Shown: piece after piece, positions 1 to 64,000 of the stretch
How positions within the stretch are numbered: position 1 is the first letter of the stretch
Layout: each line of letters begins with the position of its first letter
NCBI RefSeq assembly: GCF_900013425.1
Contig: NZ_FBXK01000005.1
Coordinates: 3,187,407-3,251,406 of the forward strand
Source of the DNA: Sphingobium sp. Z007
GTDB taxonomy: Bacteria > Pseudomonadota > Alphaproteobacteria > Sphingomonadales > Sphingomonadaceae
DNA: 64,000 bases
Direction: 5' to 3'
Notes under the pieces: generated by a model
The model's database searches: none
What the model saw: only the letters and a program-made list of their open reading frames with translations
Told to the model about the DNA's origin: nothing
Position numbers and translations under genes: made by a program

Positions 1-847
1 GCGCGCCAATGATCGCCAGCATACTCCAGCGATAGCCCTCTACCAGGGTCGAGATCAGCATCGCGATCACCGGGATCAGCACGCTGGTATAGGCGGCGCG
101 GCCCGCGCCCATGCGCTGGATCAGGGTGAAATAGAGCGGGAAGGTCACGACCGATCCGGCGATCCCCAGCCAGCCTATGCCCAATATATAGCCCAGGCGC
201 GGCTCGAATTGCGGCGGGCCGACGGTGGCCCAGGCGAAGGCGGCGTCCACGCCCGCGCCGATCAGCATGGCCCAGGTCAACACCGCCACCATCGGCAGGC
301 GACGGGCGATATCCATCCCCTGCATGACGTTCGCGGCCGACGCGCTCAGCAGGCCAGCGAGCGCGAAGGCCGCGCCCAGCAGCACCATGTCCGGCCGGAC
401 GGTTGCGGCATGATATTCGTGCAGCAGCATCAGGACGATGCCCGTCATCGCCACCAGCGATCCGCCGATGAAGGCGCGGCTGACCGGCTGACGGAAAATC
501 AGCCAGGCGAGGATCGAATTGGGGATCAGCAGCATCGCATAGACCACCGCGACCACGCCGGAGGTCAGATATTGTTCGGCACGATAGACGAAGTTGAAGT
601 TCAGGACGAACTGCGCCACGCCGAGAATGGCAGCGTAGAGCAAGCCGGCCCGGCCGATATTGAGCGAGACGCCGCGCAGCCGCGCGAACGCGGCCATGGC
701 GATCCCGGCGAGCAGGAAGCGGTAGCAGACCGACCAGCTTGCCGGCACCGACCCAATCTGATCGCGGATCACGATCCACGTCGAACTCCAGATCAGGGTG
801 ACGAGGATGAAGGGGATGATGACGCCACCCGATTTGCCCTCAGTCAT
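1..847 (-). CDS. EamA/DMT-family transporter (3' end outside window)
   Basis: The reverse strand reads [20 protein letters not shown] and continues as an almost uninterrupted series of hydrophobic helices to the left edge. The pattern is that of the 10-TM drug/metabolite transporter superfamily (two EamA repeats), which export amino acids, metabolites or drugs across the inner membrane. About 282 residues are visible and the family is usually 290-310, so only the last helix is probably missing. The ATG at 847 overlaps the stop of the threonine aldolase gene by 8 bases, so the two are very likely cotranscribed and translationally coupled. An amino-acid export role would suit that neighbour, but the substrate cannot be read from the sequence. 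Confidence 0.88.
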   Translation of the reverse strand, partial: MTEGKSGGVIIPFILVTLIWSSTWIVIRDQIGSVPASWSVCYRFLLAGIAMAAFARLRGVSLNIGRAGLLYAAILGVAQFVLNFNFVYRAEQYLTSGVVAVVYAMLLIPNSILAWLIFRQPVSRAFIGGSLVAMTGIVLMLLHEYHAATVRPDMVLLGAAFALAGLLSASAANVMQGMDIARRLPMVAVLTWAMLIGAGVDAAFAWATVGPPQFEPRLGYILGIGWLGIAGSVVTFPLYFTLIQRMGAGRAAYTSVLIPVIAMLISTLVEGYRWSMLAIIGA

Positions 848-1859
848 CGGTCAGCGCCCGCAGCGCCTGCGCCAGCGGCGCGACGCTGGCCGCGTCCTGC
901 GACCAGTTGGTGACCAGCCGGGCGGCACCTTCGCCCCAGTCGTAGAAATCGAAGCCCTGCGCGCGCAATAGGGCAGCTTCGTCGGCGGACAGGCGGATGA
1001 ACAGCTCATTCGCCTGCACGGGATGAAGCAGGCGGCCGGTCGCGCCGTCCGCGAGCGCCTGCGCCGCCGCATTGGCCGTGCGGGCATTGGCCAGCCACAG
1101 GTCGCCTTCGACCATCGCCATTATCTGCGCGGCGAGATAGCGGCCCTTGGAGAAAAGATGGCCGGATCGTTTGCGCCAGCGCTGCGCTTCGGCAGCGCGC
1201 GACGGGGCCTGTTCGCCGAAGAAGAGCAGGGCTTCGCCGATCATGCCGCCATTTTTGACGCAACCAAAGGACAGCGCGTCCACCCCCGCGCGCCATGTGA
1301 CGTCGGCGGGCGGGCAGCCCAGATAGGCCACCGCATTGGCGAAGCGCGCGCCGTCCATGTGGAAGCCCAGACCATGCGCCTTGGCCACTGCGCCCAGCGC
1401 CGCGACCTCGTCCGGTGTGTAGGTCAGGCCATATTCGGTGGCGTTGGTGATGCTGATCGCGCGGGCTGGCACCTGATGCACGTCGGGGCGGATGGCTTTC
1501 AGCCGGTCAGTGACGACGTCTGGCATCAGTTTCGCGCCGTTACCGGGCAGCGGCATCAGGCTGGCACCATGGGTGAAGAAGCCGGGCGCGCCGCATTCGT
1601 CCACGACGATATGCGCTTCTTCATGGCAGATCACGCCGCCATAGGGCGGGCAGAGGCAGGCCAGCGCGATGCTGTTCGCCGCTGTGCCGGTGGCGATCCA
1701 TAGCGCGCTGACCGGGGTGTCGAACAGGTCCGAGAATGCGCTGTCCAGCCGCGTGCTCCAGGCGTCTCCGTCATAGCCATGATCGGCCTGGTCGGCCGCG
1801 GCAATGGCGGCCATGATGGCGGGGCTGATGGGCGTGGCGTTGTCGGAAAAATAATGCAT
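840..1859 (-). CDS. ltaE: Low-specificity threonine aldolase / beta-eliminating lyase family
   Basis: PLP-dependent fold-type I enzyme of 339 residues, expected to cleave L-threonine or L-allo-threonine to glycine and acetaldehyde in the cytoplasm. The HMDGARF motif (about 167-173) supplies the aspartate that contacts the PLP ring nitrogen, and the Schiff-base lysine is K202 in [10 protein letters not shown]. The start [10 protein letters not shown] is the usual N-terminus of the family. The gene overlaps the downstream DMT transporter and is divergent from ilvE, with a palindromic operator between them. Other beta-hydroxy amino acids are possible substrates. Confidence 0.85.
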
Positions 1860-1930
1860 GGCCGCAGCGATACCCTTGGCGTCCGGCGGCGGGAAGAGGC
1901 CAGAGCGGCACCGCTGGCCCTTTTCGCCAA

Positions 1931-1955
1931 AATGGGTCAGTATATATGACCCATT
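1931..1955. promoter_or_regulatory. 25-bp palindrome between ltaE and ilvE
   Basis: Perfect 9-bp arms AATGGGTCA (1931-1939) and TGACCCATT (1947-1955) flank the 7-base AT-rich spacer GTATATA. It sits in the 157-bp gap between the divergent ltaE-like gene and ilvE, 62 bases before the ilvE start. The symmetry and AT-rich centre suit a dimeric repressor site over a -10 region. The regulator is not identifiable here. Confidence 0.6.
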
Positions 1956-2016
1956 GTTTCATGCGCCGCTCTGTGACATAGGCGGGCGCCTTGCACGCCA
2001 GAACAGGAGACTCACC

Positions 2017-3108
2017 ATGGCCGCCGAGCAGACATCGCGTTTCACCGTTACCCCCAGCACCAAGGCTGTGGCGGCTGACGCGCGCGCTGTGCTGCTGGAA
2101 GATCCGGGCTTCGGCCGGATATTCACCGACCATATGGTGACGATCCGCTATACCGAGGGGCGGGGGTGGCACAGCCACGCCGTCGGCCCGCGCGAGCCGT
2201 TCCAGCTCGATCCGGCCTGCGCGGTGCTGCATTATGCGCAGGAAATCTTCGAAGGGATGAAGGCGTACCGACTGGAGGATGGCAGCATCGCCATGTTCCG
2301 CCCGGAGGAAAACGCCCGCCGCTTCGCGGCATCGGCCGAACGGCTGGCGATGCCCGTCCTGCCCGAAGACCTGTTTCTGGAAGCGGTCGAGCAGTTGGTG
2401 AAGATCGACGCCGACTGGATTCCGACCGGCGAAGGCAGCCTGTACCTTCGCCCCTTCCTGTTCGCGAGCGAGACGTTCCTGGGCGTCCGCCCGTCCAACG
2501 AATATATATTCTGCGTCATCGCGTCGCCTGCCGGCGCCTATTTCAAGGGCGGCAAGAAGGCCGTGACCCTGTGGGTGTCGGAACATTATACCCGCGCGGC
2601 GCGCGGCGGCACGGGTGCGGCCAAATGCGGCGGCAACTATGCCGCGAGCCTCGTCGCGCAGAAGGAAGCGATCGGCCATGGCTGCGACCAGGTCGTGTTT
2701 CTGGACGCCGCCGAGAATAAGTGGGTCGAGGAACTGGGCGGCATGAACGTCTTCTTCGTGATGGACGACGGGTCGATCGTCACCCCGCCGCTGGGCGGCA
2801 CGATCCTGCCCGGCATCACCCGCCATTCGATCATCGACCTGGCGCGGGCCAAGGGCCATGATGTGCGCGAGGAACCCTACAGCTTCGCCCAGTGGCGCGC
2901 GGATGCGGCCAGCGGCACGCTGCGCGAAGCCTTCGCCTGTGGCACCGCGGCGGTCGTCACCGCGATCGGCACGGTCAAGAGCAATGACGGCGACTTCACC
3001 ATCGGCAATGGCGATGGCGGGATCGTTACTGAAACGCTGCGCGCGGAGCTGACGGGTATCCAGCGCGGGATCGTGGCCGATCCGGCGGGCTGGGTGCGGA
3101 CGGTCTGA
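2017..3108 (+). CDS. ilvE: Branched-chain amino acid aminotransferase, type II
   Basis: Fold-type IV PLP aminotransferase of 363 residues, performing the last step of Val/Leu/Ile synthesis and the first step of their breakdown with glutamate/2-oxoglutarate. The PLP lysine is K203 in [27 protein letters not shown] and the [15 protein letters not shown] segment are typical of the eukaryote-like type II BCAT. The ATG at 2017 is preceded by AGGAGA at 2005-2010. An upstream in-frame extension from 1858 runs through the intergenic operator and is not used. The palindrome at 1931-1955 probably controls it. Confidence 0.93.
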
Positions 3109-3194
3109 GATTGGGGCGCGGCGGGCCTGCCCTTTCGGGCTGGGACAGGCACCGCCGCTTCCCAAGCCCGTTCCAAGCGCCTAGATAGTAGGGC

Positions 3195-4403
3195 ATGGAA
3201 CGCTTCGATGTCGTCATATTGGGGGGCGGGCTGGTCGGCCTGACCCTGGGGATCGCTCTTTCGGGCCATGGCGTGCGCTGTGCCGTGATTGACCCGGCTG
3301 ACCCGGTTTCGACCACGGCCGCCGGGTTCGACGGGCGTGTGTCTGCGATCAGCTCGACCAGCTACGCCATGATGAACGCCATCGGCGTGGGGAAGCATCT
3401 GGCGGGCAAGGGCTGTCCGATCGACCGGATCTGGGTGAGCGACGGGCTGGAGCCGGGCGCGCTGGATTTCGCGGCCGATGCCGATGACGGCGTGATGGGG
3501 ACGATGGTCCCCAATCGCGATCTGCGCCTCGCGCTGGCGCAGACGGCGGCGGAGGCAGAAAATCTAACGATCTTCCAGCCCGACCGCGCGGTGCAGGTCG
3601 ATCGCAATGCCGATGGCGTCATGTTGAAGTTGGCGAGCGGGACGACGATCCATGGTGCATTGCTGGTCGCGGCGGAGGGGCGCAACAGCCCGACGCGCGA
3701 TGCGGCGGGGATCAACACGACCCGCTGGCAATATAAGCATACCGCCATGGTGACGGCGATCGACCATGAATTGCCGCATGCCAATACGGCCTATGAGATT
3801 TTCTATGTCGGCGGGCCGTTTGCGTTGCTGCCGATGCAGCCGGGCACTAGGTCTGCGGTCGTGTGGACCGTGCCGACCGATCAGGCGCCGGCGATGATGA
3901 AGCTGAGCGAGCGCGCCTGGCTGGCCGAGGCGCAGAAGCGGATCGGCGGTTTCCTGGGCGAAATCACGCTGGCGGGGCCGCGGTCCTCCTATCCTTTGGG
4001 TTTCCACCATGCCGCGCGGATAACCGACACTCGGTTGGCGCTGGTCGGCGACAGCGCGCACGCCATTCATCCGATCGCGGGGCAGGGCGTGAACCTGGGC
4101 TTCCGCGATGTCGCCGCACTGGTCGAGGTGCTGGTGGAGGGGATGCGGCTGGGCCTTGATCCGGGCGATGCGCAGTTGCTGGCGCGCTACCAGCGCTGGC
4201 GCGGGCTGGATTCGATGATGACCAGCGTGGCGATGGACGGGCTGGTGCGGTTGTTCGACGTGCCGGGCAAGATTCCCTCAATGGTGCGGCGCGCGGGACT
4301 GGCGGCGGTGCAGCGCAGCGGGGCGCTGAAAGGGCGGTTCATGGCGGAAGCACGGGGGCAATCGGGGGCGTTGCCGCGGCTGCTGACGGGCGAGATGGTT
4401 TAG
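3195..4403 (+). CDS. UbiH/UbiF/COQ6-family FAD-dependent hydroxylase
   Basis: Flavoprotein monooxygenase of 402 residues, expected to hydroxylate the aromatic ring of a ubiquinone precursor at the membrane. The N-terminal dinucleotide-binding loop is ILGGGLVG (about 8-15). The family FAD motif GDSAHAIHPIAGQGVN lies near residues 283-300. The position hydroxylated cannot be decided from sequence, because alphaproteobacteria use UbiL, UbiM or UbiH/F homologues with different regioselectivity. It is 87 bases downstream of ilvE on the same strand with no obvious terminator between. coq7, another ubiquinone hydroxylase, is encoded at 45.5 kb. Confidence 0.85.
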   Translation: MERFDVVILGGGLVGLTLGIALSGHGVRCAVIDPADPVSTTAAGFDGRVSAISSTSYAMMNAIGVGKHLAGKGCPIDRIWVSDGLEPGALDFAADADDGVMGTMVPNRDLRLALAQTAAEAENLTIFQPDRAVQVDRNADGVMLKLASGTTIHGALLVAAEGRNSPTRDAAGINTTRWQYKHTAMVTAIDHELPHANTAYEIFYVGGPFALLPMQPGTRSAVVWTVPTDQAPAMMKLSERAWLAEAQKRIGGFLGEITLAGPRSSYPLGFHHAARITDTRLALVGDSAHAIHPIAGQGVNLGFRDVAALVEVLVEGMRLGLDPGDAQLLARYQRWRGLDSMMTSVAMDGLVRLFDVPGKIPSMVRRAGLAAVQRSGALKGRFMAEARGQSGALPRLLTGEMV

Positions 4404-4473
4404 GGGCGGATCACTACCAGAGGCGGACGCTCAGCAGATGGGTTGCATAATCGGCAAGCTGATGCCCCATTAT

Positions 4474-4608
4474 CGTCACCCCAGCGAAGGCTGGGGTCTC
4501 GTGCGGGGGCACGCGGCGGTTCGGCTGGGCACTTACGCAACCGCATTGGATCGTCGCCTGAGACCCCCGCGTTGGCCTTCGGCCGCCCTTCGGGTCGCTG
4601 GGGTGACG
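4474..4608. repeat. Intergenic palindromic repeat (CGTCACCCCAGCG type)
   Basis: Arms CGTCACCCCAGCG (4474-4486) and CGCTGGGGTGACG (4596-4608) are perfect inverted copies bounding about 110 bases that include further internal complementarity. The unit is noncoding and lies between the UbiH-like gene and the insertion sequence. Short palindromes of this kind recur in sphingomonad intergenic regions. A related smaller one is at 40246-40298. Confidence 0.7.
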
Positions 4609-4679
4609 AGATTTTTACGTCGCCTTTCGCGTGAGTCTCGCGCAAATCGGACTGACGTCTAACCATCTGTGGACGCCCC

Positions 4680-4924
4680 GCGCGACGCAAGCGGTAATTT
4701 GGAGTATTTGGCGCGTAGTCGGATGCTGCCATCTGTCCGGCCTCTGATGCAGCGATGAAGGCTGCGGGCCCGTATGGGAGTTCGCGGATCGGAACCACAT
4801 CACCCTAAGCGTGCTGATGAAGCATGGTGGTTAGCCCTGGTTCTTCCGACCCCGTCTCGCCGACTGTTGTGCCATACCCTCCTTCGACCGACTTACGCCC
4901 CGACGACCTCTGGTCCGCTTTGGC
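4680..4924 (-). ncRNA. Candidate bridge-RNA region of the IS110-type element
   Basis: This 245-base stretch has no convincing coding frame and lies between the transposase stop and the left subterminal repeat. In IS1111-subgroup elements the guide (bridge) RNA is encoded on the transposase strand downstream of the gene, in a noncoding segment of about this length. The assignment is by position and size only. I did not derive a fold or identify target- and donor-binding loops. Confidence 0.35.
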
Positions 4925-5950
4925 TTACGCCGCCGCTGCGACCGGAGCAGTGTAATCCTCATTCTTCATCATGAGCGCCCAGACGATGCGCGCTGTCTTG
5001 TTAGCGAGCGCCACTGTTACGAGCATGCGTGGCTTGCGCGCCATCATCTGCTCCAGCCATGATCCCTTGGGCGCGCCCCGCTTGCTCGCCTGCAACACCA
5101 CGGCGCTGCTGCCGATGATCAGCAACCGCCTGAGCGTTCGCTCGCCCATCTTTGAGATCGAACCCAGCTTCTGCTTGCCGCCCGTCGAGTGCTGCCGCGG
5201 CGTGAGGCCGACCCATGCGGCAAAGTCACGTCCCTTGGCGAAGGTGCCCGACGGCGGCGCAAGCGCCAGGATGGCAGTTGCCGTGATCGGACCGATGCCC
5301 GGGATCGTCATGAGCCGGCGTGCGAGAGCATCTTCGCGCGAACGGCGCACAATCTCCTTGTCGAGTGCGGCGATCTGCCGGTCGAGCATCGCCAGGCTGT
5401 CGAGCAGAAGCATGCAGACCGATCGCACGCCCTGGGGAACAGCCAATGGATCGGCGAGCAGCGCGGCAAGCTTTTCCAGATGGGCCAGCCCCTTGGGCGC
5501 GATCCAGCCATACTCGGTCATATGGCCGCGCAGGGCATTGCTGATCTGGGTCCGCTGCCGCACCAACAGGTCACGGCCCCGGAACACCATTGCCGCCGCC
5601 TGCTGCTCCTCTGTCTTCACCGGCACGAACCGCATGCTTGGTCGCTGGGCCGCCTCGCAGATCGCCTCGGCATCGGCCGCATCGTTCTTCTGACGCTTCA
5701 CGAACGGCTTCACATAGGCCGGCGCAATCAACCGCACATCATGGCCCAGCTTGAGCAACTCGCGCGCCCAGTGATGCGCGCCGCCGCATGCTTCCAGAAC
5801 TACCTGGCAACGCGGCTGTGCTGCGAAAAACGGCAACAGCTTCGCTCGGCTGATCTTCTTGCGAAGAAGCACATGGCCCGACACATCTACACCGTGCGCA
5901 TGAAAAACATGCTTGGCGATATCCAACCCGATTATGCTAACTTCTGACAT
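4925..5950 (-). CDS. IS110-family DEDD transposase
   Basis: Transposase of 341 residues. The N-terminal RuvC-like (DEDD) domain shows GLDIAKHVFHAHG (first Asp at about 10), VVLEACGGAHHWARELL (Glu) and KNDAADAEAICEAAQRPSM (the two late Asp). The C-terminal Tnp20-type domain has the helix-hairpin-helix-like LMTIPGIGPITATAILAL and the serine region LTPRQHSTGGKQKLG. The start is MSEVSIIGLD at 5950 because it follows GGGAGG with correct spacing; an extra 15 codons upstream would lack a ribosome site. The frame is intact, so the element may still be active. Confidence 0.92.
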   Translation of the reverse strand: MSEVSIIGLDIAKHVFHAHGVDVSGHVLLRKKISRAKLLPFFAAQPRCQVVLEACGGAHHWARELLKLGHDVRLIAPAYVKPFVKRQKNDAADAEAICEAAQRPSMRFVPVKTEEQQAAAMVFRGRDLLVRQRTQISNALRGHMTEYGWIAPKGLAHLEKLAALLADPLAVPQGVRSVCMLLLDSLAMLDRQIAALDKEIVRRSREDALARRLMTIPGIGPITATAILALAPPSGTFAKGRDFAAWVGLTPRQHSTGGKQKLGSISKMGERTLRRLLIIGSSAVVLQASKRGAPKGSWLEQMMARKPRMLVTVALANKTARIVWALMMKNEDYTAPVAAAA

Positions 5951-6035
5951 GGACGCCTCCCTCAAGTGGTGTTCAACACCTCCACTTTGGCACATCGATA
6001 CCGTCGGGGGGCGTCCACCCCATCACCCAATCCCG

Positions 6036-6548
6036 TCACAGCATCCGCCGCAGCACGTCGTCCTTCAGCACGAGATGGTGGCGCAGCGCGGCGCCGATGT
6101 GGATCGCGATCAGCGCGGCCCAGAGCCAAGGCAGCAGTTCATGCGCGCCGCGGGACAGGGTGACGATGGCGTCTTCCTTGCCCACGCCGAATTTGGGGAT
6201 GTCGAACAGGAAGAACCAGTTGAGCGGGCGCGTGCCCGCCGACGACATGATCCAGCCCGACAGCGGCACGAGGATCATGAAGGCATAGAAGAGGAAATGG
6301 GTGGCATGGGCCGCCCCCTTTTCCCAGGTCGGCAGGGCGGCGGGCAGGCGCGGGGCGGGATGGGTGAGCCGCCAGCCGATGCGCACCAGAGTCAGCGCCA
6401 GCACGGTCAGGCCGATCGACTTGTGGACCGGCATCACCGCCCAATCCTTTGGCAGCGCGTCATGGGCGAAGCCCAGCGCCAGATTGAGGAGGATCAGGAC
6501 GGCGATCGCCCAGTGCAGGGCGCGGGCGACGGCGGTGTAACGGGCCAT
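6036..6548 (-). CDS. Cytochrome b561 family protein
   Basis: Four-helix di-heme b membrane protein of 170 residues, of the bacterial b561 (CybB/YceJ-like) family. It is expected to carry electrons between quinol and a periplasmic or superoxide acceptor. Candidate heme ligands are the histidine in ARALHWAIAV, in MPVHKSIGL, in HATHFLFYAF and in IAIHIGAALRHH, one per helix in the usual order. It lies between acs and the insertion sequence; the element's right end abuts its stop, so downstream transcription may have been altered. Confidence 0.85.
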   Translation of the reverse strand: MARYTAVARALHWAIAVLILLNLALGFAHDALPKDWAVMPVHKSIGLTVLALTLVRIGWRLTHPAPRLPAALPTWEKGAAHATHFLFYAFMILVPLSGWIMSSAGTRPLNWFFLFDIPKFGVGKEDAIVTLSRGAHELLPWLWAALIAIHIGAALRHHLVLKDDVLRRML

Positions 6549-6644
6549 GGGCGGCTCCTTCTTGCGGATGTCTGCCGGGAGCCAGGGCCATTCTGTCCGA
6601 TGACCCTGGCTTCATTCTGAACGGGATGCCGCGCGGCGACCCAT

Positions 6645-8588
6645 TCAAGACTGACGATTGGCGACCAGATTGTCCACCACCGACGGGTCGGCCAGCGTGC
6701 TGGTGTCGCCCAGCGCCTGCGCCGACACTTCGCCCTCCGCAATCTTGCGCAGGATGCGGCGCATGATCTTGCCGGAGCGGGTCTTGGGCAGGCCGGGCGC
6801 GAACTGGATGGCGTCGGGCGTGGCGATCGGGCCGATTTCGGTGCGGACCCATTTGACCAGCGTCTTGCGCAGATCGTCGGTCGCTTCCTCGCCGCTGTTG
6901 AGCGTCACATAGGCGTATATGCCTTGTCCCTTGATGTCGTGGGGGAAGCCGACGACGGCGGCTTCGGCGACGCTTTCATGCAGCACCAGCGCGCTTTCGA
7001 CTTCGGCCGTGCCCATGCGGTGGCCCGACACGTTGATGACGTCATCGACGCGCCCGGTGATCCAGTAATAGCCATCCGCGTCGCGGCGCGCGCCGTCGCC
7101 GGTGGTATATTTGCCGGGGAAGGTGGTGAAATAGGTCTGGAAGAAGCGGTCATGATCGCCCCAGACGGTGCGCATCTGGCCGGGCCAGCTTTGCGCGATG
7201 ACCAGGTTGCCTTCGGCCGCGCCGTCCAGCACATGGCCTTCGGCATCCACGATCTGCGGCACGACGCCGGGCATGGGGAAGGTGGCGGAGCCGGGCTTGA
7301 GATCGGTCGCGCCGGGGGTGGGGGCGATCATCGCGCCGCCCGTTTCGGTCTGCCACCAGGTATCGATGATCGGACAGCGGCCTTCGCCGACGACGCTATG
7401 ATACCAGCGCCAGGCTTCCGGGTTGATCGGTTCGCCGACCGTACCGAGTAGGCGCAGCGAGGCGCGGCTGGTGCGGGTCACATGATCGTCGCCCTCCTTC
7501 ATCAGCGCGCGCAGCGCGGTGGGGGCGGTGAAGAGAGTCTGGACCTGGTGGCGGTCGACCACCTCCCAGATACGGCTAGGCGTCGGATAATTGGGCACGC
7601 CTTCATACATCAATGTGGTCGCGCCGTTCGCCAGCGGGCCATAGACGATATAGCTGTGGCCCGTGACCCAGCCGATATCGGCTGCACACCAGTAGATGTC
7701 GCCGGGGCGATAATCGAAACAGAGTTCGTGGGTGAGGGCGGCCCAGAGCAGATAGCCGCCGGTCGTGTGCAGCACGCCCTTGGGCTTGCCGGTGGAGCCG
7801 GAGGTGTAGAGGATGAAGAGCGGGTCTTCGGCGTTCATGGGTTCGGGCGGGCAGTCGGCATCGACTTTCGCGGCTTCGTCATGCAGCCACAGGTCGCGGC
7901 CGTCCTGCATCGTGACCGCGCCGCCGGTCGTCTGGACGACGACGACTTTCTTCACGCAGGGGCAATGGGTGAGCGCGGCGTCGACATTGACCTTGAGCGG
8001 CACCGCCTTGCCGCCGCGGCGGCCTTCGTCGGCGGTGATGACGATATTCGAATCGCAATCCTGGATGCGGCCCGCCAGCGCGTCGGGGGAGAAGCCGCCG
8101 AACACGACGCTGTGGACCGCGCCGATCCGCGCGCAGGCGAGCAGGGCGAAGGCGGCTTCGGGGATCATCGGCATATAGACGGTGATGCGGTCGCCTTTCT
8201 CTGCGCCGGCGGCTTTCAGCACATTGGCGAAGCGGCACACCTCTTCATGCAGTTGGGCATAGGTAAAATGGCGCGGCTGCGCGTCGGGCGAATCGGGTTC
8301 CCAGAGCATCGCCGTTTGGTCCGCCCGCTCGGCCAGATGGCGGTCGATGCAGTTTGCGCTGACGTTCAGCACACCGTCGGCGAACCATTTGACGCCGAAA
8401 TCCGCCTCCGCGAAGTTGCTTTCATTGGTTTTGGTTGGGGGCTTGATCCAGTCCAGCCGCTGCGCCCGCTCCAGCCAATAGGCATGACTGTCGCTGATAG
8501 AGCGCGCATAGTCGGCGTCGCGCGCCGCCCGGTCCATCAGCGCGTCCTTGGCCCATGCCTCCGGCACCGGGAAGAAATCGTCAGACAT
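6645..8588 (-). CDS. acs: Acetyl-CoA synthetase
   Basis: Adenylate-forming enzyme of 647 residues converting acetate, ATP and CoA to acetyl-CoA in the cytoplasm. The P-loop [12 protein letters not shown] is at about 261-272, and WWQTETGG is the acetate-specific A5 region. The C-terminal [12 protein letters not shown] contains the catalytic lysine (about 607) that is the known target of Pat-type acetylation, so post-translational control is likely. The length matches E. coli Acs (652). It is divergent from the GST-fold gene at 8773, with three copies of TATCGTCC in alternating orientation in the gap. Confidence 0.96.
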
Positions 8589-8670
8589 CGGGCATCCTTT
8601 CCATCACGAAACCATTATTGCCCTCTCTTCTATCGCGCCGCCGCCAGGATCGAAAGGCCGGACCATGCCG

Positions 8671-8720
8671 TATCGTCCCGTCCCTTTGGACGATAGCGCT
8701 GCGGCGCGAAGCTATCGTCC
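8671..8720. promoter_or_regulatory. Triple inverted TATCGTCC motif in the acs/GST intergenic region
   Basis: TATCGTCC occurs at 8671-8678 and 8713-8720, and its complement GGACGATA at 8688-8695. The last two extend to perfect 10-bp arms GGACGATAGC (8688-8697) and GCTATCGTCC (8711-8720). Three alternating copies in a 184-bp divergent promoter region suggest an operator, although formation of alternative hairpins in a leader is also possible. Confidence 0.45.
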
Positions 8721-8772
8721 CGGCATTTTGTCGCTTTCCCCGCGGCGCGCCCGCGCCTAACAGGGGTCGCTT

Positions 8773-9444
8773 ATGTGGTTGCTTTATCAATTCCCGCTCT
8801 GCCCCTTTTCCCGCAAGGTCCGGCTTCTCTTAGGGGAGAAGGGCATTGGCTATGATCTGGTGCGGGAATCGCCCTGGGCGATGCGTGACGAGTTTCTGGA
8901 CCTGAACCCGGCGGGCACGACGCCGGTAATGGCGGACGCGGACAAGGGCGTCACCCTGATCGACAGCCAGGCGATCTGCGAATATTTCGAAGAGACGGTG
9001 GAGAAATTCCCGCTGATTTCCGGCACCGCCGCGGGGCGGGCGGAAGTGCGGCGGCTGACCGCCTTTTTCGACCAGAATTTCTATGGCGACGTGGTCGGCC
9101 CGTTGTTGCACGAGCGGATGAAGAAGCGCCTGATCGAGCGCGCGCCGCCTGATGCGCGCATCCTGCGCGAGGCGATGAAGCGGGCAAACGTCCATATGGA
9201 TTATATGGACTATCTGCTGGACCATCGCAGCTGGATGGCGGGGGGCACGCTGAGCCTGGCGGATATTGCGGCGGCGGCGCATCTGTCGGTGGCGGATTAT
9301 CTGGGCGGGATCGACTGGCAGGGGCATGAGCCGGTCAGGCGTTGGTATGCGGGCTTCAAGTCGCGCCCGTCCTTCCGGCCGTTGCTGTCGGAGCGGATGG
9401 AGGTCATCACCCCACCGGCTCATTATGAGAAGCCGGATTTCTGA
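8773..9444 (+). CDS. Glutathione S-transferase-fold protein, probable FzlA homologue
   Basis: Protein of 223 residues with an N-terminal thioredoxin-like GST domain (LYQFPLCPFSRKVRLLLGEK, about 4-23; LNPAGTTPVM; SQAICEYFEET) and an all-helical C-terminal domain. The C-terminal tail PPAHYEKPDF and the overall pattern resemble the alphaproteobacterial FzlA group, GST-fold proteins that bind FtsZ and help cell constriction instead of conjugating glutathione. I recognise this from family resemblance, not from a search, so an ordinary GST remains possible. The start is the ATG 13 bases after an AGGGG-like ribosome site. Confidence 0.8.
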   Translation: MWLLYQFPLCPFSRKVRLLLGEKGIGYDLVRESPWAMRDEFLDLNPAGTTPVMADADKGVTLIDSQAICEYFEETVEKFPLISGTAAGRAEVRRLTAFFDQNFYGDVVGPLLHERMKKRLIERAPPDARILREAMKRANVHMDYMDYLLDHRSWMAGGTLSLADIAAAAHLSVADYLGGIDWQGHEPVRRWYAGFKSRPSFRPLLSERMEVITPPAHYEKPDF

Positions 9445-9474
9445 GGGGCGTTCCCGTTCCCCGGCGGAGGTGCC

Positions 9475-10632
9475 TCAATCCACCTCGGCCGCGAGATAGA
9501 CGCGGTTGCGGCCATGTTCTTTGGCCAGGTATAGCGCGCGGTCGGCGGCCTTGAGCGCGGCGCGCGGGTCTTCATAGAACAGCACATTGGCGACGCCGGC
9601 GGAAAAGCTCACCCTCTCCATACGTTCGCCATTGGTGCGGTTGACCAAGCTGCGGCTGGCCAAATCTTCGCGAACGCTGTCGACCGCTTCGCAGGCTTCG
9701 GCGGCGCTCTTGCCGCGGAACAGCATGACAAATTCCTCGCCCCCATGCCGCGCGACATGGCAGCGGTCATTGGACGCTTTGGACAGAAGACCGGCCACGA
9801 ATTTCAACACCCGGTCGCCCGTGTCATGGCCGTGGGTGTCGTTGACATGCTTGAAATGGTCGATGTCGCAAAAGGCGACCGAAAGCAGTTCGCCGTTCTG
9901 CTGCGCCAGAGCCAATTCATCCCGCAGCACGCCTTCGAAGGCGCGGCGGTTGGGCAGGCCGGTCAGATGATCATGTTCGGCAGCGCGGCGGGCATTTTCC
10001 AGGCTGGACTTGAGCGCCTGGGTCTGGCGCTGATTGTCGCGTAGCTGGCTTTCGACCTGGCGGGTCTTTTCGACCATCGATCGGGTCAGGCCGACCAAGC
10101 GGGCCAGCACCGGCTCATTGTCGCGACCTTCGCCCAGATCCTTGGCCTGTTCCTGCAGCGCGGCGCCATAATCCTTCGCCGAATTGCGTGACTCATGCAT
10201 CAGGCCGGTGAACTGGGTCAGGTTCTCCTCCACCTTGTCCAGCATCATCGCCAGCGATTCGGGCGTGACTTCATCGGAGCGTTGTTCGGCCGCAATCGTT
10301 TCGATCCAGCCATTGGTGATCTTGCCCCGCTCCATCATCACGGCCTGGATCGCCTTTTCGACGCCGATATTTGCGCCGGTCAGATAATCGAGCGCGACGC
10401 TGAAATTGATCGGCGTCAGATCGAGGTCATGGGCGAACAGAAAATCGCCGATATCAGCGTAAAGCTGCCGTCTGCGATTGATTTCCCGGTGGGATGCGGT
10501 GCCGCTGCGCGGCCGTGATTCCTCCTCGACGCTATCCTCCTCGGATTTGCCGGAAAATCCCCTGGCCCAGCGTGCCAGACGATCGGTCAACCCATGTTGC
10601 GGGCTGGCGGAAGAAGATTTTGCCCCGTTCAT
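9475..10632 (-). CDS. GGDEF-domain diguanylate cyclase
   Basis: Protein of 385 residues predicted to make cyclic di-GMP. The C-terminal GGDEF domain carries DIDHFKHVNDTHGHDTGD (metal and GTP binding) and the signature GGEEF near residues 296-300, an active variant. No RxxD inhibitory site is visible just before it (the preceding residues are DRCHVARH). The N-terminal part (about 50-210) is soluble, without membrane segments, and includes a long helical stretch that may be coiled coil. No recognised sensor domain was found there. It stands alone, convergent with the GST-fold gene. Confidence 0.9.
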   Translation of the reverse strand: MNGAKSSSASPQHGLTDRLARWARGFSGKSEEDSVEEESRPRSGTASHREINRRRQLYADIGDFLFAHDLDLTPINFSVALDYLTGANIGVEKAIQAVMMERGKITNGWIETIAAEQRSDEVTPESLAMMLDKVEENLTQFTGLMHESRNSAKDYGAALQEQAKDLGEGRDNEPVLARLVGLTRSMVEKTRQVESQLRDNQRQTQALKSSLENARRAAEHDHLTGLPNRRAFEGVLRDELALAQQNGELLSVAFCDIDHFKHVNDTHGHDTGDRVLKFVAGLLSKASNDRCHVARHGGEEFVMLFRGKSAAEACEAVDSVREDLASRSLVNRTNGERMERVSFSAGVANVLFYEDPRAALKAADRALYLAKEHGRNRVYLAAEVD

Positions 10633-10691
10633 GATGCTTCATAACGGACGGCGGGAAACAAGGTTAAGGCGTCGAGAGCGAAATAATCGGG

Positions 10692-11570
10692 TCAGATATC
10701 GGCACTGACCAGCCAGTCGCGGAAGATGCGCACAGCGCGGGTCTGCAACGCGCGCGGGCGGCAGACGAAGAAGTAGCGATAGGGGCTTTCGACGTGGATC
10801 GGGAACAGCCGCACCAACCGCGGATCGCCCGACTGTTCATAATGGCTGGCGTGCATCACGGCGACGCCCAGCCCCTGGGCGGCGGCCTCCAGCATCAGCT
10901 GGCCCGAATCATAATTGTCGATCGCCAGCGGTTGCAGGTCAGGCAGGCCGGCGGCCTCCTTCCAGGCGTCGAACGACATCGCCATGTCGCGATGCAGCAG
11001 GATCGTCTGCTGCGCCAGTTCCGTGGGCGAGGCGAGCGCCTGTGGCCCCTCCAGCAATTCGCGCCGGCCGATCAGATAGACTTCTTCATGATCCAGTTCA
11101 TGCGCGTAGAGCGCGGGATCGATATCCTTCGACAGCACGATCGCTGCGTCCAAGCCTTCGCCCAGCCGCGCTACGGCGTGAGGTGTCGTTTCGATATCGA
11201 TATGGAGTTGGGGGTGCTGCTGGCGCAGCTTGCCCAGATGGGGAAACAGCCGCTGCGTCGCGAATAGCGGCATTACCGCCAGGCGCAGACGCAGCTGGTT
11301 GCCGCCGCTCTGGATATTTTCCAGCGCCTGCGACAGCGAATCCAGCGCCGGCGCGATATCGTCCAGCAACCGCTGCCCCTCCGCGTTGATTTCCAGCGCT
11401 TGGTGCTTGCGGTCGAACAGGGGGCGGCCGATGAAGCGTTCGAGCGCCTGGACACGGCGGCTGAGCGCCGGCGTAGATAGCGCAAGCTCCTCCGCCGCCG
11501 CCTTGACGGACCCCAGGCGGGCAACCTGAACAAAGGCCTCCAGGGCCGTGAGGGGCGGCAATCTGCGCAT
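10692..11570 (-). CDS. LysR-family transcriptional regulator
   Basis: Regulator of 292 residues with the standard N-terminal winged helix-turn-helix (LTALEAFVQVARLGSVKAAAEELALSTPALSRRVQALE, about residues 7-45) and a C-terminal periplasmic-binding-protein-like effector domain. The GcvA-like layout with VQVARLGSVKAAAEEL is common in this family. LysR proteins often regulate a divergent neighbour, which here is the sRNA/CDC48 region, but no target is demonstrated. A GTG or later start is not excluded; MRRLPPLTALEAF fits the family. Confidence 0.9.
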   Translation of the reverse strand: MRRLPPLTALEAFVQVARLGSVKAAAEELALSTPALSRRVQALERFIGRPLFDRKHQALEINAEGQRLLDDIAPALDSLSQALENIQSGGNQLRLRLAVMPLFATQRLFPHLGKLRQQHPQLHIDIETTPHAVARLGEGLDAAIVLSKDIDPALYAHELDHEEVYLIGRRELLEGPQALASPTELAQQTILLHRDMAMSFDAWKEAAGLPDLQPLAIDNYDSGQLMLEAAAQGLGVAVMHASHYEQSGDPRLVRLFPIHVESPYRYFFVCRPRALQTRAVRIFRDWLVSADI

Positions 11571-11743
11571 ATCTCGTCAAATATCAAAGCCGGTGCGCTG
11601 CGCCGCGTCATGTCTTCTTGTCGGGCGCATCGCGAGCCGGGGTTCAAGCATCCTCACCACACTGAGCAGGAAAATGCGGAAAATGGCAAGATGCATTTTT
11701 TGCAACTCCGCACATCTTTTCGCACTTGCAATAAAATGTGTCG

Positions 11744-11820
11744 CGCTGCACATAGGAGGTGCCTTTCAGGCATCCTCTCCTAAAACTTTCAGGGCTGGCC
11801 TTCGGGCTGGCCCTTTTTTT
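11744..11820 (+). ncRNA. Candidate small RNA with intrinsic terminator upstream of the CDC48 gene
   Basis: A -10-like TAAAAT (11732-11737) precedes about 77 bases with two hairpins. The first pairs the GGAGGTGCC region with GGCATCCTC. The second is a 9-bp stem (11792-11813) closed by a UUCG tetraloop and followed by seven T. CCTCTCCT between or within them is anti-Shine-Dalgarno-like. Size and layout recall the alphaproteobacterial SuhB/MmgR class, but I could not verify membership. No good -35 is seen. It could instead be a terminated leader (attenuator) of the downstream gene. Confidence 0.45.
11792..11820 (+). terminator. Rho-independent terminator with UUCG tetraloop
   Basis: The stem GGGCTGGCC (11792-11800), loop TTCG, and GGCTGGCCC (11805-11813) pair fully when two G-U wobbles are allowed. 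Seven T residues follow at 11814-11820. The polarity is plus only. It ends 85 bases before the CDC48 start, so it terminates either a separate small RNA or part of the CDC48 leader transcript. Confidence 0.8.
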
Positions 11821-11905
11821 CGTTCGACGATCCGGCGTCTTGCCTCTTTTCGCGCGTGCTTGCGTTCCCTATCTCGTTACGGAACGGAAAAGACGGGGAT
11901 GGCGA

Positions 11906-14200
11906 GTGGCCGATCAGGACAATAGCGGACGCCGGATTCAGGTCGCCAATGCGCGGCCGGAGGATGCTGGGCGCGGTTTAGCGCGCCTGCCGCTGGTGGT
12001 GATGGCGCAATTGCAACTCGCCGAAGGCGATGTGATCGAGATTATCGGCAAGCGATCGACATCGGCGCGGGTGGTGCGGCCGTATAAGGAGGATGAAGGG
12101 CTGGACGTGCTGCGCCTGGACGGTTTGCAGCGCGCCAATGCCGGGGTCGGCTCCGGCGACTTTGTAGAGATTGCGAAGGCGGAGCCGCGACCCGCCCAGC
12201 GCGTGGTGTTCGCGCCTGCACAAAATAACCTGCGCTTGCAGGGCAATCCCGATGCGTTGAAGCGTGTATTCTATCAGCGGCCGCTGACGGCGGGCGACGT
12301 AGTGGCGACGTCGGGGCAGCAGCAGGTTCCGCCCGGCGACATGCCGCCGCAACTGCGCCAGATGCTGGCCGCGCCCGCCTATGCCTTGCAGGAAATCCGC
12401 CTGGTGGTGGTGTCGACGGTGCCCAAGGGCATCGTCCATATCGACGCTGATACCGAGGTGGAGCTGCGCGCTGAATATGAGGAGCCGCGCGAATCGCGCC
12501 GCGCCGATGTGACCTATGACGATGTCGGCGGCATGGCCGATGCGATCGACCAGCTGCGCGAGATGGTGGAGCTGCCGCTGCGCTACCCCGAATTGTTCAC
12601 CCGGCTGGGCGTCGATCCGCCCAAGGGGGTGTTGCTGCACGGCCCGCCGGGAACCGGTAAGACGCGGCTGGCGCGCGCGGTTGCCAATGAATCGGACGCC
12701 GAATTCTTCCTGATCAACGGGCCGGAGATCATGGGGTCGGCCTATGGCGAGTCGGAAAAGCAGCTGCGCGAGATTTTCGAGGCGGCGGCCAAATCCTCGC
12801 CGTCGATCCTGTTCATCGACGAGATCGATTCGATCGCGCCCAAACGCGGGCAGGTGACGGGCGAGACGGAGAAGCGGCTGGTGGCCCAGTTGCTGACGCT
12901 GATGGACGGGCTGGAGCCGCGCACCAATCTGGTCGTCATCGCAGCCACCAACCGGCCTGAAGCGATCGACGAGGCGCTGCGCCGGCCCGGCCGGTTCGAC
13001 CGCGAGATCATCGTCGGCGTGCCGGACGAGCGTGGTCGCCGCGAGATATTGGGCATCCATACGCGCGGCATGCCGTTGGGCGACAAGGTCGACCTCGCCG
13101 AGCTGGCGCGCATGACCTATGGCTTCGTCGGCGCGGATCTGGCTGCGCTGACCCGCGAGGCGGCGATCGAAACGGTGCGCCGCTTCATGCCGCGCCTCAA
13201 CCTGGAGGACGGGACGATCCCGCCCGACGTGCTGGAGGAATTGTCCGTCACGCGCGAGGATTTCCTCTCCGCGATCAAGCGCGTCCAGCCTTCGGCCATG
13301 CGCGAGGTGATGGTGCAGGCCCCCAATGTCAGCTGGGAGGATATTGGCGGGCTGGACGACGCGCAGATGCGGTTGAAGGAAGGGGTGGAACTGCCGCTCA
13401 AAAATCCCGATGCCTTCCGTCGGCTGGGCATCCGTCCGGCCAAGGGTTTCCTGCTTTACGGCCCGCCCGGCACCGGCAAGACATTGCTGGCCAAGGCGGT
13501 AGCGCGGGAGGCGCAGGCAAACTTCATCGCCACCAAGTCCAGCGACCTTTTGTCCAAATGGTATGGTGAGAGCGAGCAGCAGATCGCCCGCCTGTTCGCC
13601 CGCGCGCGGCAGGTGGCCCCCACCGTCATCTTCATCGACGAACTGGACAGCCTGGTCCCCGCGCGCGGTGGCGGTCTTGGCGAACCAGCGGTGACGGAGC
13701 GGGTGGTGAACACCATATTGGCCGAGATGGACGGGCTGGAGGAATTGCAGTCGGTGGTCGTCATCGGCGCGACCAATCGCCCGACCCTGATCGACCCGGC
13801 GCTGTTGCGGCCGGGGCGGTTCGACGAACTCATCTATGTGCCGGTGCCGGACGAAGCGGGGCGTCGCCGCATATTGGGCATCCACACGGGCAAGATGCCC
13901 CTGGCCGATGACGTCGATCTCGATCGGATGGCGCGTGAGACGGATCGGTTCACCGGCGCGGACCTGGAGGATCTGGTACGGCGCGCGGGTCTGTTCGCGC
14001 TACGCCAGTCGCTGTCGGTCGAGAAGGTGACGCAGGCGCATTTCGAGAGCGCACTGGACGACACCCGCGCGTCCGTCACACCGGAAATGGAGCGCGAATA
14101 TGAGCAGATCCAGGCGCAGTTGAAGCAGCGGGCGATGCAGGTCGATCCCATCGGCTTTATCGCGCCGGGCATGGTCCGGTCACGCGACCGGACCGACTGA
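11906..14200 (+). CDS. CDC48/VCP-type tandem AAA+ ATPase
   Basis: Protein of 764 residues from the GTG at 11906 (reading [20 protein letters not shown]). It has an N-terminal CDC48 N/double-psi barrel region (about 1-195), then two AAA modules. D1 has Walker A GPPGTGKT at about 245 and Walker B ILFIDEID at about 301; D2 has GPPGTGKT at about 519 and VIFIDELDS at about 575. It is expected to form a hexameric unfoldase/segregase. Eukaryotic and archaeal members extract proteins for proteolysis; the role in bacteria is poorly known. The upstream 49 codons read through the terminator hairpin and are rejected. No HbYX proteasome-docking tail is seen (the end is SRDRTD). Confidence 0.9.
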
Positions 14201-14342
14201 GCCAGTCGGGCCGACGGAACGGGCGGCGGCGGATTGAACCCATCCGCCGCCGCCGCGTTCATGACATTCGTGTTGCAAAGCCGCTTGCCAGCGAGGCCGG
14301 GATTTGCAAGGCGACGTGCAGTATCCATATAGGCGGGTGTTG

Positions 14343-14649
14343 ATGGCCTCCATTCCATTGAAGAAGAACAAGAACAAAGCGGGTGCGGGCAAGACCGGAT
14401 CATTTTTCAGCCAATGGGGCATGTTCTTTCGCCAATTCGTCAAGCATCCCGGCATGATCGGGTCGGTCATTCCCTCATCCGCCACGCTGGTGGACCGGAT
14501 GCTGGACCAGGTCGATTGGCGCAATACCCGGCTGTTCGTCGAATATGGACCCGGCGTCGGCACATTTACCCGATCGATCCTCGACCGCTTGCCGGCTGAT
14601 GCGATGCTGCTGGCGATCGACCTCAACCTCGACTTCGTCGCTCGATCTT
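14343..14649 (+). pseudogene. 5' fragment of SAM-dependent methyltransferase, split by a transposon
   Basis: Starts MASIPLKKNKNKAGAGKTG and keeps the SAM-binding loop VEYGPGVGTFTRSIL, as in small class I methyltransferases related to phospholipid N-methyltransferase (PmtA). Homology stops at about residue 102 (AIDLNLDFVA), exactly where the Tn3-type inverted repeat begins at 14650. Reading continues 187 bases into the transposon, giving a nonsense tail. The missing half is at 18759-19102. The gene is therefore broken and presumably nonfunctional. Confidence 0.88.
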
Positions 14650-14694
14650 GGCCCAGTCGGCCCCAAGCTGCGATTTTGGCCAAGTCGGAGAACG
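14650..14694 (+). repeat. Left terminal inverted repeat of the Tn3-type element
   Basis: 45 bp, matching the reverse complement of 18714-18758 at 41 positions. The mismatches are at positions 15, 34, 37 and 39 of the repeat, so the outer 33 bases differ only once. Confidence 0.92.
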
Positions 14695-14772
14695 TTTTGG
14701 GAACGTGGCATTCGGTATTGACGATGGAAATCATAGAAGAGGACAGTTCGCTCCATCATAGGGAGTGGGTTG

Positions 14773-17682
14773 ATGGATCGGAGTATTCCGGGCGGGGATT
14801 TGATCGGACGATGGAGCCTGAGCTTTGCCGATATTGATTTTGTAAATTCGAAGCCGGCCCTGACGCGCCTTGGCCTCGCCGCGCAGCTGAAATTCTTCGC
14901 TTCCCTGGGGTTTTTCGCGATCGATCCCGGCTCAATCCCTACCGATGGCCTCTCGTATCTGGCCGAGCAACTCGGTGTCGAGGCTGGCGAGATAGCCGGT
15001 TATGACTTTTCCAGTCGGACAGCACGACGGCATTGTGCGGAGATCCTGATCCATCTTGGATATCACCGCATGAAGCGGGTGGATCGCGCGCAATTGACGG
15101 AATGGATTGCTGGCGAGCTGTGCCCGGGCGGCCAGTCGATCAATGCCATGCTTGAGCATGTTTTCCTGTGGTGCCGGGACCGGCGTATTTATGGGCCGTC
15201 GCGCAAGGAGCTTGAACGTGTCGTTCGCTCACAACGGCAAGATTATCTGGACACCTGGCTGATCGGAGCCAGTGATCGGCTTTCGTCAGATGCGGTGGCG
15301 TTATTGGAAGCCTCGCTTGCCGATCCGGACAGCTCGACCGGATTCAACAGGATGAAGGGTGACGCCGGACAGGCAACGCTCGACAACATTCTCGACGTGA
15401 CCGAGAAACTCGCCTTTATCCAGAGACTTGATCTTCCCCATGATCTCCTGACGGCTACGGGCAAGCCATGGGTCGATCAGATTGTTCGCCGCGTTGCCGG
15501 TGAAAAGGCCTCGGAGATGCGCCGGCATGCGCCGGCGCGACAGCTCGGCCTTTATGCGATTTATCTAATGTCGCGGGAGGCGCAACTCACTGACGCGATG
15601 ATCGACCTGCTGATCGAAACCGTTCACAAGATCGGAACGCGCTCGAAACGCAAGGTGGTGGGCGATATCGCGAAAGACATCGAGCGGGTCTATGGAAAGG
15701 AGCGCCTGCTGGTCGAGATCGCCAGCGCCTCGATCAATGAACCATCGGGGCGCATCTGCGATGTCATTTTCCCGATCGCCGGTAAGGCCAAGCTGGCGGC
15801 GATCGTCAAGGAGAGCCATGCGAAGGGCGCTCTGGACCGGCGCATCTACAAGGTGATGCGTGGTTCCTGGGCCAATCATTACCGGCGCATGCTGCCAAGC
15901 CTGCTTTCCGTACTTGAGTTCCGGTCGAACAACGCGGTGTGGCGGCCGGTCCTGGCGGCCCTCGACTGGATCAGGAGCAAGGTGGATGGCGGATGCCGCT
16001 TCGTGCCATTGCAGGATGTTCCGATCGATGAGGTGATTCCAGCGCGATGGCGCAGTTCCGTCATTGATGACGATGGGCGGGTAAACCGGATCAGCTATGA
16101 GCTTTGCGTCCTGACGCAACTGCGCGACCGCATCCGCTCCAAAGAAATCTGGGTGGTCGGGGCGGATCGCTATCGCAATCCCGATGACGATCTTCCCAAG
16201 GACTTCGAGATCAGGCGAGATGCGTACTATTCCGGCCTCAGCCTGACGCCAGATGCGCAGGCGTTTTGCGCCTCGATCCGGGAGGAGCTTGAACGGGAAC
16301 TGTTGCTCCTCAATGCCAATATTCCACAAAACGACAAGGTCCGGCTCCTGTGGCGCGGCGACAACCGGATATCGATTACACCGTTCAAGCCCTTGCCCGA
16401 ACCGAAGGGTCTCGCTTCGATCAAAAGCGAGATCGGTCAGCGCTGGCCGATGACCGGACTGCTGGACGTGTTGAAAGAGGCTGCTCTGGACACGGGATTG
16501 ATGGATGCTTTCGAAACGTCGGCCTCGCGGGTTACCCTGTCGAAAGCAGCCTTGGCTCAGCGTCTTTTGCTGTGTCTCTATGGCTTGGGCACGAACGCCG
16601 GGCTCAAGCGGGTCGCTGGCGCAACACCCGATGTCAGTTACGAGGAATTGCTGCATGTCCATCGCCGTTTCATCCACGCGCCAGCGCTGAGGGAGGCGTG
16701 CGCGCGGGTAGCAAACGCGACACTGGCAATCCGCAATGCCGCAGTATGGGGAGATGCGGGCACGGCATGCGCGTCCGATTCAACGAAGTTCGGCGCGTGG
16801 GACCGCAACCTGATGACGGAATGGCACGCCCGCTATGGCGGCCGTGGCGTCATGATCTACTGGCATGTGGAGAAGCGCGCGACCTGCGTTTATTCCCAGC
16901 TCAAGCGGTGCTCTTCCTCGGAGGTCGCCTCCATGATCGAAGGCGTGCTACGCCATTGCACCGACATGGAAATCCAGCGCCAGTACGTCGATAGCCACGG
17001 CCAGAGCGCAGTCGGCTTTGCGTTCTGCCGACTCCTTGGATTTGAGCTTGCCCCGCGGCTGAAAGCAGTGGCACGCCAGAAACTGGCCCTTCCCCAAGCC
17101 GGCATGCGCACGCGGCTTTCCAATTTACTGCCGATCCTCTCCAGCCCGATCGACTGGGACGAGATCGAGCAACAATATGACGAAATGGTCAAATATGCCG
17201 CTGCCATGCAATCGCGCACCGCCGATCCGGAAGCGATCCTGCTCCGGTTTGCCAGAGCCGAAGTGATGCACCCGACCTACAAGGCGCTGAGTGAACTCGG
17301 CCGCGCGGTCAAAACAATCTTCCTATGCCGGTATTTGCGTCAGGAGGCATTCCGCCGCGAGATCCACGAAGGGCTGAATGTGGTTGAGAACTGGAACGGC
17401 GCTAATGGTTTCGTGTTCTTCGGCAAGGGCGGCGAGATCGCCACCAACCGCATCCATGAGCAGGAAATCTCCGTTCTGGCGCTACACCTCCTGCAAGCGT
17501 CGCTGGTGTATGTGAACACCCGCATGCTTCAGACCGTACTGGTTGAGCCGAAGTGGGCGGGGCGGATGACGCCGGAAGATTATCGTGGTCTCACGCCGTT
17601 GATCTACAGTCATGTGAACCCTTATGGCCGCTTCGACCTCGACCTGAACGACCGGATTGATTTTGGACGGCTTGCAGCGTGA
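14773..17682 (+). CDS. tnpA: Tn3-family transposase TnpA
   Basis: Transposase of 969 residues, within the family's usual 960-1010, with the N-terminal DUF4158 region ([36 protein letters not shown]) and the C-terminal DDE domain. Catalytic residues are visible as D in [12 protein letters not shown] in [14 protein letters not shown] and E in [12 protein letters not shown]. The ATG at 14773 has GGGAG at 14761-14765; a TTG one codon earlier is the alternative. The frame is uninterrupted, so the enzyme is probably functional and acts on the 45-bp ends. Confidence 0.96.
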
Positions 17683-17700
17683 GGCGGCTGATCGGCCTAT

Positions 17701-17818
17701 AACATTTGGGTACACCCCAGAGTGATAGGGCCGAGTGACACCATTCGTCTGTCACAAAAGGGTGGGTTTGCGCTCAATGTGACGATACACTGCAAGAGCC
17801 ACCCTAATGTGACGGATT
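17701..17818 (+). promoter_or_regulatory. Probable res site between tnpA and tnpR
   Basis: Repeated resolvase-like half-sites occupy this noncoding gap: GTGACA at 17735-17740 facing TGTCAC at 17750-17755, and AATGTGACG twice, at 17776-17784 and 17806-17814 (30 bp apart). Tn3 elements place a multi-subsite res next to tnpR, where the resolvase also represses transcription. The subsite borders are not resolved by eye. Confidence 0.6.
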
Positions 17819-18691
17819 TTGCACTTGGCTCGTATCGGATATGCCCGCGTCAGCACCACGGACCAGGATCTGGATATCCAGATTGGCCGCCTCAAGAATG
17901 CAGGTTGCGAAATTATCCGTTCCGAGACCGGATCGGGGGCCTCGCGGAGCGGGCGCACGGAACTGGAAACGATCATGCAGTTTATGCACACCGGCGACGA
18001 GCTGGTCGTGCTGCGGCTCGACCGGCTCGGCCGCTCCACGCGCGATGTCCTGAACCTGGTGCATGAGCTTGATGAAAAGGGAGCTTCGCTGCGCATCCTT
18101 GAGCCAGAGGTGACGACGGCGGGCGACATGGGGCGAATGGTCATCACCATACTCGGCATGGTCGCCGATATGGAGCTGAAGTTCATCAAGGATCGTCAGC
18201 GCGCCGGGATCGAAGCGGCGCGCGCCGAAGGCGTTTACAAAGGCCGGAAGAAGAACGTCGATGACGATGAAATCCGCCGTCGCCTTGCCGCCGGCGCCAG
18301 CAAGGCCCGCGTTGCCCGCGACCTGAAGGTCTCACGAATGACCGTCTATCGGGCGCTCGACATTATTCCGTCACAGACCAAACTGCCGGAAAAGCCGCCC
18401 ACTGCCAGCATCGCCCTGCATCTGATTATCGAGAACTTCAACAAGCGTGGAAGAGGTAGAAAACCCGCTCGGGAGCGGATTGAGGCGATGCTGGAACGCG
18501 ACTACGCCATGGTAAAAAACGGCAATTGTGATTACAAACTGACCGTCGCCTATGACCCCGATCCGGATGGCATTTCCCTTGATGAGGAAATCCAAAGCCT
18601 CCTCTCCGAGATGTTCAACATCGCAGAGAGCTACAATTGCTCCATGGAAGCCGATATCTACGAGGTCGGTGGTCAGCAACGGTCCTGGTAG
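17819..18691 (+). CDS. tnpR: Long-form serine resolvase TnpR
   Basis: Serine recombinase of about 290 residues. The catalytic serine is in IGYARVSTTDQDLD, with the conserved LVVLRLDRLGRSTRD and GRMVITILGMVADMELKFIKDRQRAGIE blocks and a helix-turn-helix (ASKARVARDLKVSRMTVYRAL) at about residues 160-182. Ordinary Tn3 resolvases end there at about 185 residues; this one adds about 100 (ending EADIYEVGGQQRSW), as in the long resolvases of the ISXc5/Tn5044 type. The start is a TTG: either 17819 or 17825, the latter giving MARIGYARVS. Its stop lies 22 bases before the right inverted repeat. Confidence 0.9.
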   Translation: MHLARIGYARVSTTDQDLDIQIGRLKNAGCEIIRSETGSGASRSGRTELETIMQFMHTGDELVVLRLDRLGRSTRDVLNLVHELDEKGASLRILEPEVTTAGDMGRMVITILGMVADMELKFIKDRQRAGIEAARAEGVYKGRKKNVDDDEIRRRLAAGASKARVARDLKVSRMTVYRALDIIPSQTKLPEKPPTASIALHLIIENFNKRGRGRKPARERIEAMLERDYAMVKNGNCDYKLTVAYDPDPDGISLDEEIQSLLSEMFNIAESYNCSMEADIYEVGGQQRSW

Positions 18692-18713
18692 AATCAATCA
18701 AGCGTTCAGTGTT

Positions 18714-18758
18714 CGTTCTTCAACCTGGCCAAAATCGCAGCTTCGGGCCGACTGGGCC
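18714..18758 (-). repeat. Right terminal inverted repeat of the Tn3-type element
   Basis: Reverse-complement partner of 14650-14694 (41 of 45 identical). The interrupted methyltransferase gene resumes immediately after 18758. Confidence 0.92.
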
Positions 18759-19102
18759 ATCTGGAAGCGGAGATAGATGATCCGCGGTTGCGCGTGGTGC
18801 ATGGATCGGCGGCCGACGTGCGCCGTTTCATCAAGGAGGCAGGCCATTATCAGGCCGATTACGTGCTTTCGGGCATCCCCTTTTCCACTCTTCCCGAAGG
18901 CGTGGGCGAAGCGATCTGCGCGGAAACACGCAGCGCCTTGCGGCCGGGCGGGGCGTTCCTGATCTACCAATATTCGCGCTATGTGCTGCGCCTGCTCAAC
19001 CCGCTGTTCGGCGATGTCAGCGATGCGCTGGAATGGCGCAATATTCCGCCCTGCCGCATGATCCGCGCGGTCCGGCAGGAAGCGTTGGCACAGGCCGCCT
19101 GA
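18759..19102 (+). pseudogene. 3' fragment of SAM-dependent methyltransferase
   Basis: In the frame fixed by the stop at 19102 this reads HLEAEIDDPRLRVVHGSAAD directly from the transposon edge, then YVLSGIPFSTLPEGVGEAI and a C-terminal RYVLRLLNPLFGDV. It continues the methyltransferase fragment at 14343-14649, and together they make about 215 residues, normal for the family. Joining the flanks with one pentamer removed leaves the two parts one base out of frame, so a small indel has occurred at the left junction as well. An internal ATG (18788) is unlikely to give a useful product without the SAM-binding half. Confidence 0.87.
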
Positions 19103-19214
19103 CCTTAGTCCTGATATAGGTCAATTTTTTCGCCGCGATCAATAGCATGGCCTGTTGCCCATTTGACTTCCCCTAGGCTTTGGCTAACCCGGTGACGGGG
19201 TATGGGGGAAGGCA

Positions 19215-20315
19215 ATGGCGATGCGCGCCGACGGTAGCGATCCATGGGCGGACCTGTTCCTGTCCGCGGCGCTGGAGCCGGAAAAATGGGGGGACGCGAT
19301 CAAGACCATGGCCGACGCCACGGGGTCTCGCCATGGGCAATTGATCGGCTTTGGACCGGGTGCATCCGGCTTCAACTGGATCAGCGATATCGACGCCAGC
19401 ATCGTCACCAAGACGGGGGCGATCGACCAGTCCACGCCCGACCTGAATTTCAGGGTGGCGGCGGACCTGCTGCCAGACCGCCCGACGATCGTTCACGAAG
19501 CCCATTACGATGTCGCGCGGCAATCGCTGCGGTCCGACGCCTATCTCGACCTATGCTCGGACTTCGATATTTTCGATGGGTGCCAGACGCGGCTGGTGGC
19601 CGATAACGACCAGATGGTCGGGCTGGCGCTGTTGCGCGATAGCAAGGATGGACGGACCAGCCAGCAGGATCGTGACTTGTTCGGCCAGATTGCGGTCCAT
19701 GCGCGCAATGCCGTCCGGCTCCAGCAGGCGATCGAGCAACAGGGCTTCGCCTTGCTGTCCGGCACGTTCGAGGCGATGGACCGGGCCTGCTGGCTGCTCG
19801 ATGCGACGGGGCGGGTAGGCGGCATGACGCCGCGCGCGCAGGCTTTGCTGTCGTCCAGCCGGATCAGGGTGAGCGACGGCTGGCTGGCGAGCGCGCGGGC
19901 GGACGAAACCCGCGCTATCGGGCGTGCGATGCGCGCCGTGATCGATCCGCCCGGCCGGCCGGCCGATCCGGTCGCGCTGGCCGACGATGCAGGCGGCGTT
20001 GCGATCATGCTGGAATTCCATCCGCTGCCGGTGCGCCCATGGGCGCTGCCCTTCGCCCCGCGCGCAATCGTCATCGCCCGCGTCGGCGCACCGACCGATC
20101 GGCACGTGCAACTGCTGACGCGGACCTTCCGTCTCACCCCGGCCGAAGCGGACATTGCGATCCGGCTGGCGGCAGGACAAGCACGCAAGGATATCGCGCT
20201 GGCCCGTGGCGTGTCGGTCGAAACGCTCAAGGTGCAGTTGCGCAGCATCTACGACAAGACCGGGTGCAGCCGGGAATCGCAGCTGGTGCGCATCGTTGGC
20301 CTCATCAGCCACTGA
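19215..20315 (+). CDS. LuxR-type HTH regulator
   Basis: Protein of 366 residues with a C-terminal LuxR/FixJ-type DNA-binding domain (FRLTPAEADIAIRLAAGQARKDIALARGVSVETLKVQL, about 303-345; SIYDKTGCSRESQLVRIV after it). The N-terminal 290 residues have no recognisable receiver or autoinducer-binding motif and may be a PAS/GAF-like sensor. Proteins with this layout are common as orphans in sphingomonads. The start ATG follows GGGGGAAGG with suitable spacing. It lies between the broken methyltransferase and proA, and its target genes are unknown. Confidence 0.82.
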   Translation: MAMRADGSDPWADLFLSAALEPEKWGDAIKTMADATGSRHGQLIGFGPGASGFNWISDIDASIVTKTGAIDQSTPDLNFRVAADLLPDRPTIVHEAHYDVARQSLRSDAYLDLCSDFDIFDGCQTRLVADNDQMVGLALLRDSKDGRTSQQDRDLFGQIAVHARNAVRLQQAIEQQGFALLSGTFEAMDRACWLLDATGRVGGMTPRAQALLSSSRIRVSDGWLASARADETRAIGRAMRAVIDPPGRPADPVALADDAGGVAIMLEFHPLPVRPWALPFAPRAIVIARVGAPTDRHVQLLTRTFRLTPAEADIAIRLAAGQARKDIALARGVSVETLKVQLRSIYDKTGCSRESQLVRIVGLISH

Positions 20316-20533
20316 TTTTCCGAATTTTTGTTCGCCTACCCCCTTTGGGGTATGCGGCGGCCGTAACGACCGCGTAGAAAATGACGCAGGCGGGTTCGTC
20401 CTGCTGGGCCGGCGGCCGGATCATATTGCGACCCATGATCCGGTCGTCGGCACTAATTCTCTCCAAGGTCCGCCGCTTTCGTTTCGGCCCGCTTTCATGC
20501 TAAGGCGCGGCCGACCTTTCGGCGAGAGTTTTC

Positions 20534-21799
20534 ATGAACGACCTGACCCAGACCCCCGAAATGCTGATTGCGACGATGGGTGCGCGCGCCCGACGCGCCG
20601 CCGCGCAAATCGCGCAAGCGAGCGATGCGCAAAAGGCCGATGCGCTACGGCGCGCGGCGCAGGCGTTGCGGGACCAGGCCCCAGCGATCATCGCCGCCAA
20701 TGCGCGCGACATGGACAATGCGGTGGCCAATGGCCTGTCGCCTGCGCTGCTTGACCGGCTGAAGCTGAACGCGGAGCAAGTCGCCGCCACCGCTGAGGGG
20801 GTGGAGCAGGTCGCGACGCTCGCCAATCCGCTGGGCAGCGTGATCGACGCGGTCACGCGCCCCAATGGGCTGGAACTCAGCCGGGTGCGCGTGCCGCTGG
20901 GCGTGATCGGCATCATCTATGAAAGCCGCCCCAATGTAACGGCGGACGCGGCGGCTTTGTGCCTGCGTGCGGGCAATGCCGTGATCCTGCGTGGGGGCAG
21001 CGAGGCGAAGGAAAGCAACCGGGCGATCCATGCTGCGATGGTCGAGGGCATCGTCGCCGCCGGGCTGCCTGCTGACGTCGTGCAACTGGTGCCCACCACC
21101 GATCGGGCCGCTGTGGGCGCGTTGCTCAAGGCCGCCGAATTTGTCGACCTGATCGTGCCGCGCGGCGGCAAGAGCCTGGTCGCGCGGGTACAGGAAGAGG
21201 CGCGGGTGCCGGTGCTGGCGCACCTGGACGGCATCAACCACAGCTATGTCGATGGCGCGGCCGACCCCGCCATGGCGCAGGCGCTGGTCGTCAATGCCAA
21301 GATGCGGCGGACCGGCGTGTGCGGCGCGACCGAGACGGTGCTGATCGATCGCGCCTATGGCGCGGCGGCGGCGCTGGTGACGGCTTTGCTCGACGCCCGA
21401 TGCGAAGTGCGCGGCGACGCGGCGGTGCAGGCGATGGACGCGCGCGTTGTTGCGGCGAGCGAGCAGGATTGGGATACCGAATATCTCGATGCGATCGTCT
21501 CTGTCCGGTTGGTCGATGGCGTGGAGGACGCGATCGCCCATATCGCGGCCCATGCGAGCCATCATACCGATGCGATCATTACGGAGGATGGCGCGACGGC
21601 AGAGCGGTTCCTTAATGCCGTCGATAGCGCGATCGTGATGTGGAACGCGTCGACGCAGTTCGCGGATGGCGCCGAATTCGGGCTGGGCGCGGAGATCGGC
21701 ATTTCGACCGGGCGGCTCCATGCGCGGGGGCCAGTGGCGCTGGAGGGGCTGACGACCTATAAGTGGATCGTGCGCGGGGCCGGGCAGGTGAGGCCTTAA
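20534..21799 (+). CDS. proA: Gamma-glutamyl phosphate reductase
   Basis: Enzyme of 421 residues in the aldehyde-dehydrogenase superfamily, performing NADPH reduction of gamma-glutamyl phosphate to the semialdehyde in proline synthesis. The catalytic cysteine is in [12 protein letters not shown] (about C263). The family motifs [20 protein letters not shown] and [11 protein letters not shown] are present. The usual partner proB is not adjacent; it must lie elsewhere or outside the window. The length is standard. Confidence 0.96.
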
Positions 21800-21807
21800 G
21801 CCACATC

Positions 21808-21878
21808 CGTTCGGGCTGAGCGCAGCGAAGGCTTCGACTGCGCTCAGCCGGGTCCTTCGACAGGCTCAGGACGAACGG
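21808..21878. repeat. Intergenic palindromic repeat between proA and kdsA
   Basis: Begins CCGTTCGGGCTGAGCGCAGC and ends CAGGCTCAGGACGAACGG, with internal complementary CTGAGCGCAG...CTGCGCTCAG. It belongs to the same dispersed CGTTCG-family as 37692-37755, 44179-44280, 46551-46661, 50457-50559, 55501-55555 and 56364-56530. Here it fills the gap between convergent genes and could act as a bidirectional transcription end. Confidence 0.7.
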
Positions 21879-21887
21879 AGGGGGTCT

Positions 21888-22739
21888 TTATCCTTTCACC
21901 ACCTCGTCGATCGCCCTGAGCTTCTCCAGCATCGGGCCGACCCAGTCCAGCGGCAGCATCACCGGGCCGTCCGAAGGGGCATTGTCCGGGTCTTCATGCG
22001 CTTCGGCAAAGATGGCCGCCACGCCGGCAGCGATCGCGCTGCGGGCGAGCAAGGGCGCAAATTCGCGCTGGCCGCCTGACGCTGTGCCAAGGCCGCCGGG
22101 CTGCTGCACCGAATGGGTGGCGTCGAAGACGACGGGATAGCCGGTCTGGGCCATGGTCGGCAGCGCGCGCATGTCGCTGACCAGCGTGTTGTAGCCAAAG
22201 CTCGCGCCGCGCTCGGTCAGCAGGATGCGCTCATTGCCGGTGGAAGCGACCTTCTGCGCTACCGCCGCCATGTCCCAGGGGGCGAGGAACTGGCCCTTTT
22301 TCACGTTGACGATCGCGCCGGTCCGCCCGGCGGCGAGTAGCAGGTCGGTCTGGCGGCAGAGGAAGGCGGGAATTTGCAGGATGTCCACCGCTTGCGCTGC
22401 GGCATCGACCTGGCCGGCGTCATGGATGTCGGTCAGCACCGGGCAGCCAAGGGTCGCCTTCACCTCCGCCAGAATCGCCAGCCCCGCGTCGATGCCGACG
22501 CCGCGCTGGCCCGACACCGACGTCCGGTTCGCCTTGTCGAAGCTGCTCTTGAAGATGAAAGGCACGCCCGCCTTGCCCGCCGCCTTTGCCAGCGCGTCGG
22601 CCATGAACAGCGCATGGTCGCGGCTTTCGATCTGGCAGGGGCCGGATATCAGGACGAAGGGCAGGTCGTTGCCGAAGGTGATGGGGCCTGCGGTCACATG
22701 TTTCGGGGGCACGCGCGTGGGATCAGTCATGGCGGTCAT
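21888..22739 (-). CDS. kdsA: 3-deoxy-D-manno-octulosonate 8-phosphate synthase
   Basis: Enzyme of 283 residues condensing phosphoenolpyruvate with arabinose 5-phosphate to give KDO-8-P for lipopolysaccharide inner core. Motifs seen: [56 protein letters not shown] and [13 protein letters not shown]. The start is set at 22739 because this ATG overlaps the stop of the small upstream gene as ATGA, indicating translational coupling; MTDPTR at 22730 is the alternative. A longer in-frame extension overlaps the upstream gene and is not used. Confidence 0.95.
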
Positions 22740-23029
22740 TTGGGCGCTTTGGCGAAACGGCGCAACAGTTGACCGCGCCACGGCCCCTTGCCCGGATGAT
22801 AGTTCCAGCAGAACCAGCCGAACGCGAGGCAGGCGAACAGCGATGGCAGCGCCATCGGATCGCCGTTCGCCTTCATATGGCGGTAAAAGGTCATGTCGGC
22901 GCGCCAACGGTCGCGTTCGCTGCCGCCGCCATTGATGCCGTACATATTGTCATGCTTTCGACAGCCGACATTGCGGTTGTATTTGCGGTGGTCGATGAAA
23001 TAGCAGTAGTCGCGTTCGGGCGTGTTCAT
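22736..23029 (-). CDS. Small phospholipase A2-like protein with membrane segment
   Basis: Protein of 97 residues from [18 protein letters not shown]. The region [13 protein letters not shown] followed by [12 protein letters not shown] matches the prokaryotic phospholipase A2 core: Cys, His-Asp catalytic pair, Tyr, and the later Asp that supports the His. A hydrophobic segment ([17 protein letters not shown]) follows near the C-terminus. No signal peptide is seen before the motif, which is unusual for secreted PLA2. It overlaps kdsA by ATGA, so the pair is one operon. The start codon is 16 bases from that of the divergent hydrolase gene. Enzymatic activity is inferred only. Confidence 0.68.
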
Positions 23030-23045
23030 GCGCGCGATTAGGGCG

Positions 23046-24185
23046 ATGCTGTTGGAAAAGTTCAAGCGTAAAGTCTTCTACCTCGGCGGTTTCGACCCAC
23101 GCGGCGTGCGTTTCTACCACCAGCTCTATCGCGAGCAGGCGGCGCGCTATGCGGCGCTGACCGGGGAGGAAATGGCCGTGGGCGGCCGGCAGGCGGGGGC
23201 GGCAGGGGCGATCGTGTCGGCGCGCTGGACCGTGGATAACCTGCAGGCCGGGGTCGAAACCGACTATGAATATTGCCGCTGGGAGGATCTGATCGGCAAG
23301 GTGTGGATTCGCAATCCGCTCAGCCTCGCCCTGCGCGCGGCCCGCGCCTATGCCGGTCATGCGCGGCAGATGGATTTCTGGCGGATGCGCCGGCTGCGTA
23401 AGGGGCCAGTCATCACCATCCTCTATCCGCCGATATTGGCGGTGCTGATCCCGCTGTTGCTGGCAGTCGTTCCCGCGCTGCTGCTGTCGCTGTTGCTGCC
23501 CTTCTGGGCGTCGGCGCTGATCGGCATCGCGCTCAGCGCCTTTCTGTCGGGGCGCATCCTGGCCAAGCTGGTCGTGCCCTGGCTGTTGCGATTCATGACC
23601 TATCATGGCGCGCTGGCGGCAGATGGGCCGGGCGCGGCGCTGGACGAACGGATCGACCTGTTCGCCGCGCGGATCGCGCAGGAACTGGACGGCGACTGGG
23701 ACGAGGTGCAATTCGTCACCCACAGCGCCGGGACGATCCTGGGCATGCGGTTGATGCGTCGCCTGATCGCGCTGCGCGGCGGCGCCCTGCCCGATCATTT
23801 CGTCATGCTGGGGCTGGGGCAGGTGGTGCCGGTCATCGGCCTGCGCCGCGACGCGACCTGGTATCATGACGATCTGCGCGCGCTGGCCGACAAGCGCTTC
23901 CGCTATGTCGACATCAGCTCCCCGCCCGATGGCGCGGCCTATTATAACGTCAATCCGTTCCGGCTGGTCGCCGACGCGCATGCGGCGCGGGTGGACATGC
24001 TATCGCCACGTTTCCACTTGTTCTACGAGCCGGAAAACTATCATGGCGGATGGTCGAACAAATATGAGGCGCATTTCGATTATCTGCGGGTGGGCGACCG
24101 GCTCTCGCCGCTCGACTTCATCAGCCTGACCGCAGGCCGCCGCACCGTGGACGACGCCGTCGCGGCTTTCAGGACGATCCCGTGA
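23046..24185 (+). CDS. Membrane-associated alpha/beta-hydrolase-like protein of unknown function
   Basis: Protein of 379 residues from MLLEKFKRKVFYLGGFDPRG. A central pair of strongly hydrophobic helices (ITILYPPILAVLIPLLLAVV and LLLSLLLPFWASALIGIALS) splits the chain. After it comes VQFVTHSAGTILGMRLMRRL, a serine in a THSAGT nucleophile-elbow-like context, as in lipases/esterases. The substrate is unknown. It overlaps the P450 gene start (GTGA), so both are made from one message. It is divergent from a PLA2-like gene, giving a possible lipid-related group. Confidence 0.65.
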   Translation: MLLEKFKRKVFYLGGFDPRGVRFYHQLYREQAARYAALTGEEMAVGGRQAGAAGAIVSARWTVDNLQAGVETDYEYCRWEDLIGKVWIRNPLSLALRAARAYAGHARQMDFWRMRRLRKGPVITILYPPILAVLIPLLLAVVPALLLSLLLPFWASALIGIALSAFLSGRILAKLVVPWLLRFMTYHGALAADGPGAALDERIDLFAARIAQELDGDWDEVQFVTHSAGTILGMRLMRRLIALRGGALPDHFVMLGLGQVVPVIGLRRDATWYHDDLRALADKRFRYVDISSPPDGAAYYNVNPFRLVADAHAARVDMLSPRFHLFYEPENYHGGWSNKYEAHFDYLRVGDRLSPLDFISLTAGRRTVDDAVAAFRTIP

Positions 24186-25543
24186 CCGACCTTTTCACGC
24201 CTCCCTATCCGCAGCCGCCCCGGAGCAAGGCGGGCCTGGTGAAGCGGTTCCTGCGCGGCTGGCATAGTTGGATCCATGTGCTCTTCGACAAAAGCTATAC
24301 GATGAAGATGGGCGAAATCCGCACGCCCGGCCGGACCATGTATATCGCCAACGAACTGAGCCTGGTGGACCAGATATTGCGCGGCGGCACCGCCTATCCC
24401 AAGCATAGCGAACTGGTGCGCAATTTGGACCCGCTGATCGGCAACAGCGTCTTTTCGGCCAATGGCGCGGATTGGGAAAGCCAGCGGGCGATGGTCAACC
24501 CCGCCTTCGCCCATACCGCGCTGACCAAATCGATGCCGCTGATGGTCGCGGCAGCGGACGACCTGCTCGCGCGGCTGGATGCTGCGGATCGGGACAAGCC
24601 GGTCGATATCGACCCGATGATGACCCATGTGGCGGCCGACATCATCTTTCGCACGCTGTTTTCGCAGGCGCTGGATGCCGAGCGGTCGAACATCATCCAT
24701 ACCGCCTTCGGCAAATTTCAGCGGCTGGCGCATAGCGCGTCGATGTTGCGGTTGTATGGCCTACCGGCCGGCTGGTTCGAGAAGAGATCGAAGGGGCCGG
24801 CGCGCGCGATTCATGACGTTTTCCGGCCGATCGTGGAGGCACGCTACGAAAGATGGCACGCGCGCGGGCAAGCGCCGCATCGCGACATCCTGCAATCGCT
24901 GATCGAGGCGAAGGACGCGCAGACCGGGGATAGCTTCACCTGCCAACAGGTGATGGAACAGGTGTCGACCATCTTCCTGGCGGGGCATGAGACATCAGCC
25001 AGCACCATGACCTGGGCGCTCTATATGCTCGCCGAATGCGGCCATATCCAGGACCGGGTGCGGGGTGAGATTGCGGGGATCGCAGGCGATGCGCCGCTGA
25101 CCGCGGCGATGCTCAAGGACATGGGTCAGCTGCGCAATATCTTCAAGGAAACGCTGCGCCTCTATCCGCCGGTATCGTTCCTGCCGCGCGAAGTCACCTG
25201 TCCCATGGACATGCGCGACAAGCATCTGGAGACGGGATCGATGCTGGTGGTCGCGCCCTGGCTGACCCAGCGCAACAAGGATAATTGGGCCTGCCCGCAC
25301 GCCTTCGACCCCGACCGCTTCGACGATCCGGCCAATGCGGAGATGGCGAAACAGGCCTGGTTCCCGTTCGGCCGTGGCCCGCGGGTGTGCGTGGGCGCGG
25401 GTTTTGCGCAGCAGGAGGTGATGACGGTGATCGCCAGCGTCGTGCGCCGTTATCGGTTGACCGTGCCCGCCGGGTTTAAGCCCGAACCGATCAGCCGCCT
25501 GACCATACGGCCGAGGACGGGGATGCCGCTGCTGTTCAGCTAA
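24182..25543 (+). CDS. Cytochrome P450
   Basis: Heme monooxygenase of 453 residues. The I-helix oxygen-binding motif AGHETSAS is at about 266-273, the K-helix ExxR is in KETLRLYP (about 322), and the heme-binding loop FGRGPRVCVGAGFAQQE has the thiolate Cys near 403. No membrane anchor is evident. Class and substrate cannot be named; fatty-acid-type hydroxylation would suit its lipase-like partner but is inference. The start is the GTG at 24182, overlapping the upstream stop. No ferredoxin or reductase gene is nearby. Confidence 0.93.
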   Translation: MTDLFTPPYPQPPRSKAGLVKRFLRGWHSWIHVLFDKSYTMKMGEIRTPGRTMYIANELSLVDQILRGGTAYPKHSELVRNLDPLIGNSVFSANGADWESQRAMVNPAFAHTALTKSMPLMVAAADDLLARLDAADRDKPVDIDPMMTHVAADIIFRTLFSQALDAERSNIIHTAFGKFQRLAHSASMLRLYGLPAGWFEKRSKGPARAIHDVFRPIVEARYERWHARGQAPHRDILQSLIEAKDAQTGDSFTCQQVMEQVSTIFLAGHETSASTMTWALYMLAECGHIQDRVRGEIAGIAGDAPLTAAMLKDMGQLRNIFKETLRLYPPVSFLPREVTCPMDMRDKHLETGSMLVVAPWLTQRNKDNWACPHAFDPDRFDDPANAEMAKQAWFPFGRGPRVCVGAGFAQQEVMTVIASVVRRYRLTVPAGFKPEPISRLTIRPRTGMPLLFS

Positions 25544-26432
25544 GCGCGGTTTCCTCTTCCGGCGCGACGTCGACCATGACGCGCAGGCTCTGGCCCGCGC
25601 CGCCCACGAACAGCCCGTCCATCGGTGCGACATCGGCATAGTCGCGGCCCATCGCCACGAACAGATGCCCGTCATGGGTAATGACCCCGTTGGTAGGATC
25701 AAAGCCGATCCAGCCGCGGGTCGGGCCGCACCACAGCATGACCCAGGCGTGCATGGCGTCGGCACCGATCAGCCGGGGGCGTCCGGGCGGCGGCAGGGTG
25801 CGCAGATACCCGCTGACATAGGCGGCCGGCAGGCCGGCTAGGCGCAGAGCGACCACCATGACATGGGCGAAATCCTGGCACACGCCATGGCGTGCGGCAA
25901 AAGCGTCGGCGACCGGGGTGGAAGCGTCGGTCGCACCGGGTTCATAGGCGAATTCCGCCTGGATACGCCGGGTCAGGTCCAGCGCGGCGGCGACGATCGG
26001 CCGGTCCGGGGCGAGCATGTCCCCCGCCCACTTGCCGATCGGCGCAAGCAGCGGCGCGCGGGGCGAGGCATAGAGATAATGGGCGGGGGCGGACGGCCCC
26101 ATGTCGCGATCCAGCAGGGCGGCCTGCGCGACCGTGGCGATCGTTGGATCGTCAGGCTGGGGGACGATCTGCGGGCCGTTATCCACCCCGGCGCGGAAAC
26201 GGGCTTCGATCGTCAGCTGGCGGATCGGATTTTCTATCACCAGCCGGGCGACGTTGACCGGCCAGGCACCGGGGCGCGATTCGATGGCCGACGGAATGGG
26301 ATCGACGGTCAGCGCATAGTCGGACGTCCATTGGCCGGTCCAGGGCGCGGGGCGCAGCCGCAGGTTGAAACGGGCGAGACGCACGGGGCTGGCGTAGCGG
26401 ACGATGGTCTGGTGGCGGACATGGTAGATCAT
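25536..26432 (-). CDS. Transglutaminase-like cysteine protease family protein
   Basis: Protein of 298 residues with the bacterial transglutaminase N-terminal region ([20 protein letters not shown]) and a papain-like transglutaminase core. The catalytic Cys is in RHGVCQDFAHVMVVALR (about 183), His in DAMHAWVMLW (about 226) and Asp in GWIGFDPTNG. Members of this set are proposed to act as peptidases or amidases. It is the last gene of the three-gene operon and overlaps the ATP-grasp stop as ATGA. Its 3' end overlaps the convergent P450 gene by 8 bases. Confidence 0.88.
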   Translation of the reverse strand: MIYHVRHQTIVRYASPVRLARFNLRLRPAPWTGQWTSDYALTVDPIPSAIESRPGAWPVNVARLVIENPIRQLTIEARFRAGVDNGPQIVPQPDDPTIATVAQAALLDRDMGPSAPAHYLYASPRAPLLAPIGKWAGDMLAPDRPIVAAALDLTRRIQAEFAYEPGATDASTPVADAFAARHGVCQDFAHVMVVALRLAGLPAAYVSGYLRTLPPPGRPRLIGADAMHAWVMLWCGPTRGWIGFDPTNGVITHDGHLFVAMGRDYADVAPMDGLFVGGAGQSLRVMVDVAPEEETALS

Positions 26433-28903
26433 GACAGCAGGTCCGGCGTCTGCGTCTTGCGCAATTGCAGGAAGTAGCGCTGGCCGATCGAATCGGACAG
26501 GCGCAGCAGGCGGTTTTCCACGTCGTCGATGTCGGCCATCGTCAGCATGTCGCCGGTCAGCGGCGCGAGGCGCGCGACCAGCGCGTCGGCCAGGCGACGG
26601 GGTTCTTCTGGCATGCCATCGGCGCGCAGCGTGGGCAGGGCGGCGATATGCTCCGCCAGGCGCGCCGCCTGATAGGCGATGGCGCGGGGATTATGCGGCT
26701 CCAGCGCGACGAGATCGCGCACGGGGGGCAAGGCTGGGCCGGTCAGGTAACGGGTGCGGTAGCTGATCTGGCTGTCCTGCAGGTCCAGCAGCACGGTCAG
26801 GTCGTCGGCTGACGCCTGGTCGTTGCCGAAGGCGGTGAGCAGTCGGCAGCCGTTGATTGCACGCTCCATACGGCGACCCATATCGTGGAAGCGCCAGCCT
26901 TCGGTGCGGCCCATATTCTCTGCGGCCAGGCCCGACAGCGCGGAAATCCGCTCGATCATGCGGGATGAGGCGTCGAGCAGGGTTTCGGTGACCTGGCCGT
27001 CGAAAGCGGGCAGGGGCAGGCGGACCAGCCGCCAGAAATCGCTGGCGAGCCGGTCGCGCAGCCCTTCGCCGATATTGGCGACGGTGGCCATCAGCGCGCG
27101 CACGCTGCCCGACCGGCGCGCGTCGCCCAGCGCCGTGGCGCAGAGCGGACCGATCGCGCCGTTGCGGCCGTTGATGGCGCCCCACAGCGCCAGTTGATCG
27201 ACAAGCCGTGCCATGGTGGGGGATGCCAGCGAAGGCCCCAGATCGGCCTCGATCGATCCGCCGACGATCGCGCGGATCAGGCGCAGTGTCATTTCGGTCC
27301 GTTCGATATAGCGGCCGAGCCAGAAGAGATTGTCGGCCGCCTTGGCCGGCAGCATCCCACCGATCCGGCGAATGGCGGGCGCGCCGACGCCCAGCAGGCT
27401 GTCGGGCGGCACCGGCTTGCTGTCGATCACGCACATGTCCGCGGACATGTCTCCCCGGCCCATCAGCGCGGCGCGAATGTCGCCATGCGCCGCGAGCCGG
27501 GCAAAGCCGCCGGGCATCACCCGCCACTGGCCGGTGGCGTCGCGCGCCACGAAGATGCGCAGGGTGAAGGGGAGGGGGGTCAATTGCCCGTCGATGATCG
27601 CAGGCGTGGTCGACAGTTTCACGACTTCCTGCCCGACATAGTCCATCGGCCGCCGCGCCATCGCGTCGAGCAGGGTAGTGCGCTGCGCATTGTCCAGCGC
27701 CAATCCGGGGGTGAAATGGGCGTCGGGCAGGCCCGCGACATCCTGGTCGAAGGCGGAGCCGACGACGAGATTGTCGAGCTGTGCCCGCACATGGTCGCGC
27801 TCCTGGCCTTGACCGCACCACCAGGTCGCGATGTTGGGCAACAGCAGGTCTGCGCCCAGCATTTCGCGCGCCAGTTGCGGCAGGAAGGCGGCGAAGGCGC
27901 GCGATTCGATGACGCCCGCGCCAGGCCAGTTGCTGACCATCAGCCCGCCGCGGGCGCAGGCGTTATAGAGATCGGCGATGCCGATGCGGGATTTCGGGTC
28001 GAAAGCGAGCGGATCGAGGAAGCGCGTGTCCATCCAGCGCCACAGGCCGTCGATGCGCTTCAGCCCTTGGATAGTGCGCACGAACAGCCGCCCGTCCGAC
28101 ACGATCAGGTCGTCGCCCTCCACCAGCAAGAGGCCGAGATAACGGGCGAGATGCGCTTGTTCGGCATAGCTCTGGTTGAAGCGGCCGGGGGTCAGCAGGC
28201 CGATGCGCGGGTCGGTGCGCTCGCAATCGGCGGCGAGGCCGCGGCGCAGTTCGTCGAAAAAGGGCGCGAGCCGCCGCGTGTTCATGGCGCCCAGCAGGTC
28301 GCCAGTGGCGCGGGACAAAGCGAGGCGATTTTCCAGCGCATAGCCAACGCCAACGGGCGTCCGTACGCGATCGGCCAGTACGCGCCATTCGCCGGTCGGG
28401 CCGCGCCCGATGTCGGCGGCGTAGAAATGGAGATGATGGCCGCGCGGGGGCGGCGTGCCGGTCATCACCCGCCAATAATGCGGGCTGCCGGTGACGATGC
28501 TGGCGGGCAGCTTGCCGTCGCGCACCAGCGACTGGGTGGAATAGATGTCGGCGATCACCCGTTCGAGCAGGTTGGCGCGCTGCACCAGCCCGCGTTCGAT
28601 CTGCGCCCATTCGCCTGCATCGATCAGCAGCGGCACCGGGCCTAGCGGCCAGGAGCGTTCCTGTTCGTCGCCGGTGAGGCGGAACGCCATGCCGAGGTCG
28701 ATCGCCTGGCGCGAGACATGGTCGGCCAGCGTCGCCGGGTCGCCCTGCGCCTGGATCGACAGTCGCCCCAGCATGTCGCGCCAGCGCGTGGCCGTGGCGG
28801 GGGACGCGCCGGCGAACAGGTCGCCCGCCGGTGCGGTGGCGAGATAGGCGTCCGCCCAGGCTTCCCCGCTTGCGCGCGGCGCAAGGGCGTCGGCAGCCAT
28901 CAC
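26429..28903 (-). CDS. Fused circularly permuted ATP-grasp and alpha-E protein
   Basis: Protein of 824 residues joining two families usually encoded separately. Residues about 1-490 form a circularly permuted type 2 ATP-grasp ([73 protein letters not shown]). Residues about 510-815 are an alpha-E (DUF403) helical domain ([40 protein letters not shown]). Such proteins are predicted carboxylate-amine ligases that make or attach peptides; no product is known. Both ends overlap neighbours as ATGA, so the three genes are translationally coupled. Confidence 0.9.
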
Positions 28904-31900
28904 AGCCCGGCGTGTTTGAAGCGCAGGTCGAGGGTCATGGGGAACTCATTGGCCGGTTCGGCGGCGGGCATGTCGACTTGCCCCGGCGTATGGCCATAAT
29001 CCTGGAACCGCGCCTTGCGCCGGGCTTCGGCCTCATAGCCGTTGACCGGCAGCGTGTCGTAGTTGCGCCCGCCCGGATGGGCGACATGATAGACGCAGCC
29101 GCCCAGTGAACGGCCGCTCCAGCTATCCAGCACGTCGAAGGTGAGCGGGGCGTTGGCCGGCAGATTGGGGTGTAGGCAGTTGGCGGGCGTCCACGCCTTG
29201 TAGCGCACGCCGCCCACGCCCTCGCCCGGCACGGACGTCGCGGTCATCGGCACCCTGCGGCCGTTGCAGGTCACGATATGCCGTCCGGCGACAAGGCCGG
29301 TGGCGCGCACCTGCAACCGTTCGGTCGAGGAGTCGACATAGCGCACCGTGCCGCCGATCGCGCCGGTTTCGCCCAGCACGTTCCAGGGTTCGAGCGCATG
29401 GGTGATCTCCAGCCCGACGCCGCCGGCATCGACCGCGCCATGGACGGGGAAGCGGAACTGGCGCTGCGCTTCGAACCAGTTGGGATCGAAATCATAGCCC
29501 GCGCCGCGCAGGTCGGAGAGCACCTCCAGAAAATCTGCCCAGACGAAATGGGGCAGCATGAAGCGGTCGTGGAGGGTCGTGCCCCAGCGGACCAAGCCGC
29601 CCTGTTGCGGCTGACGCCAGAACCAGGCGGCGAGCGCGCGGATCAGCAATTGCTGGGCCAGGCTCATCCGCGCTTCGGGCGGCATTTCGAAACCACGAAA
29701 CTCCAGCAGGCCGAGGCGACCGGTCGGGCCGTCTGGCGAGAACATCTTATCGATACAGATTTCGGTGCGGTGGGTGTTGCCGGTGACGTCCACCAGCAGG
29801 TTGCGGAACAGCCGATCGACCAGCCAGGGCGGCGGCGTCTTGCCCTCGCCCGCGAACGGGTTGGGCACCTGCGCCAACGCGATTTCCAGCTCGTAGAGGC
29901 CGTCATGGCGCGCTTCGTCAATGCGCGGCGCCTGGCTCGTCGGACCGATGCACAGGCCCGAAAAGAGGTAGGAGAGGGCCGGGTGCCGCTGCCAGTAGAG
30001 GACGAAGCTTTTCAGCAGGTCCGGGCGGCGGATGAAGGGCGAATCGGTCAGCGTTGCTCCGCCCAGCACGATATGATTGCCGCCGCCGGTGCCGACCGAT
30101 CGGCCGTCGACCATGAACTTGTCCGCGGTCAGTTCACATTCGCGGGCAAGGGTATAGAGGCGTTCGGTGATCGCCACCGTTTCGTCCCAGCTGGATGCGG
30201 GCTGGACGTTGACTTCGATCACGCCGGGATCGGGCGTGGCCTTCAGCACGTCGATGCGCGGGTCCGGCGGGGGGGCATAGCCCTCGATCCGCACGGGCAC
30301 GCGCAGCGCTTCGGCGGTCGCCTCCACCTCGGCGATCAATTCCAGATAATCCTCCAGCGCCTGCACCGGCGGCAGGAAGACCGAGAGATAATGGCCGCGC
30401 GGCTCCACGGTGACGGCGGTGCGCACCGCGCCTTCGATGAAGACCTGTTCAACCCGGTCCTGTGCGGCGACGCCGCCGTCCGGCCCGGCGACGCGCTGGG
30501 CCTGCTGCGCGCGCACATCCTCGACGCTGGCCTGTTGCGGCACCTGGGCGCGAAAATCGGGCAAAGGCTCGCGCGGCTCGCTGGTGTCGCGCGGGTGGAT
30601 ATAGGGATAGTCCGACGGCGGCACATAGGGCAGCGAGCCCAGCGGCAGGCGATAGCCCAAAGCCGAATCGCCCGGCACCGCGAACAGCCGGCCGCGGCGC
30701 AGCTGCCAGATTTCGCTCTGCCAACGCGGGATGGCGGCCTGCGATTGCCAGCGCTGCACTGGCAGGACATAGCCGACCGGCTGGTCGAGGCCGCGCTCGA
30801 ACGTCTTGACCATGCGGGCGCGCGCTTCGGGATCGCTGATCTTGGGATCGTCGGGGCTGGCGTTGAGCGGCAGGTCCGCTTCCTTCACCGCCCACACCGC
30901 CGGGTCTTCATAGACGGCATGGGTATAGTCTTCGGTGAAGCCCATATTGCCAGCCATATGGGCCAGGAAGGCTTTCGCATCCGCGGCCGTCACCTGCGCT
31001 GCGCCTGCGGGGGCGTTGTCGGGCGCGATCAGGCTGTCGTCGCGCCAGACCGGCGTGCCGTCCTTGCGCCAATAGACCGCATAGGCCCAGCGCGGCAGGC
31101 TTTCGCCCGGATACCATTTGCCCTGGCCATGGTGCAACAGGCCGCCGGGCGCAAATTCTGCGCGCAGCTTGCGGATCAGCCGGTCGGCATAGGCGGCCTT
31201 GGTCGGGCCGACCGCATCGCCATTCCATTCGCCTGCATCGCCGCCCTCCGTCGCCACGAAGGTCGGTTCGCCACCGGTGGTCAGGCGCACGTCCTGCGCG
31301 ACAAGGTCCGCGTCCACCCTGGCCCCCAGCGCCATAACTGCGTCCCAGCGGCTGTCCGTGAAGGGTTTGGTGATGCGCACCGCTTCGGCGATGCGGCTGA
31401 CGGTCATGGCGAATTCGAAATCGACTTCGGCGGGTTCCGCCATGCCGCTGATCGGCGCGGCGGACTTGTAGTGCGGCGTGGCGCAGAGCGGGATATGCCC
31501 TTCGCCCGCGAACATGCCGCTGGTGGCGTCGAGCGCGACCCAGCCTGCACCGGGCACATAGGCCTCCGCCCAGGCGTGGAGATCGACCACGTCCTGGGTA
31601 ACGCCCTTTGGCCCTTCGATCGGTTCGACATCGGCGACCAGCTGGATCGAATAGCCCGATACGAAGCGGGCGGCAAAGCCCAGGCGGCGCAGCAACTGCA
31701 CCAGCAACCAGGCCGAATCGCGGCAGGAGCCGGTGCCGATGTCCAGCGTCTCTTCGGGCGTCTGCACGCCTGCCTCCATGCGGATGACATAGCCGACCTG
31801 TTGTTGCAGGCGGCGGTTCACCTCGACCAGGAAATCGACCGTCCGACTTTGATAGCCGTCATACTGGGCGACCATTGTCTCGAACTTCGACCCCTGATCC

Positions 31901-32259
31901 TCGATATCGAAATAGGCGGCGAGGTCGGTCTTCAGCTGGTCGTCATAGGCGAAGGGGTAATTTTCCGCATAAGGCTCCACAAAGAAGTCGAACGGATTGA
32001 TGATGTCGAGATCGGCGAGCAGATCTACCTGGATGCGGAAATGATCGACCGGATCGGGAAACACCACGCGCGCCAGCCAGTTGCCGTGCGGGTCCTGCTG
32101 CCAGTTCAGGAAATGGTTCGCCGGCTCGATCTTCAGCGCATAATTGGGCACTTTGGTTCGACTGTGCGGCGCGGGGCGCAGGCGGATGACCTGCGGGCCG
32201 AGCCGGATCGGGCGGTTGTAACGATAGGCGGTGAGGTGGTGTAGGGCGGCCTTGAGCAT
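28900..32259 (-). CDS. DUF2126 protein with N-terminal transglutaminase domain
   Basis: Large cytoplasmic protein of 1119 residues. Residues 1-290 are a transglutaminase domain: [20 protein letters not shown]; Cys in [18 protein letters not shown]; His in [12 protein letters not shown]; Asp in [10 protein letters not shown]. The remainder is DUF2126, with the conserved stretches [39 protein letters not shown] and [20 protein letters not shown]. The last set suggests a glutamine-synthetase or ATP-grasp-like ligase. The start at 32259 is chosen because a longer frame would run into tRNA-Leu; the ribosome site is weak. First gene of the operon. Confidence 0.88.
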
Positions 32260-32383
32260 GGCCGGATCAAACGCCACCCCCTGTTGCAATGCAACAGCCA
32301 ATCGCTTGGGGGGTGAAGTTTCTGGCCTGTTTCGCCAGTTTGCCCCGGCCTCTCGCCCAGATGGCGATGGCACGGGATAGTGA

Positions 32384-32470
32384 TGGTGCGGCCAAGAAGA
32401 CTCGAACTTCCACGGGCTTTCGCCCACAACGACCTCAACGTTGCGCGTCTACCAATTCCGCCATGGCCGC
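32384..32470 (-). tRNA. tRNA-Leu (GAG)
   Basis: 87 bases with a 7-bp acceptor stem (GCGGCCA with TGGCCGC), encoded CCA, a D-loop GGAATTGGTAGACGC, a long variable arm (type II) and the T-loop TTCGAGTCT. The anticodon loop TTGAGGT gives GAG at 32434-32436 (complement), reading CUC/CUU. It stands 125 bases upstream of the DUF2126 gene on the same strand. Confidence 0.95.
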
Positions 32471-32630
32471 ACATCAACAGGGAAACCGGCGGGGCCGGTG
32501 CCTTGGTAGGAGGCGGCCCTTAGCAAAGGCTTTTGCGCCATGCAACAAGTGATCGGCACCGGCGTTGTGATTGATGGGAGACGATGAAGCCAGTGTTGCA
32601 CCAAGGCGTGACCGGCACGGGAGAAACCGC

Positions 32631-33128
32631 ATGACGATGGCGCATTTCTGGATGGGAGCGGGCGCGACCTTGGGTGCGGCCGCGATGATGGGCTTGGGGC
32701 TGGGCGGCTATGTGACCAGCCCGCAAGGCCCGACACGCAACGCCAGCGAATATAGCGAAGCGGCGATCAGCGATCAGGCCGCGATGGATACGTCCTTTGC
32801 GCCGCAAAAGGGGCCGGGGGCGATCCATTGCACCGGTTGCGGCCCGACGCTGGCCGAGCGGCGCTGGCAGGCGGATATGGCGGGACTTGACCTGGACGCG
32901 ATGCACCGGGGGAGCAGTGATCGGGTGTTGCGGGATTATGAGGCGGCGGCGGAATCGCCCGAAGACGTTATGGCCGACGCGTCGCCTGCGCCAGTTCATC
33001 CATTGCCGCCACAGGTCGCGCGATTGGCGGCTGGTGATCCGCCCCCACCCGTGATCGTGACGCGCGACGCGCCAGACGGGGTCCCGCCGCCGACGCTGGT
33101 GGCGATAACGGCGGATACCCAGCCTTAA
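32631..33128 (+). CDS. Hypothetical membrane-anchored or secreted protein
   Basis: Protein of 165 residues from MTMAHFWMG, with GGGAGAAA just upstream as ribosome site. A single hydrophobic N-terminal segment (about 8-30, MGAGATLGAAAMMGLGLGGY) is a membrane anchor or uncleaved signal. The exported part contains a CxxC-like IHCTGCGPTLAERRWQAD, and a proline-rich C-terminal tail follows (PAPVHPLPPQVA, PPPPVIVT). The family is not recognised. It is convergent with gltB, 6 bases apart. Confidence 0.65.
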   Translation: MTMAHFWMGAGATLGAAAMMGLGLGGYVTSPQGPTRNASEYSEAAISDQAAMDTSFAPQKGPGAIHCTGCGPTLAERRWQADMAGLDLDAMHRGSSDRVLRDYEAAAESPEDVMADASPAPVHPLPPQVARLAAGDPPPPVIVTRDAPDGVPPPTLVAITADTQP

Positions 33129-33134
33129 AACGGT

Positions 33135-36100
33135 TTATTCCGCCGCGACCGTTTCCGCCGCGCTGTCGCTGAGCGGATGGGCCAGGCGACCCAGCATTTC
33201 CTTGGGGCAGACCTGCCAGATATAGCGACGCCAGCGATCCCAATCGTCTAGGATGGTGTTGGACCATTTGCTGTCCGTCGCCACCGCATGTTCTGCGATC
33301 AGCGCCTTGACCTGCGTTTCCCAATAGGCACTGTCCAGCCGCTGCCACACGATGCCTTCGGGGTTTGCCTGCGCCGGGAAGCTGCCATCCTCGTCCAGGA
33401 TGAAGGCCATGCCGCCGGTCATGCCCGCGCCGAAATTGGCGCCTGTCTTGCCCAGGATCACGGCCACGCCGCCGGTCATATATTCGCAGCCGTTCGCACC
33501 GCATCCCTCGACTACGACCTGCGCGCCGGAGTTACGGACCGCGAAGCGCTCTCCCGCCTGGCCCGCCGCAAACAGCTTGCCGCTGGTCGCGCCGTAGAGG
33601 ACGGTGTTGCCCAGGATCGTGTTGTCCTTCGACGACAGCGGGCTGGAGACGGTCGTGCGCACCTTGATGATGCCGCCCGACAGGCCCTTACCCACATAGT
33701 CGTTGGCGTCGCCGAACACTTCGAGCGTGATGCCCTTGCACAGGAACGCGCCCAGCGACTGGCCTGCCGACCCGCGCAAGCGCACGGTCAGATGGCCGTC
33801 GGCCAGGGTCGACATGCCGAACCGGTCAGTCACGGCGGACGACAGCCGGGTGCCGACCGCGCGATGCGTGTTGCGCACCGTGTAGGTCAACTGCATCTTT
33901 TCGCCCCGCTCGAACACGGCCTTGGCGTCGCGCATCATCTGCGCGTCCAGGCTGTCGGGCACTTCGTTGCGCCATTGCGTCAGCGAAAAGCGGCGCTGGT
34001 CGTCGGGCGCATCCACCTTGGCCAGGATCGGGTTGAGATCCAGATCGTCCAGATGCTCCGCGCCGCGATTGACCTGCTTGAGCAGTTCGGTGCGCCCGAT
34101 CACTTCGTCCAGGCTGCGGAAGCCCAGCCGCGCCAGGACTTCACGCACTTCCTCGGCGATGAAGGTCATCAGGTTGATGACCTTCTCCGGTGTGCCGGTG
34201 AACTTCTGGCGCAGTTTTTCGTCCTGCACGCATACGCCCACGGGGCAGGTGTTGCTGTGGCACTGGCGCACCATGATGCAGCCCATGGCAACCAAGCTCA
34301 ATGTGCCTATGCCATATTCCTCCGCGCCCAGGATCGCGGCGATGACGATGTCGCGCCCGGTCTTGAGGCCGCCGTCGGTGCGCAGCTTCACACGGTGGCG
34401 CAGGCCGTTGAGGGTCAGCACCTGGTTCGCTTCGGACAGGCCCATTTCCCAGGGGGTGCCGGCATATTTGATCGAGGTCTGCGGGCTGGCGCCGGTGCCG
34501 CCGACATGGCCGGCGATCAGGATGACGTCGGCATGGGCCTTCGCCACGCCCGCCGCGACCGTTCCGATCCCGGCCTGGCTGACCAGCTTCACGCAGACGC
34601 GGGCGCGCGGGTTGATCATCTTGCAGTCGTAGATGAGCTGCGCCAGATCCTCGATCGAATAGATGTCATGATGCGGCGGGGGCGAGATCAGCGTCACGCC
34701 CGGCGTCGAATGGCGCAGCTTGGCGATGAACTCGGTCACCTTGAAACCGGGCAGCTGGCCGCCTTCGCCGGGCTTGGCGCCCTGCGCGACCTTGATCTCG
34801 ATTTCCTCGGCCGATGCCAGATATTCGGCGTGGACACCGAAACGGCCGGACGCGATCTGCTTGATGACGCTGTTCGCGTTGTCGCCATTTTCATACGGCT
34901 TGAAGCGGTTCGCATCCTCACCGCCTTCGCCCGACACCGCCTTGGCGCCGATGCGGTTCATCGCGATTGCTAGCGTTTCATGCGCTTCGGGGCTGAGCGC
35001 GCCCAGCGACATGCCCGGCGTCACGAAACGCTTGCGGATTTCGGTGGTGGCCTCGACCTCGTCAATAGGCACGGCTTCGCGGGCGAAGTTGAACTCCATC
35101 AGGTCGCGCAGATAGACCGGCGGCAGGTCGCGCACGCCGCGCGAAAATTGCAGATAGGTGGAGTAGCTGTCGGTCGCCACGGCCGTTTGCAACAGATGCA
35201 TGAGTTGCGCGGAATAGGCATGGCTCTCGCCGCCCTGCCGCTGGCGATAGAAGCCGCCGATCGGCAGGCGCACCACCGCCGCGTCGAACGCCTGCTCGTG
35301 GCGCAGCATCGCGCTATAATGGAGCGAGGCATAGCCTTCGCCCGAAATCTTCGCCGGCATGCCGGGGAAGAGATCGTTCACCAGCGCGCGCGACAGGCCC
35401 ACCGCTTCGAAATTATAGCCACCGCGATAGCTGCTGATGACCGCGATGCCCATTTTGGACATGATCTTGAGCAGGCCTTCGTTGATCGCCGTGCGATAAC
35501 GTTCGAAGCAGGCGTCCAGCGACAGGTCGCCGAACAGGCCGCGGCCATGACGATCGGCGATGCTGGCTTCGGCCAGATAGGCGTTCACCGTGGTCGCACC
35601 CACGCCGATCAGCACCGCGAAATAATGGGTGTCGAGCGCTTCGCACGACCGCACGTTGATCGACGCATAGGAGCGCAGCCCCTTACGCACCAGATGCGTG
35701 TGGACCGCGGCCGCCGCCAGCACGCCCGCGATGGCCGCGCGCTCGGCATTGACGCCTTCGTCCGTCAGGAAGATTTCGGTGCGGCCTTCGCGCACCGCCT
35801 GCTCGGCCTCTTCACGGATGCGGGAAATGGCGGCGCGCAACTGCTCCTGGCCGCCCGACGCGGGGAAGGTGCAGTCGATTTCAGCCACGGACGGACCGAA
35901 ATAGGCCTTGAGTCGCGCCCATTCAGCGCTGGTCACGACCGGCGATTCCAACACCAGCACATGGCTGTTCTGCGCACCTTCCTCCAGGATGTTGTGGAGG
36001 TTGGAGAAGCGCGTCTTCAGGCTCATCACATGCCGTTCGCGCAACGGATCGATCGGCGGGTTGGTAACCTGGCTGAAATTCTGGCGGAAGAAATGGCTGA

Positions 36101-37673
36101 TGGTCCGCGGCTTGTCGGAAATGACGGCCAGCGGCGTGTCGTCCCCCATGGAGCCGATCGCTTCCTTGGCGTCCTCGACCATGGGCGCCAGGATCAGTTC
36201 CAGATCCTCCAGGGTCAGGTTGGCGGCGACCTGGCGGCGGGTGAGTTCCGCCTTGTCCCAGCCCGGCAGCGCGGTCGGCGCTTCGGCCAGGTCCGCGACG
36301 GTCAGGAAGTCCTTGATAAGCTCGCCATAAGGGCGTTCGCCCGCGATGCGATCCTTGATCGCACGGTCGTCATAGATTTCGCCTTCGAGCAGGTCGACCG
36401 CGATCATCTGGCCCGGACCCATACGGCCCTTCTTGACGATGGTGGTTTCGGGCACGACGACCATGCCGGTTTCCGACCCCACGATCAGCAGATTGTCGCC
36501 GGTCAGCGTATAGCGCAGCGGGCGCAGCGCGTTGCGATCCACGCCGGCCACGACCCAGCGGCCGTCGGTCATGGCAAGCGCGGCGGGGCCGTCCCACGGC
36601 TCCATGACGGAGGCGAGATAGTCGTACATGTCCGCATGGGCCTTGGGCAGGTCGGCGCTTTGCGCCTGCCAGGCTTCGGGGACCAGCATCAGCTTGGCGG
36701 TCGGCGCGTCGCGGCCGGAGCGGCAGATCGCTTCGAACACGGCATCAAGCGCAGCCGTATCGGATGCGCCGGCCGGGATCACCGGCTTGATATCCTCCGA
36801 CTGCTCACCAAAGGCGAGCGAAGCCATCTTGATCTCGTGGCTCTTCATCCAGTTCTTGTTGCCGCGGATCGTGTTGATCTCGCCATTATGGGCCAGCGTG
36901 CGGAACGGCTGGGCCAGCCACCATTGCGGGAACGTGTTGGTCGAATAGCGCTGGTGGAAGATGGCGACGCGGCTTTCGAACCGTTCGTCCTGCAGGTCCG
37001 GGTAAAAGACCGACAGCGATTCGGCCAGGAACAGCCCCTTGTAGATGATCGAGCGGCAAGACAGCGAGCAGACGTAGAAATCCTGGATCTGCGCGGCGAT
37101 GACCTGCTTTTCGATGCGGCGGCGGATCAGGTAAAGATCCTTTTCGAACTCGGCGACATCGCGCTCTTCGGGCATCGGCCCGGCGATCATGATCTGCTCG
37201 ATTTCGGGTCGCGTGCGCTGCGCCTTCTCGCCGATGACGGACACGTCGACCGGCACCTGGCGCCAGCCATAGATGGTGTAGCCCGCGTCGATGATTTCGC
37301 TTTCCACGATCGTCCGGCAGGTTTCCTGGGCGGACAGGTCGGTGCGCGGCAGGAAGATCATGCCGACGGCCAGGCGATTGGGCAGCGGCTTGTGGCCGGA
37401 GTCCGCGATCGCATCGTCGAAGAAGCGCACCGGCAGGTCGACATGGATGCCCGCGCCATCGCCGGTCTTGCCGTCCGCATCGACCGCGCCGCGATGCCAC
37501 ACGGCCTTGAGCGCATCGATCGCGCTGGCGACGACGCGGCGGCTGGGGCGGCCGTCCGTTGCTGCGACCAGGCCCACGCCACAGGCGTCGCCTTCCATGT
37601 CGGGGTGATACATGCCCTCGGCTGCGATCCGTGCGCGCTCTTCGGGGCTGGCCATGAAGGGAGTATCAGTCAT
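33135..37673 (-). CDS. gltB: Glutamate synthase (NADPH) large subunit
   Basis: Enzyme of 1512 residues making two glutamates from glutamine and 2-oxoglutarate. After a short propeptide, Cys31 (GDACGVGLV) is the N-terminal nucleophile of the class II amidotransferase domain (about 31-430). The central and FMN/2-oxoglutarate domain follows, with the 3Fe-4S cysteines in CHSNTCPVGVC (about 1140-1150). The C-terminal GXGXG beta-helix domain ends the chain. It lies downstream of gltD in one operon, separated by a 99-base gap holding a strong palindrome. Confidence 0.97.
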   Translation of the reverse strand: MTDTPFMASPEERARIAAEGMYHPDMEGDACGVGLVAATDGRPSRRVVASAIDALKAVWHRGAVDADGKTGDGAGIHVDLPVRFFDDAIADSGHKPLPNRLAVGMIFLPRTDLSAQETCRTIVESEIIDAGYTIYGWRQVPVDVSVIGEKAQRTRPEIEQIMIAGPMPEERDVAEFEKDLYLIRRRIEKQVIAAQIQDFYVCSLSCRSIIYKGLFLAESLSVFYPDLQDERFESRVAIFHQRYSTNTFPQWWLAQPFRTLAHNGEINTIRGNKNWMKSHEIKMASLAFGEQSEDIKPVIPAGASDTAALDAVFEAICRSGRDAPTAKLMLVPEAWQAQSADLPKAHADMYDYLASVMEPWDGPAALAMTDGRWVVAGVDRNALRPLRYTLTGDNLLIVGSETGMVVVPETTIVKKGRMGPGQMIAVDLLEGEIYDDRAIKDRIAGERPYGELIKDFLTVADLAEAPTALPGWDKAELTRRQVAANLTLEDLELILAPMVEDAKEAIGSMGDDTPLAVISDKPRTISHFFRQNFSQVTNPPIDPLRERHVMSLKTRFSNLHNILEEGAQNSHVLVLESPVVTSAEWARLKAYFGPSVAEIDCTFPASGGQEQLRAAISRIREEAEQAVREGRTEIFLTDEGVNAERAAIAGVLAAAAVHTHLVRKGLRSYASINVRSCEALDTHYFAVLIGVGATTVNAYLAEASIADRHGRGLFGDLSLDACFERYRTAINEGLLKIMSKMGIAVISSYRGGYNFEAVGLSRALVNDLFPGMPAKISGEGYASLHYSAMLRHEQAFDAAVVRLPIGGFYRQRQGGESHAYSAQLMHLLQTAVATDSYSTYLQFSRGVRDLPPVYLRDLMEFNFAREAVPIDEVEATTEIRKRFVTPGMSLGALSPEAHETLAIAMNRIGAKAVSGEGGEDANRFKPYENGDNANSVIKQIASGRFGVHAEYLASAEEIEIKVAQGAKPGEGGQLPGFKVTEFIAKLRHSTPGVTLISPPPHHDIYSIEDLAQLIYDCKMINPRARVCVKLVSQAGIGTVAAGVAKAHADVILIAGHVGGTGASPQTSIKYAGTPWEMGLSEANQVLTLNGLRHRVKLRTDGGLKTGRDIVIAAILGAEEYGIGTLSLVAMGCIMVRQCHSNTCPVGVCVQDEKLRQKFTGTPEKVINLMTFIAEEVREVLARLGFRSLDEVIGRTELLKQVNRGAEHLDDLDLNPILAKVDAPDDQRRFSLTQWRNEVPDSLDAQMMRDAKAVFERGEKMQLTYTVRNTHRAVGTRLSSAVTDRFGMSTLADGHLTVRLRGSAGQSLGAFLCKGITLEVFGDANDYVGKGLSGGIIKVRTTVSSPLSSKDNTILGNTVLYGATSGKLFAAGQAGERFAVRNSGAQVVVEGCGANGCEYMTGGVAVILGKTGANFGAGMTGGMAFILDEDGSFPAQANPEGIVWQRLDSAYWETQVKALIAEHAVATDSKWSNTILDDWDRWRRYIWQVCPKEMLGRLAHPLSDSAAETVAAE

Positions 37674-37691
37674 GATCGCCGTCCTATTCTT

Positions 37692-37755
37692 CCGTTCGGT
37701 TCGAGCCTGTCGAGAACCTTCGCAACCACGTTCTCGACAAGCTCGAACCGAACGG
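37692..37755. repeat. 26-bp-stem palindrome inside the gltD-gltB operon
   Basis: Arms of 26 bases (37692-37717 and 37730-37755) starting CCGTTCGGTTCGAGC are complementary with one mismatch around a 12-base loop. It occupies most of the spacer between gltD and gltB. The RNA hairpin would be very stable and lacks a following T-run, so it could slow exonucleases and set different amounts of the two subunits. It is one copy of the dispersed CGTTCG-type family. Confidence 0.8.
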
Positions 37756-37772
37756 GCGGAGATATGGGGAAT

Positions 37773-39218
37773 TTAGGCGGCCACGCTCTCGCGCGCCCTG
37801 GCCTTCGCCTTCAAATAGCGGTGCATATGGTCAGTCACGTCGCGGCCGTCGCGGATCGCCCAGACAACCAGGCTTGCGCCGCGCACGATGTCGCCCGCCG
37901 CGAACACGCCGTCCACGCTGGTCATCATCGTCTTGTGATCGACGCGCAGCGTGCCCCAGCGGGTGACCGACAGGTCGTCGCTGCCGAACAGCCTGGGCAG
38001 GTCTTCGGGGTCGTAACCTAGCGCCTTGATGACCAGATCGGCTTCCAGCGTGTGCTCGCTACCCGGATCGGCTTCGGGCGCGCGGCGGCCCGATGCGTCG
38101 GGCTGGCCCAGGCGCATCTTCGTCACCTTGACGCCGGTCACATGCTCGGTGCCTTCAAAGGCGATCGGCGCGGTCAGCCAGACGAACTCGACGCCTTCTT
38201 CCTCGGCATTGGCGACTTCGCGCTGCGATCCGGGCATATTTTCCCGGTCACGGCGGTAGAGGCATTTCACCGAGTTGGCGCCCTGGCGGATCGCGGTGCG
38301 GACGCAGTCCATCGCGGTGTCGCCGCCGCCGATGACGACGACATTCTTGCCTGTCGCCAGCAGCGTGCCGTCCTCATGTTCCGGCACGGCGTCGCCGAAG
38401 CCCGCCTTGTTGGAGGCCGTGAGATAATCGAGCGCCTTGACTACGCCCGCCGCGCCGACGCCCGGCGCCTTGATGTCGCGGGGCTTATAAACGCCGGTCG
38501 CGATCAGGATCGCATCATGCTTGGCGCGCAGGCCTTCCAGCGTCGCGTCACGGCCAATCTCAAAATTCTCGTGGAAGATGATGCCGCCATCCTTGAGGCG
38601 CTGGACGCGGCGCATGACCACGTCCTTTTCCAGCTTGAAGCCGGGGATGCCATAGGTCAGCAGGCCGCCCGCGCGGTCGTGCCGGTCATAGACATGGACC
38701 TCATAGCCCGCGACGCGCAGATATTCCGCCGTCGTGAGGCCGGCTGGCCCGGCGCCGATGACGCCGACCGACTGGCCGCGCGCTGCGCCGGGGACCAGCG
38801 GTTCGACCCAGCCTTCTTTCCAGGCGGTGTCGGTGATATATTTTTCGACGCTGCCGATGGTCACGGCGCCATGGCCGGAAAATTCGATGACGCAATTGCC
38901 CTCGCACAGACGATCCTGCGGACAGATGCGGCCGCAAATCTCGGGCATGGTGCTGGTCAGGTTCGACAGCTCATAGGCTTCGCGCAACCGGCCCTCGGCC
39001 GTCAGACGCAGCCAGTCGGGAATATGATTGTGCAGCGGGCAATGGGTCGAGCAATAGGGCACGCCGCATTGCGAGCAACGCGACGCCTGTTCCTCCGCCT
39101 TGTCCAAAATGAAGCTGCGGCTGATTTCCAGGAAATCGTCAGCGCGGTCGTCCGCGGCGCGCTTTTCCGGGTAGGCCTGAACCTTGCCCACAAATTTCAG
39201 CATCGGATTGTCAGCCAT
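37773..39218 (-). CDS. gltD: Glutamate synthase small subunit
   Basis: Flavoprotein of 481 residues that passes electrons from NADPH to GltB. N-terminal Fe-S cysteines are in RCSQCGVPYCSTHCPLHN and CPQDRLCEGNC. The FAD loop is VIGAGPAGLTTAEYLR and the NADPH loop VVIGGGDTAMDCVRTA. The start MADNPMLKFVGK at 39218 follows a GGAG; an upstream extension of 19 codons has no support. First gene of the gltD-gltB operon, a reversed order relative to E. coli gltBD. Confidence 0.96.
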   Translation of the reverse strand: MADNPMLKFVGKVQAYPEKRAADDRADDFLEISRSFILDKAEEQASRCSQCGVPYCSTHCPLHNHIPDWLRLTAEGRLREAYELSNLTSTMPEICGRICPQDRLCEGNCVIEFSGHGAVTIGSVEKYITDTAWKEGWVEPLVPGAARGQSVGVIGAGPAGLTTAEYLRVAGYEVHVYDRHDRAGGLLTYGIPGFKLEKDVVMRRVQRLKDGGIIFHENFEIGRDATLEGLRAKHDAILIATGVYKPRDIKAPGVGAAGVVKALDYLTASNKAGFGDAVPEHEDGTLLATGKNVVVIGGGDTAMDCVRTAIRQGANSVKCLYRRDRENMPGSQREVANAEEEGVEFVWLTAPIAFEGTEHVTGVKVTKMRLGQPDASGRRAPEADPGSEHTLEADLVIKALGYDPEDLPRLFGSDDLSVTRWGTLRVDHKTMMTSVDGVFAAGDIVRGASLVVWAIRDGRDVTDHMHRYLKAKARARESVAA

Positions 39219-39382
39219 GGCTCGCTCCAGAATCTGTTTCACTAGCGCGCATAACAGAAAACCCCGCACAGTCACGTTGATTCTGGTGTTTAGGTCAGCA
39301 TAGCTTACTAATTAAATGCCGTTTTTCACCCTAGTTGAGAATCGATCGCAAATCTGCCGTCTATATAAGTGCCGTCTCGGAC

Positions 39383-40189
39383 CTATCTCATCCCTAACCA
39401 GATCAGCGCGGCGCAGCCCGCAACGATTCGATACCAGGCGAAGGGGGTGAAACCATGTTTGGACACCAGCCCGACGAACCATTTGATAACCAGCAACGCG
39501 ACCAAGAAGGAGACGGCAAAGCCCAACGCGATACTGTCCCAGCCCACGGCCGCGCTGGTGATCTGGTCGCCCTTTTTGAGCAGTTCCAACGTCGTGGCGC
39601 CCAACATGGTGGGGATCGCCAGGAAGAAGCTGAACTCCGCCGCGGTGCGTCGCTCCACGCCTAGGGTCAGCGCGCCCATGATCGTCGCGCCCGACCGGCT
39701 GACGCCGGGAATCATCGATATACATTGGATCAGGCCAACGCCCAGCGCCCGGGCCGCGGGAATGTCGGCTATGCCGTGAAACCGCTGTTCCTTCACCATG
39801 CGTTCGATGAGCAGGATCGCCACGCCGCCCACGATCAGCGCCCAGGCGACGACCTTTGGCGCGCCCAGCAGCATTTCGACATAGTCGTGCAGCGCCAGGC
39901 CGACGATGGCGGCGGGCATAAAGGCGAGCAGCAGGTTGCGCAGGAAACGCCGGCTCACCGGCTCGCGTCGCATCAGTCCCATGCCCACCGCCCAGAAGGT
40001 GCGCCAGTACAGCACCACCACCGCCAGGATCGCGCCTAGCTGGATCACGACGTTGAACATCGCCCAGGTGGCCGAATCATAGCCCAGCAATTCGCTCGCC
40101 AGGATGAGGTGCCCGGTCGAAGATACCGGCAGGAACTCGGTCAGCCCCTCCACGATGCCCAGCAGGATGACGGTCAGGTAATGATCCAT
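39383..40189 (-). CDS. uppP: Undecaprenyl-diphosphatase
   Basis: Integral membrane phosphatase of 268 residues that recycles the undecaprenyl carrier for peptidoglycan and other surface polymers. The two family motifs are present: EGLTEFLPVSSTGHLIL near the N-terminus (about 14-30) and IPGVSRSGATI (about 160). The rest is a run of hydrophobic helices, and length is standard. It is preceded by a palindromic repeat. Also known as BacA, since extra copies give bacitracin resistance. Confidence 0.95.
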   Translation of the reverse strand: MDHYLTVILLGIVEGLTEFLPVSSTGHLILASELLGYDSATWAMFNVVIQLGAILAVVVLYWRTFWAVGMGLMRREPVSRRFLRNLLLAFMPAAIVGLALHDYVEMLLGAPKVVAWALIVGGVAILLIERMVKEQRFHGIADIPAARALGVGLIQCISMIPGVSRSGATIMGALTLGVERRTAAEFSFFLAIPTMLGATTLELLKKGDQITSAAVGWDSIALGFAVSFLVALLVIKWFVGLVSKHGFTPFAWYRIVAGCAALIWLGMR

Positions 40190-40245
40190 ATGCAGGCAGG
40201 CTCCTGTTCAAACGCGGGGTTGCAGGCTGGCGCTATGTCTCAATC

Positions 40246-40298
40246 CCGTCATCCCCGCGCAGGCGGGAGATGGGGCCCCGCCTGCGCGGGGATGACGG
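40246..40298. repeat. Palindromic repeat between uppP and the NDUFA9-like gene
   Basis: Perfect 21-bp arms at 40246-40266 (starting CCGTCATCCCCGCGCAGG) and 40278-40298 flank an 11-base loop. It is a typical GC-rich dispersed palindrome lying in the 145-bp gap between two minus-strand genes. Confidence 0.8.
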
Positions 40299-40334
40299 AC
40301 TATAATATGGATAACTGAGGGAGAGCCTGTGGGT

Positions 40335-41261
40335 TCAGGCGCTGGCGCGGCCGGCGAAGCGGCCGTGGCGGCGATAGCGGACCATCCATTTGTCGGCGAC
40401 CGCGCCCAGCGGCGTCGGGGCGACGCCCAGCGCCTCCAGCCCTTCCGAGCCGGGCGCTGCAACATTGTCGCGGCCGAGCATGGCGAGCTGGTCGCGGCTG
40501 ATCGGCCCGCCCGGCAGCATCGCCAGTAGCGAGGCGACGCCATGCGGGACGTCGATCAAGGGCTTGTCGCGGCCGATCGCCTTGGCGATCCAGGCGTTGA
40601 TCTCCTTCATGCTCATCACCTGCGGGCCGGCGACTTCGTAGGTCTTGCCGCCATAGAGGCCCGGCTGGGCTGCGGCATGGGCGATCGCATCGGCGACGTC
40701 GCCGACATAGACCGGCTGGAATTTGGTCGCCGGCGCGATCACCGGGACGACCGGGAACAGGCTGATGAGATCGGCGAACCGGTTGAGGAACTGATCCTCC
40801 GGCCCGAAGACGATCGACGGGCGGATGATGGTGGCGGTGGGGAAGGCGGCCGTGACCGCGGCTTCGCCCGCCGCCTTTGACCGGCCATAGGCCGACGGGC
40901 TTTCGGCGTCCGCGCCGATGGCGGAGATATGGACCAGCGCCTTCACGCCTGCCGCCGCCGCGGCCTTCGCTACATTGGCCGCGCCGACATGGTGGAAGGC
41001 GTCGAAATCACCCGCCAATATGCCGACCAGATTGATGACGACGTCGGCGCCATGGATGGCGCGCGCGACGCTGTCAGGCTTGCGGATGTCCGCCGCGACG
41101 AACTGGGTCTGACCCAGATTGCCCAGCGTCTTGACCTTCATCGCGGTGGCCAGGTCGCGCTGCGCGATCCGCACCCGCGCGCCCTGCGCCATCAGCGCCT
41201 GGGCGACCTGCCGGCCCAGAAAGCCGCCGCCGCCGAACACCGTAACCAGACTGTCCTTCAT
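40335..41261 (-). CDS. NAD(P)-binding protein of the complex I NDUFA9 / atypical SDR family
   Basis: Protein of 308 residues with an N-terminal Rossmann loop VTVFGGGGFLGRQVAQAL. The INLVGIL and HISAIGADAESPSAYGRSKAAGE segments and the downstream IRPSIVFGPEDQFLNRFADL are typical of NDUFA9-like reductase relatives, accessory subunits of complex I in alphaproteobacteria and mitochondria. The YxxxK pair is present (YGRSK). The start at 41261 (MKDSLVTVFGG) is the family start. No complex I genes are adjacent, so a role in NADH dehydrogenase assembly is inferred from the family. Confidence 0.85.
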   Translation of the reverse strand: MKDSLVTVFGGGGFLGRQVAQALMAQGARVRIAQRDLATAMKVKTLGNLGQTQFVAADIRKPDSVARAIHGADVVINLVGILAGDFDAFHHVGAANVAKAAAAAGVKALVHISAIGADAESPSAYGRSKAAGEAAVTAAFPTATIIRPSIVFGPEDQFLNRFADLISLFPVVPVIAPATKFQPVYVGDVADAIAHAAAQPGLYGGKTYEVAGPQVMSMKEINAWIAKAIGRDKPLIDVPHGVASLLAMLPGGPISRDQLAMLGRDNVAAPGSEGLEALGVAPTPLGAVADKWMVRYRRHGRFAGRASA

Positions 41262-41342
41262 CACGCGCGTCCCATTTACTGAATTTAGCAGAATGACTCC
41301 GCCAAACCCCTTGCAACAGCCGCCGCGCGCTGACAACCGCCT

Positions 41343-41927
41343 TTAGCCGAACCAGCCCTGCAGGTCCGCCAGCATCCACAGCCCAAGGCCAAGGAACAGC
41401 AAGGCCGCGCCGACCTGTAGCGCGCGCATCGGCACCTTCTTCGCAAGCGCCTCGCCGAACAGGACGGCCGGCACATTGGCGACCATCATGCCCAGCGTCG
41501 TGCCCATGGTGACGGCGATCAGGCTGTCGAACCGCGCGCCTAGCGCCACCGTGGCGACCTGCGTCTTGTCGCCCATCTCGACCAGGAAGAAGGCGACCAG
41601 CGTGGTCACGAACACGCCCGCCTTGGTCGGAGCCTTCAATGGCGCATCCTCGTCGAACGTATCGGGGATCAGCGTCCAGGCGGCCATGGCGATGAAGGAG
41701 GCGGCGACGGCATAGCGGAACCAGGGTTGGGTCAGCACGCCCGCGATCGAATGGCCGACCAAGGCGGCCAGGAAGTGATTGGCGATCGTGGCGGCGAAGA
41801 TGCCCAGGATGATCGGCGCCGGCTTCCTGAAGCGGGTGGCGAGCAGCATGGCGAGCAGCTGCGTCTTGTCGCCCATTTCGGCGAGGGCGACGAGCGCCGC
41901 GGAGGTGAAGAGGGCTTCCATCGTCAT
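41343..41927 (-). CDS. TMEM165/GDT1 (UPF0016) family cation exporter
   Basis: Protein of 194 residues with six predicted helices and two copies of the family signature: LAEMGDKTQLLAML near residue 16 and LVEMGDKTQVATVAL near 111. GDT1 proteins move Mn2+ or Ca2+ against protons, and bacterial members are manganese exporters. The yybP-ykoY riboswitch in its leader strongly supports manganese. The start MTMEALF at 41927 is preceded by a stem that could hide the ribosome-binding region. Confidence 0.93.
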   Translation of the reverse strand: MTMEALFTSAALVALAEMGDKTQLLAMLLATRFRKPAPIILGIFAATIANHFLAALVGHSIAGVLTQPWFRYAVAASFIAMAAWTLIPDTFDEDAPLKAPTKAGVFVTTLVAFFLVEMGDKTQVATVALGARFDSLIAVTMGTTLGMMVANVPAVLFGEALAKKVPMRALQVGAALLFLGLGLWMLADLQGWFG

Positions 41928-41934
41928 GTTCCGG

Positions 41935-41986
41935 GGCCGGGCGGAGGTGAAACAGACGCAATGCCACCGTCGCCTCCCGCCCGGCC
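41935..41986 (-). promoter_or_regulatory. Expression-platform stem before the GDT1-family gene
   Basis: The complementary arms 41973-41986 and 41935-41947 pair over 13 bp with one bulged G. The second arm ends 7 bases before the ATG at 41927, in the region where the ribosome would bind. Sequestration relieved by manganese is therefore the likely mode; no T-run suggesting a terminator follows this stem. Confidence 0.55.
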
Positions 41987-42004
41987 GGACAGAAAAACGC
42001 CGAT

Positions 42005-42123
42005 GCCATTGGTCTCGCCCGATGCGGCTATTCGCCGCCTCCCATACGCCACGACCTCTCGGCCGAATATGTTGACGCATGGCCCGTTCCTGACGCGGAA
42101 CGGCTGGCTACTCCCCAGATGAC
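42005..42123 (-). promoter_or_regulatory. yybP-ykoY manganese riboswitch aptamer
   Basis: Read on the minus strand, the leader has the conserved GGGGAGTAGCC, then CGTCAACATATTCGGCCGAG and a terminal GGCGAGACC, in the order found in yybP-ykoY aptamers. The closing P1 helix forms between GTCATCTGG (42115-42123) and CCAATGGC (42005-42012). It lies about 80 bases upstream of a GDT1-family exporter, one of the established gene classes under this riboswitch. Mn2+ is expected to switch the exporter on. Confidence 0.88.
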
Positions 42124-42162
42124 GCGCTAGCCTGTAGTCTGGAGCGGCGGGGAAGGCAAGCC

Positions 42163-42579
42163 ATGGCGAAGGACGCGAATAAGACGATCGAAACGGCGGC
42201 GGATGTCGAGGCGTTTCTGGCGCGGGTCGAACCGGAAGAGCGGCAGGCGGACGGCAGGGCGGTAGCGGCGTTGATGGCGCGATTGTCGGGCGAACCGCCC
42301 GCCATGTGGGGACCAAGCATCATTGGGTTCGGCCGCTACCACTATCGCTATGAGAGCGGGCGGGAGGGCGAGAGTTGCCGCATCGGTTTTGCGCCGCGCA
42401 AGGCGGAGCTGGTCTTCTATCTGGCTGGGCTGGAGGACGCCGATTTTGCGGACCTGGGCAAGCATAGGCGGGGCAAGGGCTGTCTTTACGTCAAGCGGCT
42501 GGCGGGCGTCGACATAGCGGTGTTGGAGGCGATGATCGTCAAGAGCCTTGCCCATATGGACAAAGCCTATCCGCGATGA
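42163..42579 (+). CDS. DUF1801 domain protein
   Basis: Small cytoplasmic protein of 138 residues (MAKDANKTIETAADVEAFLA) of the DUF1801/YdhG-like family, recognised from IIGFGRYHYRYESGREGE, the IGFAPRKAELVFYL strand and the GKGCLYVKRL segment. The function of the family is unknown. Its stop overlaps the start of the amidase gene (ATGA), so they are cotranscribed. It is divergent from the riboswitch leader, with the start 40 bases from the aptamer. Confidence 0.85.
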   Translation: MAKDANKTIETAADVEAFLARVEPEERQADGRAVAALMARLSGEPPAMWGPSIIGFGRYHYRYESGREGESCRIGFAPRKAELVFYLAGLEDADFADLGKHRRGKGCLYVKRLAGVDIAVLEAMIVKSLAHMDKAYPR

Positions 42580-44150
42580 AGATGCTGTTGCCGATCCTGG
42601 CCCTGTGGCTGACCGCATCGCCCGCGCTGGCGCAGGTCGAGGATGCGACCATCCCGTCGCTGTCCGCCGACCTGGCCAGCGGCAGTATCACCAGCGAGAA
42701 GGCGGTGCGCGCCTATCTCAAGCGCATCGCAGCGATGGACCGCAAGGGGCCGCGGCTCAACGCTATCATCGCGCTGAACCCGCGCGCGCTGGCCGAGGCG
42801 CGGGTGCTGGATGCCGATCGGCGCGCGGGCAGGCTGCGAGGGCCACTGCATGGCGTGCCGATCCTGCTAAAGGATAATATCGAGGCGGCAGGGATGCCAA
42901 CGACCGCCGGGTCGTTGGCGCTGGTCCGCAACGATCCCGGCCGCGATTCGCCGGTCGCCGCGGCGTTGAAGGCCAAGGGCGCGATCATCCTGGGCAAGAC
43001 CAACCTGTCCGAATGGGCCAATTTCCGGTCCGAACGCTCGATGAGCGGCTGGAGCGCGGTGGGCGGCCTCACCCGCAATCCCTACGCGCTCGATCGTACC
43101 ACCTGCGGGTCGTCGAGCGGATCGGGCGCGGCGGTGGCGGCCGGATTCGCACCGGCCGCGATCGGCAGCGAAACCAACGGGTCGATCATCTGTCCCGCTT
43201 CGATGATGGGACTGGTGGGGTTGAAGCCCACGGTCGGCCTGATCCCGCGCACCCATATCGTGCCGATCAGCCATAGTCAGGACACGGCCGGGCCGATGGC
43301 GCGCAGCGTGCGCGACGTCGCCATCCTGCTGTCGGCGCTGATTGCCAGCGATCCCCGCGACCCGGCGACTGCGGACGCCATGGCCCATGCGCAGGATTAT
43401 GCCGCCGCGCTTGATCCTGCCGCGATCGGCAGGATGCGTATCGGCGTGCTGCGCGGAGGCGCGCAACCAGAGTTGCTTGCGCGCTATGAAGCGGCGCTGG
43501 TGATGCTCAAGGGGCTGGGCGCGACGCTGGTGGAGGTCAAGACACCGGCGATGGATAGCATGTCCGCCGCCAGCTACGACGTGCTGCAATATGAGTTCAA
43601 GGTGGATGTGAACACCTATCTGGCCTCTACCCGGCCCGATCAGGTGGAGAGCCGGACGCTTGCTGAGCTCATCGCGTTCGATGATGCCTACAAGGCCGTC
43701 GAAATGCCGCTTTTCGGGCAAGAGATTTTCGTTCTGTCGCAGGCGAAGGCCGGGCTGGAAGACCCAGCCTATAAGGCGGCGCGCGAAAAATCGCTGCGGC
43801 TGGCGGGGCGGGAGGGGATCGATGCCATGCTGGCCGACAACCGCGTCGATCTGCTGGTGACGATCAGCTACGGGCCGGCCTGGCCCGCCGATACCGTATG
43901 GGGCGATCAATATGAGGGGCCGAGCGGCTCCACCAGCCCGCCGGCGATCGCGGGTTATCCGCATCTGACCGTGCCCATGGGGCTGGTGCGCGGCCTGCCG
44001 GTGGGATTGAGCTTCATCGGCGCTGCCTATGCCGAACAACGGTTGCTCGATGCGGGCTATGCCTATGAACAGGCGGCGGGGATCAGGATCAGCCCGAACT
44101 TCCGGGCGACCGTGGATGGCGGGGCGGAACTGGAGGGGCAGCGGCCCTAG
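42576..44150 (+). CDS. Secreted amidase (amidase signature family)
   Basis: Protein of 524 residues with a cleavable signal peptide (MKMLLPILALWLTASPALAQ). The Ser-cisSer-Lys triad of amidase-signature enzymes is present: Lys99 in LLKDNIEAAG, the Ser cluster in CGSSSGSGAAVA (179-183) and the nucleophile in ETNGSIICPAS (about 203). The substrate is unknown; exported members hydrolyse amides or peptidoglycan-like or peptide substrates. It overlaps DUF1801 by ATGA. Confidence 0.93.
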   Translation: MKMLLPILALWLTASPALAQVEDATIPSLSADLASGSITSEKAVRAYLKRIAAMDRKGPRLNAIIALNPRALAEARVLDADRRAGRLRGPLHGVPILLKDNIEAAGMPTTAGSLALVRNDPGRDSPVAAALKAKGAIILGKTNLSEWANFRSERSMSGWSAVGGLTRNPYALDRTTCGSSSGSGAAVAAGFAPAAIGSETNGSIICPASMMGLVGLKPTVGLIPRTHIVPISHSQDTAGPMARSVRDVAILLSALIASDPRDPATADAMAHAQDYAAALDPAAIGRMRIGVLRGGAQPELLARYEAALVMLKGLGATLVEVKTPAMDSMSAASYDVLQYEFKVDVNTYLASTRPDQVESRTLAELIAFDDAYKAVEMPLFGQEIFVLSQAKAGLEDPAYKAAREKSLRLAGREGIDAMLADNRVDLLVTISYGPAWPADTVWGDQYEGPSGSTSPPAIAGYPHLTVPMGLVRGLPVGLSFIGAAYAEQRLLDAGYAYEQAAGIRISPNFRATVDGGAELEGQRP

Positions 44151-44178
44151 CGAGCTATGACCTGAAACCGCCTGCTTC

Positions 44179-44280
44179 CGTTCGTTCCGAGCGAAGTCGA
44201 GAAACGAGGCAAAGTCGATTTCAGCGGCGCTAAACGCGCGCACAGCGCTACCGGCTTCTCGACTGCGCTCGAGGCGAACG
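44179..44280. repeat. Palindromic repeat after the amidase gene
   Basis: Arms CGTTCGTTCCGAGCGAAGTC(44179 onward) and the complementary TTCTCGACTGCGCTCGAGGC (44256 onward) enclose about 50 bases. It is a copy of the dispersed CGTTCG/GTCGAGA family, located between convergent genes. The rest of the gap 44151-44360 shows nothing else. Confidence 0.65.
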
Positions 44281-44360
44281 ACTGATGCTTAGGGGACCAT
44301 GCACGGAAATTTATCCGTTCCAGCAAGAGACGCGTTTTCCCCAGGCGCGATGCCTTCGCT

Positions 44361-44762
44361 TTAGGGTTCGCCGGCGCTTTGCTGCATCCGCCGTTCGGCG
44401 AACCATTGTTGCAGCATCTGGGCGGTGCAGCCGGTGAAGCCGTTGCTGCCGATCGCGTTGCAGCTATTGGGCAGCGTCTGGCGCTGGGTTTGTTCCATCG
44501 TCGCCACCTGGCTGCCCCAGCCCGGACCGCCGGACACGGCGGGCTTTTCCCGCAGCTTCTTGGGGATACGGTAGCGCTCCGCCTCCGGCTTGCGGGCGCA
44601 GACGACGATGTCGTCGCCCTGGCTTTGCGGGCAGGGATCATCGCCATAGACCAGCAGGTTGATGATCCGTTCAGGCGGCGGCTCCGCCTGCGCGAGCGCG
44701 GGAGAGGGAAGCAGCGGGACCAGCAGCAGGCCGATCAGGGGAAGCACGACGCGCGGTCGCAT
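44361..44762 (-). CDS. Secreted protein of unknown function (paralogue A)
   Basis: Protein of 133 residues with a signal peptide (MRPRVVLPLIGLLLVPLLPS then PALAQA). The mature part has LLVYGDDPCPQSQGDDIVVCARKPEAERYRIPKKLR and C-terminal cysteines (NSCNAIGSNGFTGCTAQML). It is paralogous to the next gene, sharing the CPQS.GDDIVVCAR core and the cysteine positions, which probably form disulfides in the periplasm. The start at 44762 follows AGGA; a GTG six codons earlier is less likely. The family is not named; no catalytic motif is seen. Confidence 0.75.
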   Translation of the reverse strand: MRPRVVLPLIGLLLVPLLPSPALAQAEPPPERIINLLVYGDDPCPQSQGDDIVVCARKPEAERYRIPKKLREKPAVSGGPGWGSQVATMEQTQRQTLPNSCNAIGSNGFTGCTAQMLQQWFAERRMQQSAGEP

Positions 44763-44880
44763 GATGTGATCCTTTAACACCCCCGTTAGGTGCTGGCGTA
44801 TGGGGTGCCGGGCGTGCCCAAGGCCCGGCGGTGCATGGATCAGGACGTCACGAGCGGCCCTAATCCGTCAGTCTTATCCA

Positions 44881-45441
44881 TCAGCGTTGCGGCGCGGCGG
44901 GGGCGGGCTGGGGCTGTTGCGCCGCCTTTTCCTCCGCCTTCACCCGCGCTTCGATCGCGTCGCTGTCAGCATCGATGGTGGACAGGCGCTTGGCGCGTTC
45001 GGCTGCGACCAGATCCTTCCAGCTGGCATTGTCGAGCGCCTGCCGTTCCGCCTTGGCGAGGCGGGACAGTTGCGCGAAGCAGCCGGTCGCGCCGCCGCCG
45101 CCGACCGGCGAACAGCTTTCCGTGCCTTGCCGACCGACATATTCCATCGAACGCACCCGCTCGCCCCACGCCTGCTTGCTCGGCATATTAGGATCGCCAC
45201 GCAGCGGTTCGGGGATGCGATAGCGTTCCTCCTCGCCCTTGCGCGCGCACACGACGATGTCGTCGCCGGCGCTTTGCGGGCAGGCGTCTTCGCCATAGAC
45301 GATGACGATATTGACCTTTTCCGAAGCCGGATCGGTCACGGCCGTCGGTGCGGTCGCTGAGGGCGATGCACTTTGCGCCAGCGCGGGGACAGACGCGCCC
45401 AGCATCAGCGCGAAGGCTGCGATCATTGGGGTCTTGCTCAT
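44881..45441 (-). CDS. Secreted protein of unknown function (paralogue B)
   Basis: Protein of 186 residues: signal peptide MSKTPMIAAFALMLGASVPALAQS, then VYGEDACPQSAGDDIVVCARKGEEERYRIPEPLRG, the same core as paralogue A. ESCSPVGGGGATGCFAQLSRL has the same cysteine spacing, and a charged helical C-terminal tail (residues 130-186) is absent from A. The start at 45441 follows AAGGACGG. It lies 14 bases downstream of coq7, so it may be in the coq7 operon. Confidence 0.78.
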   Translation of the reverse strand: MSKTPMIAAFALMLGASVPALAQSASPSATAPTAVTDPASEKVNIVIVYGEDACPQSAGDDIVVCARKGEEERYRIPEPLRGDPNMPSKQAWGERVRSMEYVGRQGTESCSPVGGGGATGCFAQLSRLAKAERQALDNASWKDLVAAERAKRLSTIDADSDAIEARVKAEEKAAQQPQPAPAAPQR

Positions 45442-45454
45442 ATATCCGTCCTTA

Positions 45455-46009
45455 TCAGAGGCGCTTGGTGAGCGCGATGGCCGCCCGGCATCCCAAACGG
45501 ATGACGCCCGACAAGAGGGGGTAGGCAGGCGCCTGTTCCGCACCATGCGCAAGCGCCGCGTCGCGATGTTCGACCTCTTCCGCTTGGAAATCCATGATGG
45601 CGGCGGAGAGTTCCGTATCGCTGTCACCCAATTGCGCCAGCTGCTCGGCATAATGACGGTCAATCTCGGTTTCGATCGCGGCGGTGCAGGCCATAGCGGC
45701 CTTTGGTCCCATCGCCGCGGTCACCGCGCCCAGCGTGAAGCCGGCCGCGCTCCAGATCGGTGCGAGCGCCGTCGGGCGGACGCCGCGCCGGGCGATCATT
45801 GCGTCGAAAGTGGCGCGATGCCGTTCCTCCTGCGCCGCCATGCCCGCGATCAGGCGGCCATAGGGGTGGCGATCGCCCATCACGGCCAGCTGCCCGGCGT
45901 AGATGCGCACTGCGCCGAACTCGCCGGCCTGGTCGACGCGCACCATGGCGGCGCGATCGGCTTCGGACAGGCTTTTGCCCGGCCGGGGAAAATCCTGGGG
46001 CGTGGTCAT
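45455..46009 (-). CDS. coq7: Demethoxyubiquinone hydroxylase Coq7/CAT5 family
   Basis: Di-iron ferritin-like monooxygenase of 184 residues that hydroxylates demethoxyubiquinone in the second-to-last step of ubiquinone synthesis. Iron ligands are visible as E in QAGEFGAVRIYAGQ, EExxH in QEERHRATFDAM, E in ETEIDRHYAEQL and EExxH in EEVEHRDAA. It overlaps dsbB by four bases (ATGA), so it is translationally coupled to it. A UbiH-family enzyme of the same pathway is at 3.2 kb. Confidence 0.93.
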   Translation of the reverse strand: MTTPQDFPRPGKSLSEADRAAMVRVDQAGEFGAVRIYAGQLAVMGDRHPYGRLIAGMAAQEERHRATFDAMIARRGVRPTALAPIWSAAGFTLGAVTAAMGPKAAMACTAAIETEIDRHYAEQLAQLGDSDTELSAAIMDFQAEEVEHRDAALAHGAEQAPAYPLLSGVIRLGCRAAIALTKRL

Positions 46010-46485
46010 GCTTTCCTCGCTTTGAGCAACAGAGCCAAGATGGCGAGCGCGGCGGCCCCGGACAAGAGGCCATTATAGCCGGCGAGCGAAATGCCGAACA
46101 GATCCCAGGGCGCGACGTCGCAGCGAGTGATCGGGCTGGCCCATATCTGGTTGAGCAGGTCCGCGCCGCCGCCGGCGGGCGTGGTAGAGCAGGTGGTCAG
46201 CCCTTCCCACCAGCCATATTCGACCCCCGCATGGAACAGGCCGATGCCGCCGCTGATGCCGATGGCTAGGCCAGCCAGGCCCGCGAACAGCGCGCTGACG
46301 CAGGCGCGGCCACGCAGGGCGTAGGCGACCAGCGCCAGGGGAATGGCGGCCATATGCGGGTAACGCTGCCACCAGCACATCTCGCAGGGATGCAAGCCGC
46401 CGATATATTGGGAGGCATAAGCGCCGCCCAGTAACAGGACCGGGGTCAGCAAGGCGATGGCGCGGGCAAGCGATATGCTCTTCAT
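46006..46485 (-). CDS. dsbB: Disulfide bond formation protein B family
   Basis: Four-helix inner-membrane protein of 159 residues that reoxidises DsbA using quinone. The first redox pair is C34-C37 in HPCEMCWWQRYPH. The second periplasmic loop has cysteines in LTTCSTTPAGG and ITRCDVAPWD. The CEMCWWQRYPH form is typical of the alphaproteobacterial DsbB-like group. Coupled to coq7 by ATGA; quinone is the shared theme. Confidence 0.92.
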   Translation of the reverse strand: MKSISLARAIALLTPVLLLGGAYASQYIGGLHPCEMCWWQRYPHMAAIPLALVAYALRGRACVSALFAGLAGLAIGISGGIGLFHAGVEYGWWEGLTTCSTTPAGGGADLLNQIWASPITRCDVAPWDLFGISLAGYNGLLSGAAALAILALLLKARKA

Positions 46486-46550
46486 ACTGCCCGCTTAAAG
46501 CCTTGGCTTGCTTTCGTCATGCTGAACTTGCCTGAGTTCCAACACAAACC

Positions 46551-46661
46551 GTTCAGCCCTTCGACAAGCTCAGGAGAGCGGAGTCGAAGCCCGCCACCGA
46601 GCGAGGCGAAGTTGCTTCGGCTGCGCTCAGCCGTGCCCTTCGACTTAGCTCAGGGCGATCG
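46551..46661. repeat. Palindromic repeat between dsbB and ctpA
   Basis: CCGTTCAGCCCTTCGACAAG at the left and CCCTTCGACTTAGCTCAGGG at the right, with internal TCGGCTGCGCTCAGCCG, form a compound palindrome of the dispersed family. It fills the 196-bp gap upstream of dsbB; nothing else is seen there. Confidence 0.55.
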
Positions 46662-46681
46662 GCGATTATAAATCGTCCGCC

Positions 46682-48034
46682 TTATTTCGCGCCCGGCTTG
46701 CGCGCGGCGACCTGCGCTTGGGCGATGGTCGCGCCGGGCGTACTGGCCAGGCGCGCGATCGTCTTGAGCGCATAGTCGAGCTGGAAGTCCTCGACGCCCT
46801 TCTTCTTCAGCTCCTCGGCCGACAGGGCGAAGCGCGGATCGTCCTTCGTATCCTCCTCCAGCGCCTTGTCGTCGGTCTTGATCTCGTTAATCAGGTGACG
46901 GCGCAGGTCGCTTTCGCGGAACTTCGGCCGATTCTTGTAATCGGGATCGGATAGCTGCGGCACGCGGATGTCAGGCTGGATACCGCCTTCCTGCACGCTG
47001 CGGCCGGATGGCGTATAATAGCGCGCGGTGGTGAGCTTGAGCGCGGTCGTGTTCGACAGCGGCAACATGGTCTGGACTGAGCCCTTGCCAAAGCTGCGTT
47101 CGCCCATCACGAGCGCGCGATGCTGGTCCTGAAGCGCGCCTGCGACGATTTCGGAGGCGGAGGCGGAGCCGGCATCGACCAGCACGATCACTGGCAGACC
47201 CTTGGCGTCGTCACCCGGCTTGGCATAATAGCGTTCGACGTCGCCCTTGGCCCGGCCGCGCTGCGACACGATTTCGCCGCGCTCCAGAAAAGCGTCGCTG
47301 ACCGTCACCGCTTCGTCCAGCAGGCCGCCGGGGTTGGAGCGCAGGTCGAGGATATAGCCGGTGGGCTTATGACCCAGCGACTTGTCGATGCTGCGGATCG
47401 CCGAGCGCACGTCCGCCCCGGTATTGGCCGAGAAGCTGACGATGTTGATGACGCCGATATTATTCTTCACTTCCCATTTGACGGGCTTCAATTGAATGAT
47501 CTCGCGCGTCAGGGTCAGGTCGATCGGCTTGTCGCGGCCCGCGCGCACGATCGTCAGCTTGAGCGCGGTGCCCGGCGCGCCGCGCATCTTGTCCACCGCT
47601 TCGTCCAGCGTGCCGCCATAGATGAGCTGGCCGTCGATATGGGTGATATAGTCGCCCGCCTTGATCCCGGCGCGCCAGGCCGGGGTATCCTGCGTCGGGG
47701 CGATCACCTTGACCGCGCCATCCTCCTGCGTGACCGAGAGGCCGAGCCCGCCATAGCTGCCTTCCGTCTGGGTGCGCAGATTCTGGAAGTCGCGCGCGTC
47801 GAGGAAGGAGGAGTGCGGATCGAGGCTGGCCAGCATCCCGTCGATCGCGCCCTTTATCAGCTTTTCGTCATCGACCTTTTCGACATAGTCGCTGCGCACC
47901 TTCTGGAACACGTCCATGAATTCATCGAGCGCCTTGTAGCTCGACGCCTCCCCATCGGCGAGCGCCGCGGTGGTAGCAGGGATGAGCGCAAGCGCCCCGA
48001 GCGCAAGCGCGCCCTGGAGAAAGGTCGATTTCAT
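46682..48034 (-). CDS. ctpA: S41-family C-terminal processing peptidase
   Basis: Periplasmic serine protease of 450 residues with a signal peptide (MKSTFLQGALALGALALIP). A PDZ domain (LGLSVTQEDGAVKVIAPTQD, about 85-160) is followed by the catalytic S41 core with the Ser in DAGSASASEIVAGALQD and the Lys in GERSFGKGSVQT. It trims C-termini of exported proteins. The start at 48034 follows AAGGA. It lies downstream of an EnvC-like gene, the usual envC-ctpA pairing, here separated by an inserted vapBC pair. Confidence 0.94.
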   Translation of the reverse strand: MKSTFLQGALALGALALIPATTAALADGEASSYKALDEFMDVFQKVRSDYVEKVDDEKLIKGAIDGMLASLDPHSSFLDARDFQNLRTQTEGSYGGLGLSVTQEDGAVKVIAPTQDTPAWRAGIKAGDYITHIDGQLIYGGTLDEAVDKMRGAPGTALKLTIVRAGRDKPIDLTLTREIIQLKPVKWEVKNNIGVINIVSFSANTGADVRSAIRSIDKSLGHKPTGYILDLRSNPGGLLDEAVTVSDAFLERGEIVSQRGRAKGDVERYYAKPGDDAKGLPVIVLVDAGSASASEIVAGALQDQHRALVMGERSFGKGSVQTMLPLSNTTALKLTTARYYTPSGRSVQEGGIQPDIRVPQLSDPDYKNRPKFRESDLRRHLINEIKTDDKALEEDTKDDPRFALSAEELKKKGVEDFQLDYALKTIARLASTPGATIAQAQVAARKPGAK

Positions 48035-48138
48035 GGGTGTCCTTGATTCCGGCATCTGCGTCGCACCATAATCCGATTCGCGTCCCGACGCAAAAGCGCG
48101 CTTCGATGGAGTGTCGCGCAGCATCGATGAGCGTCGGG

Positions 48139-48515
48139 TTAATGGGACTGGGGCGGTGTCCAAGCAATGCCCATGTGCAACGCTATGCCGTGCAGTCGCC
48201 GGTCCCGTGTCCAGAGAGATGATCCAGCGGTCAGTCGCACAGACGCCAGAATATGCGTATCGACATAGCCAATGCCCAGACTGAACAACGGCACTTGTTC
48301 GATCAGGGCATCCACCTCCTGATTTTGTGCCAGTTCGGCTTCAGGCAATTTGTGCAGCATTCGCAGAACGCGTTGTCTGTTCGAGAGGCTGCCCAGCGCG
48401 ATCTCACCGATGACGAGCGGATGCTCCAATATTCGTCCTGCGTTCAAACCGGCCGTTAACAAGGGATTGGGGTGCGCAGGTGATCCATCCAGATCGAACT
48501 GTCGACCAAGGTCAT
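48139..48515 (-). pseudogene. vapC: VapC-type PIN-domain toxin with a frameshift
   Basis: The gene starts MTLVDSSIWMDHLRTP from the ATG at 48515 and then meets a stop (PC*). Shifting one base at the four-C run (48469-48472 complement) restores NPLLTAGLNAGRILEHPLVI through VIGEIALGSL, GIGYVDTHILAS and LWTRDRRLHG to the stop at 48139. All four acidic PIN residues (D5, E in IGE, D in YVD, D in TRD) are present once repaired. A single-base deletion or a sequencing error in the C tract explains it. As read, no complete toxin can be made without slippage. Confidence 0.82.
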
Positions 48516-48709
48516 GCCGGAACAGAACGCTTCCGCGGCGGCAGTTCGAAATTGGGCTCGGAGCCGCCCAGTAGCGCTAAGCGACGTGCGGCTTGCCGCT
48601 GCACGAGAATTTTGAGCGCTTCTCGAACCAACGCAGATTTTTCCTGGATGCCAGTCAGTTCCTGCGCCTCGGCGAGCAGATCATCATCAAGAACCAAAGT
48701 TGTGCGCAT
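48512..48709 (-). CDS. vapB: VapB-type antitoxin (ribbon-helix-helix)
   Basis: Protein of 65 residues from MRTTLVLDDDLLAEAQELTG, the DUF2191/VapB Arc-like DNA-binding form, with a C-terminal tail (FELPPRKRSVPA) that normally wraps the toxin. AGGAG lies seven bases before this ATG. The stop overlaps the vapC start as ATGA, the standard antitoxin-toxin coupling. It appears intact while the toxin frame is broken. Confidence 0.88.
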   Translation of the reverse strand: MRTTLVLDDDLLAEAQELTGIQEKSALVREALKILVQRQAARRLALLGGSEPNFELPPRKRSVPA

Positions 48710-48763
48710 ACTCATGCTCCTGAAGCACGAAAAATAGCATCAACTGATGCCACTATCAATGCC

Positions 48764-49999
48764 TCACCCCAGCCCCACGAGCGGTACGATATCGACCGGG
48801 CGGCCGTTGCGGCGCAGTTCGATGGTGATGTTGGGGCGTTCCGGGCCGGTGACGCCGACGGGTTCGCCCTGGCGCACGGTATCGCCTACCTGCGCGGTGA
48901 CGCGATGCAGGCCGGTGATGAGGGTGGTCCAGCCCTGGCCATGATCGATGATGAGGATCTGGCCATAGTCGCGATAGGGGCCGGCGAAGGCGACGCGGCC
49001 GGCGGTGGGGGCGATGGCCTGTGCGCCCGGCTGGGTCACGAGCGTCAGGCCGCGGGAACGGACGCCGCCGTCATTGACTTCGCCCATGCCGGTGACGAGC
49101 TGGCCGATCACCGGCAGGCGATAGGGGGGCGGACCGCCGGCCGAGGCGGTGCGTTCGGGTGCGGCGGCACCGGCCTGGTCAGGGCGGGCGGGGCGGAGCA
49201 GCGGGCCGGACAGCGCGGCCAGCGAATCGCGTAGGTCACCCGCATCCTCCAGCCGGTCCATCAGGTCGACGATGTCGCGCGCTCGCTCGCCCAGCGCCAG
49301 CGCCCGCTCGCCTTCGATGCCGGCGTTGGCGCGATAGTCACGGGCGGCGACGCGCTTTTGCGTTTCCAGCGCGGCCAGGGCGGTCTGGCGGTCCTTGCGA
49401 TCGGCCTGCGCCTGGCCCAGCGCGTCGGCGGCCTGCTGGGCAGTGGCGCGCAGGGCCCGGCTCTTGTCCAGTTCCTGCCTAAGGCCGGCGGTGCGCTGTT
49501 CGATGACCGGAAGCACCTGCCCTAGCACCGCGCGCATATGGACGGCGTCGCCGACCGATCCGGGCTGCACCAACGCCAGGGCCAGCGGACGGCGCGCCAT
49601 CATCTGGAGCGCGGCGGTGAGGCGGACGACCGGCTCCTGCTTGGCCGCGAGGCGGCGGGCCTGGGCGCGCTGCATCCGGTTGATGATGGCGATGCGGGCC
49701 TGCGCGGCCTGAATGTCGGCTTCGGCCTGCTGGATGCGGGCGGCAAGCGCGGCGGCGCGGCGGCGCGCCTGTTCGGCTTCGTTGCGGGCCAGGCTGGCCT
49801 GCTGTTCGAGGCGAGCGGAGCGGTCGCGCGCCTCGTCCGACTGGCGGCGGGCGTTTTTGAGCGCTTGCTGTTCCTGTGCCAACGTGGTGCCGGCGGTGCC
49901 GGACAGGATGATCGCGCTGTCGTTCGCGGCGGGCAGGCGCGTGGCGGCGAGGGCCATCAGGCCCGCCAGTCCGCTTGCGATGAGGAGGTTGCGCTTCAC
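48764..49999 (-). CDS. EnvC-like murein hydrolase activator (degenerate LytM domain)
   Basis: Protein of 411 residues with an N-terminal signal or anchor (MKRNLLIASGLAGLMALAAT), a long coiled coil (about 35-270, rich in Ala/Gln/Arg) and a C-terminal LytM/M23-like domain (LPVIGQLVTGMGEV onward). The zinc-site residues are missing: the usual HxH is replaced by NITIEL, and the first His region reads RGLTLVTQPGAQ. That is what is seen in EnvC, which activates amidases and does not cut peptidoglycan itself. It is upstream of ctpA and 28 bases downstream of rlmH. Confidence 0.87.
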   Translation of the reverse strand: MKRNLLIASGLAGLMALAATRLPAANDSAIILSGTAGTTLAQEQQALKNARRQSDEARDRSARLEQQASLARNEAEQARRRAAALAARIQQAEADIQAAQARIAIINRMQRAQARRLAAKQEPVVRLTAALQMMARRPLALALVQPGSVGDAVHMRAVLGQVLPVIEQRTAGLRQELDKSRALRATAQQAADALGQAQADRKDRQTALAALETQKRVAARDYRANAGIEGERALALGERARDIVDLMDRLEDAGDLRDSLAALSGPLLRPARPDQAGAAAPERTASAGGPPPYRLPVIGQLVTGMGEVNDGGVRSRGLTLVTQPGAQAIAPTAGRVAFAGPYRDYGQILIIDHGQGWTTLITGLHRVTAQVGDTVRQGEPVGVTGPERPNITIELRRNGRPVDIVPLVGLG

Positions 50000-50027
50000 C
50001 CGATGTCCCGACCCTTAGCTCTCGCGG

Positions 50028-50450
50028 CTATCCTTCGCGATGATAGGGGTGGTTGGCAAGGATGGAACAGGCACGCCACAATTGTTCGGCCAGCATCGCG
50101 CGGGCCATCATGTGCGGCCAGGTCATCGCGCCGAAGGCGATCAGCAGGTCTGCATTGGCGCGTTCGGTGTCATCGAAACCGTCCGCCGCGCCGATCAGAA
50201 AGCGACATTCGCGCGTGCCAGCGTCGCGCCAGCCCTCGATCCGGCGGGCGAAGTCGAGGGAGGAGAGCTGCTTGCCCTTTTCGTCCAGCATGACCGTGAC
50301 GGTGCCGGGCGTTTGCGGGGGCAGTTTGCCGCCTCGGTCGGGCATTTCGGTGATCTTGTGCGGCATGGTCAGCCGCTTGACATAACGGTCGACCAGGTCG
50401 GCTTCGGGCGAGCGCCCGATCTTGCCGCGCGCGATGATGTGGAGGAGCAC
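50028..50450 (-). CDS. rlmH: 23S rRNA pseudouridine-1915 N3-methyltransferase
   Basis: SPOUT-fold methyltransferase of 140 residues. The start is the GTG at 50450 (reading MLLHIIARGKIGRSPEADLV), and the C-terminal knot ends PHMMARAMLAEQLWRACSIL then NHPYHREG, the RlmH hallmark. It modifies the 70S ribosome at helix 69. rsfS-rlmH adjacency is conserved in many bacteria; here a 120-bp palindromic repeat separates them. Confidence 0.95.
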   Translation of the reverse strand: MLLHIIARGKIGRSPEADLVDRYVKRLTMPHKITEMPDRGGKLPPQTPGTVTVMLDEKGKQLSSLDFARRIEGWRDAGTRECRFLIGAADGFDDTERANADLLIAFGAMTWPHMMARAMLAEQLWRACSILANHPYHREG

Positions 50451-50456
50451 ACCCTA

Positions 50457-50559
50457 ATCCGTTCATGCTGAGTAGGGGCGAAGCCCGTATCGAAGCATTC
50501 GCGAATCCTTCGATACGCCGCTTCGACTTCGCTCAGCGGCTACTCAGGACGAACGGAGA
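50457..50559. repeat. Palindromic repeat between rsfS and rlmH
   Basis: Starts ATCCGTTCATGCTGAGTAGG and ends CTACTCAGGACGAACGGA, with an inner GTATCGAAGCATTCGCGAAT / CCTTCGATAC pairing. It is the same architecture as 56364-56530, giving the reference form without the extra 64-bp insert. Confidence 0.75.
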
Positions 50560-50571
50560 CTCCCTAAAAGT

Positions 50572-50961
50572 TCAGGCGTTGCCCGCGACCGGGGCGTCGA
50601 CGAAGCCCCACATCCGTTCCAGATTGTAGAAGCTGCGCACTTCCGGCTTGAACAGATGGACGATCACGTCGCCGGCGTCGATCAGCACCCAGTCGGCGAC
50701 CGGCAACCCTTCGACCCGCGCGGAGCGGCCGGTTTCCTTCTTGATCCGTTCGGCCAGATGCTGGGCGATCGCCGCCACCTGACGCGACGAACGGCCGCTG
50801 GCGATCACCATATAATCGGCGATGCTGCTCTTGCCTTCCAAGGGGATCGAGATGGTTTCCTGCGCCTGGTCGTCGTCGAGCGATTGCATGACGAGGGCGT
50901 GCAGGGCGGCCACGGATTCAGCGCCAAGGGCGGTGTCGTTGGCAGGGGCGAGGTTAGACAA
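50572..50961 (-). CDS. rsfS: Ribosomal silencing factor RsfS
   Basis: Protein of 129 residues of the RsfS/YbeB/Iojap family that binds uL14 and blocks subunit joining when nutrients are scarce. Core motifs: ADYMVIASGRSSRQVAAIAQHL, LPVADWVLIDAGDVIVHLFKPEVRSFYNLERMW. The N-terminal 20 residues are variable as usual. nadD is 12 bases upstream, the conserved nadD-rsfS arrangement. Confidence 0.95.
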   Translation of the reverse strand: MSNLAPANDTALGAESVAALHALVMQSLDDDQAQETISIPLEGKSSIADYMVIASGRSSRQVAAIAQHLAERIKKETGRSARVEGLPVADWVLIDAGDVIVHLFKPEVRSFYNLERMWGFVDAPVAGNA

Positions 50962-50973
50962 TGAAACTCCAAT

Positions 50974-51603
50974 CTAGATGACATACCGACGCGTGAGCGG
51001 ATCGCGCACACACGTTGCTTCATATTCGCGATGCCAGAGGGGGTCCGCCTGCCGCAGCAGGGTTGCCGATCTTGGATCAGGGCGAAAGCGCAATAGCACG
51101 AGCGCCGGTGGTCTCCAATTCGTCCAGTCTGCACTCTGGCGCGCGGACCGGACGAAGCGCCGCAGCCAGCTCATAGCCGCAGAGCCACGAGCGGCATGAT
51201 CATAGCCCGGACGGGCGATAACAGCAATGGGCATTTGCCGGGCGATCCCGCGCCAGTCACGCCACTGGCCGAATTGTGCCAGATTATCCGCGCCCATCAG
51301 CCAAATGAAGCGGTTTTTCGGGTAGCGGCGGGCGAGGGCGCGGAGCGTGTCGACGGTGTAGCGGGTGCTAAGTTGCCGCTCGATCGCGGTGGCGCGAATC
51401 GGGGCGCGGCGGGCGATTGTGCGGGCATGGGCGAGACGAACGGGGAGCGGGGCCATGCCTTTGGCAGGCTTCAACGGATTGCCCGGCGAGACGAGCCACC
51501 AGACCTCGTCCAGGTCGAGCGCTTGGCGGGCGAAGAGCGAGATGGCGCGATGGCCGCCATGCGCCGGATTGAAGGAGCCGCCGAGAAGGCCGATGCGTGT
51601 CAT
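50974..51603 (-). CDS. nadD: Nicotinate-nucleotide adenylyltransferase
   Basis: Enzyme of 209 residues forming deamido-NAD from nicotinate mononucleotide and ATP. The nucleotidyltransferase motif GGSFNPAHGGHRAISLF is at the N-terminus, LVSPGNPLKP follows, and FIWLMGADNLAQFGQWRDW is the family core. The start MTRIGLLGG at 51603 is chosen by homology; an in-frame extension upstream overlaps a small candidate gene out of frame. Confidence 0.95.
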   Translation of the reverse strand: MTRIGLLGGSFNPAHGGHRAISLFARQALDLDEVWWLVSPGNPLKPAKGMAPLPVRLAHARTIARRAPIRATAIERQLSTRYTVDTLRALARRYPKNRFIWLMGADNLAQFGQWRDWRGIARQMPIAVIARPGYDHAARGSAAMSWLRRFVRSARQSADWTNWRPPALVLLRFRPDPRSATLLRQADPLWHREYEATCVRDPLTRRYVI

Positions 51604-51661
51604 ATGCCCGCCATGCCAGCGGGGCGGCGGGGCGGCAATGGGGCCGATCGGCCGCGCGGCG

Positions 51662-51835
51662 TCAATGACCGCCGAAAGCGGGTTTTCGCGTCCTTCGATA
51701 GGGTATCTTGTCGAGTTTCGCCATGAGGTCGCCAAAGGGGCCGTCCGCCGCGCTGCGGCTATCGCGCGGTGGCGGATCGACCTTTGCCTTGTCCGGGCGC
51801 CGCAGCGGGCGGCGCGTCAATAATGTCTTCCACAT
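51662..51835 (-). CDS. Small hypothetical protein upstream of nadD
   Basis: Possible 57-residue protein from MWKTLLTRRPLRRPDKAKVD, very basic at the start and ending RTRKPAFGGH. The ATG has a good GGAG six bases upstream. It lies on the same strand, 58 bases before nadD and 75 downstream of rmuC going the other way in sequence. No family is recognised, and a 57-codon frame in high-GC DNA can occur by chance. Confidence 0.35.
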   Translation of the reverse strand: MWKTLLTRRPLRRPDKAKVDPPPRDSRSAADGPFGDLMAKLDKIPYRRTRKPAFGGH

Positions 51836-51910
51836 GATAGTCTCCAAACGGCGAATCTGGTCGCCTATGGAGAAGAGACGCGGAGACGCCGGGCTTGTTC
51901 CTGTTTTATT

Positions 51911-53392
51911 TCATTCCGCCGCCGGCAGAGCGCGCGCCTCGTCGGTCTGGGCGTCGCGCGCCAGCACGTCGAGCGGTTCCATCGCCTCGATCTCCTTGCC
52001 GCCGGTTTCGATGTCGAGGTCGCGGAACTTGCGGCCGGTCGAGAGGACGCGGCTTTCGAAGCTGCCGATGAAGCTGTTATAGTTGGAGACGGCGCTGTTG
52101 AGGCCCGAACCGAGGCGCTTCAAATGAGTCGCGGCGACGGCGAGGCGCTCGTAAAGCTCCTTGCCGAGCTGGCCGACCTGCTGCGCCTGTTCCTGCATCT
52201 TGGCCTGGCGCCAATGGCCCGCCAGCGTGCGGGCGAGGGGGAGGAAGGTGGCGGGGCCGCAGATGATGACGCGGTTCTTGGCCGCGCGTTCCCACAGGTC
52301 CATGTCCGCTTCCAGCGCAGCGGTGACGAAATTGTCGCCGGGGACATACATGATGACGAAGTCGGGCGCCTTGTCGAATTGCTCCCAATAGGCCTTACGC
52401 CCCAGTGCGTCGGCATGGGTGCGCATGGCGCGGGCATGGTCGAGCATATGGGCGTCGCGTAAGCCGGGATCGACCTGATCGACGGCGTTGAGATAGGCGA
52501 CGAGCGAGCATTTGACGTCGACCACCATCTGCTGGTCGCCGGGCAGGTTGATGATGAAGTCGGGGCGCATCCGGCCGTCTTCGACCGTGACCGATACTTC
52601 TTCCTTGAAATCGACGAAGGGCGAGAGGCCGGCGGTTTCGATGAGATTCTTGAACTGTTGTTCGCCCCAGCGGCCGCGGGTTTTGGGTGCGGCGCGGAGC
52701 GCATTGACCAGCTTGGCGGTTTCCTCCCGCACCTGGCCCTGGCCCAGATGGACCTGCTGCACCGCCTCGCGCAGTTCGGCATAGCTGCCGACCCGGTCTT
52801 TCTCGACGCGGGCCAGCCCCTCCTCATAGCGTTTGAGCGTGGTTTCAACGGGGTTGAGCAGGGTCTTGAGCTGGGCCTCGCTCTTTTCATTCGCCTGGGC
52901 GAAGCGCTGGTCGGCGCGGGTCAGGAATTGGGTCTGAGCCGATTCGAGCAGCTTGGAGCCAATCTCGCTGAATTGGGCGGAAAGTTGCTCCTTGGCGTCC
53001 CGCAGCGCGGCGATCTGCTGTTCGAAGGCCTGGGTGCGGGCCTGGGTGTCGGATTTGAGCGCGGCCAGTTCACGCAGGGCGGCTTCGCGTTCGGCCTGGA
53101 TCGCGTCGATGCGCTGGACGGCGGCGGCTTGCAGGGATTCGAGCCGTTGGTCGGCGGCGACCTGAGCCGATTCGAGGCGGGCGATGCGGGTGTCGGCCTG
53201 GGCGACCCGCTCCTTTTCCACCGCCAGTTCGGCGATAGCGCCGTTGCGCTGGCTGGTGGCGAGATCCAGCTTACCAATCAGTTCCACCTTCTCGGCGGCC
53301 AGCGGGGCGAGCGCCTTGCCCTTGAGCAGCCAGCCGACGGCCATGCCAATTAGCAGGGCAACGAGAATGAAGAGGGCGGCCAGGCTGTCCAT
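51911..53392 (-). CDS. rmuC: DNA recombination protein RmuC
   Basis: Protein of 493 residues: an N-terminal membrane anchor (SLAALFILVALLIGMAVGWL), a long coiled coil (about 25-200) and the C-terminal RmuC nuclease-like domain (TRGRWGEQQFKNLIETAGL, RMRPDFIINLPGDQQMVVDV, PDFVIMYVPGDNFVTAAL). RmuC limits inversions at short inverted repeats in E. coli. The start at 53392 (MDSLAALF) gives the anchor directly. The DxD-like D in VVDVKCSLVAY is conserved. Confidence 0.94.
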   Translation of the reverse strand: MDSLAALFILVALLIGMAVGWLLKGKALAPLAAEKVELIGKLDLATSQRNGAIAELAVEKERVAQADTRIARLESAQVAADQRLESLQAAAVQRIDAIQAEREAALRELAALKSDTQARTQAFEQQIAALRDAKEQLSAQFSEIGSKLLESAQTQFLTRADQRFAQANEKSEAQLKTLLNPVETTLKRYEEGLARVEKDRVGSYAELREAVQQVHLGQGQVREETAKLVNALRAAPKTRGRWGEQQFKNLIETAGLSPFVDFKEEVSVTVEDGRMRPDFIINLPGDQQMVVDVKCSLVAYLNAVDQVDPGLRDAHMLDHARAMRTHADALGRKAYWEQFDKAPDFVIMYVPGDNFVTAALEADMDLWERAAKNRVIICGPATFLPLARTLAGHWRQAKMQEQAQQVGQLGKELYERLAVAATHLKRLGSGLNSAVSNYNSFIGSFESRVLSTGRKFRDLDIETGGKEIEAMEPLDVLARDAQTDEARALPAAE

Positions 53393-53517
53393 GATAATCC
53401 TTTGGGAACGAAACAGGAACCTAGCGGGCGCGGGCGGATGCCGCAAGAGTGAGACGGCGAGTGCGACAGTTGAAACGCCATAGCGATTTTAGATAGTTAG
53501 CTAACTATTAAAAAAAT

Positions 53518-54501
53518 TCAGGCCGCCTGCGCGCTAGGTGCGGCGAAGCGGGCGCGATAGTCGCCGGGCGAGAGGCCGACGAGACGGTGGAACAGCTTGC
53601 GGAAGGCGGCGGCGTCTTCATAGCCCACGCTCCAGGCGATCTGGTCCACGGTGCGGCGGGTAAATTCCAGATGTTCGCGCGCCTTGGCGACGCGCAGATG
53701 CTGGACATATTCGATCGGCGTCATGGCGGTGGCGGCCTTGAAACGGCGCTGGAAGGTGCGTTCCTCCATGCCGACCTGCGCCGCCATGTCGCGCAGGCTG
53801 ACGGCCTTGGTCTCGCGGGCGGCGAGCCAGTGCTGCGCCTTCAATATCGGTTCGTCGCCATGGGTCATGCGCGGCATGAAGCGGGCGAAATGCTTCTGTT
53901 CGCGCCCGGCGCTGTCGATCAGCAGGAATTTGGCGGTGTCGAGCATCACCGTCGGGCCGAGCAGGCGATCGACCAGCCGCAGGCCAAGGTCCGTCCAGGC
54001 CATCAGGCCGCCGGCGGTGATGATGTCGCCATCGTCGATGACGATGCGGTCGCAGTCCAGCTTTACGTCGGGGAAGCGGGTGCGGAACGGTTCGGCGAAC
54101 CACCAGTGGGTCGTCGCCGGGCGGCCGCTGAGCAAGCCGGTCGCGCCAAGCAGGAACGCGCCGCCGCAGTTGGAGGCGAGGGTGGCGCCCGCGGCGTGCC
54201 GGTCCAGCAGCCAGCGGGCATAGGGGGCGGCTTCCTCCGCATCGGGCACGCCCGACAGGCGGCCGGGGACGAGCCAGATGTCGGGCGTGCCGGGGTGGCC
54301 TTCATGCGTGTCCTGGCTGCGGGCGAAGCCGCCATCGGCCTGCATTCGCCAATGGCTGACGCGCAACGGCGGGCCGCCATGTTGCTGTGAAAACTGCCCG
54401 GCGATGGCGATCAGGTCGGTCATGCCATGGACCATCGCCTGCTGGCAGTCGCGGTAGAGGAGGATGCCGATTTCGGCCCTGGGGGTCTGCGTCGCGTCCA
54501 T
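53518..54501 (-). CDS. GlxA-family transcriptional regulator (DJ-1/PfpI plus AraC)
   Basis: Protein of 327 residues. The N-terminal class I amidotransferase-like domain (about 1-190) shows EIGILLYRDCQQAMVHGMTD and ATLASNCGGAFLLGATGLL, with Cys at the elbow position. The C-terminal AraC double helix-turn-helix (about 225-325) has LRDMAAQVGMEERTFQRRFK and YVQHLRVAKAREHLEFTRR, VDQIAWSVGYEDAAAFRKLF. GlxA-type regulators sense small metabolites. It is divergent from the hydrolase at 54659, a likely target. Confidence 0.92.
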   Translation of the reverse strand: MDATQTPRAEIGILLYRDCQQAMVHGMTDLIAIAGQFSQQHGGPPLRVSHWRMQADGGFARSQDTHEGHPGTPDIWLVPGRLSGVPDAEEAAPYARWLLDRHAAGATLASNCGGAFLLGATGLLSGRPATTHWWFAEPFRTRFPDVKLDCDRIVIDDGDIITAGGLMAWTDLGLRLVDRLLGPTVMLDTAKFLLIDSAGREQKHFARFMPRMTHGDEPILKAQHWLAARETKAVSLRDMAAQVGMEERTFQRRFKAATAMTPIEYVQHLRVAKAREHLEFTRRTVDQIAWSVGYEDAAAFRKLFHRLVGLSPGDYRARFAAPSAQAA

Positions 54502-54658
54502 GGGGGGCAGCCTTTGTCGCAATCGGCCCGCTTAATGTCGGGACCACCAATCCCGATCCTCCGTCATTGCCCTTAAAACTGCAAGCAGAGGGCGAGAGAG
54601 AGACGCCCCCTTCGACGCCGCTCAGGACAGGCTTCCAAACACAGAAGGGATATGCATC

Positions 54659-55489
54659 ATGAATAATTTCGTGACCACCAAGGACGGCACCCGCATCTTC
54701 TACAAGGATTGGGGCCCGCGCGATGGCCAGCCGATCGTCTTTTCCCATGGCTGGCCGCTGAGCGCCGACGCCTGGGACGCGCAGATGGTGTTTTTCGCCA
54801 ACCAGGGCTTCCGCACCATCGCCCATGACCGCCGCAGCCATGGCCGGTCGGATCAGGTGTGGGACAATAACACTATGGACCAATATGCCGATGATCTGGC
54901 CGATGTCATCGCGGCGCTGGATTTGCATGATGTCATCCTGGTCGGTCATTCGACCGGCGGCGGCGAAGTCACCCGCTATGTCGGCCGCCACGGCACCAGC
55001 CGCGTCGCCAAGCTGGCGCTGATCGGCGCGGTGCCGCCGCTGATGCTCAAGACCGAGGCTAATCCGGGCGGACTGCCGATCGAGGTCTTCGATGGCATCC
55101 GCAAGGGCACGTTCGACAATCGCAGCCAGTTCTTCAAGGATCTGACCATCCCCTTCTACGGCTATAACCGGGAAGGCGCGGCGATTTCAGAAGGCATCCG
55201 GGACGATTTCGTGCGGCAGGGGATGATGGGCGGGGTGAAGGGCCAGCTCGACAGCATCCGCGCTTTTTCCGAGAGCGATTTTCATGCCGACCTGGCCAAG
55301 GTCGATGTGCCGACTTTGGTGCTGCATGGCGATGACGACCAGATCGTGCCGATCGGCGCGGCCGCCCTCTCCACCGTCAAAGTCGTTACGCAGGCGGTGC
55401 TGATCGTGTATGAAGGTGCCGATCATGGACTGACGGTCACGCATCAGGATCGGTTCAATGCCGACCTGCTCGATTTCATCAACGGCTGA
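54659..55489 (+). CDS. Alpha/beta hydrolase, non-heme haloperoxidase-like
   Basis: Protein of 276 residues starting [20 protein letters not shown], with an oxyanion-loop [13 protein letters not shown], the nucleophile elbow [12 protein letters not shown] (Ser about 99), the acid in [10 protein letters not shown] and the His in [11 protein letters not shown]. This is the cofactor-free chloroperoxidase/perhydrolase group, whose natural role is ester hydrolysis. A GAAGGGAT ribosome site precedes the ATG. It is divergent from a GlxA-type regulator, and an SDR gene follows on the same strand. Confidence 0.93.
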
Positions 55490-55500
55490 CATTATCGACC

Positions 55501-55555
55501 CCGTTCGTTTCGAGCGTGTCGAGAGACGTTTCTCGACTTCGCTCGAAACGAACGG
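55501..55555. repeat. Palindromic repeat between hydrolase and SDR genes
   Basis: CCGTTCGTTTCGAGCGTGTC (55501 onward) pairs with the reverse of GCTCGAAACGAACGG ending at 55555, giving arms of about 24 bases around a 6-base loop with one or two mismatches. A compact copy of the dispersed family. Confidence 0.8.
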
Positions 55556-55578
55556 GATGGACTCAAAGGAGACTTCCC

Positions 55579-56361
55579 ATGACCAACGAAACCATTCTCA
55601 TCACCGGCGCGTCGGACGGTATCGGCGCGGTTTATGCCGATCGCTTCGCCAAGCGTGGCGCGAACCTGATCCTGGTCGCGCGGCGGGCGGACAAGCTGGA
55701 GGCGCTGGCCGCCGATCTTCGCCAGTATGGCGTCAGCGTCGACGTGATCGCCGCCGATCTGGCCAAGGCCGACGACCTGGCCCGGATCGAGGCGCGGTTG
55801 CGCGATGACGACGCCATCACCGGCCTCATCAACAATGCGGGTATTGCGGGCGAACAGAGCTTCGTCGAAACCGATCCGGCCTACCTCACCGGCATGATCG
55901 CGCTCAACATCGTGGCGGTGACGCGGCTGTCGCGGGCGATTGCGCCGCGTTTGGCGGCCAAGGGGGCGGGGACGCTGATCAATATCACCTCGGTCACGGC
56001 GCTGATGCCCGACGGCTTCACGGCGGTCTATCCGGCGAGCAAGGCCTATGTGCTGGCCCTTACCGAGGCGTTGCAGGTCGAGCTGGGCACTAAGGGCGTG
56101 AAGGTGCAGGCGGTGCTGCCGGGGATCACCCGCACCGCCATCTGGACCGACGAGCAGATCGCCGGCATCCCGGCCGAAATGGTGATGGATGTCGAGGTGA
56201 TGGTTGACGCGGCGCTGGCCGGGCTGGACATGGGCGAGGCGATCACCATTCCGGCGCTGCCGGACCGGGGCGATCTGGACGCCTATCTCACCGCGCGGGG
56301 GGCGTTGCGGCCGGGCCTGTCGCTGAAGGACGCGGCGGCGCGGTATCGGGTGACGGTATAA
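55579..56361 (+). CDS. Short-chain dehydrogenase/reductase
   Basis: NAD(P)-dependent oxidoreductase of 260 residues. Cofactor loop TGASDGIGAVYADRF (about 8-20), NNAGIAGEQ, the serine in INITSVTALMPDG and the active-site YPASKAY (Tyr/Lys). VARRAD after strand two suggests NADP preference. The start at 55579 follows AAAGGAGA; an in-frame extension upstream reads through the repeat and is rejected. The substrate is unknown. Confidence 0.94.
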   Translation: MTNETILITGASDGIGAVYADRFAKRGANLILVARRADKLEALAADLRQYGVSVDVIAADLAKADDLARIEARLRDDDAITGLINNAGIAGEQSFVETDPAYLTGMIALNIVAVTRLSRAIAPRLAAKGAGTLINITSVTALMPDGFTAVYPASKAYVLALTEALQVELGTKGVKVQAVLPGITRTAIWTDEQIAGIPAEMVMDVEVMVDAALAGLDMGEAITIPALPDRGDLDAYLTARGALRPGLSLKDAAARYRVTV

Positions 56362-56363
56362 GC

Positions 56364-56530
56364 CCCGTTCGTGCTGAGTAGGGTCTGAGCTTGTCGAAGT
56401 TGAACAGGTCGGACCATCCCACGGATGGCCCTGAACATGCCGGGGGCATGTTCACCTGTTCAAGTATCGAAGCATCTTTCCTTCGATACGCCATTTCGAC
56501 TTCGCTCAATGGCTACTCAGGACGAACGGG
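56364..56530. repeat. Nested palindromic repeat
   Basis: Outer arms CCCGTTCGTGCTGAGTAG (56364 onward) and CTACTCAGGACGAACGGG (ending 56530) match the repeat at 50457-50559. A 64-bp unit at 56400-56463, starting TTGAACAGGT and ending ACCTGTTCAA, interrupts the left half and is itself a palindrome with a second inner hairpin (GAACATGCC...GGCATGTTC). The remainder resumes GTATCGAAGCATCTTTCC as in the reference copy. Confidence 0.8.
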
Positions 56531-56562
56531 TGTTTTTCAGGCTCTTCCCAAGGAGAAACATC

Positions 56563-57075
56563 ATGATCCTCGGTCTTTCCATGCCCGCCTTCATCGCGCT
56601 GCATGTCGCGATCAGTTTGGTCGGCATCGTGGCGGGCCTTGTCGCCCTGGTGGCGCAGGCGAAGGGGCGGTTCCTGCCCCGCACACAGGCGCTGTTCTTG
56701 GTCACGACGCTGCTGACCAGCCTGACAGGCTTCCTCTTTCCGTTTCGCGGCTTTACCCCGGCGATCGGGGTCGGGATCGTCTCGACTCTCGTGCTGATCG
56801 TCGCTTTCGTGGCGCTGTATGGCCTCAAGCTGCGCGGCCGGGCGCGGGTCGTTTATACGGTGAGCGCAATGGCGGCGCTGTGGCTCAACCTGTTCGTGCT
56901 GGTGGTGCAGGGCTTCCTCAAGGTGCCGGCGCTCAACGCCTTCGCGCCGACCGGGACGGAACCGCCCTTCCTGGCCGCGCAGGGGCTGCTGCTGGTCGCG
57001 ATGCTGATCCTGGGCGCGGCGATCGTGCGTCAGCCCAGCCTGGCGCGAAAGGCGGCGAGCCGTTCGATCGCCTGA
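56563..57075 (+). CDS. Small integral membrane protein of unknown function
   Basis: Protein of 170 residues with four or five hydrophobic helices: FIALHVAISLVGIVAGLVAL, LFLVTTLLTSLTGFLFPF, GVGIVSTLVLIVAFVALYGL, VYTVSAMAALWLNLFVLVVQ and LLLVAMLILGAAIV. The start at 56563 follows AAGGAG. No family is named; no charged catalytic motif is visible. Its last 46 bases overlap the 3' end of the convergent aminotransferase gene, with the C-terminal 15 codons (RQPSLARKAASRSIA) in the overlap. Confidence 0.75.
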   Translation: MILGLSMPAFIALHVAISLVGIVAGLVALVAQAKGRFLPRTQALFLVTTLLTSLTGFLFPFRGFTPAIGVGIVSTLVLIVAFVALYGLKLRGRARVVYTVSAMAALWLNLFVLVVQGFLKVPALNAFAPTGTEPPFLAAQGLLLVAMLILGAAIVRQPSLARKAASRSIA

Positions 57076-58202
57076 TCCAATGTCTGGTCCGTCTTGGAAA
57101 AGCAGAGGCGGACCAGATGTGTGACGGACGCGTCGGGGTAGAAGGCGCTGATCGGGATCGCCGCCACGCCTGCTTCTTCAATGATGCGGTTGCAGAAAGT
57201 GACGTCGTCCAGCGTGATGCCTGATGCTGGCAGGTCGATCGACAGGAACCAGGTCGCGGCGCTGGGCTGCACGACATAGCCGGCCGCCGTCAGCCCCGCC
57301 GCCAGCCGGTCGCGCGACGCCTGATAGGCGGCGCGCTGGTCGGCAAACCAGGCGTCGGGGTAGGCCAGACCTTCCGCCACAGCCCATTGCAGATTGGGCG
57401 GGGTGGTGAAGGTCAGGAACTGATGCGCGCGGGCGAGCAGGGTGGCGATCGGCGGGGCGGCGCACATCCAGCCGACCTTCCACCCGGTGACCGAGAAAAT
57501 CTTGCCCGCCGACCCGATCTTGACGGTGCGGTCGCGCATGCCCGGAAACGCCATCAACGGGCAGTGGGGGACGCCGTCATAGACGGTCTGTTCCCAGACT
57601 TCGTCGCAGATGGCGATGAGGTCATGGGCGACGCAGATGTCGGCGAGCAGCGCCAGCTCTTCCGGCCGCAGGACGATGCCGGTCGGGTTGACCGGATTGT
57701 TCATGAGCAGGATGCGGGTGCGGGGCGTGATAGCAGCGGTCAGGGATTCGCGGGTCACGCGCCAGTCGGGCGGGGTCAGCGTCACCACTTTGGCGACGCC
57801 GCCGGCCCGCTCCACCAGCGGCAGATAAGCGTCGTAGAGCGGGGCGAGCAGCAGCACCTCGTCGCCCGGTTGCACCAGCGCCAGCAGGCTGGCGGCGATC
57901 GCTTCGGTCGCGCCGGAGGTGACGTTGACCTCCTGCGGGCTTAGATAGAGTTGCTGGTGGCGGGCATAATGATCGGCGACCGCGGCGCGCAGTTCGGCCA
58001 GGCCCGCCATGGGCGGATATTGGCTGGACCGGGTCAGCAGCGCGTCGGCGGCGGCTTGCAACACCGCGCGGGGGCCGGGGCCTTCGGGAAACCCCTGGCC
58101 CAGGTTGATCGCGCCGGTTTCGCGGGCGCGGGCGGACATATGGTCGAAGATGGTGGTCGGCATGTCCCGATAGACGGAATGGCCAAGGGGCGCGCCGGTC
58201 AT
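57030..58202 (-). CDS. Class I/II PLP aminotransferase
   Basis: Protein of 390 residues from MTGAPLGHSVYRDMPTTIFD. The PLP lysine is in KIGSAGKIFSVTGWKVGW, with NNPVNPTGIVL (Asn) and ICDEVWEQTVYDG (Asp). The N-terminus LGQGFPEGPGPRAV and the overall layout resemble methionine aminotransferase YbdL and kynurenine aminotransferases. The amino donor is not certain. The ATG at 58202 has GGAG seven bases before it; a GTG four codons upstream is the alternative. Confidence 0.92.
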   Translation of the reverse strand: MTGAPLGHSVYRDMPTTIFDHMSARARETGAINLGQGFPEGPGPRAVLQAAADALLTRSSQYPPMAGLAELRAAVADHYARHQQLYLSPQEVNVTSGATEAIAASLLALVQPGDEVLLLAPLYDAYLPLVERAGGVAKVVTLTPPDWRVTRESLTAAITPRTRILLMNNPVNPTGIVLRPEELALLADICVAHDLIAICDEVWEQTVYDGVPHCPLMAFPGMRDRTVKIGSAGKIFSVTGWKVGWMCAAPPIATLLARAHQFLTFTTPPNLQWAVAEGLAYPDAWFADQRAAYQASRDRLAAGLTAAGYVVQPSAATWFLSIDLPASGITLDDVTFCNRIIEEAGVAAIPISAFYPDASVTHLVRLCFSKTDQTLDQAIERLAAFRARLG

Positions 58203-58435
58203 GTCAGTCTCCACCGATGGGTCGGTTGCGCGGCCGCGTAGGGCCGGCGACTCTGCCCTGCACTGTCGCTGTATCGGCTATCAGGCGGGTTGCAACAATA
58301 GCCTGCTTCCCCCGAACAGCCATCCGGGCGGATTTCACGCGTGCCGCTGGACGCAAACGGGCGCGTTGGCTGACCCCTGCGACAGGAGGAGGAGCGCTAT
58401 CCTCCTGTTGCAGGGGGCCAACAAGCCTCAGTCGA

Positions 58436-59059
58436 TTACAACCAATGGACCTCGCCGGTCGCCAATTTATAGACGGCGCCCACGACTTTGAGTTCACCCC
58501 GACGCTGGGGTTCCATCAGCATGGGTTCGGAGAATTTTTGCAGCCGCTCGACCATCCGGCGGACATTTTCCTCCACGGCCTGTTCGACCAGATCGCCGTC
58601 ATTGACCCGTTGCGCTGCGATGACGGCGGGGATGATCGGCTCGACCATGCGTCCGATGCTGCCTGGGAAGCGAACATCCTTCGTCACGACGTCGGTCGCC
58701 GCCGCGACGGCGCCGCATTTTTCATGGCCCAACACGACGATGAGCGGCACCTTGAGCGCCATCACCGAATATTCGATCGAGCCCATGCCGGCGGTGTCGA
58801 CGTTGTTCCCCGCGGTTCTGACGATGAACAATTCGCCCAGGCCCGCGCCGAACAATTGTTCCGGCCCCACGCGAGAGTCCGAACATCCGACCAATGTGAC
58901 AAACGGCTGCTGCCCCTGCGCCAGTTCCAGGCGGCGTTCGCGGGATATGTCCGGCGATTTCGGCTGATCCGCAACGAAGGCCGCATTGCCTTCCTTCAAA
59001 CGATTCAACGCCTCGTCCGGGGTTGGCTGACTGGTGGTAACGACGGTCGATGTCGGCAT
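58436..59059 (-). CDS. Beta-class carbonic anhydrase
   Basis: Zinc enzyme of 207 residues interconverting CO2 and bicarbonate. Zinc ligands are the Cys in VGCSDSRVGPE, and the His and Cys in LGHEKCGAVAAA; the Asp/Arg dyad is in CSDSR. RTAGNNVDTAG is the usual mid motif. No signal peptide is evident, so it is cytoplasmic. The 221-base gap between it and the aminotransferase shows no feature I can name. Confidence 0.94.
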   Translation of the reverse strand: MPTSTVVTTSQPTPDEALNRLKEGNAAFVADQPKSPDISRERRLELAQGQQPFVTLVGCSDSRVGPEQLFGAGLGELFIVRTAGNNVDTAGMGSIEYSVMALKVPLIVVLGHEKCGAVAAATDVVTKDVRFPGSIGRMVEPIIPAVIAAQRVNDGDLVEQAVEENVRRMVERLQKFSEPMLMEPQRRGELKVVGAVYKLATGEVHWL

Positions 59060-59382
59060 TCTATCCTCCTAGACGGTTCATTGGGAAAAGATCGGGGTAT
59101 CGGCACTCGCCCTGTGGCGCATAGATCGGATGGAGCGGCGATCTTCTGACCATGTGTCGGCGCAGTTTCCTCAAGTTCATTATGATGCGCCGTGAATATC
59201 GGTCCGCTTTACTGCTGCCATATGACCTTAATGTAAGAAACTTTTTCCGGTTGCAGAAGGTGCGTGACGCGGCGGCGGCAAGCGGCGAGCCGAAGGGGCG
59301 GCGGGAAGCTGGGAACGTCAGCCGCTTCACCGAGTTTGTGATGCGCGGGCGCAATTTCTTCTTGCTCCCTGGTGGAGCGAGC

Positions 59383-60486
59383 ATGAAAGACCGTGACAAT
59401 TGGCACATCACTGAGGAAATCAAGCACGAAACGGGCTCTGGCGATCCGTTCGCGGCAGCCGTGCGCGCCACGCGCATGCCCATGGTCATTACCGACCCCG
59501 CCCAGCCGGACAATCCCATCATTTTCTGCAATGAAGCCTTTCAGCGCCTGACCGGCTATGATCGCGACGAAGTCATCGGCCGCAACTGCCGGTTCCTGCA
59601 AGGGGAGGCCACCGACGCGGCGTCGGTGATGCGCATTCGTGAAGCGGTCGCCGCGGGGCAGAGCATCGACATCGACCTGCTCAATTATCGCAAAGACGGC
59701 TCCACATTCTGGAATGCACTGTATCTGAGCCCGGTGCATAATGCGTCGGGCGACATCCAGTTCTTCTTTGCGTCCCAGCTCGACGTGACCGACCGTGTCT
59801 CGGCCCAGGAAACGATCACCGAGCAGAATGTCTTGTTCGAGCGCGAGGTGGAACGGCGGACGCGCGATTTGCAAGCAGCACTGGAGGAGAAGACCCTGCT
59901 GCTCCACGAGGTGGATCACCGGGTCAAGAACAACCTGACGATGATCGGGTCGCTGCTTCGGCTGCAAGCCCGGACCATCGGCGACCCGCTGATCGCGTCG
60001 AAACTGGAAGCGATGCTGGAACGGGTCGATGCCTTGGCGACGGTGCATCGTCGTCTATACCAGTCGGACGATGTGACCCAATTTGATATCGGCGCTTTCA
60101 CCGAAAATCTCGTTTCCGACGTGATTGGGGCAAGCGGCCGCGGGGAAATCGAGGTGCGCGTCAAGGTCGATAAAATTCTGATTTCGTCGGGCAAGGCGGC
60201 TGCGCTCGGGCTGGTTCTCAATGAAGTGCTGACCAATGCCGTCAAACATGCCTATCCTGAAGGCCGCGCCGGGACGCTGGAGGTTGCGGCGGAGCAGGAT
60301 GGCGCGCAGGCGCGCATCTCCATCAGAGACGATGGTCCGGGGCTGGATGGTGAAGCCCCCCGCGCAGGGGGGCTGGGGGCGACGTTGATAAAGCGTCTTT
60401 CCAAACAGGTTGGCGCGCAAGTGACGTGGCGCAATGCTGCGCCCGGCACGTTGGTGGCCATTGCATTTTCGATCGGAACGCCATGA
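59383..60486 (+). CDS. LOV-domain blue-light histidine kinase (HWE/HisKA_2 type)
   Basis: Protein of 367 residues, soluble. The N-terminal LOV domain carries the flavin-adduct cysteine in GRNCRFLQGEATD (C69), then NYRKDGSTFWNALYLSP and IQFFFASQLDVTD. A helical linker leads to the kinase: HisKA_2 phosphoacceptor in LLHEVDHRVKNNLTMIGSLL (about 178-196) and an ATPase domain (LVLNEVLTNAVKHAYPEGRA, DDGPGLDG, GGLGATLIKRL). Similar to Erythrobacter EL346/EL368 kinases. The start at 59383 follows GGAG; a 77-codon upstream extension is unlike LOV kinases. Overlaps the response regulator by ATGA. Confidence 0.93.
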   Translation: MKDRDNWHITEEIKHETGSGDPFAAAVRATRMPMVITDPAQPDNPIIFCNEAFQRLTGYDRDEVIGRNCRFLQGEATDAASVMRIREAVAAGQSIDIDLLNYRKDGSTFWNALYLSPVHNASGDIQFFFASQLDVTDRVSAQETITEQNVLFEREVERRTRDLQAALEEKTLLLHEVDHRVKNNLTMIGSLLRLQARTIGDPLIASKLEAMLERVDALATVHRRLYQSDDVTQFDIGAFTENLVSDVIGASGRGEIEVRVKVDKILISSGKAAALGLVLNEVLTNAVKHAYPEGRAGTLEVAAEQDGAQARISIRDDGPGLDGEAPRAGGLGATLIKRLSKQVGAQVTWRNAAPGTLVAIAFSIGTP

Positions 60487-60932
60487 CACGCCCAATCGCC
60501 CCGCTCAGTGTGTTGATCGTCGAGGACGAAGCGCTGCTTGCGATGGATATCGAGGCGATGATCGAAGATTCAGGGCATCATGTGGTCGCCGAGGCGGCTT
60601 CGCTCCACGATGTCGAACGGCTCGGTTCGGATGTGGTTTTCGATCTGGCTTTTGTCGATATCCAGCTTGCAAGAGGCACCAACGGTTTGGATGTGTGCAA
60701 ATTGATCCGGCATCGCTGGGCGCACGCCTATATCGTGTTCGTGACGGCCAATCCCAAAAAAGTGCCGGACGATTATTGCGGCGCCCATGGCATCATTCCC
60801 AAGCCCTTCTCGCGAAACGGGTTGATGGCGGCGATGCGCTATATCGAGCAGGGGGTTTGCGACCCGCCGCCGACATCCCCGCAACCCGCCAGTTTCCTGG
60901 CCTCACCCGCTTTTGCGGCGAGTTGGGGTTGA
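60483..60932 (+). CDS. Single-domain response regulator partner of the LOV kinase
   Basis: Protein of 149 residues with a receiver domain only: acidic pair in LIVEDEALLA (E14, D15), phosphoacceptor D59 in LAFVDIQLARG, Thr in VFVTANPKK and Lys in IIPKPFSRNG. No output domain follows; the 25-residue tail (PPPTSPQPASFLASPAFA) is disordered. Its start overlaps the kinase stop (ATGA), so it is the natural acceptor of the LOV kinase phosphate. It may act by binding another protein or as a phosphate sink. Confidence 0.9.
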   Translation: MTRPIAPLSVLIVEDEALLAMDIEAMIEDSGHHVVAEAASLHDVERLGSDVVFDLAFVDIQLARGTNGLDVCKLIRHRWAHAYIVFVTANPKKVPDDYCGAHGIIPKPFSRNGLMAAMRYIEQGVCDPPPTSPQPASFLASPAFAASWG

Positions 60933-60945
60933 GCCAAGACCCGCT

Positions 60946-61590
60946 TTAACAGTGTTTCCCAGTCGCCTGAGTTTGCGGCCATGCAGCCAGTGCCGCCGCG
61001 ACGATACCCAGCAGCGCCGCGCGCGATGCGCCGTCTCGCGCCAGAACGGACATGCCCTGTGCGACCGCCATGATGAGCCCGGCGAGCGCGGCGGCATCGG
61101 TGGCCGCGGGCAGTGTTTGGTCCGCCACATCGCGCCGGATTCTGGCTTCCAGGCACGCGGCGATGGACCGGCGGATCGCAGCCACCGCGTCTTGTACGTC
61201 GCAAGCCGCGGTCGAGCCGCTTGCCGTCGCGCTGGCGAGCAGACATCCCTTGGGGGTTGCGTCCCCCGTATAGGCGACGGCGGCACGGGTCAGCATGGCA
61301 TGGGCAGCATCATAGGCGCTCGGCGCGCCCTGGATGGTGCGCTCCATCGCCGCAGGATCGCCGGCATAAAGGCGAGCGGCTTCGAGGAACAGGCGTTTCT
61401 TGTCGCCGAACGCGCTATACAGGCTGGGAGCGGTGACCCCCATCGCCGTCGTCAGATCGGTGATCGAGGTCGTTTCGTAGCCATGCCGCCAGAATGTCAG
61501 CATCGCCTGTTCCAGCGCGGCGTCGCGGTCGAACGACAGCGGCCGGCCCATTTTGCGGCGTGGCAAAGAGGGGGGCTCAGTAACTTTCAT
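60946..61590 (-). CDS. TetR-family transcriptional repressor
   Basis: Regulator of 214 residues with the N-terminal helix-turn-helix (ALEQAMLTFWRHGYETTSITDLTTAMGVTAPSLYSAFGDK, about 25-65) and an all-helical ligand domain resembling the AcrR/YxaF C-terminal form (TPKGCLLASATASGS). It is divergent from the aldo/keto reductase at 61670, and a 22-bp motif occurs twice in the gap, one copy over its own start. Autorepression and control of the reductase are likely. The ATG at 61590 is favoured over a GTG at 61599. Confidence 0.9.
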   Translation of the reverse strand: MKVTEPPSLPRRKMGRPLSFDRDAALEQAMLTFWRHGYETTSITDLTTAMGVTAPSLYSAFGDKKRLFLEAARLYAGDPAAMERTIQGAPSAYDAAHAMLTRAAVAYTGDATPKGCLLASATASGSTAACDVQDAVAAIRRSIAACLEARIRRDVADQTLPAATDAAALAGLIMAVAQGMSVLARDGASRAALLGIVAAALAAWPQTQATGKHC

Positions 61591-61606
61591 AACGATCACT
61601 CTGAAA
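61585..61606. promoter_or_regulatory. TetR operator candidate, copy 1
   Basis: The 22-bp unit begins TTTCATAACGA and ends TGAAA, an imperfect palindrome. It shares 13 consecutive bases (ACTTTCATAACGA, 61583-61595) and the same 22-bp outer spacing with copy 2 at 61640-61661. It covers the TetR-family start codon at 61588-61590, so binding would block that gene. Confidence 0.65.
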
Positions 61607-61632
61607 TAGATTGACTCGGCTCGAACGGCCTA

Positions 61633-61668
61633 GCATGACTTTCATAACGAACGCTAGGAAAGTCATGC
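61633..61668. promoter_or_regulatory. Palindrome and TetR operator candidate, copy 2, at the reductase start
   Basis: Perfect 11-bp arms GCATGACTTTC (61633-61643) and GAAAGTCATGC (61658-61668) flank a 14-base centre. The operator-like unit TTTCATAACGA...GAAA lies at 61640-61661. The ribosome site AGGAAAG of the reductase is in the right arm, two bases before the ATG region at 61670. It may serve as a repressor site, and as RNA it could also hide the ribosome site. Confidence 0.7.
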
Positions 61669-61669
61669 C

Positions 61670-62746
61670 ATGTCCCTCACCGATTTTCGCACGCTTGGGC
61701 GGTCGGGCCTGGTGGTCAGCCCGCTGGCGCTTGGGACCATGACTTTTGGCCAAAGCGCATGGGGCGCGGACGACACGACATCACGCGCCATTTTCGACGC
61801 GTATCGCGCGGCGGGCGGCAATTTCATCGACACCGCCGACATCTATGCAGGTGGACAGAGCGAGGCATTGGTCGGCAAGTTCATCGCTGACAGTGGAAGC
61901 CGGGACGCAGTCGTGCTGGCCACGAAGTTCGGGTTCAACGGATCGGCGAGCCCCCTGAGCGCGAGTCCCGCCGACGGCGGAAATCCCCATGCGGGGGGCG
62001 CGGGGGCGAAAAACATCCACCGCGCGCTCGATGCGTCGCTCAAACGGCTCGGCACCGATTATATCGACCTTTACTGGATGCATGTCTGGGACGGCGTGAC
62101 GCCGGTTGAGGAAATCGTTCAGACGCTGGGCGATCTCGTACGTGCGGGCAAGATCCGCTATTACGGCTTGTCGGACATGCCCGCATGGCTGGCGATGAAG
62201 GCGGCGACGATCGCCGGCGAACGTCGCGTGCCCGGCCCGATCGCGATGCAGGTCGAATATTCGCTGGTCGCGCGCGATGTGGAGGCGGAACATGTTCCCG
62301 TGGCGCGCGAGGCCGCCATGGGGATCGTGCCGTGGAGCCCGCTTGCAGGCGGCTTCCTGAGCGGCAAATATGCGCGTGGCGACACGGCCGATACAGGACG
62401 CCTGAGCGGCGCCAATCCCTTTGGCGACAGCAAGTTCGCCGATCGCAACTGGGACATTCTGGATGTCCTGAAGGCGGTCGCAACGGAAGTGGATCGACCC
62501 GTCGCCCAAGTGGCGCTGGCCTGGACATTGCACCGGCCAGGTGTCGCATCGACCCTGATCGGGGCGAGCAAGCCATCGCAACTGGAAAGCAACATCGCGG
62601 CAACCGAGATACGCCTGTCCGCCGACCAGATGCAGCGGCTTGACACCGCCAGCGCGCCCGCTGCGGGATTCAGCACCTCGTTAACGCAGCCGGGCATCCG
62701 CCGCATGATTTTTGGCGGTCACGATGTTATGGGTTGGGGAGAGTGA
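61670..62746 (+). CDS. Aldo/keto reductase
   Basis: NADPH-dependent reductase of 358 residues, (beta/alpha)8 barrel. The catalytic tetrad is seen as Asp and Tyr in FIDTADIYAGGQSEALVG, Lys in VVLATKFGFNG and His in IDLYWMHVWDG. The C-terminal cofactor segment is TLIGASKPSQLESNIAA. The layout resembles YajO/Tas-type reductases. The start is MSLTDFRTLGRSGLVVSPLA. Under a divergent TetR regulator, so it probably answers to an aldehyde or other toxic carbonyl. Confidence 0.94.
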   Translation: MSLTDFRTLGRSGLVVSPLALGTMTFGQSAWGADDTTSRAIFDAYRAAGGNFIDTADIYAGGQSEALVGKFIADSGSRDAVVLATKFGFNGSASPLSASPADGGNPHAGGAGAKNIHRALDASLKRLGTDYIDLYWMHVWDGVTPVEEIVQTLGDLVRAGKIRYYGLSDMPAWLAMKAATIAGERRVPGPIAMQVEYSLVARDVEAEHVPVAREAAMGIVPWSPLAGGFLSGKYARGDTADTGRLSGANPFGDSKFADRNWDILDVLKAVATEVDRPVAQVALAWTLHRPGVASTLIGASKPSQLESNIAATEIRLSADQMQRLDTASAPAAGFSTSLTQPGIRRMIFGGHDVMGWGE

Positions 62747-62782
62747 AGGCGGGGACGTGTTGACGCACCGCGTTGGCTGTCG

Positions 62783-64000
62783 TCATTCCCACTCGATCGT
62801 GCCGGGCGGCTTCGAGGTGTAATCATAGACCACGCGGTTGATGCCCTTGACCTCGTTGATGATGCGGGTCGCGACGCGGCTTAGGAAAGCTGCGTCGAAG
62901 GGGTAGATGTCGGCGGTCATGCCGTCGGTCGATGTGACGGCGCGCACAGCGCAGACGCTGTCATAGGTGCGCAGGTCGCCCATGACGCCCACGGTGCGGA
63001 CCGGGAGCAGGACGGCGAAGGCCTGCCAGATCGCGTCGTAGAGGCCCGCGTTGCGGATTTCCTCCAGATAGATGGCGTCCGCCTTGCGCAATATGTCGCA
63101 GCGTTCCTTGGTCACTTCGCCGGGGATGCGGATGGCAAGGCCGGGGCCGGGGAAGGGGTGACGGCCGACGAAAATGTCGGGCAGGCCCAGTTCCTTGCCC
63201 AGCACGCGCACTTCGTCCTTGAACAATTCGCGCAGCGGTTCGACCAGCTTCATATTCATGCGTTCGGGCAGGCCGCCGACATTGTGATGCGATTTGATCG
63301 TCACCGAGGGACCGCCGGTAAAGCTGACCGATTCGATGACGTCGGGATAGAGGGTGCCCTGCGCCAGATAGTCGGCACCGCCGATCTTCGCGGCTTCCTC
63401 CTCGAAGACCTTGATAAATTCGCCGCCGATGAACTTGCGCTTCTTTTCCGGGTCGGTGAGGCCGGCGAGGCCGCCGAGGAAGCGCTCTTCCGCGTTCACA
63501 TGCACCAATTTGATGCCATAATGTTCGCGGAACAGGCTCACCACCTGTTCGGCTTCGCCCAGCCGCATCAGGCCATGGTCGACGAAGACGCAGGTGAGCT
63601 GGTCGCCGATCGCTTCGTGGATCAGGACCGCGGCGACCGCGCTGTCGACGCCGCCGGACAGGCCGCAAATCACGCGCCCTTCGCCCACTTGGGCGCGGAT
63701 TTCGGCGATCTTGGTCGCGCGAAACTCCGCCATGGTCCAGTCACCGGCCAAGCCGCAGACGTGGCGCACGAAATTGGCGAGCAGCTTGGCGCCATCGGGG
63801 GTGTGGACGACTTCGGGGTGGAATTGGGTGGCGTAGAAGCGTTTGGCTTCGTTCGCGGTGACGGCATAGGGCGCGCCCTCGCTGGTGGCGACGACTTCGA
63901 AGCCGGGGGCAAGGGTCGTCACCTTGTCGCCATGGCTCATCCAGACCTGATGCTTTTCGCCTTCGCTCCACAGGCCGTCGAACAGGGAGCAGCCCTGCTT
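62783..64000 (-). CDS. guaA: GMP synthase (glutamine-hydrolysing), N-terminus outside window
   Basis: 406 residues are visible, ending in the family C-terminus [16 protein letters not shown]. The window covers the end of the class I amidotransferase domain ([16 protein letters not shown], catalytic His in [11 protein letters not shown]), the ATP pyrophosphatase with P-loop [18 protein letters not shown], and the dimerisation domain ([17 protein letters not shown]). It converts XMP to GMP. About 115 N-terminal residues with the amidotransferase Cys lie beyond 64000. Confidence 0.97.

Follow-up and report, generated by a model that had tools for sequence, protein, structure and literature searches.

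A conserved DUF2126 operon of Sphingobium with a degenerate ATP-grasp/alpha-E fusion and a candidate glutamine-synthetase-type ligase

An operon on the minus strand of a Sphingobium chromosome region encodes a DUF2126 protein, a fusion of ATP-grasp and alpha-E domains and a second transglutaminase, which raises the question of which of these proteins could join an amide bond and whether together they represent a new pathway. The first-pass annotation had assigned the joining to the ATP-grasp domain, as a peptide or isopeptide ligase, with DUF2126 as a possible second ligase. The window, i.e. the whole stretch of 64,000 nucleotides that was analysed, corresponds to positions 3187407-3251406 of contig C5 in a genome of 4.94 Mb. 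The operon is real and of a known kind, and the ligase assignment moves from ATP-grasp to DUF2126. We give about even chances to a cytoplasmic module that makes and breaks amide bonds, in which DUF2126 is the ligase, the fused ATP-grasp is non-catalytic, a separate Anbu operon cooperates and the system is used under nitrogen limitation. Statements on published systems refer to the available excerpts of the papers cited by PMC number.

Structure and occurrence of the operon

All three head-to-tail minus-strand genes were recovered in the ORF list of the window, and Pfam confirmed every named domain. The features are as follows.

28900..32259, minus strand: DUF2126 protein, 1119 aa (ORF, Pfam, structure models)
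31525..32244, minus strand: transglutaminase part of the DUF2126 protein, residues 6-245, triad C179-H228-D244 (Pfam)
29443..31386, minus strand: glutamine-synthetase-like domain of the DUF2126 protein, residues about 292-939 (structure models, conserved motifs)
26429..28903, minus strand: degenerate circularly permuted ATP-grasp and Alpha-E fusion, 824 aa, or 823 from the ATG at 28900 (ORF, Pfam)
27491..28633, minus strand: CP_ATPgrasp_2 domain of the fusion, residues 91-471 (Pfam, 429 bits; closest solved structure 3n6x_A)
28367..28414, minus strand: degenerate metal-binding motif D164 / A177 / R179 (alignment with stand-alone relatives)
26471..27352, minus strand: Alpha-E domain of the fusion, residues 518-811 (Pfam, 210 bits)
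25536..26432, minus strand: second transglutaminase, 298 aa (Pfam, triad)
32282..32296, minus strand: inverted repeat TGTTGCA-T-TGCAACA, conserved, some 35 nt upstream of the DUF2126 start
32285-32300: sigma-54-like match overlapping the inverted repeat (9/12 positions, P 0.06), not convincing

The DUF2126 protein does carry its own transglutaminase domain (Bact_transglu_N, Transglut_core and DUF2126, the last with 1289.7 bits), the 824-residue fusion matches CP_ATPgrasp_2 and Alpha-E, and the second transglutaminase matches Bact_transglu_N and Transglut_core. An ATGA overlap had been claimed for both gene junctions; it was found between the fusion and the second transglutaminase, but the junction of the DUF2126 gene and the fusion is GTGATG, giving a GTGA overlap, or TGATG if the ATG start is used. 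A tRNA-Leu is located at 32384-32470, just upstream of the DUF2126 gene, and a longer DUF2126 ORF beginning with GTG at 32427 runs into it. Because of this overlap the GTG is not a credible start, and the ATG at 32259 is. DUF2126 is single-copy in the Sphingobium genome, and the nearest named relatives of the protein are also from Sphingobium.

Contigs were scanned with a DUF2126 alignment and the best 80 of at least 588 matches were kept, so the sample leans to close relatives; the loci with a named group were from Alphaproteobacteria. Genes for DUF2126, ATP-grasp, alpha-E and the second transglutaminase were present in the same order and on the same strand in 72 of these best 80 loci, a gene order far beyond chance. 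Three of the remaining eight loci end at a contig edge, and five have DUF2126 alone when 10 kb downstream are checked. ATP-grasp and alpha-E had been described as often separate genes, but their fusion is the rule for this operon type, as both domains share one open frame in all 73 of the best 80 loci that have both, including L102, where the contig stops before any second transglutaminase. Anbu, a proteasome-fold protein, was encoded at none of the best 80 loci.

ORFs of 40 aa or more from the 80 loci were compared all against all, with the longest ORF per place kept, overlapping ones dropped and the 45 widest clusters listed. No conserved gene for a small substrate emerged, and small genes could be missed in this way. 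The widest gene cluster outside the operon was present in 21 of the 80 loci and is an ABC transporter ATPase according to the Pfam match of one member. Glycogen genes were seen downstream in 11 of the 80 loci.

In a sample of 299 Pseudomonadota genomes, DUF2126 was found in 92, Anbu in 115 and alpha-E in 171, indicating that the families are widespread in this phylum. The 92 DUF2126 genomes all carried alpha-E, 86 of them in at least two copies, and the co-occurrence expected of the three families is therefore present; they belong together. The 57 genomes with Anbu and without DUF2126 had exactly one alpha-E (55 genomes) or none (2 genomes). DUF2126 and Anbu were found together in 58 genomes (Fisher p 9e-9; this and the binomial values ignore kinship), at most 6 kb apart in 11, and Anbu was absent from 34 of the 92 DUF2126 genomes.

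The Anbu of the Sphingobium genome sits outside the window operon, in a separate operon (L003, C5:1692000-1711000) that encodes a split ATP-grasp (529 aa), an alpha-E protein (310 aa), a transglutaminase (290 aa) and the Anbu/proteasome-fold protein. The best-scoring alpha-E, presumed to be the stand-alone one, was no more than 12 kb away from DUF2126 in 27 of the 41 genomes outside the window's class and in 1 of 42 inside it, positions being visible in all but 9 of the 92 DUF2126 genomes. Eight clusters, picked because both modules are close together, have the two side by side, and in one of them (L183) no fused copy was found.

Two sets of genomes were searched for the ATP-grasp family (PF04174). 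One was a selection of 30 among the 92 with DUF2126, picked to be varied; the other was 16 of the 24 that have alpha-E and neither DUF2126 nor Anbu, namely all 11 with two alpha-E copies and 5 of the 13 with one. A fused ATP-grasp was found without a stand-alone copy in 0 of 36 genomes, and a stand-alone copy without a fused one in 10 of 46. In five of the 30 DUF2126 genomes sampled, no fused copy was matched. A fusion that always accompanies DUF2126 was ruled out by 11 genomes that carry the degenerate fusion and lack any DUF2126, and the fusion is thus not simply a DUF2126 subunit.

Transglutaminases, DUF2126 and the nitrogen response of relatives

The proposal of two papain-fold enzymes is borne out by alignment, as each transglutaminase has an intact triad, with C179-H228-D244 in the DUF2126 protein (invariant in 42 sequences) and C185-H228-D245 in the second enzyme. 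The Cys-His-Asp triad was present in 33 of 33 aligned rows, which comprise the window enzyme, the DUF2126 domain, the L003 enzyme and 30 relatives out of 66 extracted.

Relatives respond to nitrogen limitation. In a B. cenocepacia H111 ntrC mutant under nitrogen limitation, I35_5080-5083, encoding DUF404/407, DUF403, a transglutaminase and a large transglutaminase protein, were down by log2 -8.2, -9.4, -9.4 and -6.0 (PMC5491218). On nitrate compared with ammonium, P. putida Anbu (PP_2685) was up by log2 4.44 and the ATP-grasp gene PP_2688 by 3.99; in reporter assays the PP_2688 promoter was 3.7-fold up on nitrogen depletion and the PP_2685 promoter was nitrogen-agnostic (PMC8050072). Induction of Anbu under nitrogen limitation is also cited in PMC5666114. 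By analogy, we infer that the window system is used under nitrogen limitation; no paper drawing this evidence together for the DUF2126 module was found in the open-licence literature. Of 16 regions upstream of genes in the eight clusters, 6 have sigma-54-like boxes matching at least 10/12 positions, where 0.45 would be expected; a 17th region, that of Anbu in L176 with a score of 9, was left out. In Alphaproteobacteria a score of at least 9 was reached in 16 of 79 upstream regions versus 7.5 percent in shuffles. Part of those 16 are repeats of close relatives, and sigma-54 control in this class was not convincing. The TTGCANTGCARCA repeat fits the loose PhaR box NGCN(3)GC[GA]N(3) (PMC10888616), but this published box is very unspecific and PhaR control therefore stays a lead.

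The two loci might instead be mainly degradative under nitrogen limitation, with Anbu and the papain-fold enzymes freeing nitrogen from proteins or peptides that they break down and the ligase domains only tagging or re-amidating substrates. The induction of relatives and the two intact triads agree with this, as does a study in which Anbu bound proteasome inhibitors and its authors considered degradation more likely than peptide synthesis (PMC5666114). However, no peptidase activity of Anbu was detected with standard substrates in the available part of another study (PMC6376114), the window operon is without Anbu and its ligase-fold domain is strongly conserved, making a mainly degradative role unlikely.

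That conserved domain is the central part of the DUF2126 protein, which begins with a transglutaminase, continues with a ligase-like domain of predicted glutamine synthetase (GS) fold and closes with a region rich in beta structure. Mean column identity in the GS-like domain was 63 percent over 69 sequences; of the two conservation alignments one took 33 of the 80 loci and the other 68. Residues 285-950 are predicted, from a structure model and structural alignment, to adopt the GS fold. The models are moderately confident (pLDDT 73.5 and 78.0), the best Foldseek match to GS is weak (E 0.0088), and structures of GmaS are among the matches. As to a possible circular permutation of the ligase domain, the alignments follow the order of GS (model 14..658 against chain 22..455), as produced by an aligner that may report colinear matches only. 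Conserved motifs, GGEPTF (329-334), DPGVIEVN (677-684), TGGGNH (724-729) and EFR (853-855), resemble those of GS, and it is from these motifs that candidate catalytic residues were taken. A local GS profile match spans 73 columns only, and searches of PDB sequences gave no significant full-length similarity to GS and no meaningful direct match for the domain. Gamma-glutamylcysteine ligase (GCS2) was considered as the fold and had no sequence profile match (P 0.51). The top Foldseek row for the model was 1tt4, a predicted glutathione synthase. A transglutaminase fused N-terminally to a predicted COOH-NH2 ligase domain is thus present (Pfam, GS fold by model), and the earlier suggestion that DUF2126 may be a ligase gains plausibility from structure prediction; DUF2126 could do the joining as a glutamine-synthetase-type enzyme.

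If so, its products could be small gamma-glutamyl amides, like those of GmaS and PuuA, made for amine or nitrogen assimilation and hydrolysed by the transglutaminase domains, with no macromolecular product. The GmaS structures among the matches, the nitrogen-limitation links of relatives, and gltB and a probable gltD (glutamate synthase) directly upstream of the operon in the window all point this way. However, glutamate synthase adjacency was found in L039 only, among the best 80 of at least 588 loci. GmaS and PuuA are also not known to have an extra N-terminal transglutaminase, and we hold the production of small amides to be quite improbable.

Residue loss in the fused ATP-grasp domain

Active ATP-grasp enzymes carry a metal triad with the pattern D, then E, then N. 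In the stand-alone relatives and 3n6x, the D is followed by E 13 positions on and N 15 on, whereas the window fusion has D164, A177 and R179; its DDK motif is replaced by ESR and the second lysine by G. A local profile comparison with GSP_synth lands on the metal stretch with a weak overall score (probability 0.7, P 0.079), and by this weak local mapping the D/E, E, N triad of active ATP-grasp is not matched in the window. The D-E-N triad was kept in 50 of 50 stand-alone copies (L003 and L123 counted) and in 0 of 36 fused copies (window and L166 counted), of which L174 and L217 keep the E alone. L123 and L166 were read separately from the other ATP-grasp copies, and the fused copy G127:C58, which had no locus, lies outside the 36 copies while its genome is one of the 36 genomes. 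In 73 alphaproteobacterial fused copies the E was kept once and the N never; one metal-motif alignment took 30 of 72 extracted fused loci.

In 33 stand-alone copies, 32 polar positions do not vary. When these were compared with 24 fused copies, 12 were found to be mostly lost (R130, E215, N217, R219, Y329, D374, D375, K376, Y379, K423, N514 and S516 in L003 numbering), 6 partly kept and 14 kept. The window fusion itself keeps R219 (L003 numbering). As D164 and R167 are among the 14 kept in the fused clade, some binding by the fusion may remain. Stand-alone and fused ATP-grasp domains split cleanly with support of 1.0 in a tree of 113 sequences, which took 27 of 72 alphaproteobacterial fused loci. 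Conservation reaches 90 percent or more at 57 columns of the 63 fused sequences, eight being peculiar to this clade, and the fused form is therefore under selection, probably for a function other than ligation.

Loss of ATP-site residues, named in the first-pass annotation as the finding that would refute it, was looked for and found in the window ATP-grasp, and with triad, DDK motif and second lysine gone the fused domain is therefore probably not a peptide ligase. Judged by sequence, it is probably non-catalytic and looks dead. The Pfam text for PF04174 reportedly mentions inactive forms as frequent fusion partners of Alpha-E; if so, inactivity of the fused form is not new and the residue counts confirm a known statement. 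The open-licence literature yielded no paper on inactive ATP-grasp and no count in which the inactive copy never occurs without an active one.

An active fusion, itself a peptide or isopeptide ligase with the two transglutaminases cutting or recycling its product, would fit membership of the family of ATP-grasp ligases (Pfam), the 14 of 32 polar positions that remain, D164 and R167 included, and the release of phosphate from ATP by a stand-alone Yersinia paralogue (PMC6376114), but is very unlikely given that hardly any of the fused copies read retain the E and N metal ligands, the DDK motif and the second lysine. A decaying relic in an operon that is being lost would account for the missing catalytic residues and is extremely improbable in view of the 57 conserved positions, eight of them clade-specific, and of the open frame that ATP-grasp and alpha-E share at all 73 loci with both domains, among the 80 best-matching loci.

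Proposed function and known systems

In the preferred amide-bond module, DUF2126 would be an ATP-dependent carboxylate-amine ligase acting through its central domain of predicted GS fold, and its transglutaminase domain, with the triad observed, would be a thiol enzyme whose targets are those same amide or isopeptide bonds. The fused ATP-grasp/alpha-E protein, given the residue loss observed, would be a non-catalytic paralogue of the active ATP-grasp and probably a binding or regulatory partner, while the second transglutaminase may trim or hydrolyse product or substrate. The module would act in trans with the ATP-grasp/alpha-E/transglutaminase/Anbu operon at L003, which is present and intact, and would be in use under nitrogen limitation, as published for relatives.

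A more specific scheme is a two-locus conjugation machine induced by nitrogen limitation, in which the GS-fold ligase links carboxylates of proteins or peptides to an amine or a peptide, the pseudoenzyme acts as an adaptor that pairs with the active ATP-grasp/alpha-E of the Anbu operon and redirects it, and the papain-fold enzymes and Anbu reverse the reaction. We consider this scheme a long shot; if true, Gram-negative bacteria would have a peptide-tagging counterpart of pupylation, whose pseudoenzyme adaptor has not been seen in the absence of the active paralogue. The abstract of Iyer et al. 2009 is said to propose a potential system for peptide tagging that combines a circularly permuted ATP-grasp and GS-like ligase with an NTN-hydrolase and an alpha-helical domain. 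Knowing which ligase domain can work, together with the finding of no inactive copy without an active one and the nitrogen response of relatives, turns an open prediction into a few tests. From the original interpretation, the linkage of the families, the intact triads and DUF2126 as a plausible ligase are retained, and the ligase role of the fused ATP-grasp and the undescribed pathway are abandoned.

The latter description was too strong, as a related Anbu operon has been described and the prediction of an ATP-grasp/alpha-E/transglutaminase/Anbu operon is in print, credited to Iyer et al. 2009 and Valas and Bourne 2008 (PMC6376114, PMC5666114). When proteins of the Yersinia Anbu operon were produced together, no specific complexes were obtained, in the available part of PMC6376114. 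No paper naming DUF2126 was found in the open-licence literature, and the papers found there name no product of the system in the parts available. Rv2566-2569c appears in this literature in a resistance and transmission study.

Both family features, circularly permuted ATP-grasp and Alpha-E encoded together and an adjoining transglutaminase gene, are present in the window. The Anbu operon has the same domain families apart from Anbu itself, but the window operon adds DUF2126, has a fused and degenerate ATP-grasp/alpha-E and lacks Anbu. The H111 cluster I35_5080-5083 likewise includes a DUF404/407 ATP-grasp, DUF403 (alpha-E), a transglutaminase and a further, large transglutaminase protein, probably DUF2126 if judged by its description, whereas its ATP-grasp and alpha-E are separate genes and it is NtrC-dependent (PMC5491218). 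The putative glutathionylspermidine synthase 3n6x_A belongs to the same circularly permuted ATP-grasp family (E 1.1e-58) and, unlike the window fusion, keeps D..E-D-N, DDK and K. DUF2126 resembles the glutamine synthetase/GmaS superfamily in predicted fold and a local motif match, but is fused to a transglutaminase and has no significant full-length similarity to it. RloABC of P. aeruginosa also combines an ATP-grasp with a transglutaminase-fold protein, and a peptidase is part of the system; in contrast to the window, its transglutaminase is membrane-bound and inactive, its protease is retropepsin-like and its ATP-grasp is likened by the authors to RimK (PMC12239564).

Genes around the DUF2126 operon

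The genetic context of the DUF2126 operon was examined in the window, and the following features were located on either side of it:

24182-25543, plus strand: cytochrome P450 gene
33135-39275, minus strand: glutamate synthase large subunit and probable small subunit genes
42021-42129, minus strand: manganese riboswitch (yybP-ykoY)

The cytochrome P450 gene is convergent with the second transglutaminase gene (25536-26432, minus strand), which it overlaps by 8 bases. The glutamate synthase genes share the operon's strand and lie upstream of both it and the tRNA-Leu gene, and a large subunit gene was found near DUF2126 at only one locus (L039) of the 80 that represent the best of at least 588 matches. 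The riboswitch is upstream of a gene for a GDT1-type cation/proton antiporter (41343-42080).

At 11 DUF2126 loci, the downstream side of the operon carries a gene for a 415-aa protein followed by a glycogen phosphorylase gene and, at some of these loci, one for branching enzyme, an example being the 415-aa protein and glycogen genes of Rhizobium locus L078 (16784-22974). The 415-aa protein gave no Pfam match at 1e-10.

Some public records of DUF2126 proteins (P0029, P0086, P0116) carry the label 'IMP dehydrogenase', a name that is misleading for these proteins.

Intact and degenerate ATP-grasp forms

A complete split operon (ATP-grasp, alpha-E, transglutaminase and Anbu) was found in the same genome, 1.5 Mb from the window (L003; coordinates 6601-10904), and its ATP-grasp retains the metal triad. 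An intact ATP-grasp and the degenerate fused form also occur together, without DUF2126 and without Anbu, in 11 genomes of the Pseudomonadota sample (G024, G189, G193, G201, G275, G170, G172, G213, G237, G114 and G124).

An inverted repeat upstream of DUF2126

One further feature precedes the DUF2126 gene:

32282-32296: inverted repeat TGTTGCA-T-TGCAACA, core TTGCANTGCARCA

The repeat is about 35-37 nt from the DUF2126 start. Its core, TTGCANTGCARCA, precedes DUF2126 at this distance in all ten of the closest loci (L039-L047 and L052, among the best 80 of at least 588 matches), which are from Sphingomonadales wherever the title gives a group, and the flanks are weakly conserved across them. Among 79 upstream regions from Alphaproteobacteria, 14 agreed with the repeat at 11 or more of 12 positions, compared with 0.3 percent in shuffles, a comparison that ignores kinship. 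The repeat is a putative operator, and its regulator is possibly PhaR-like.
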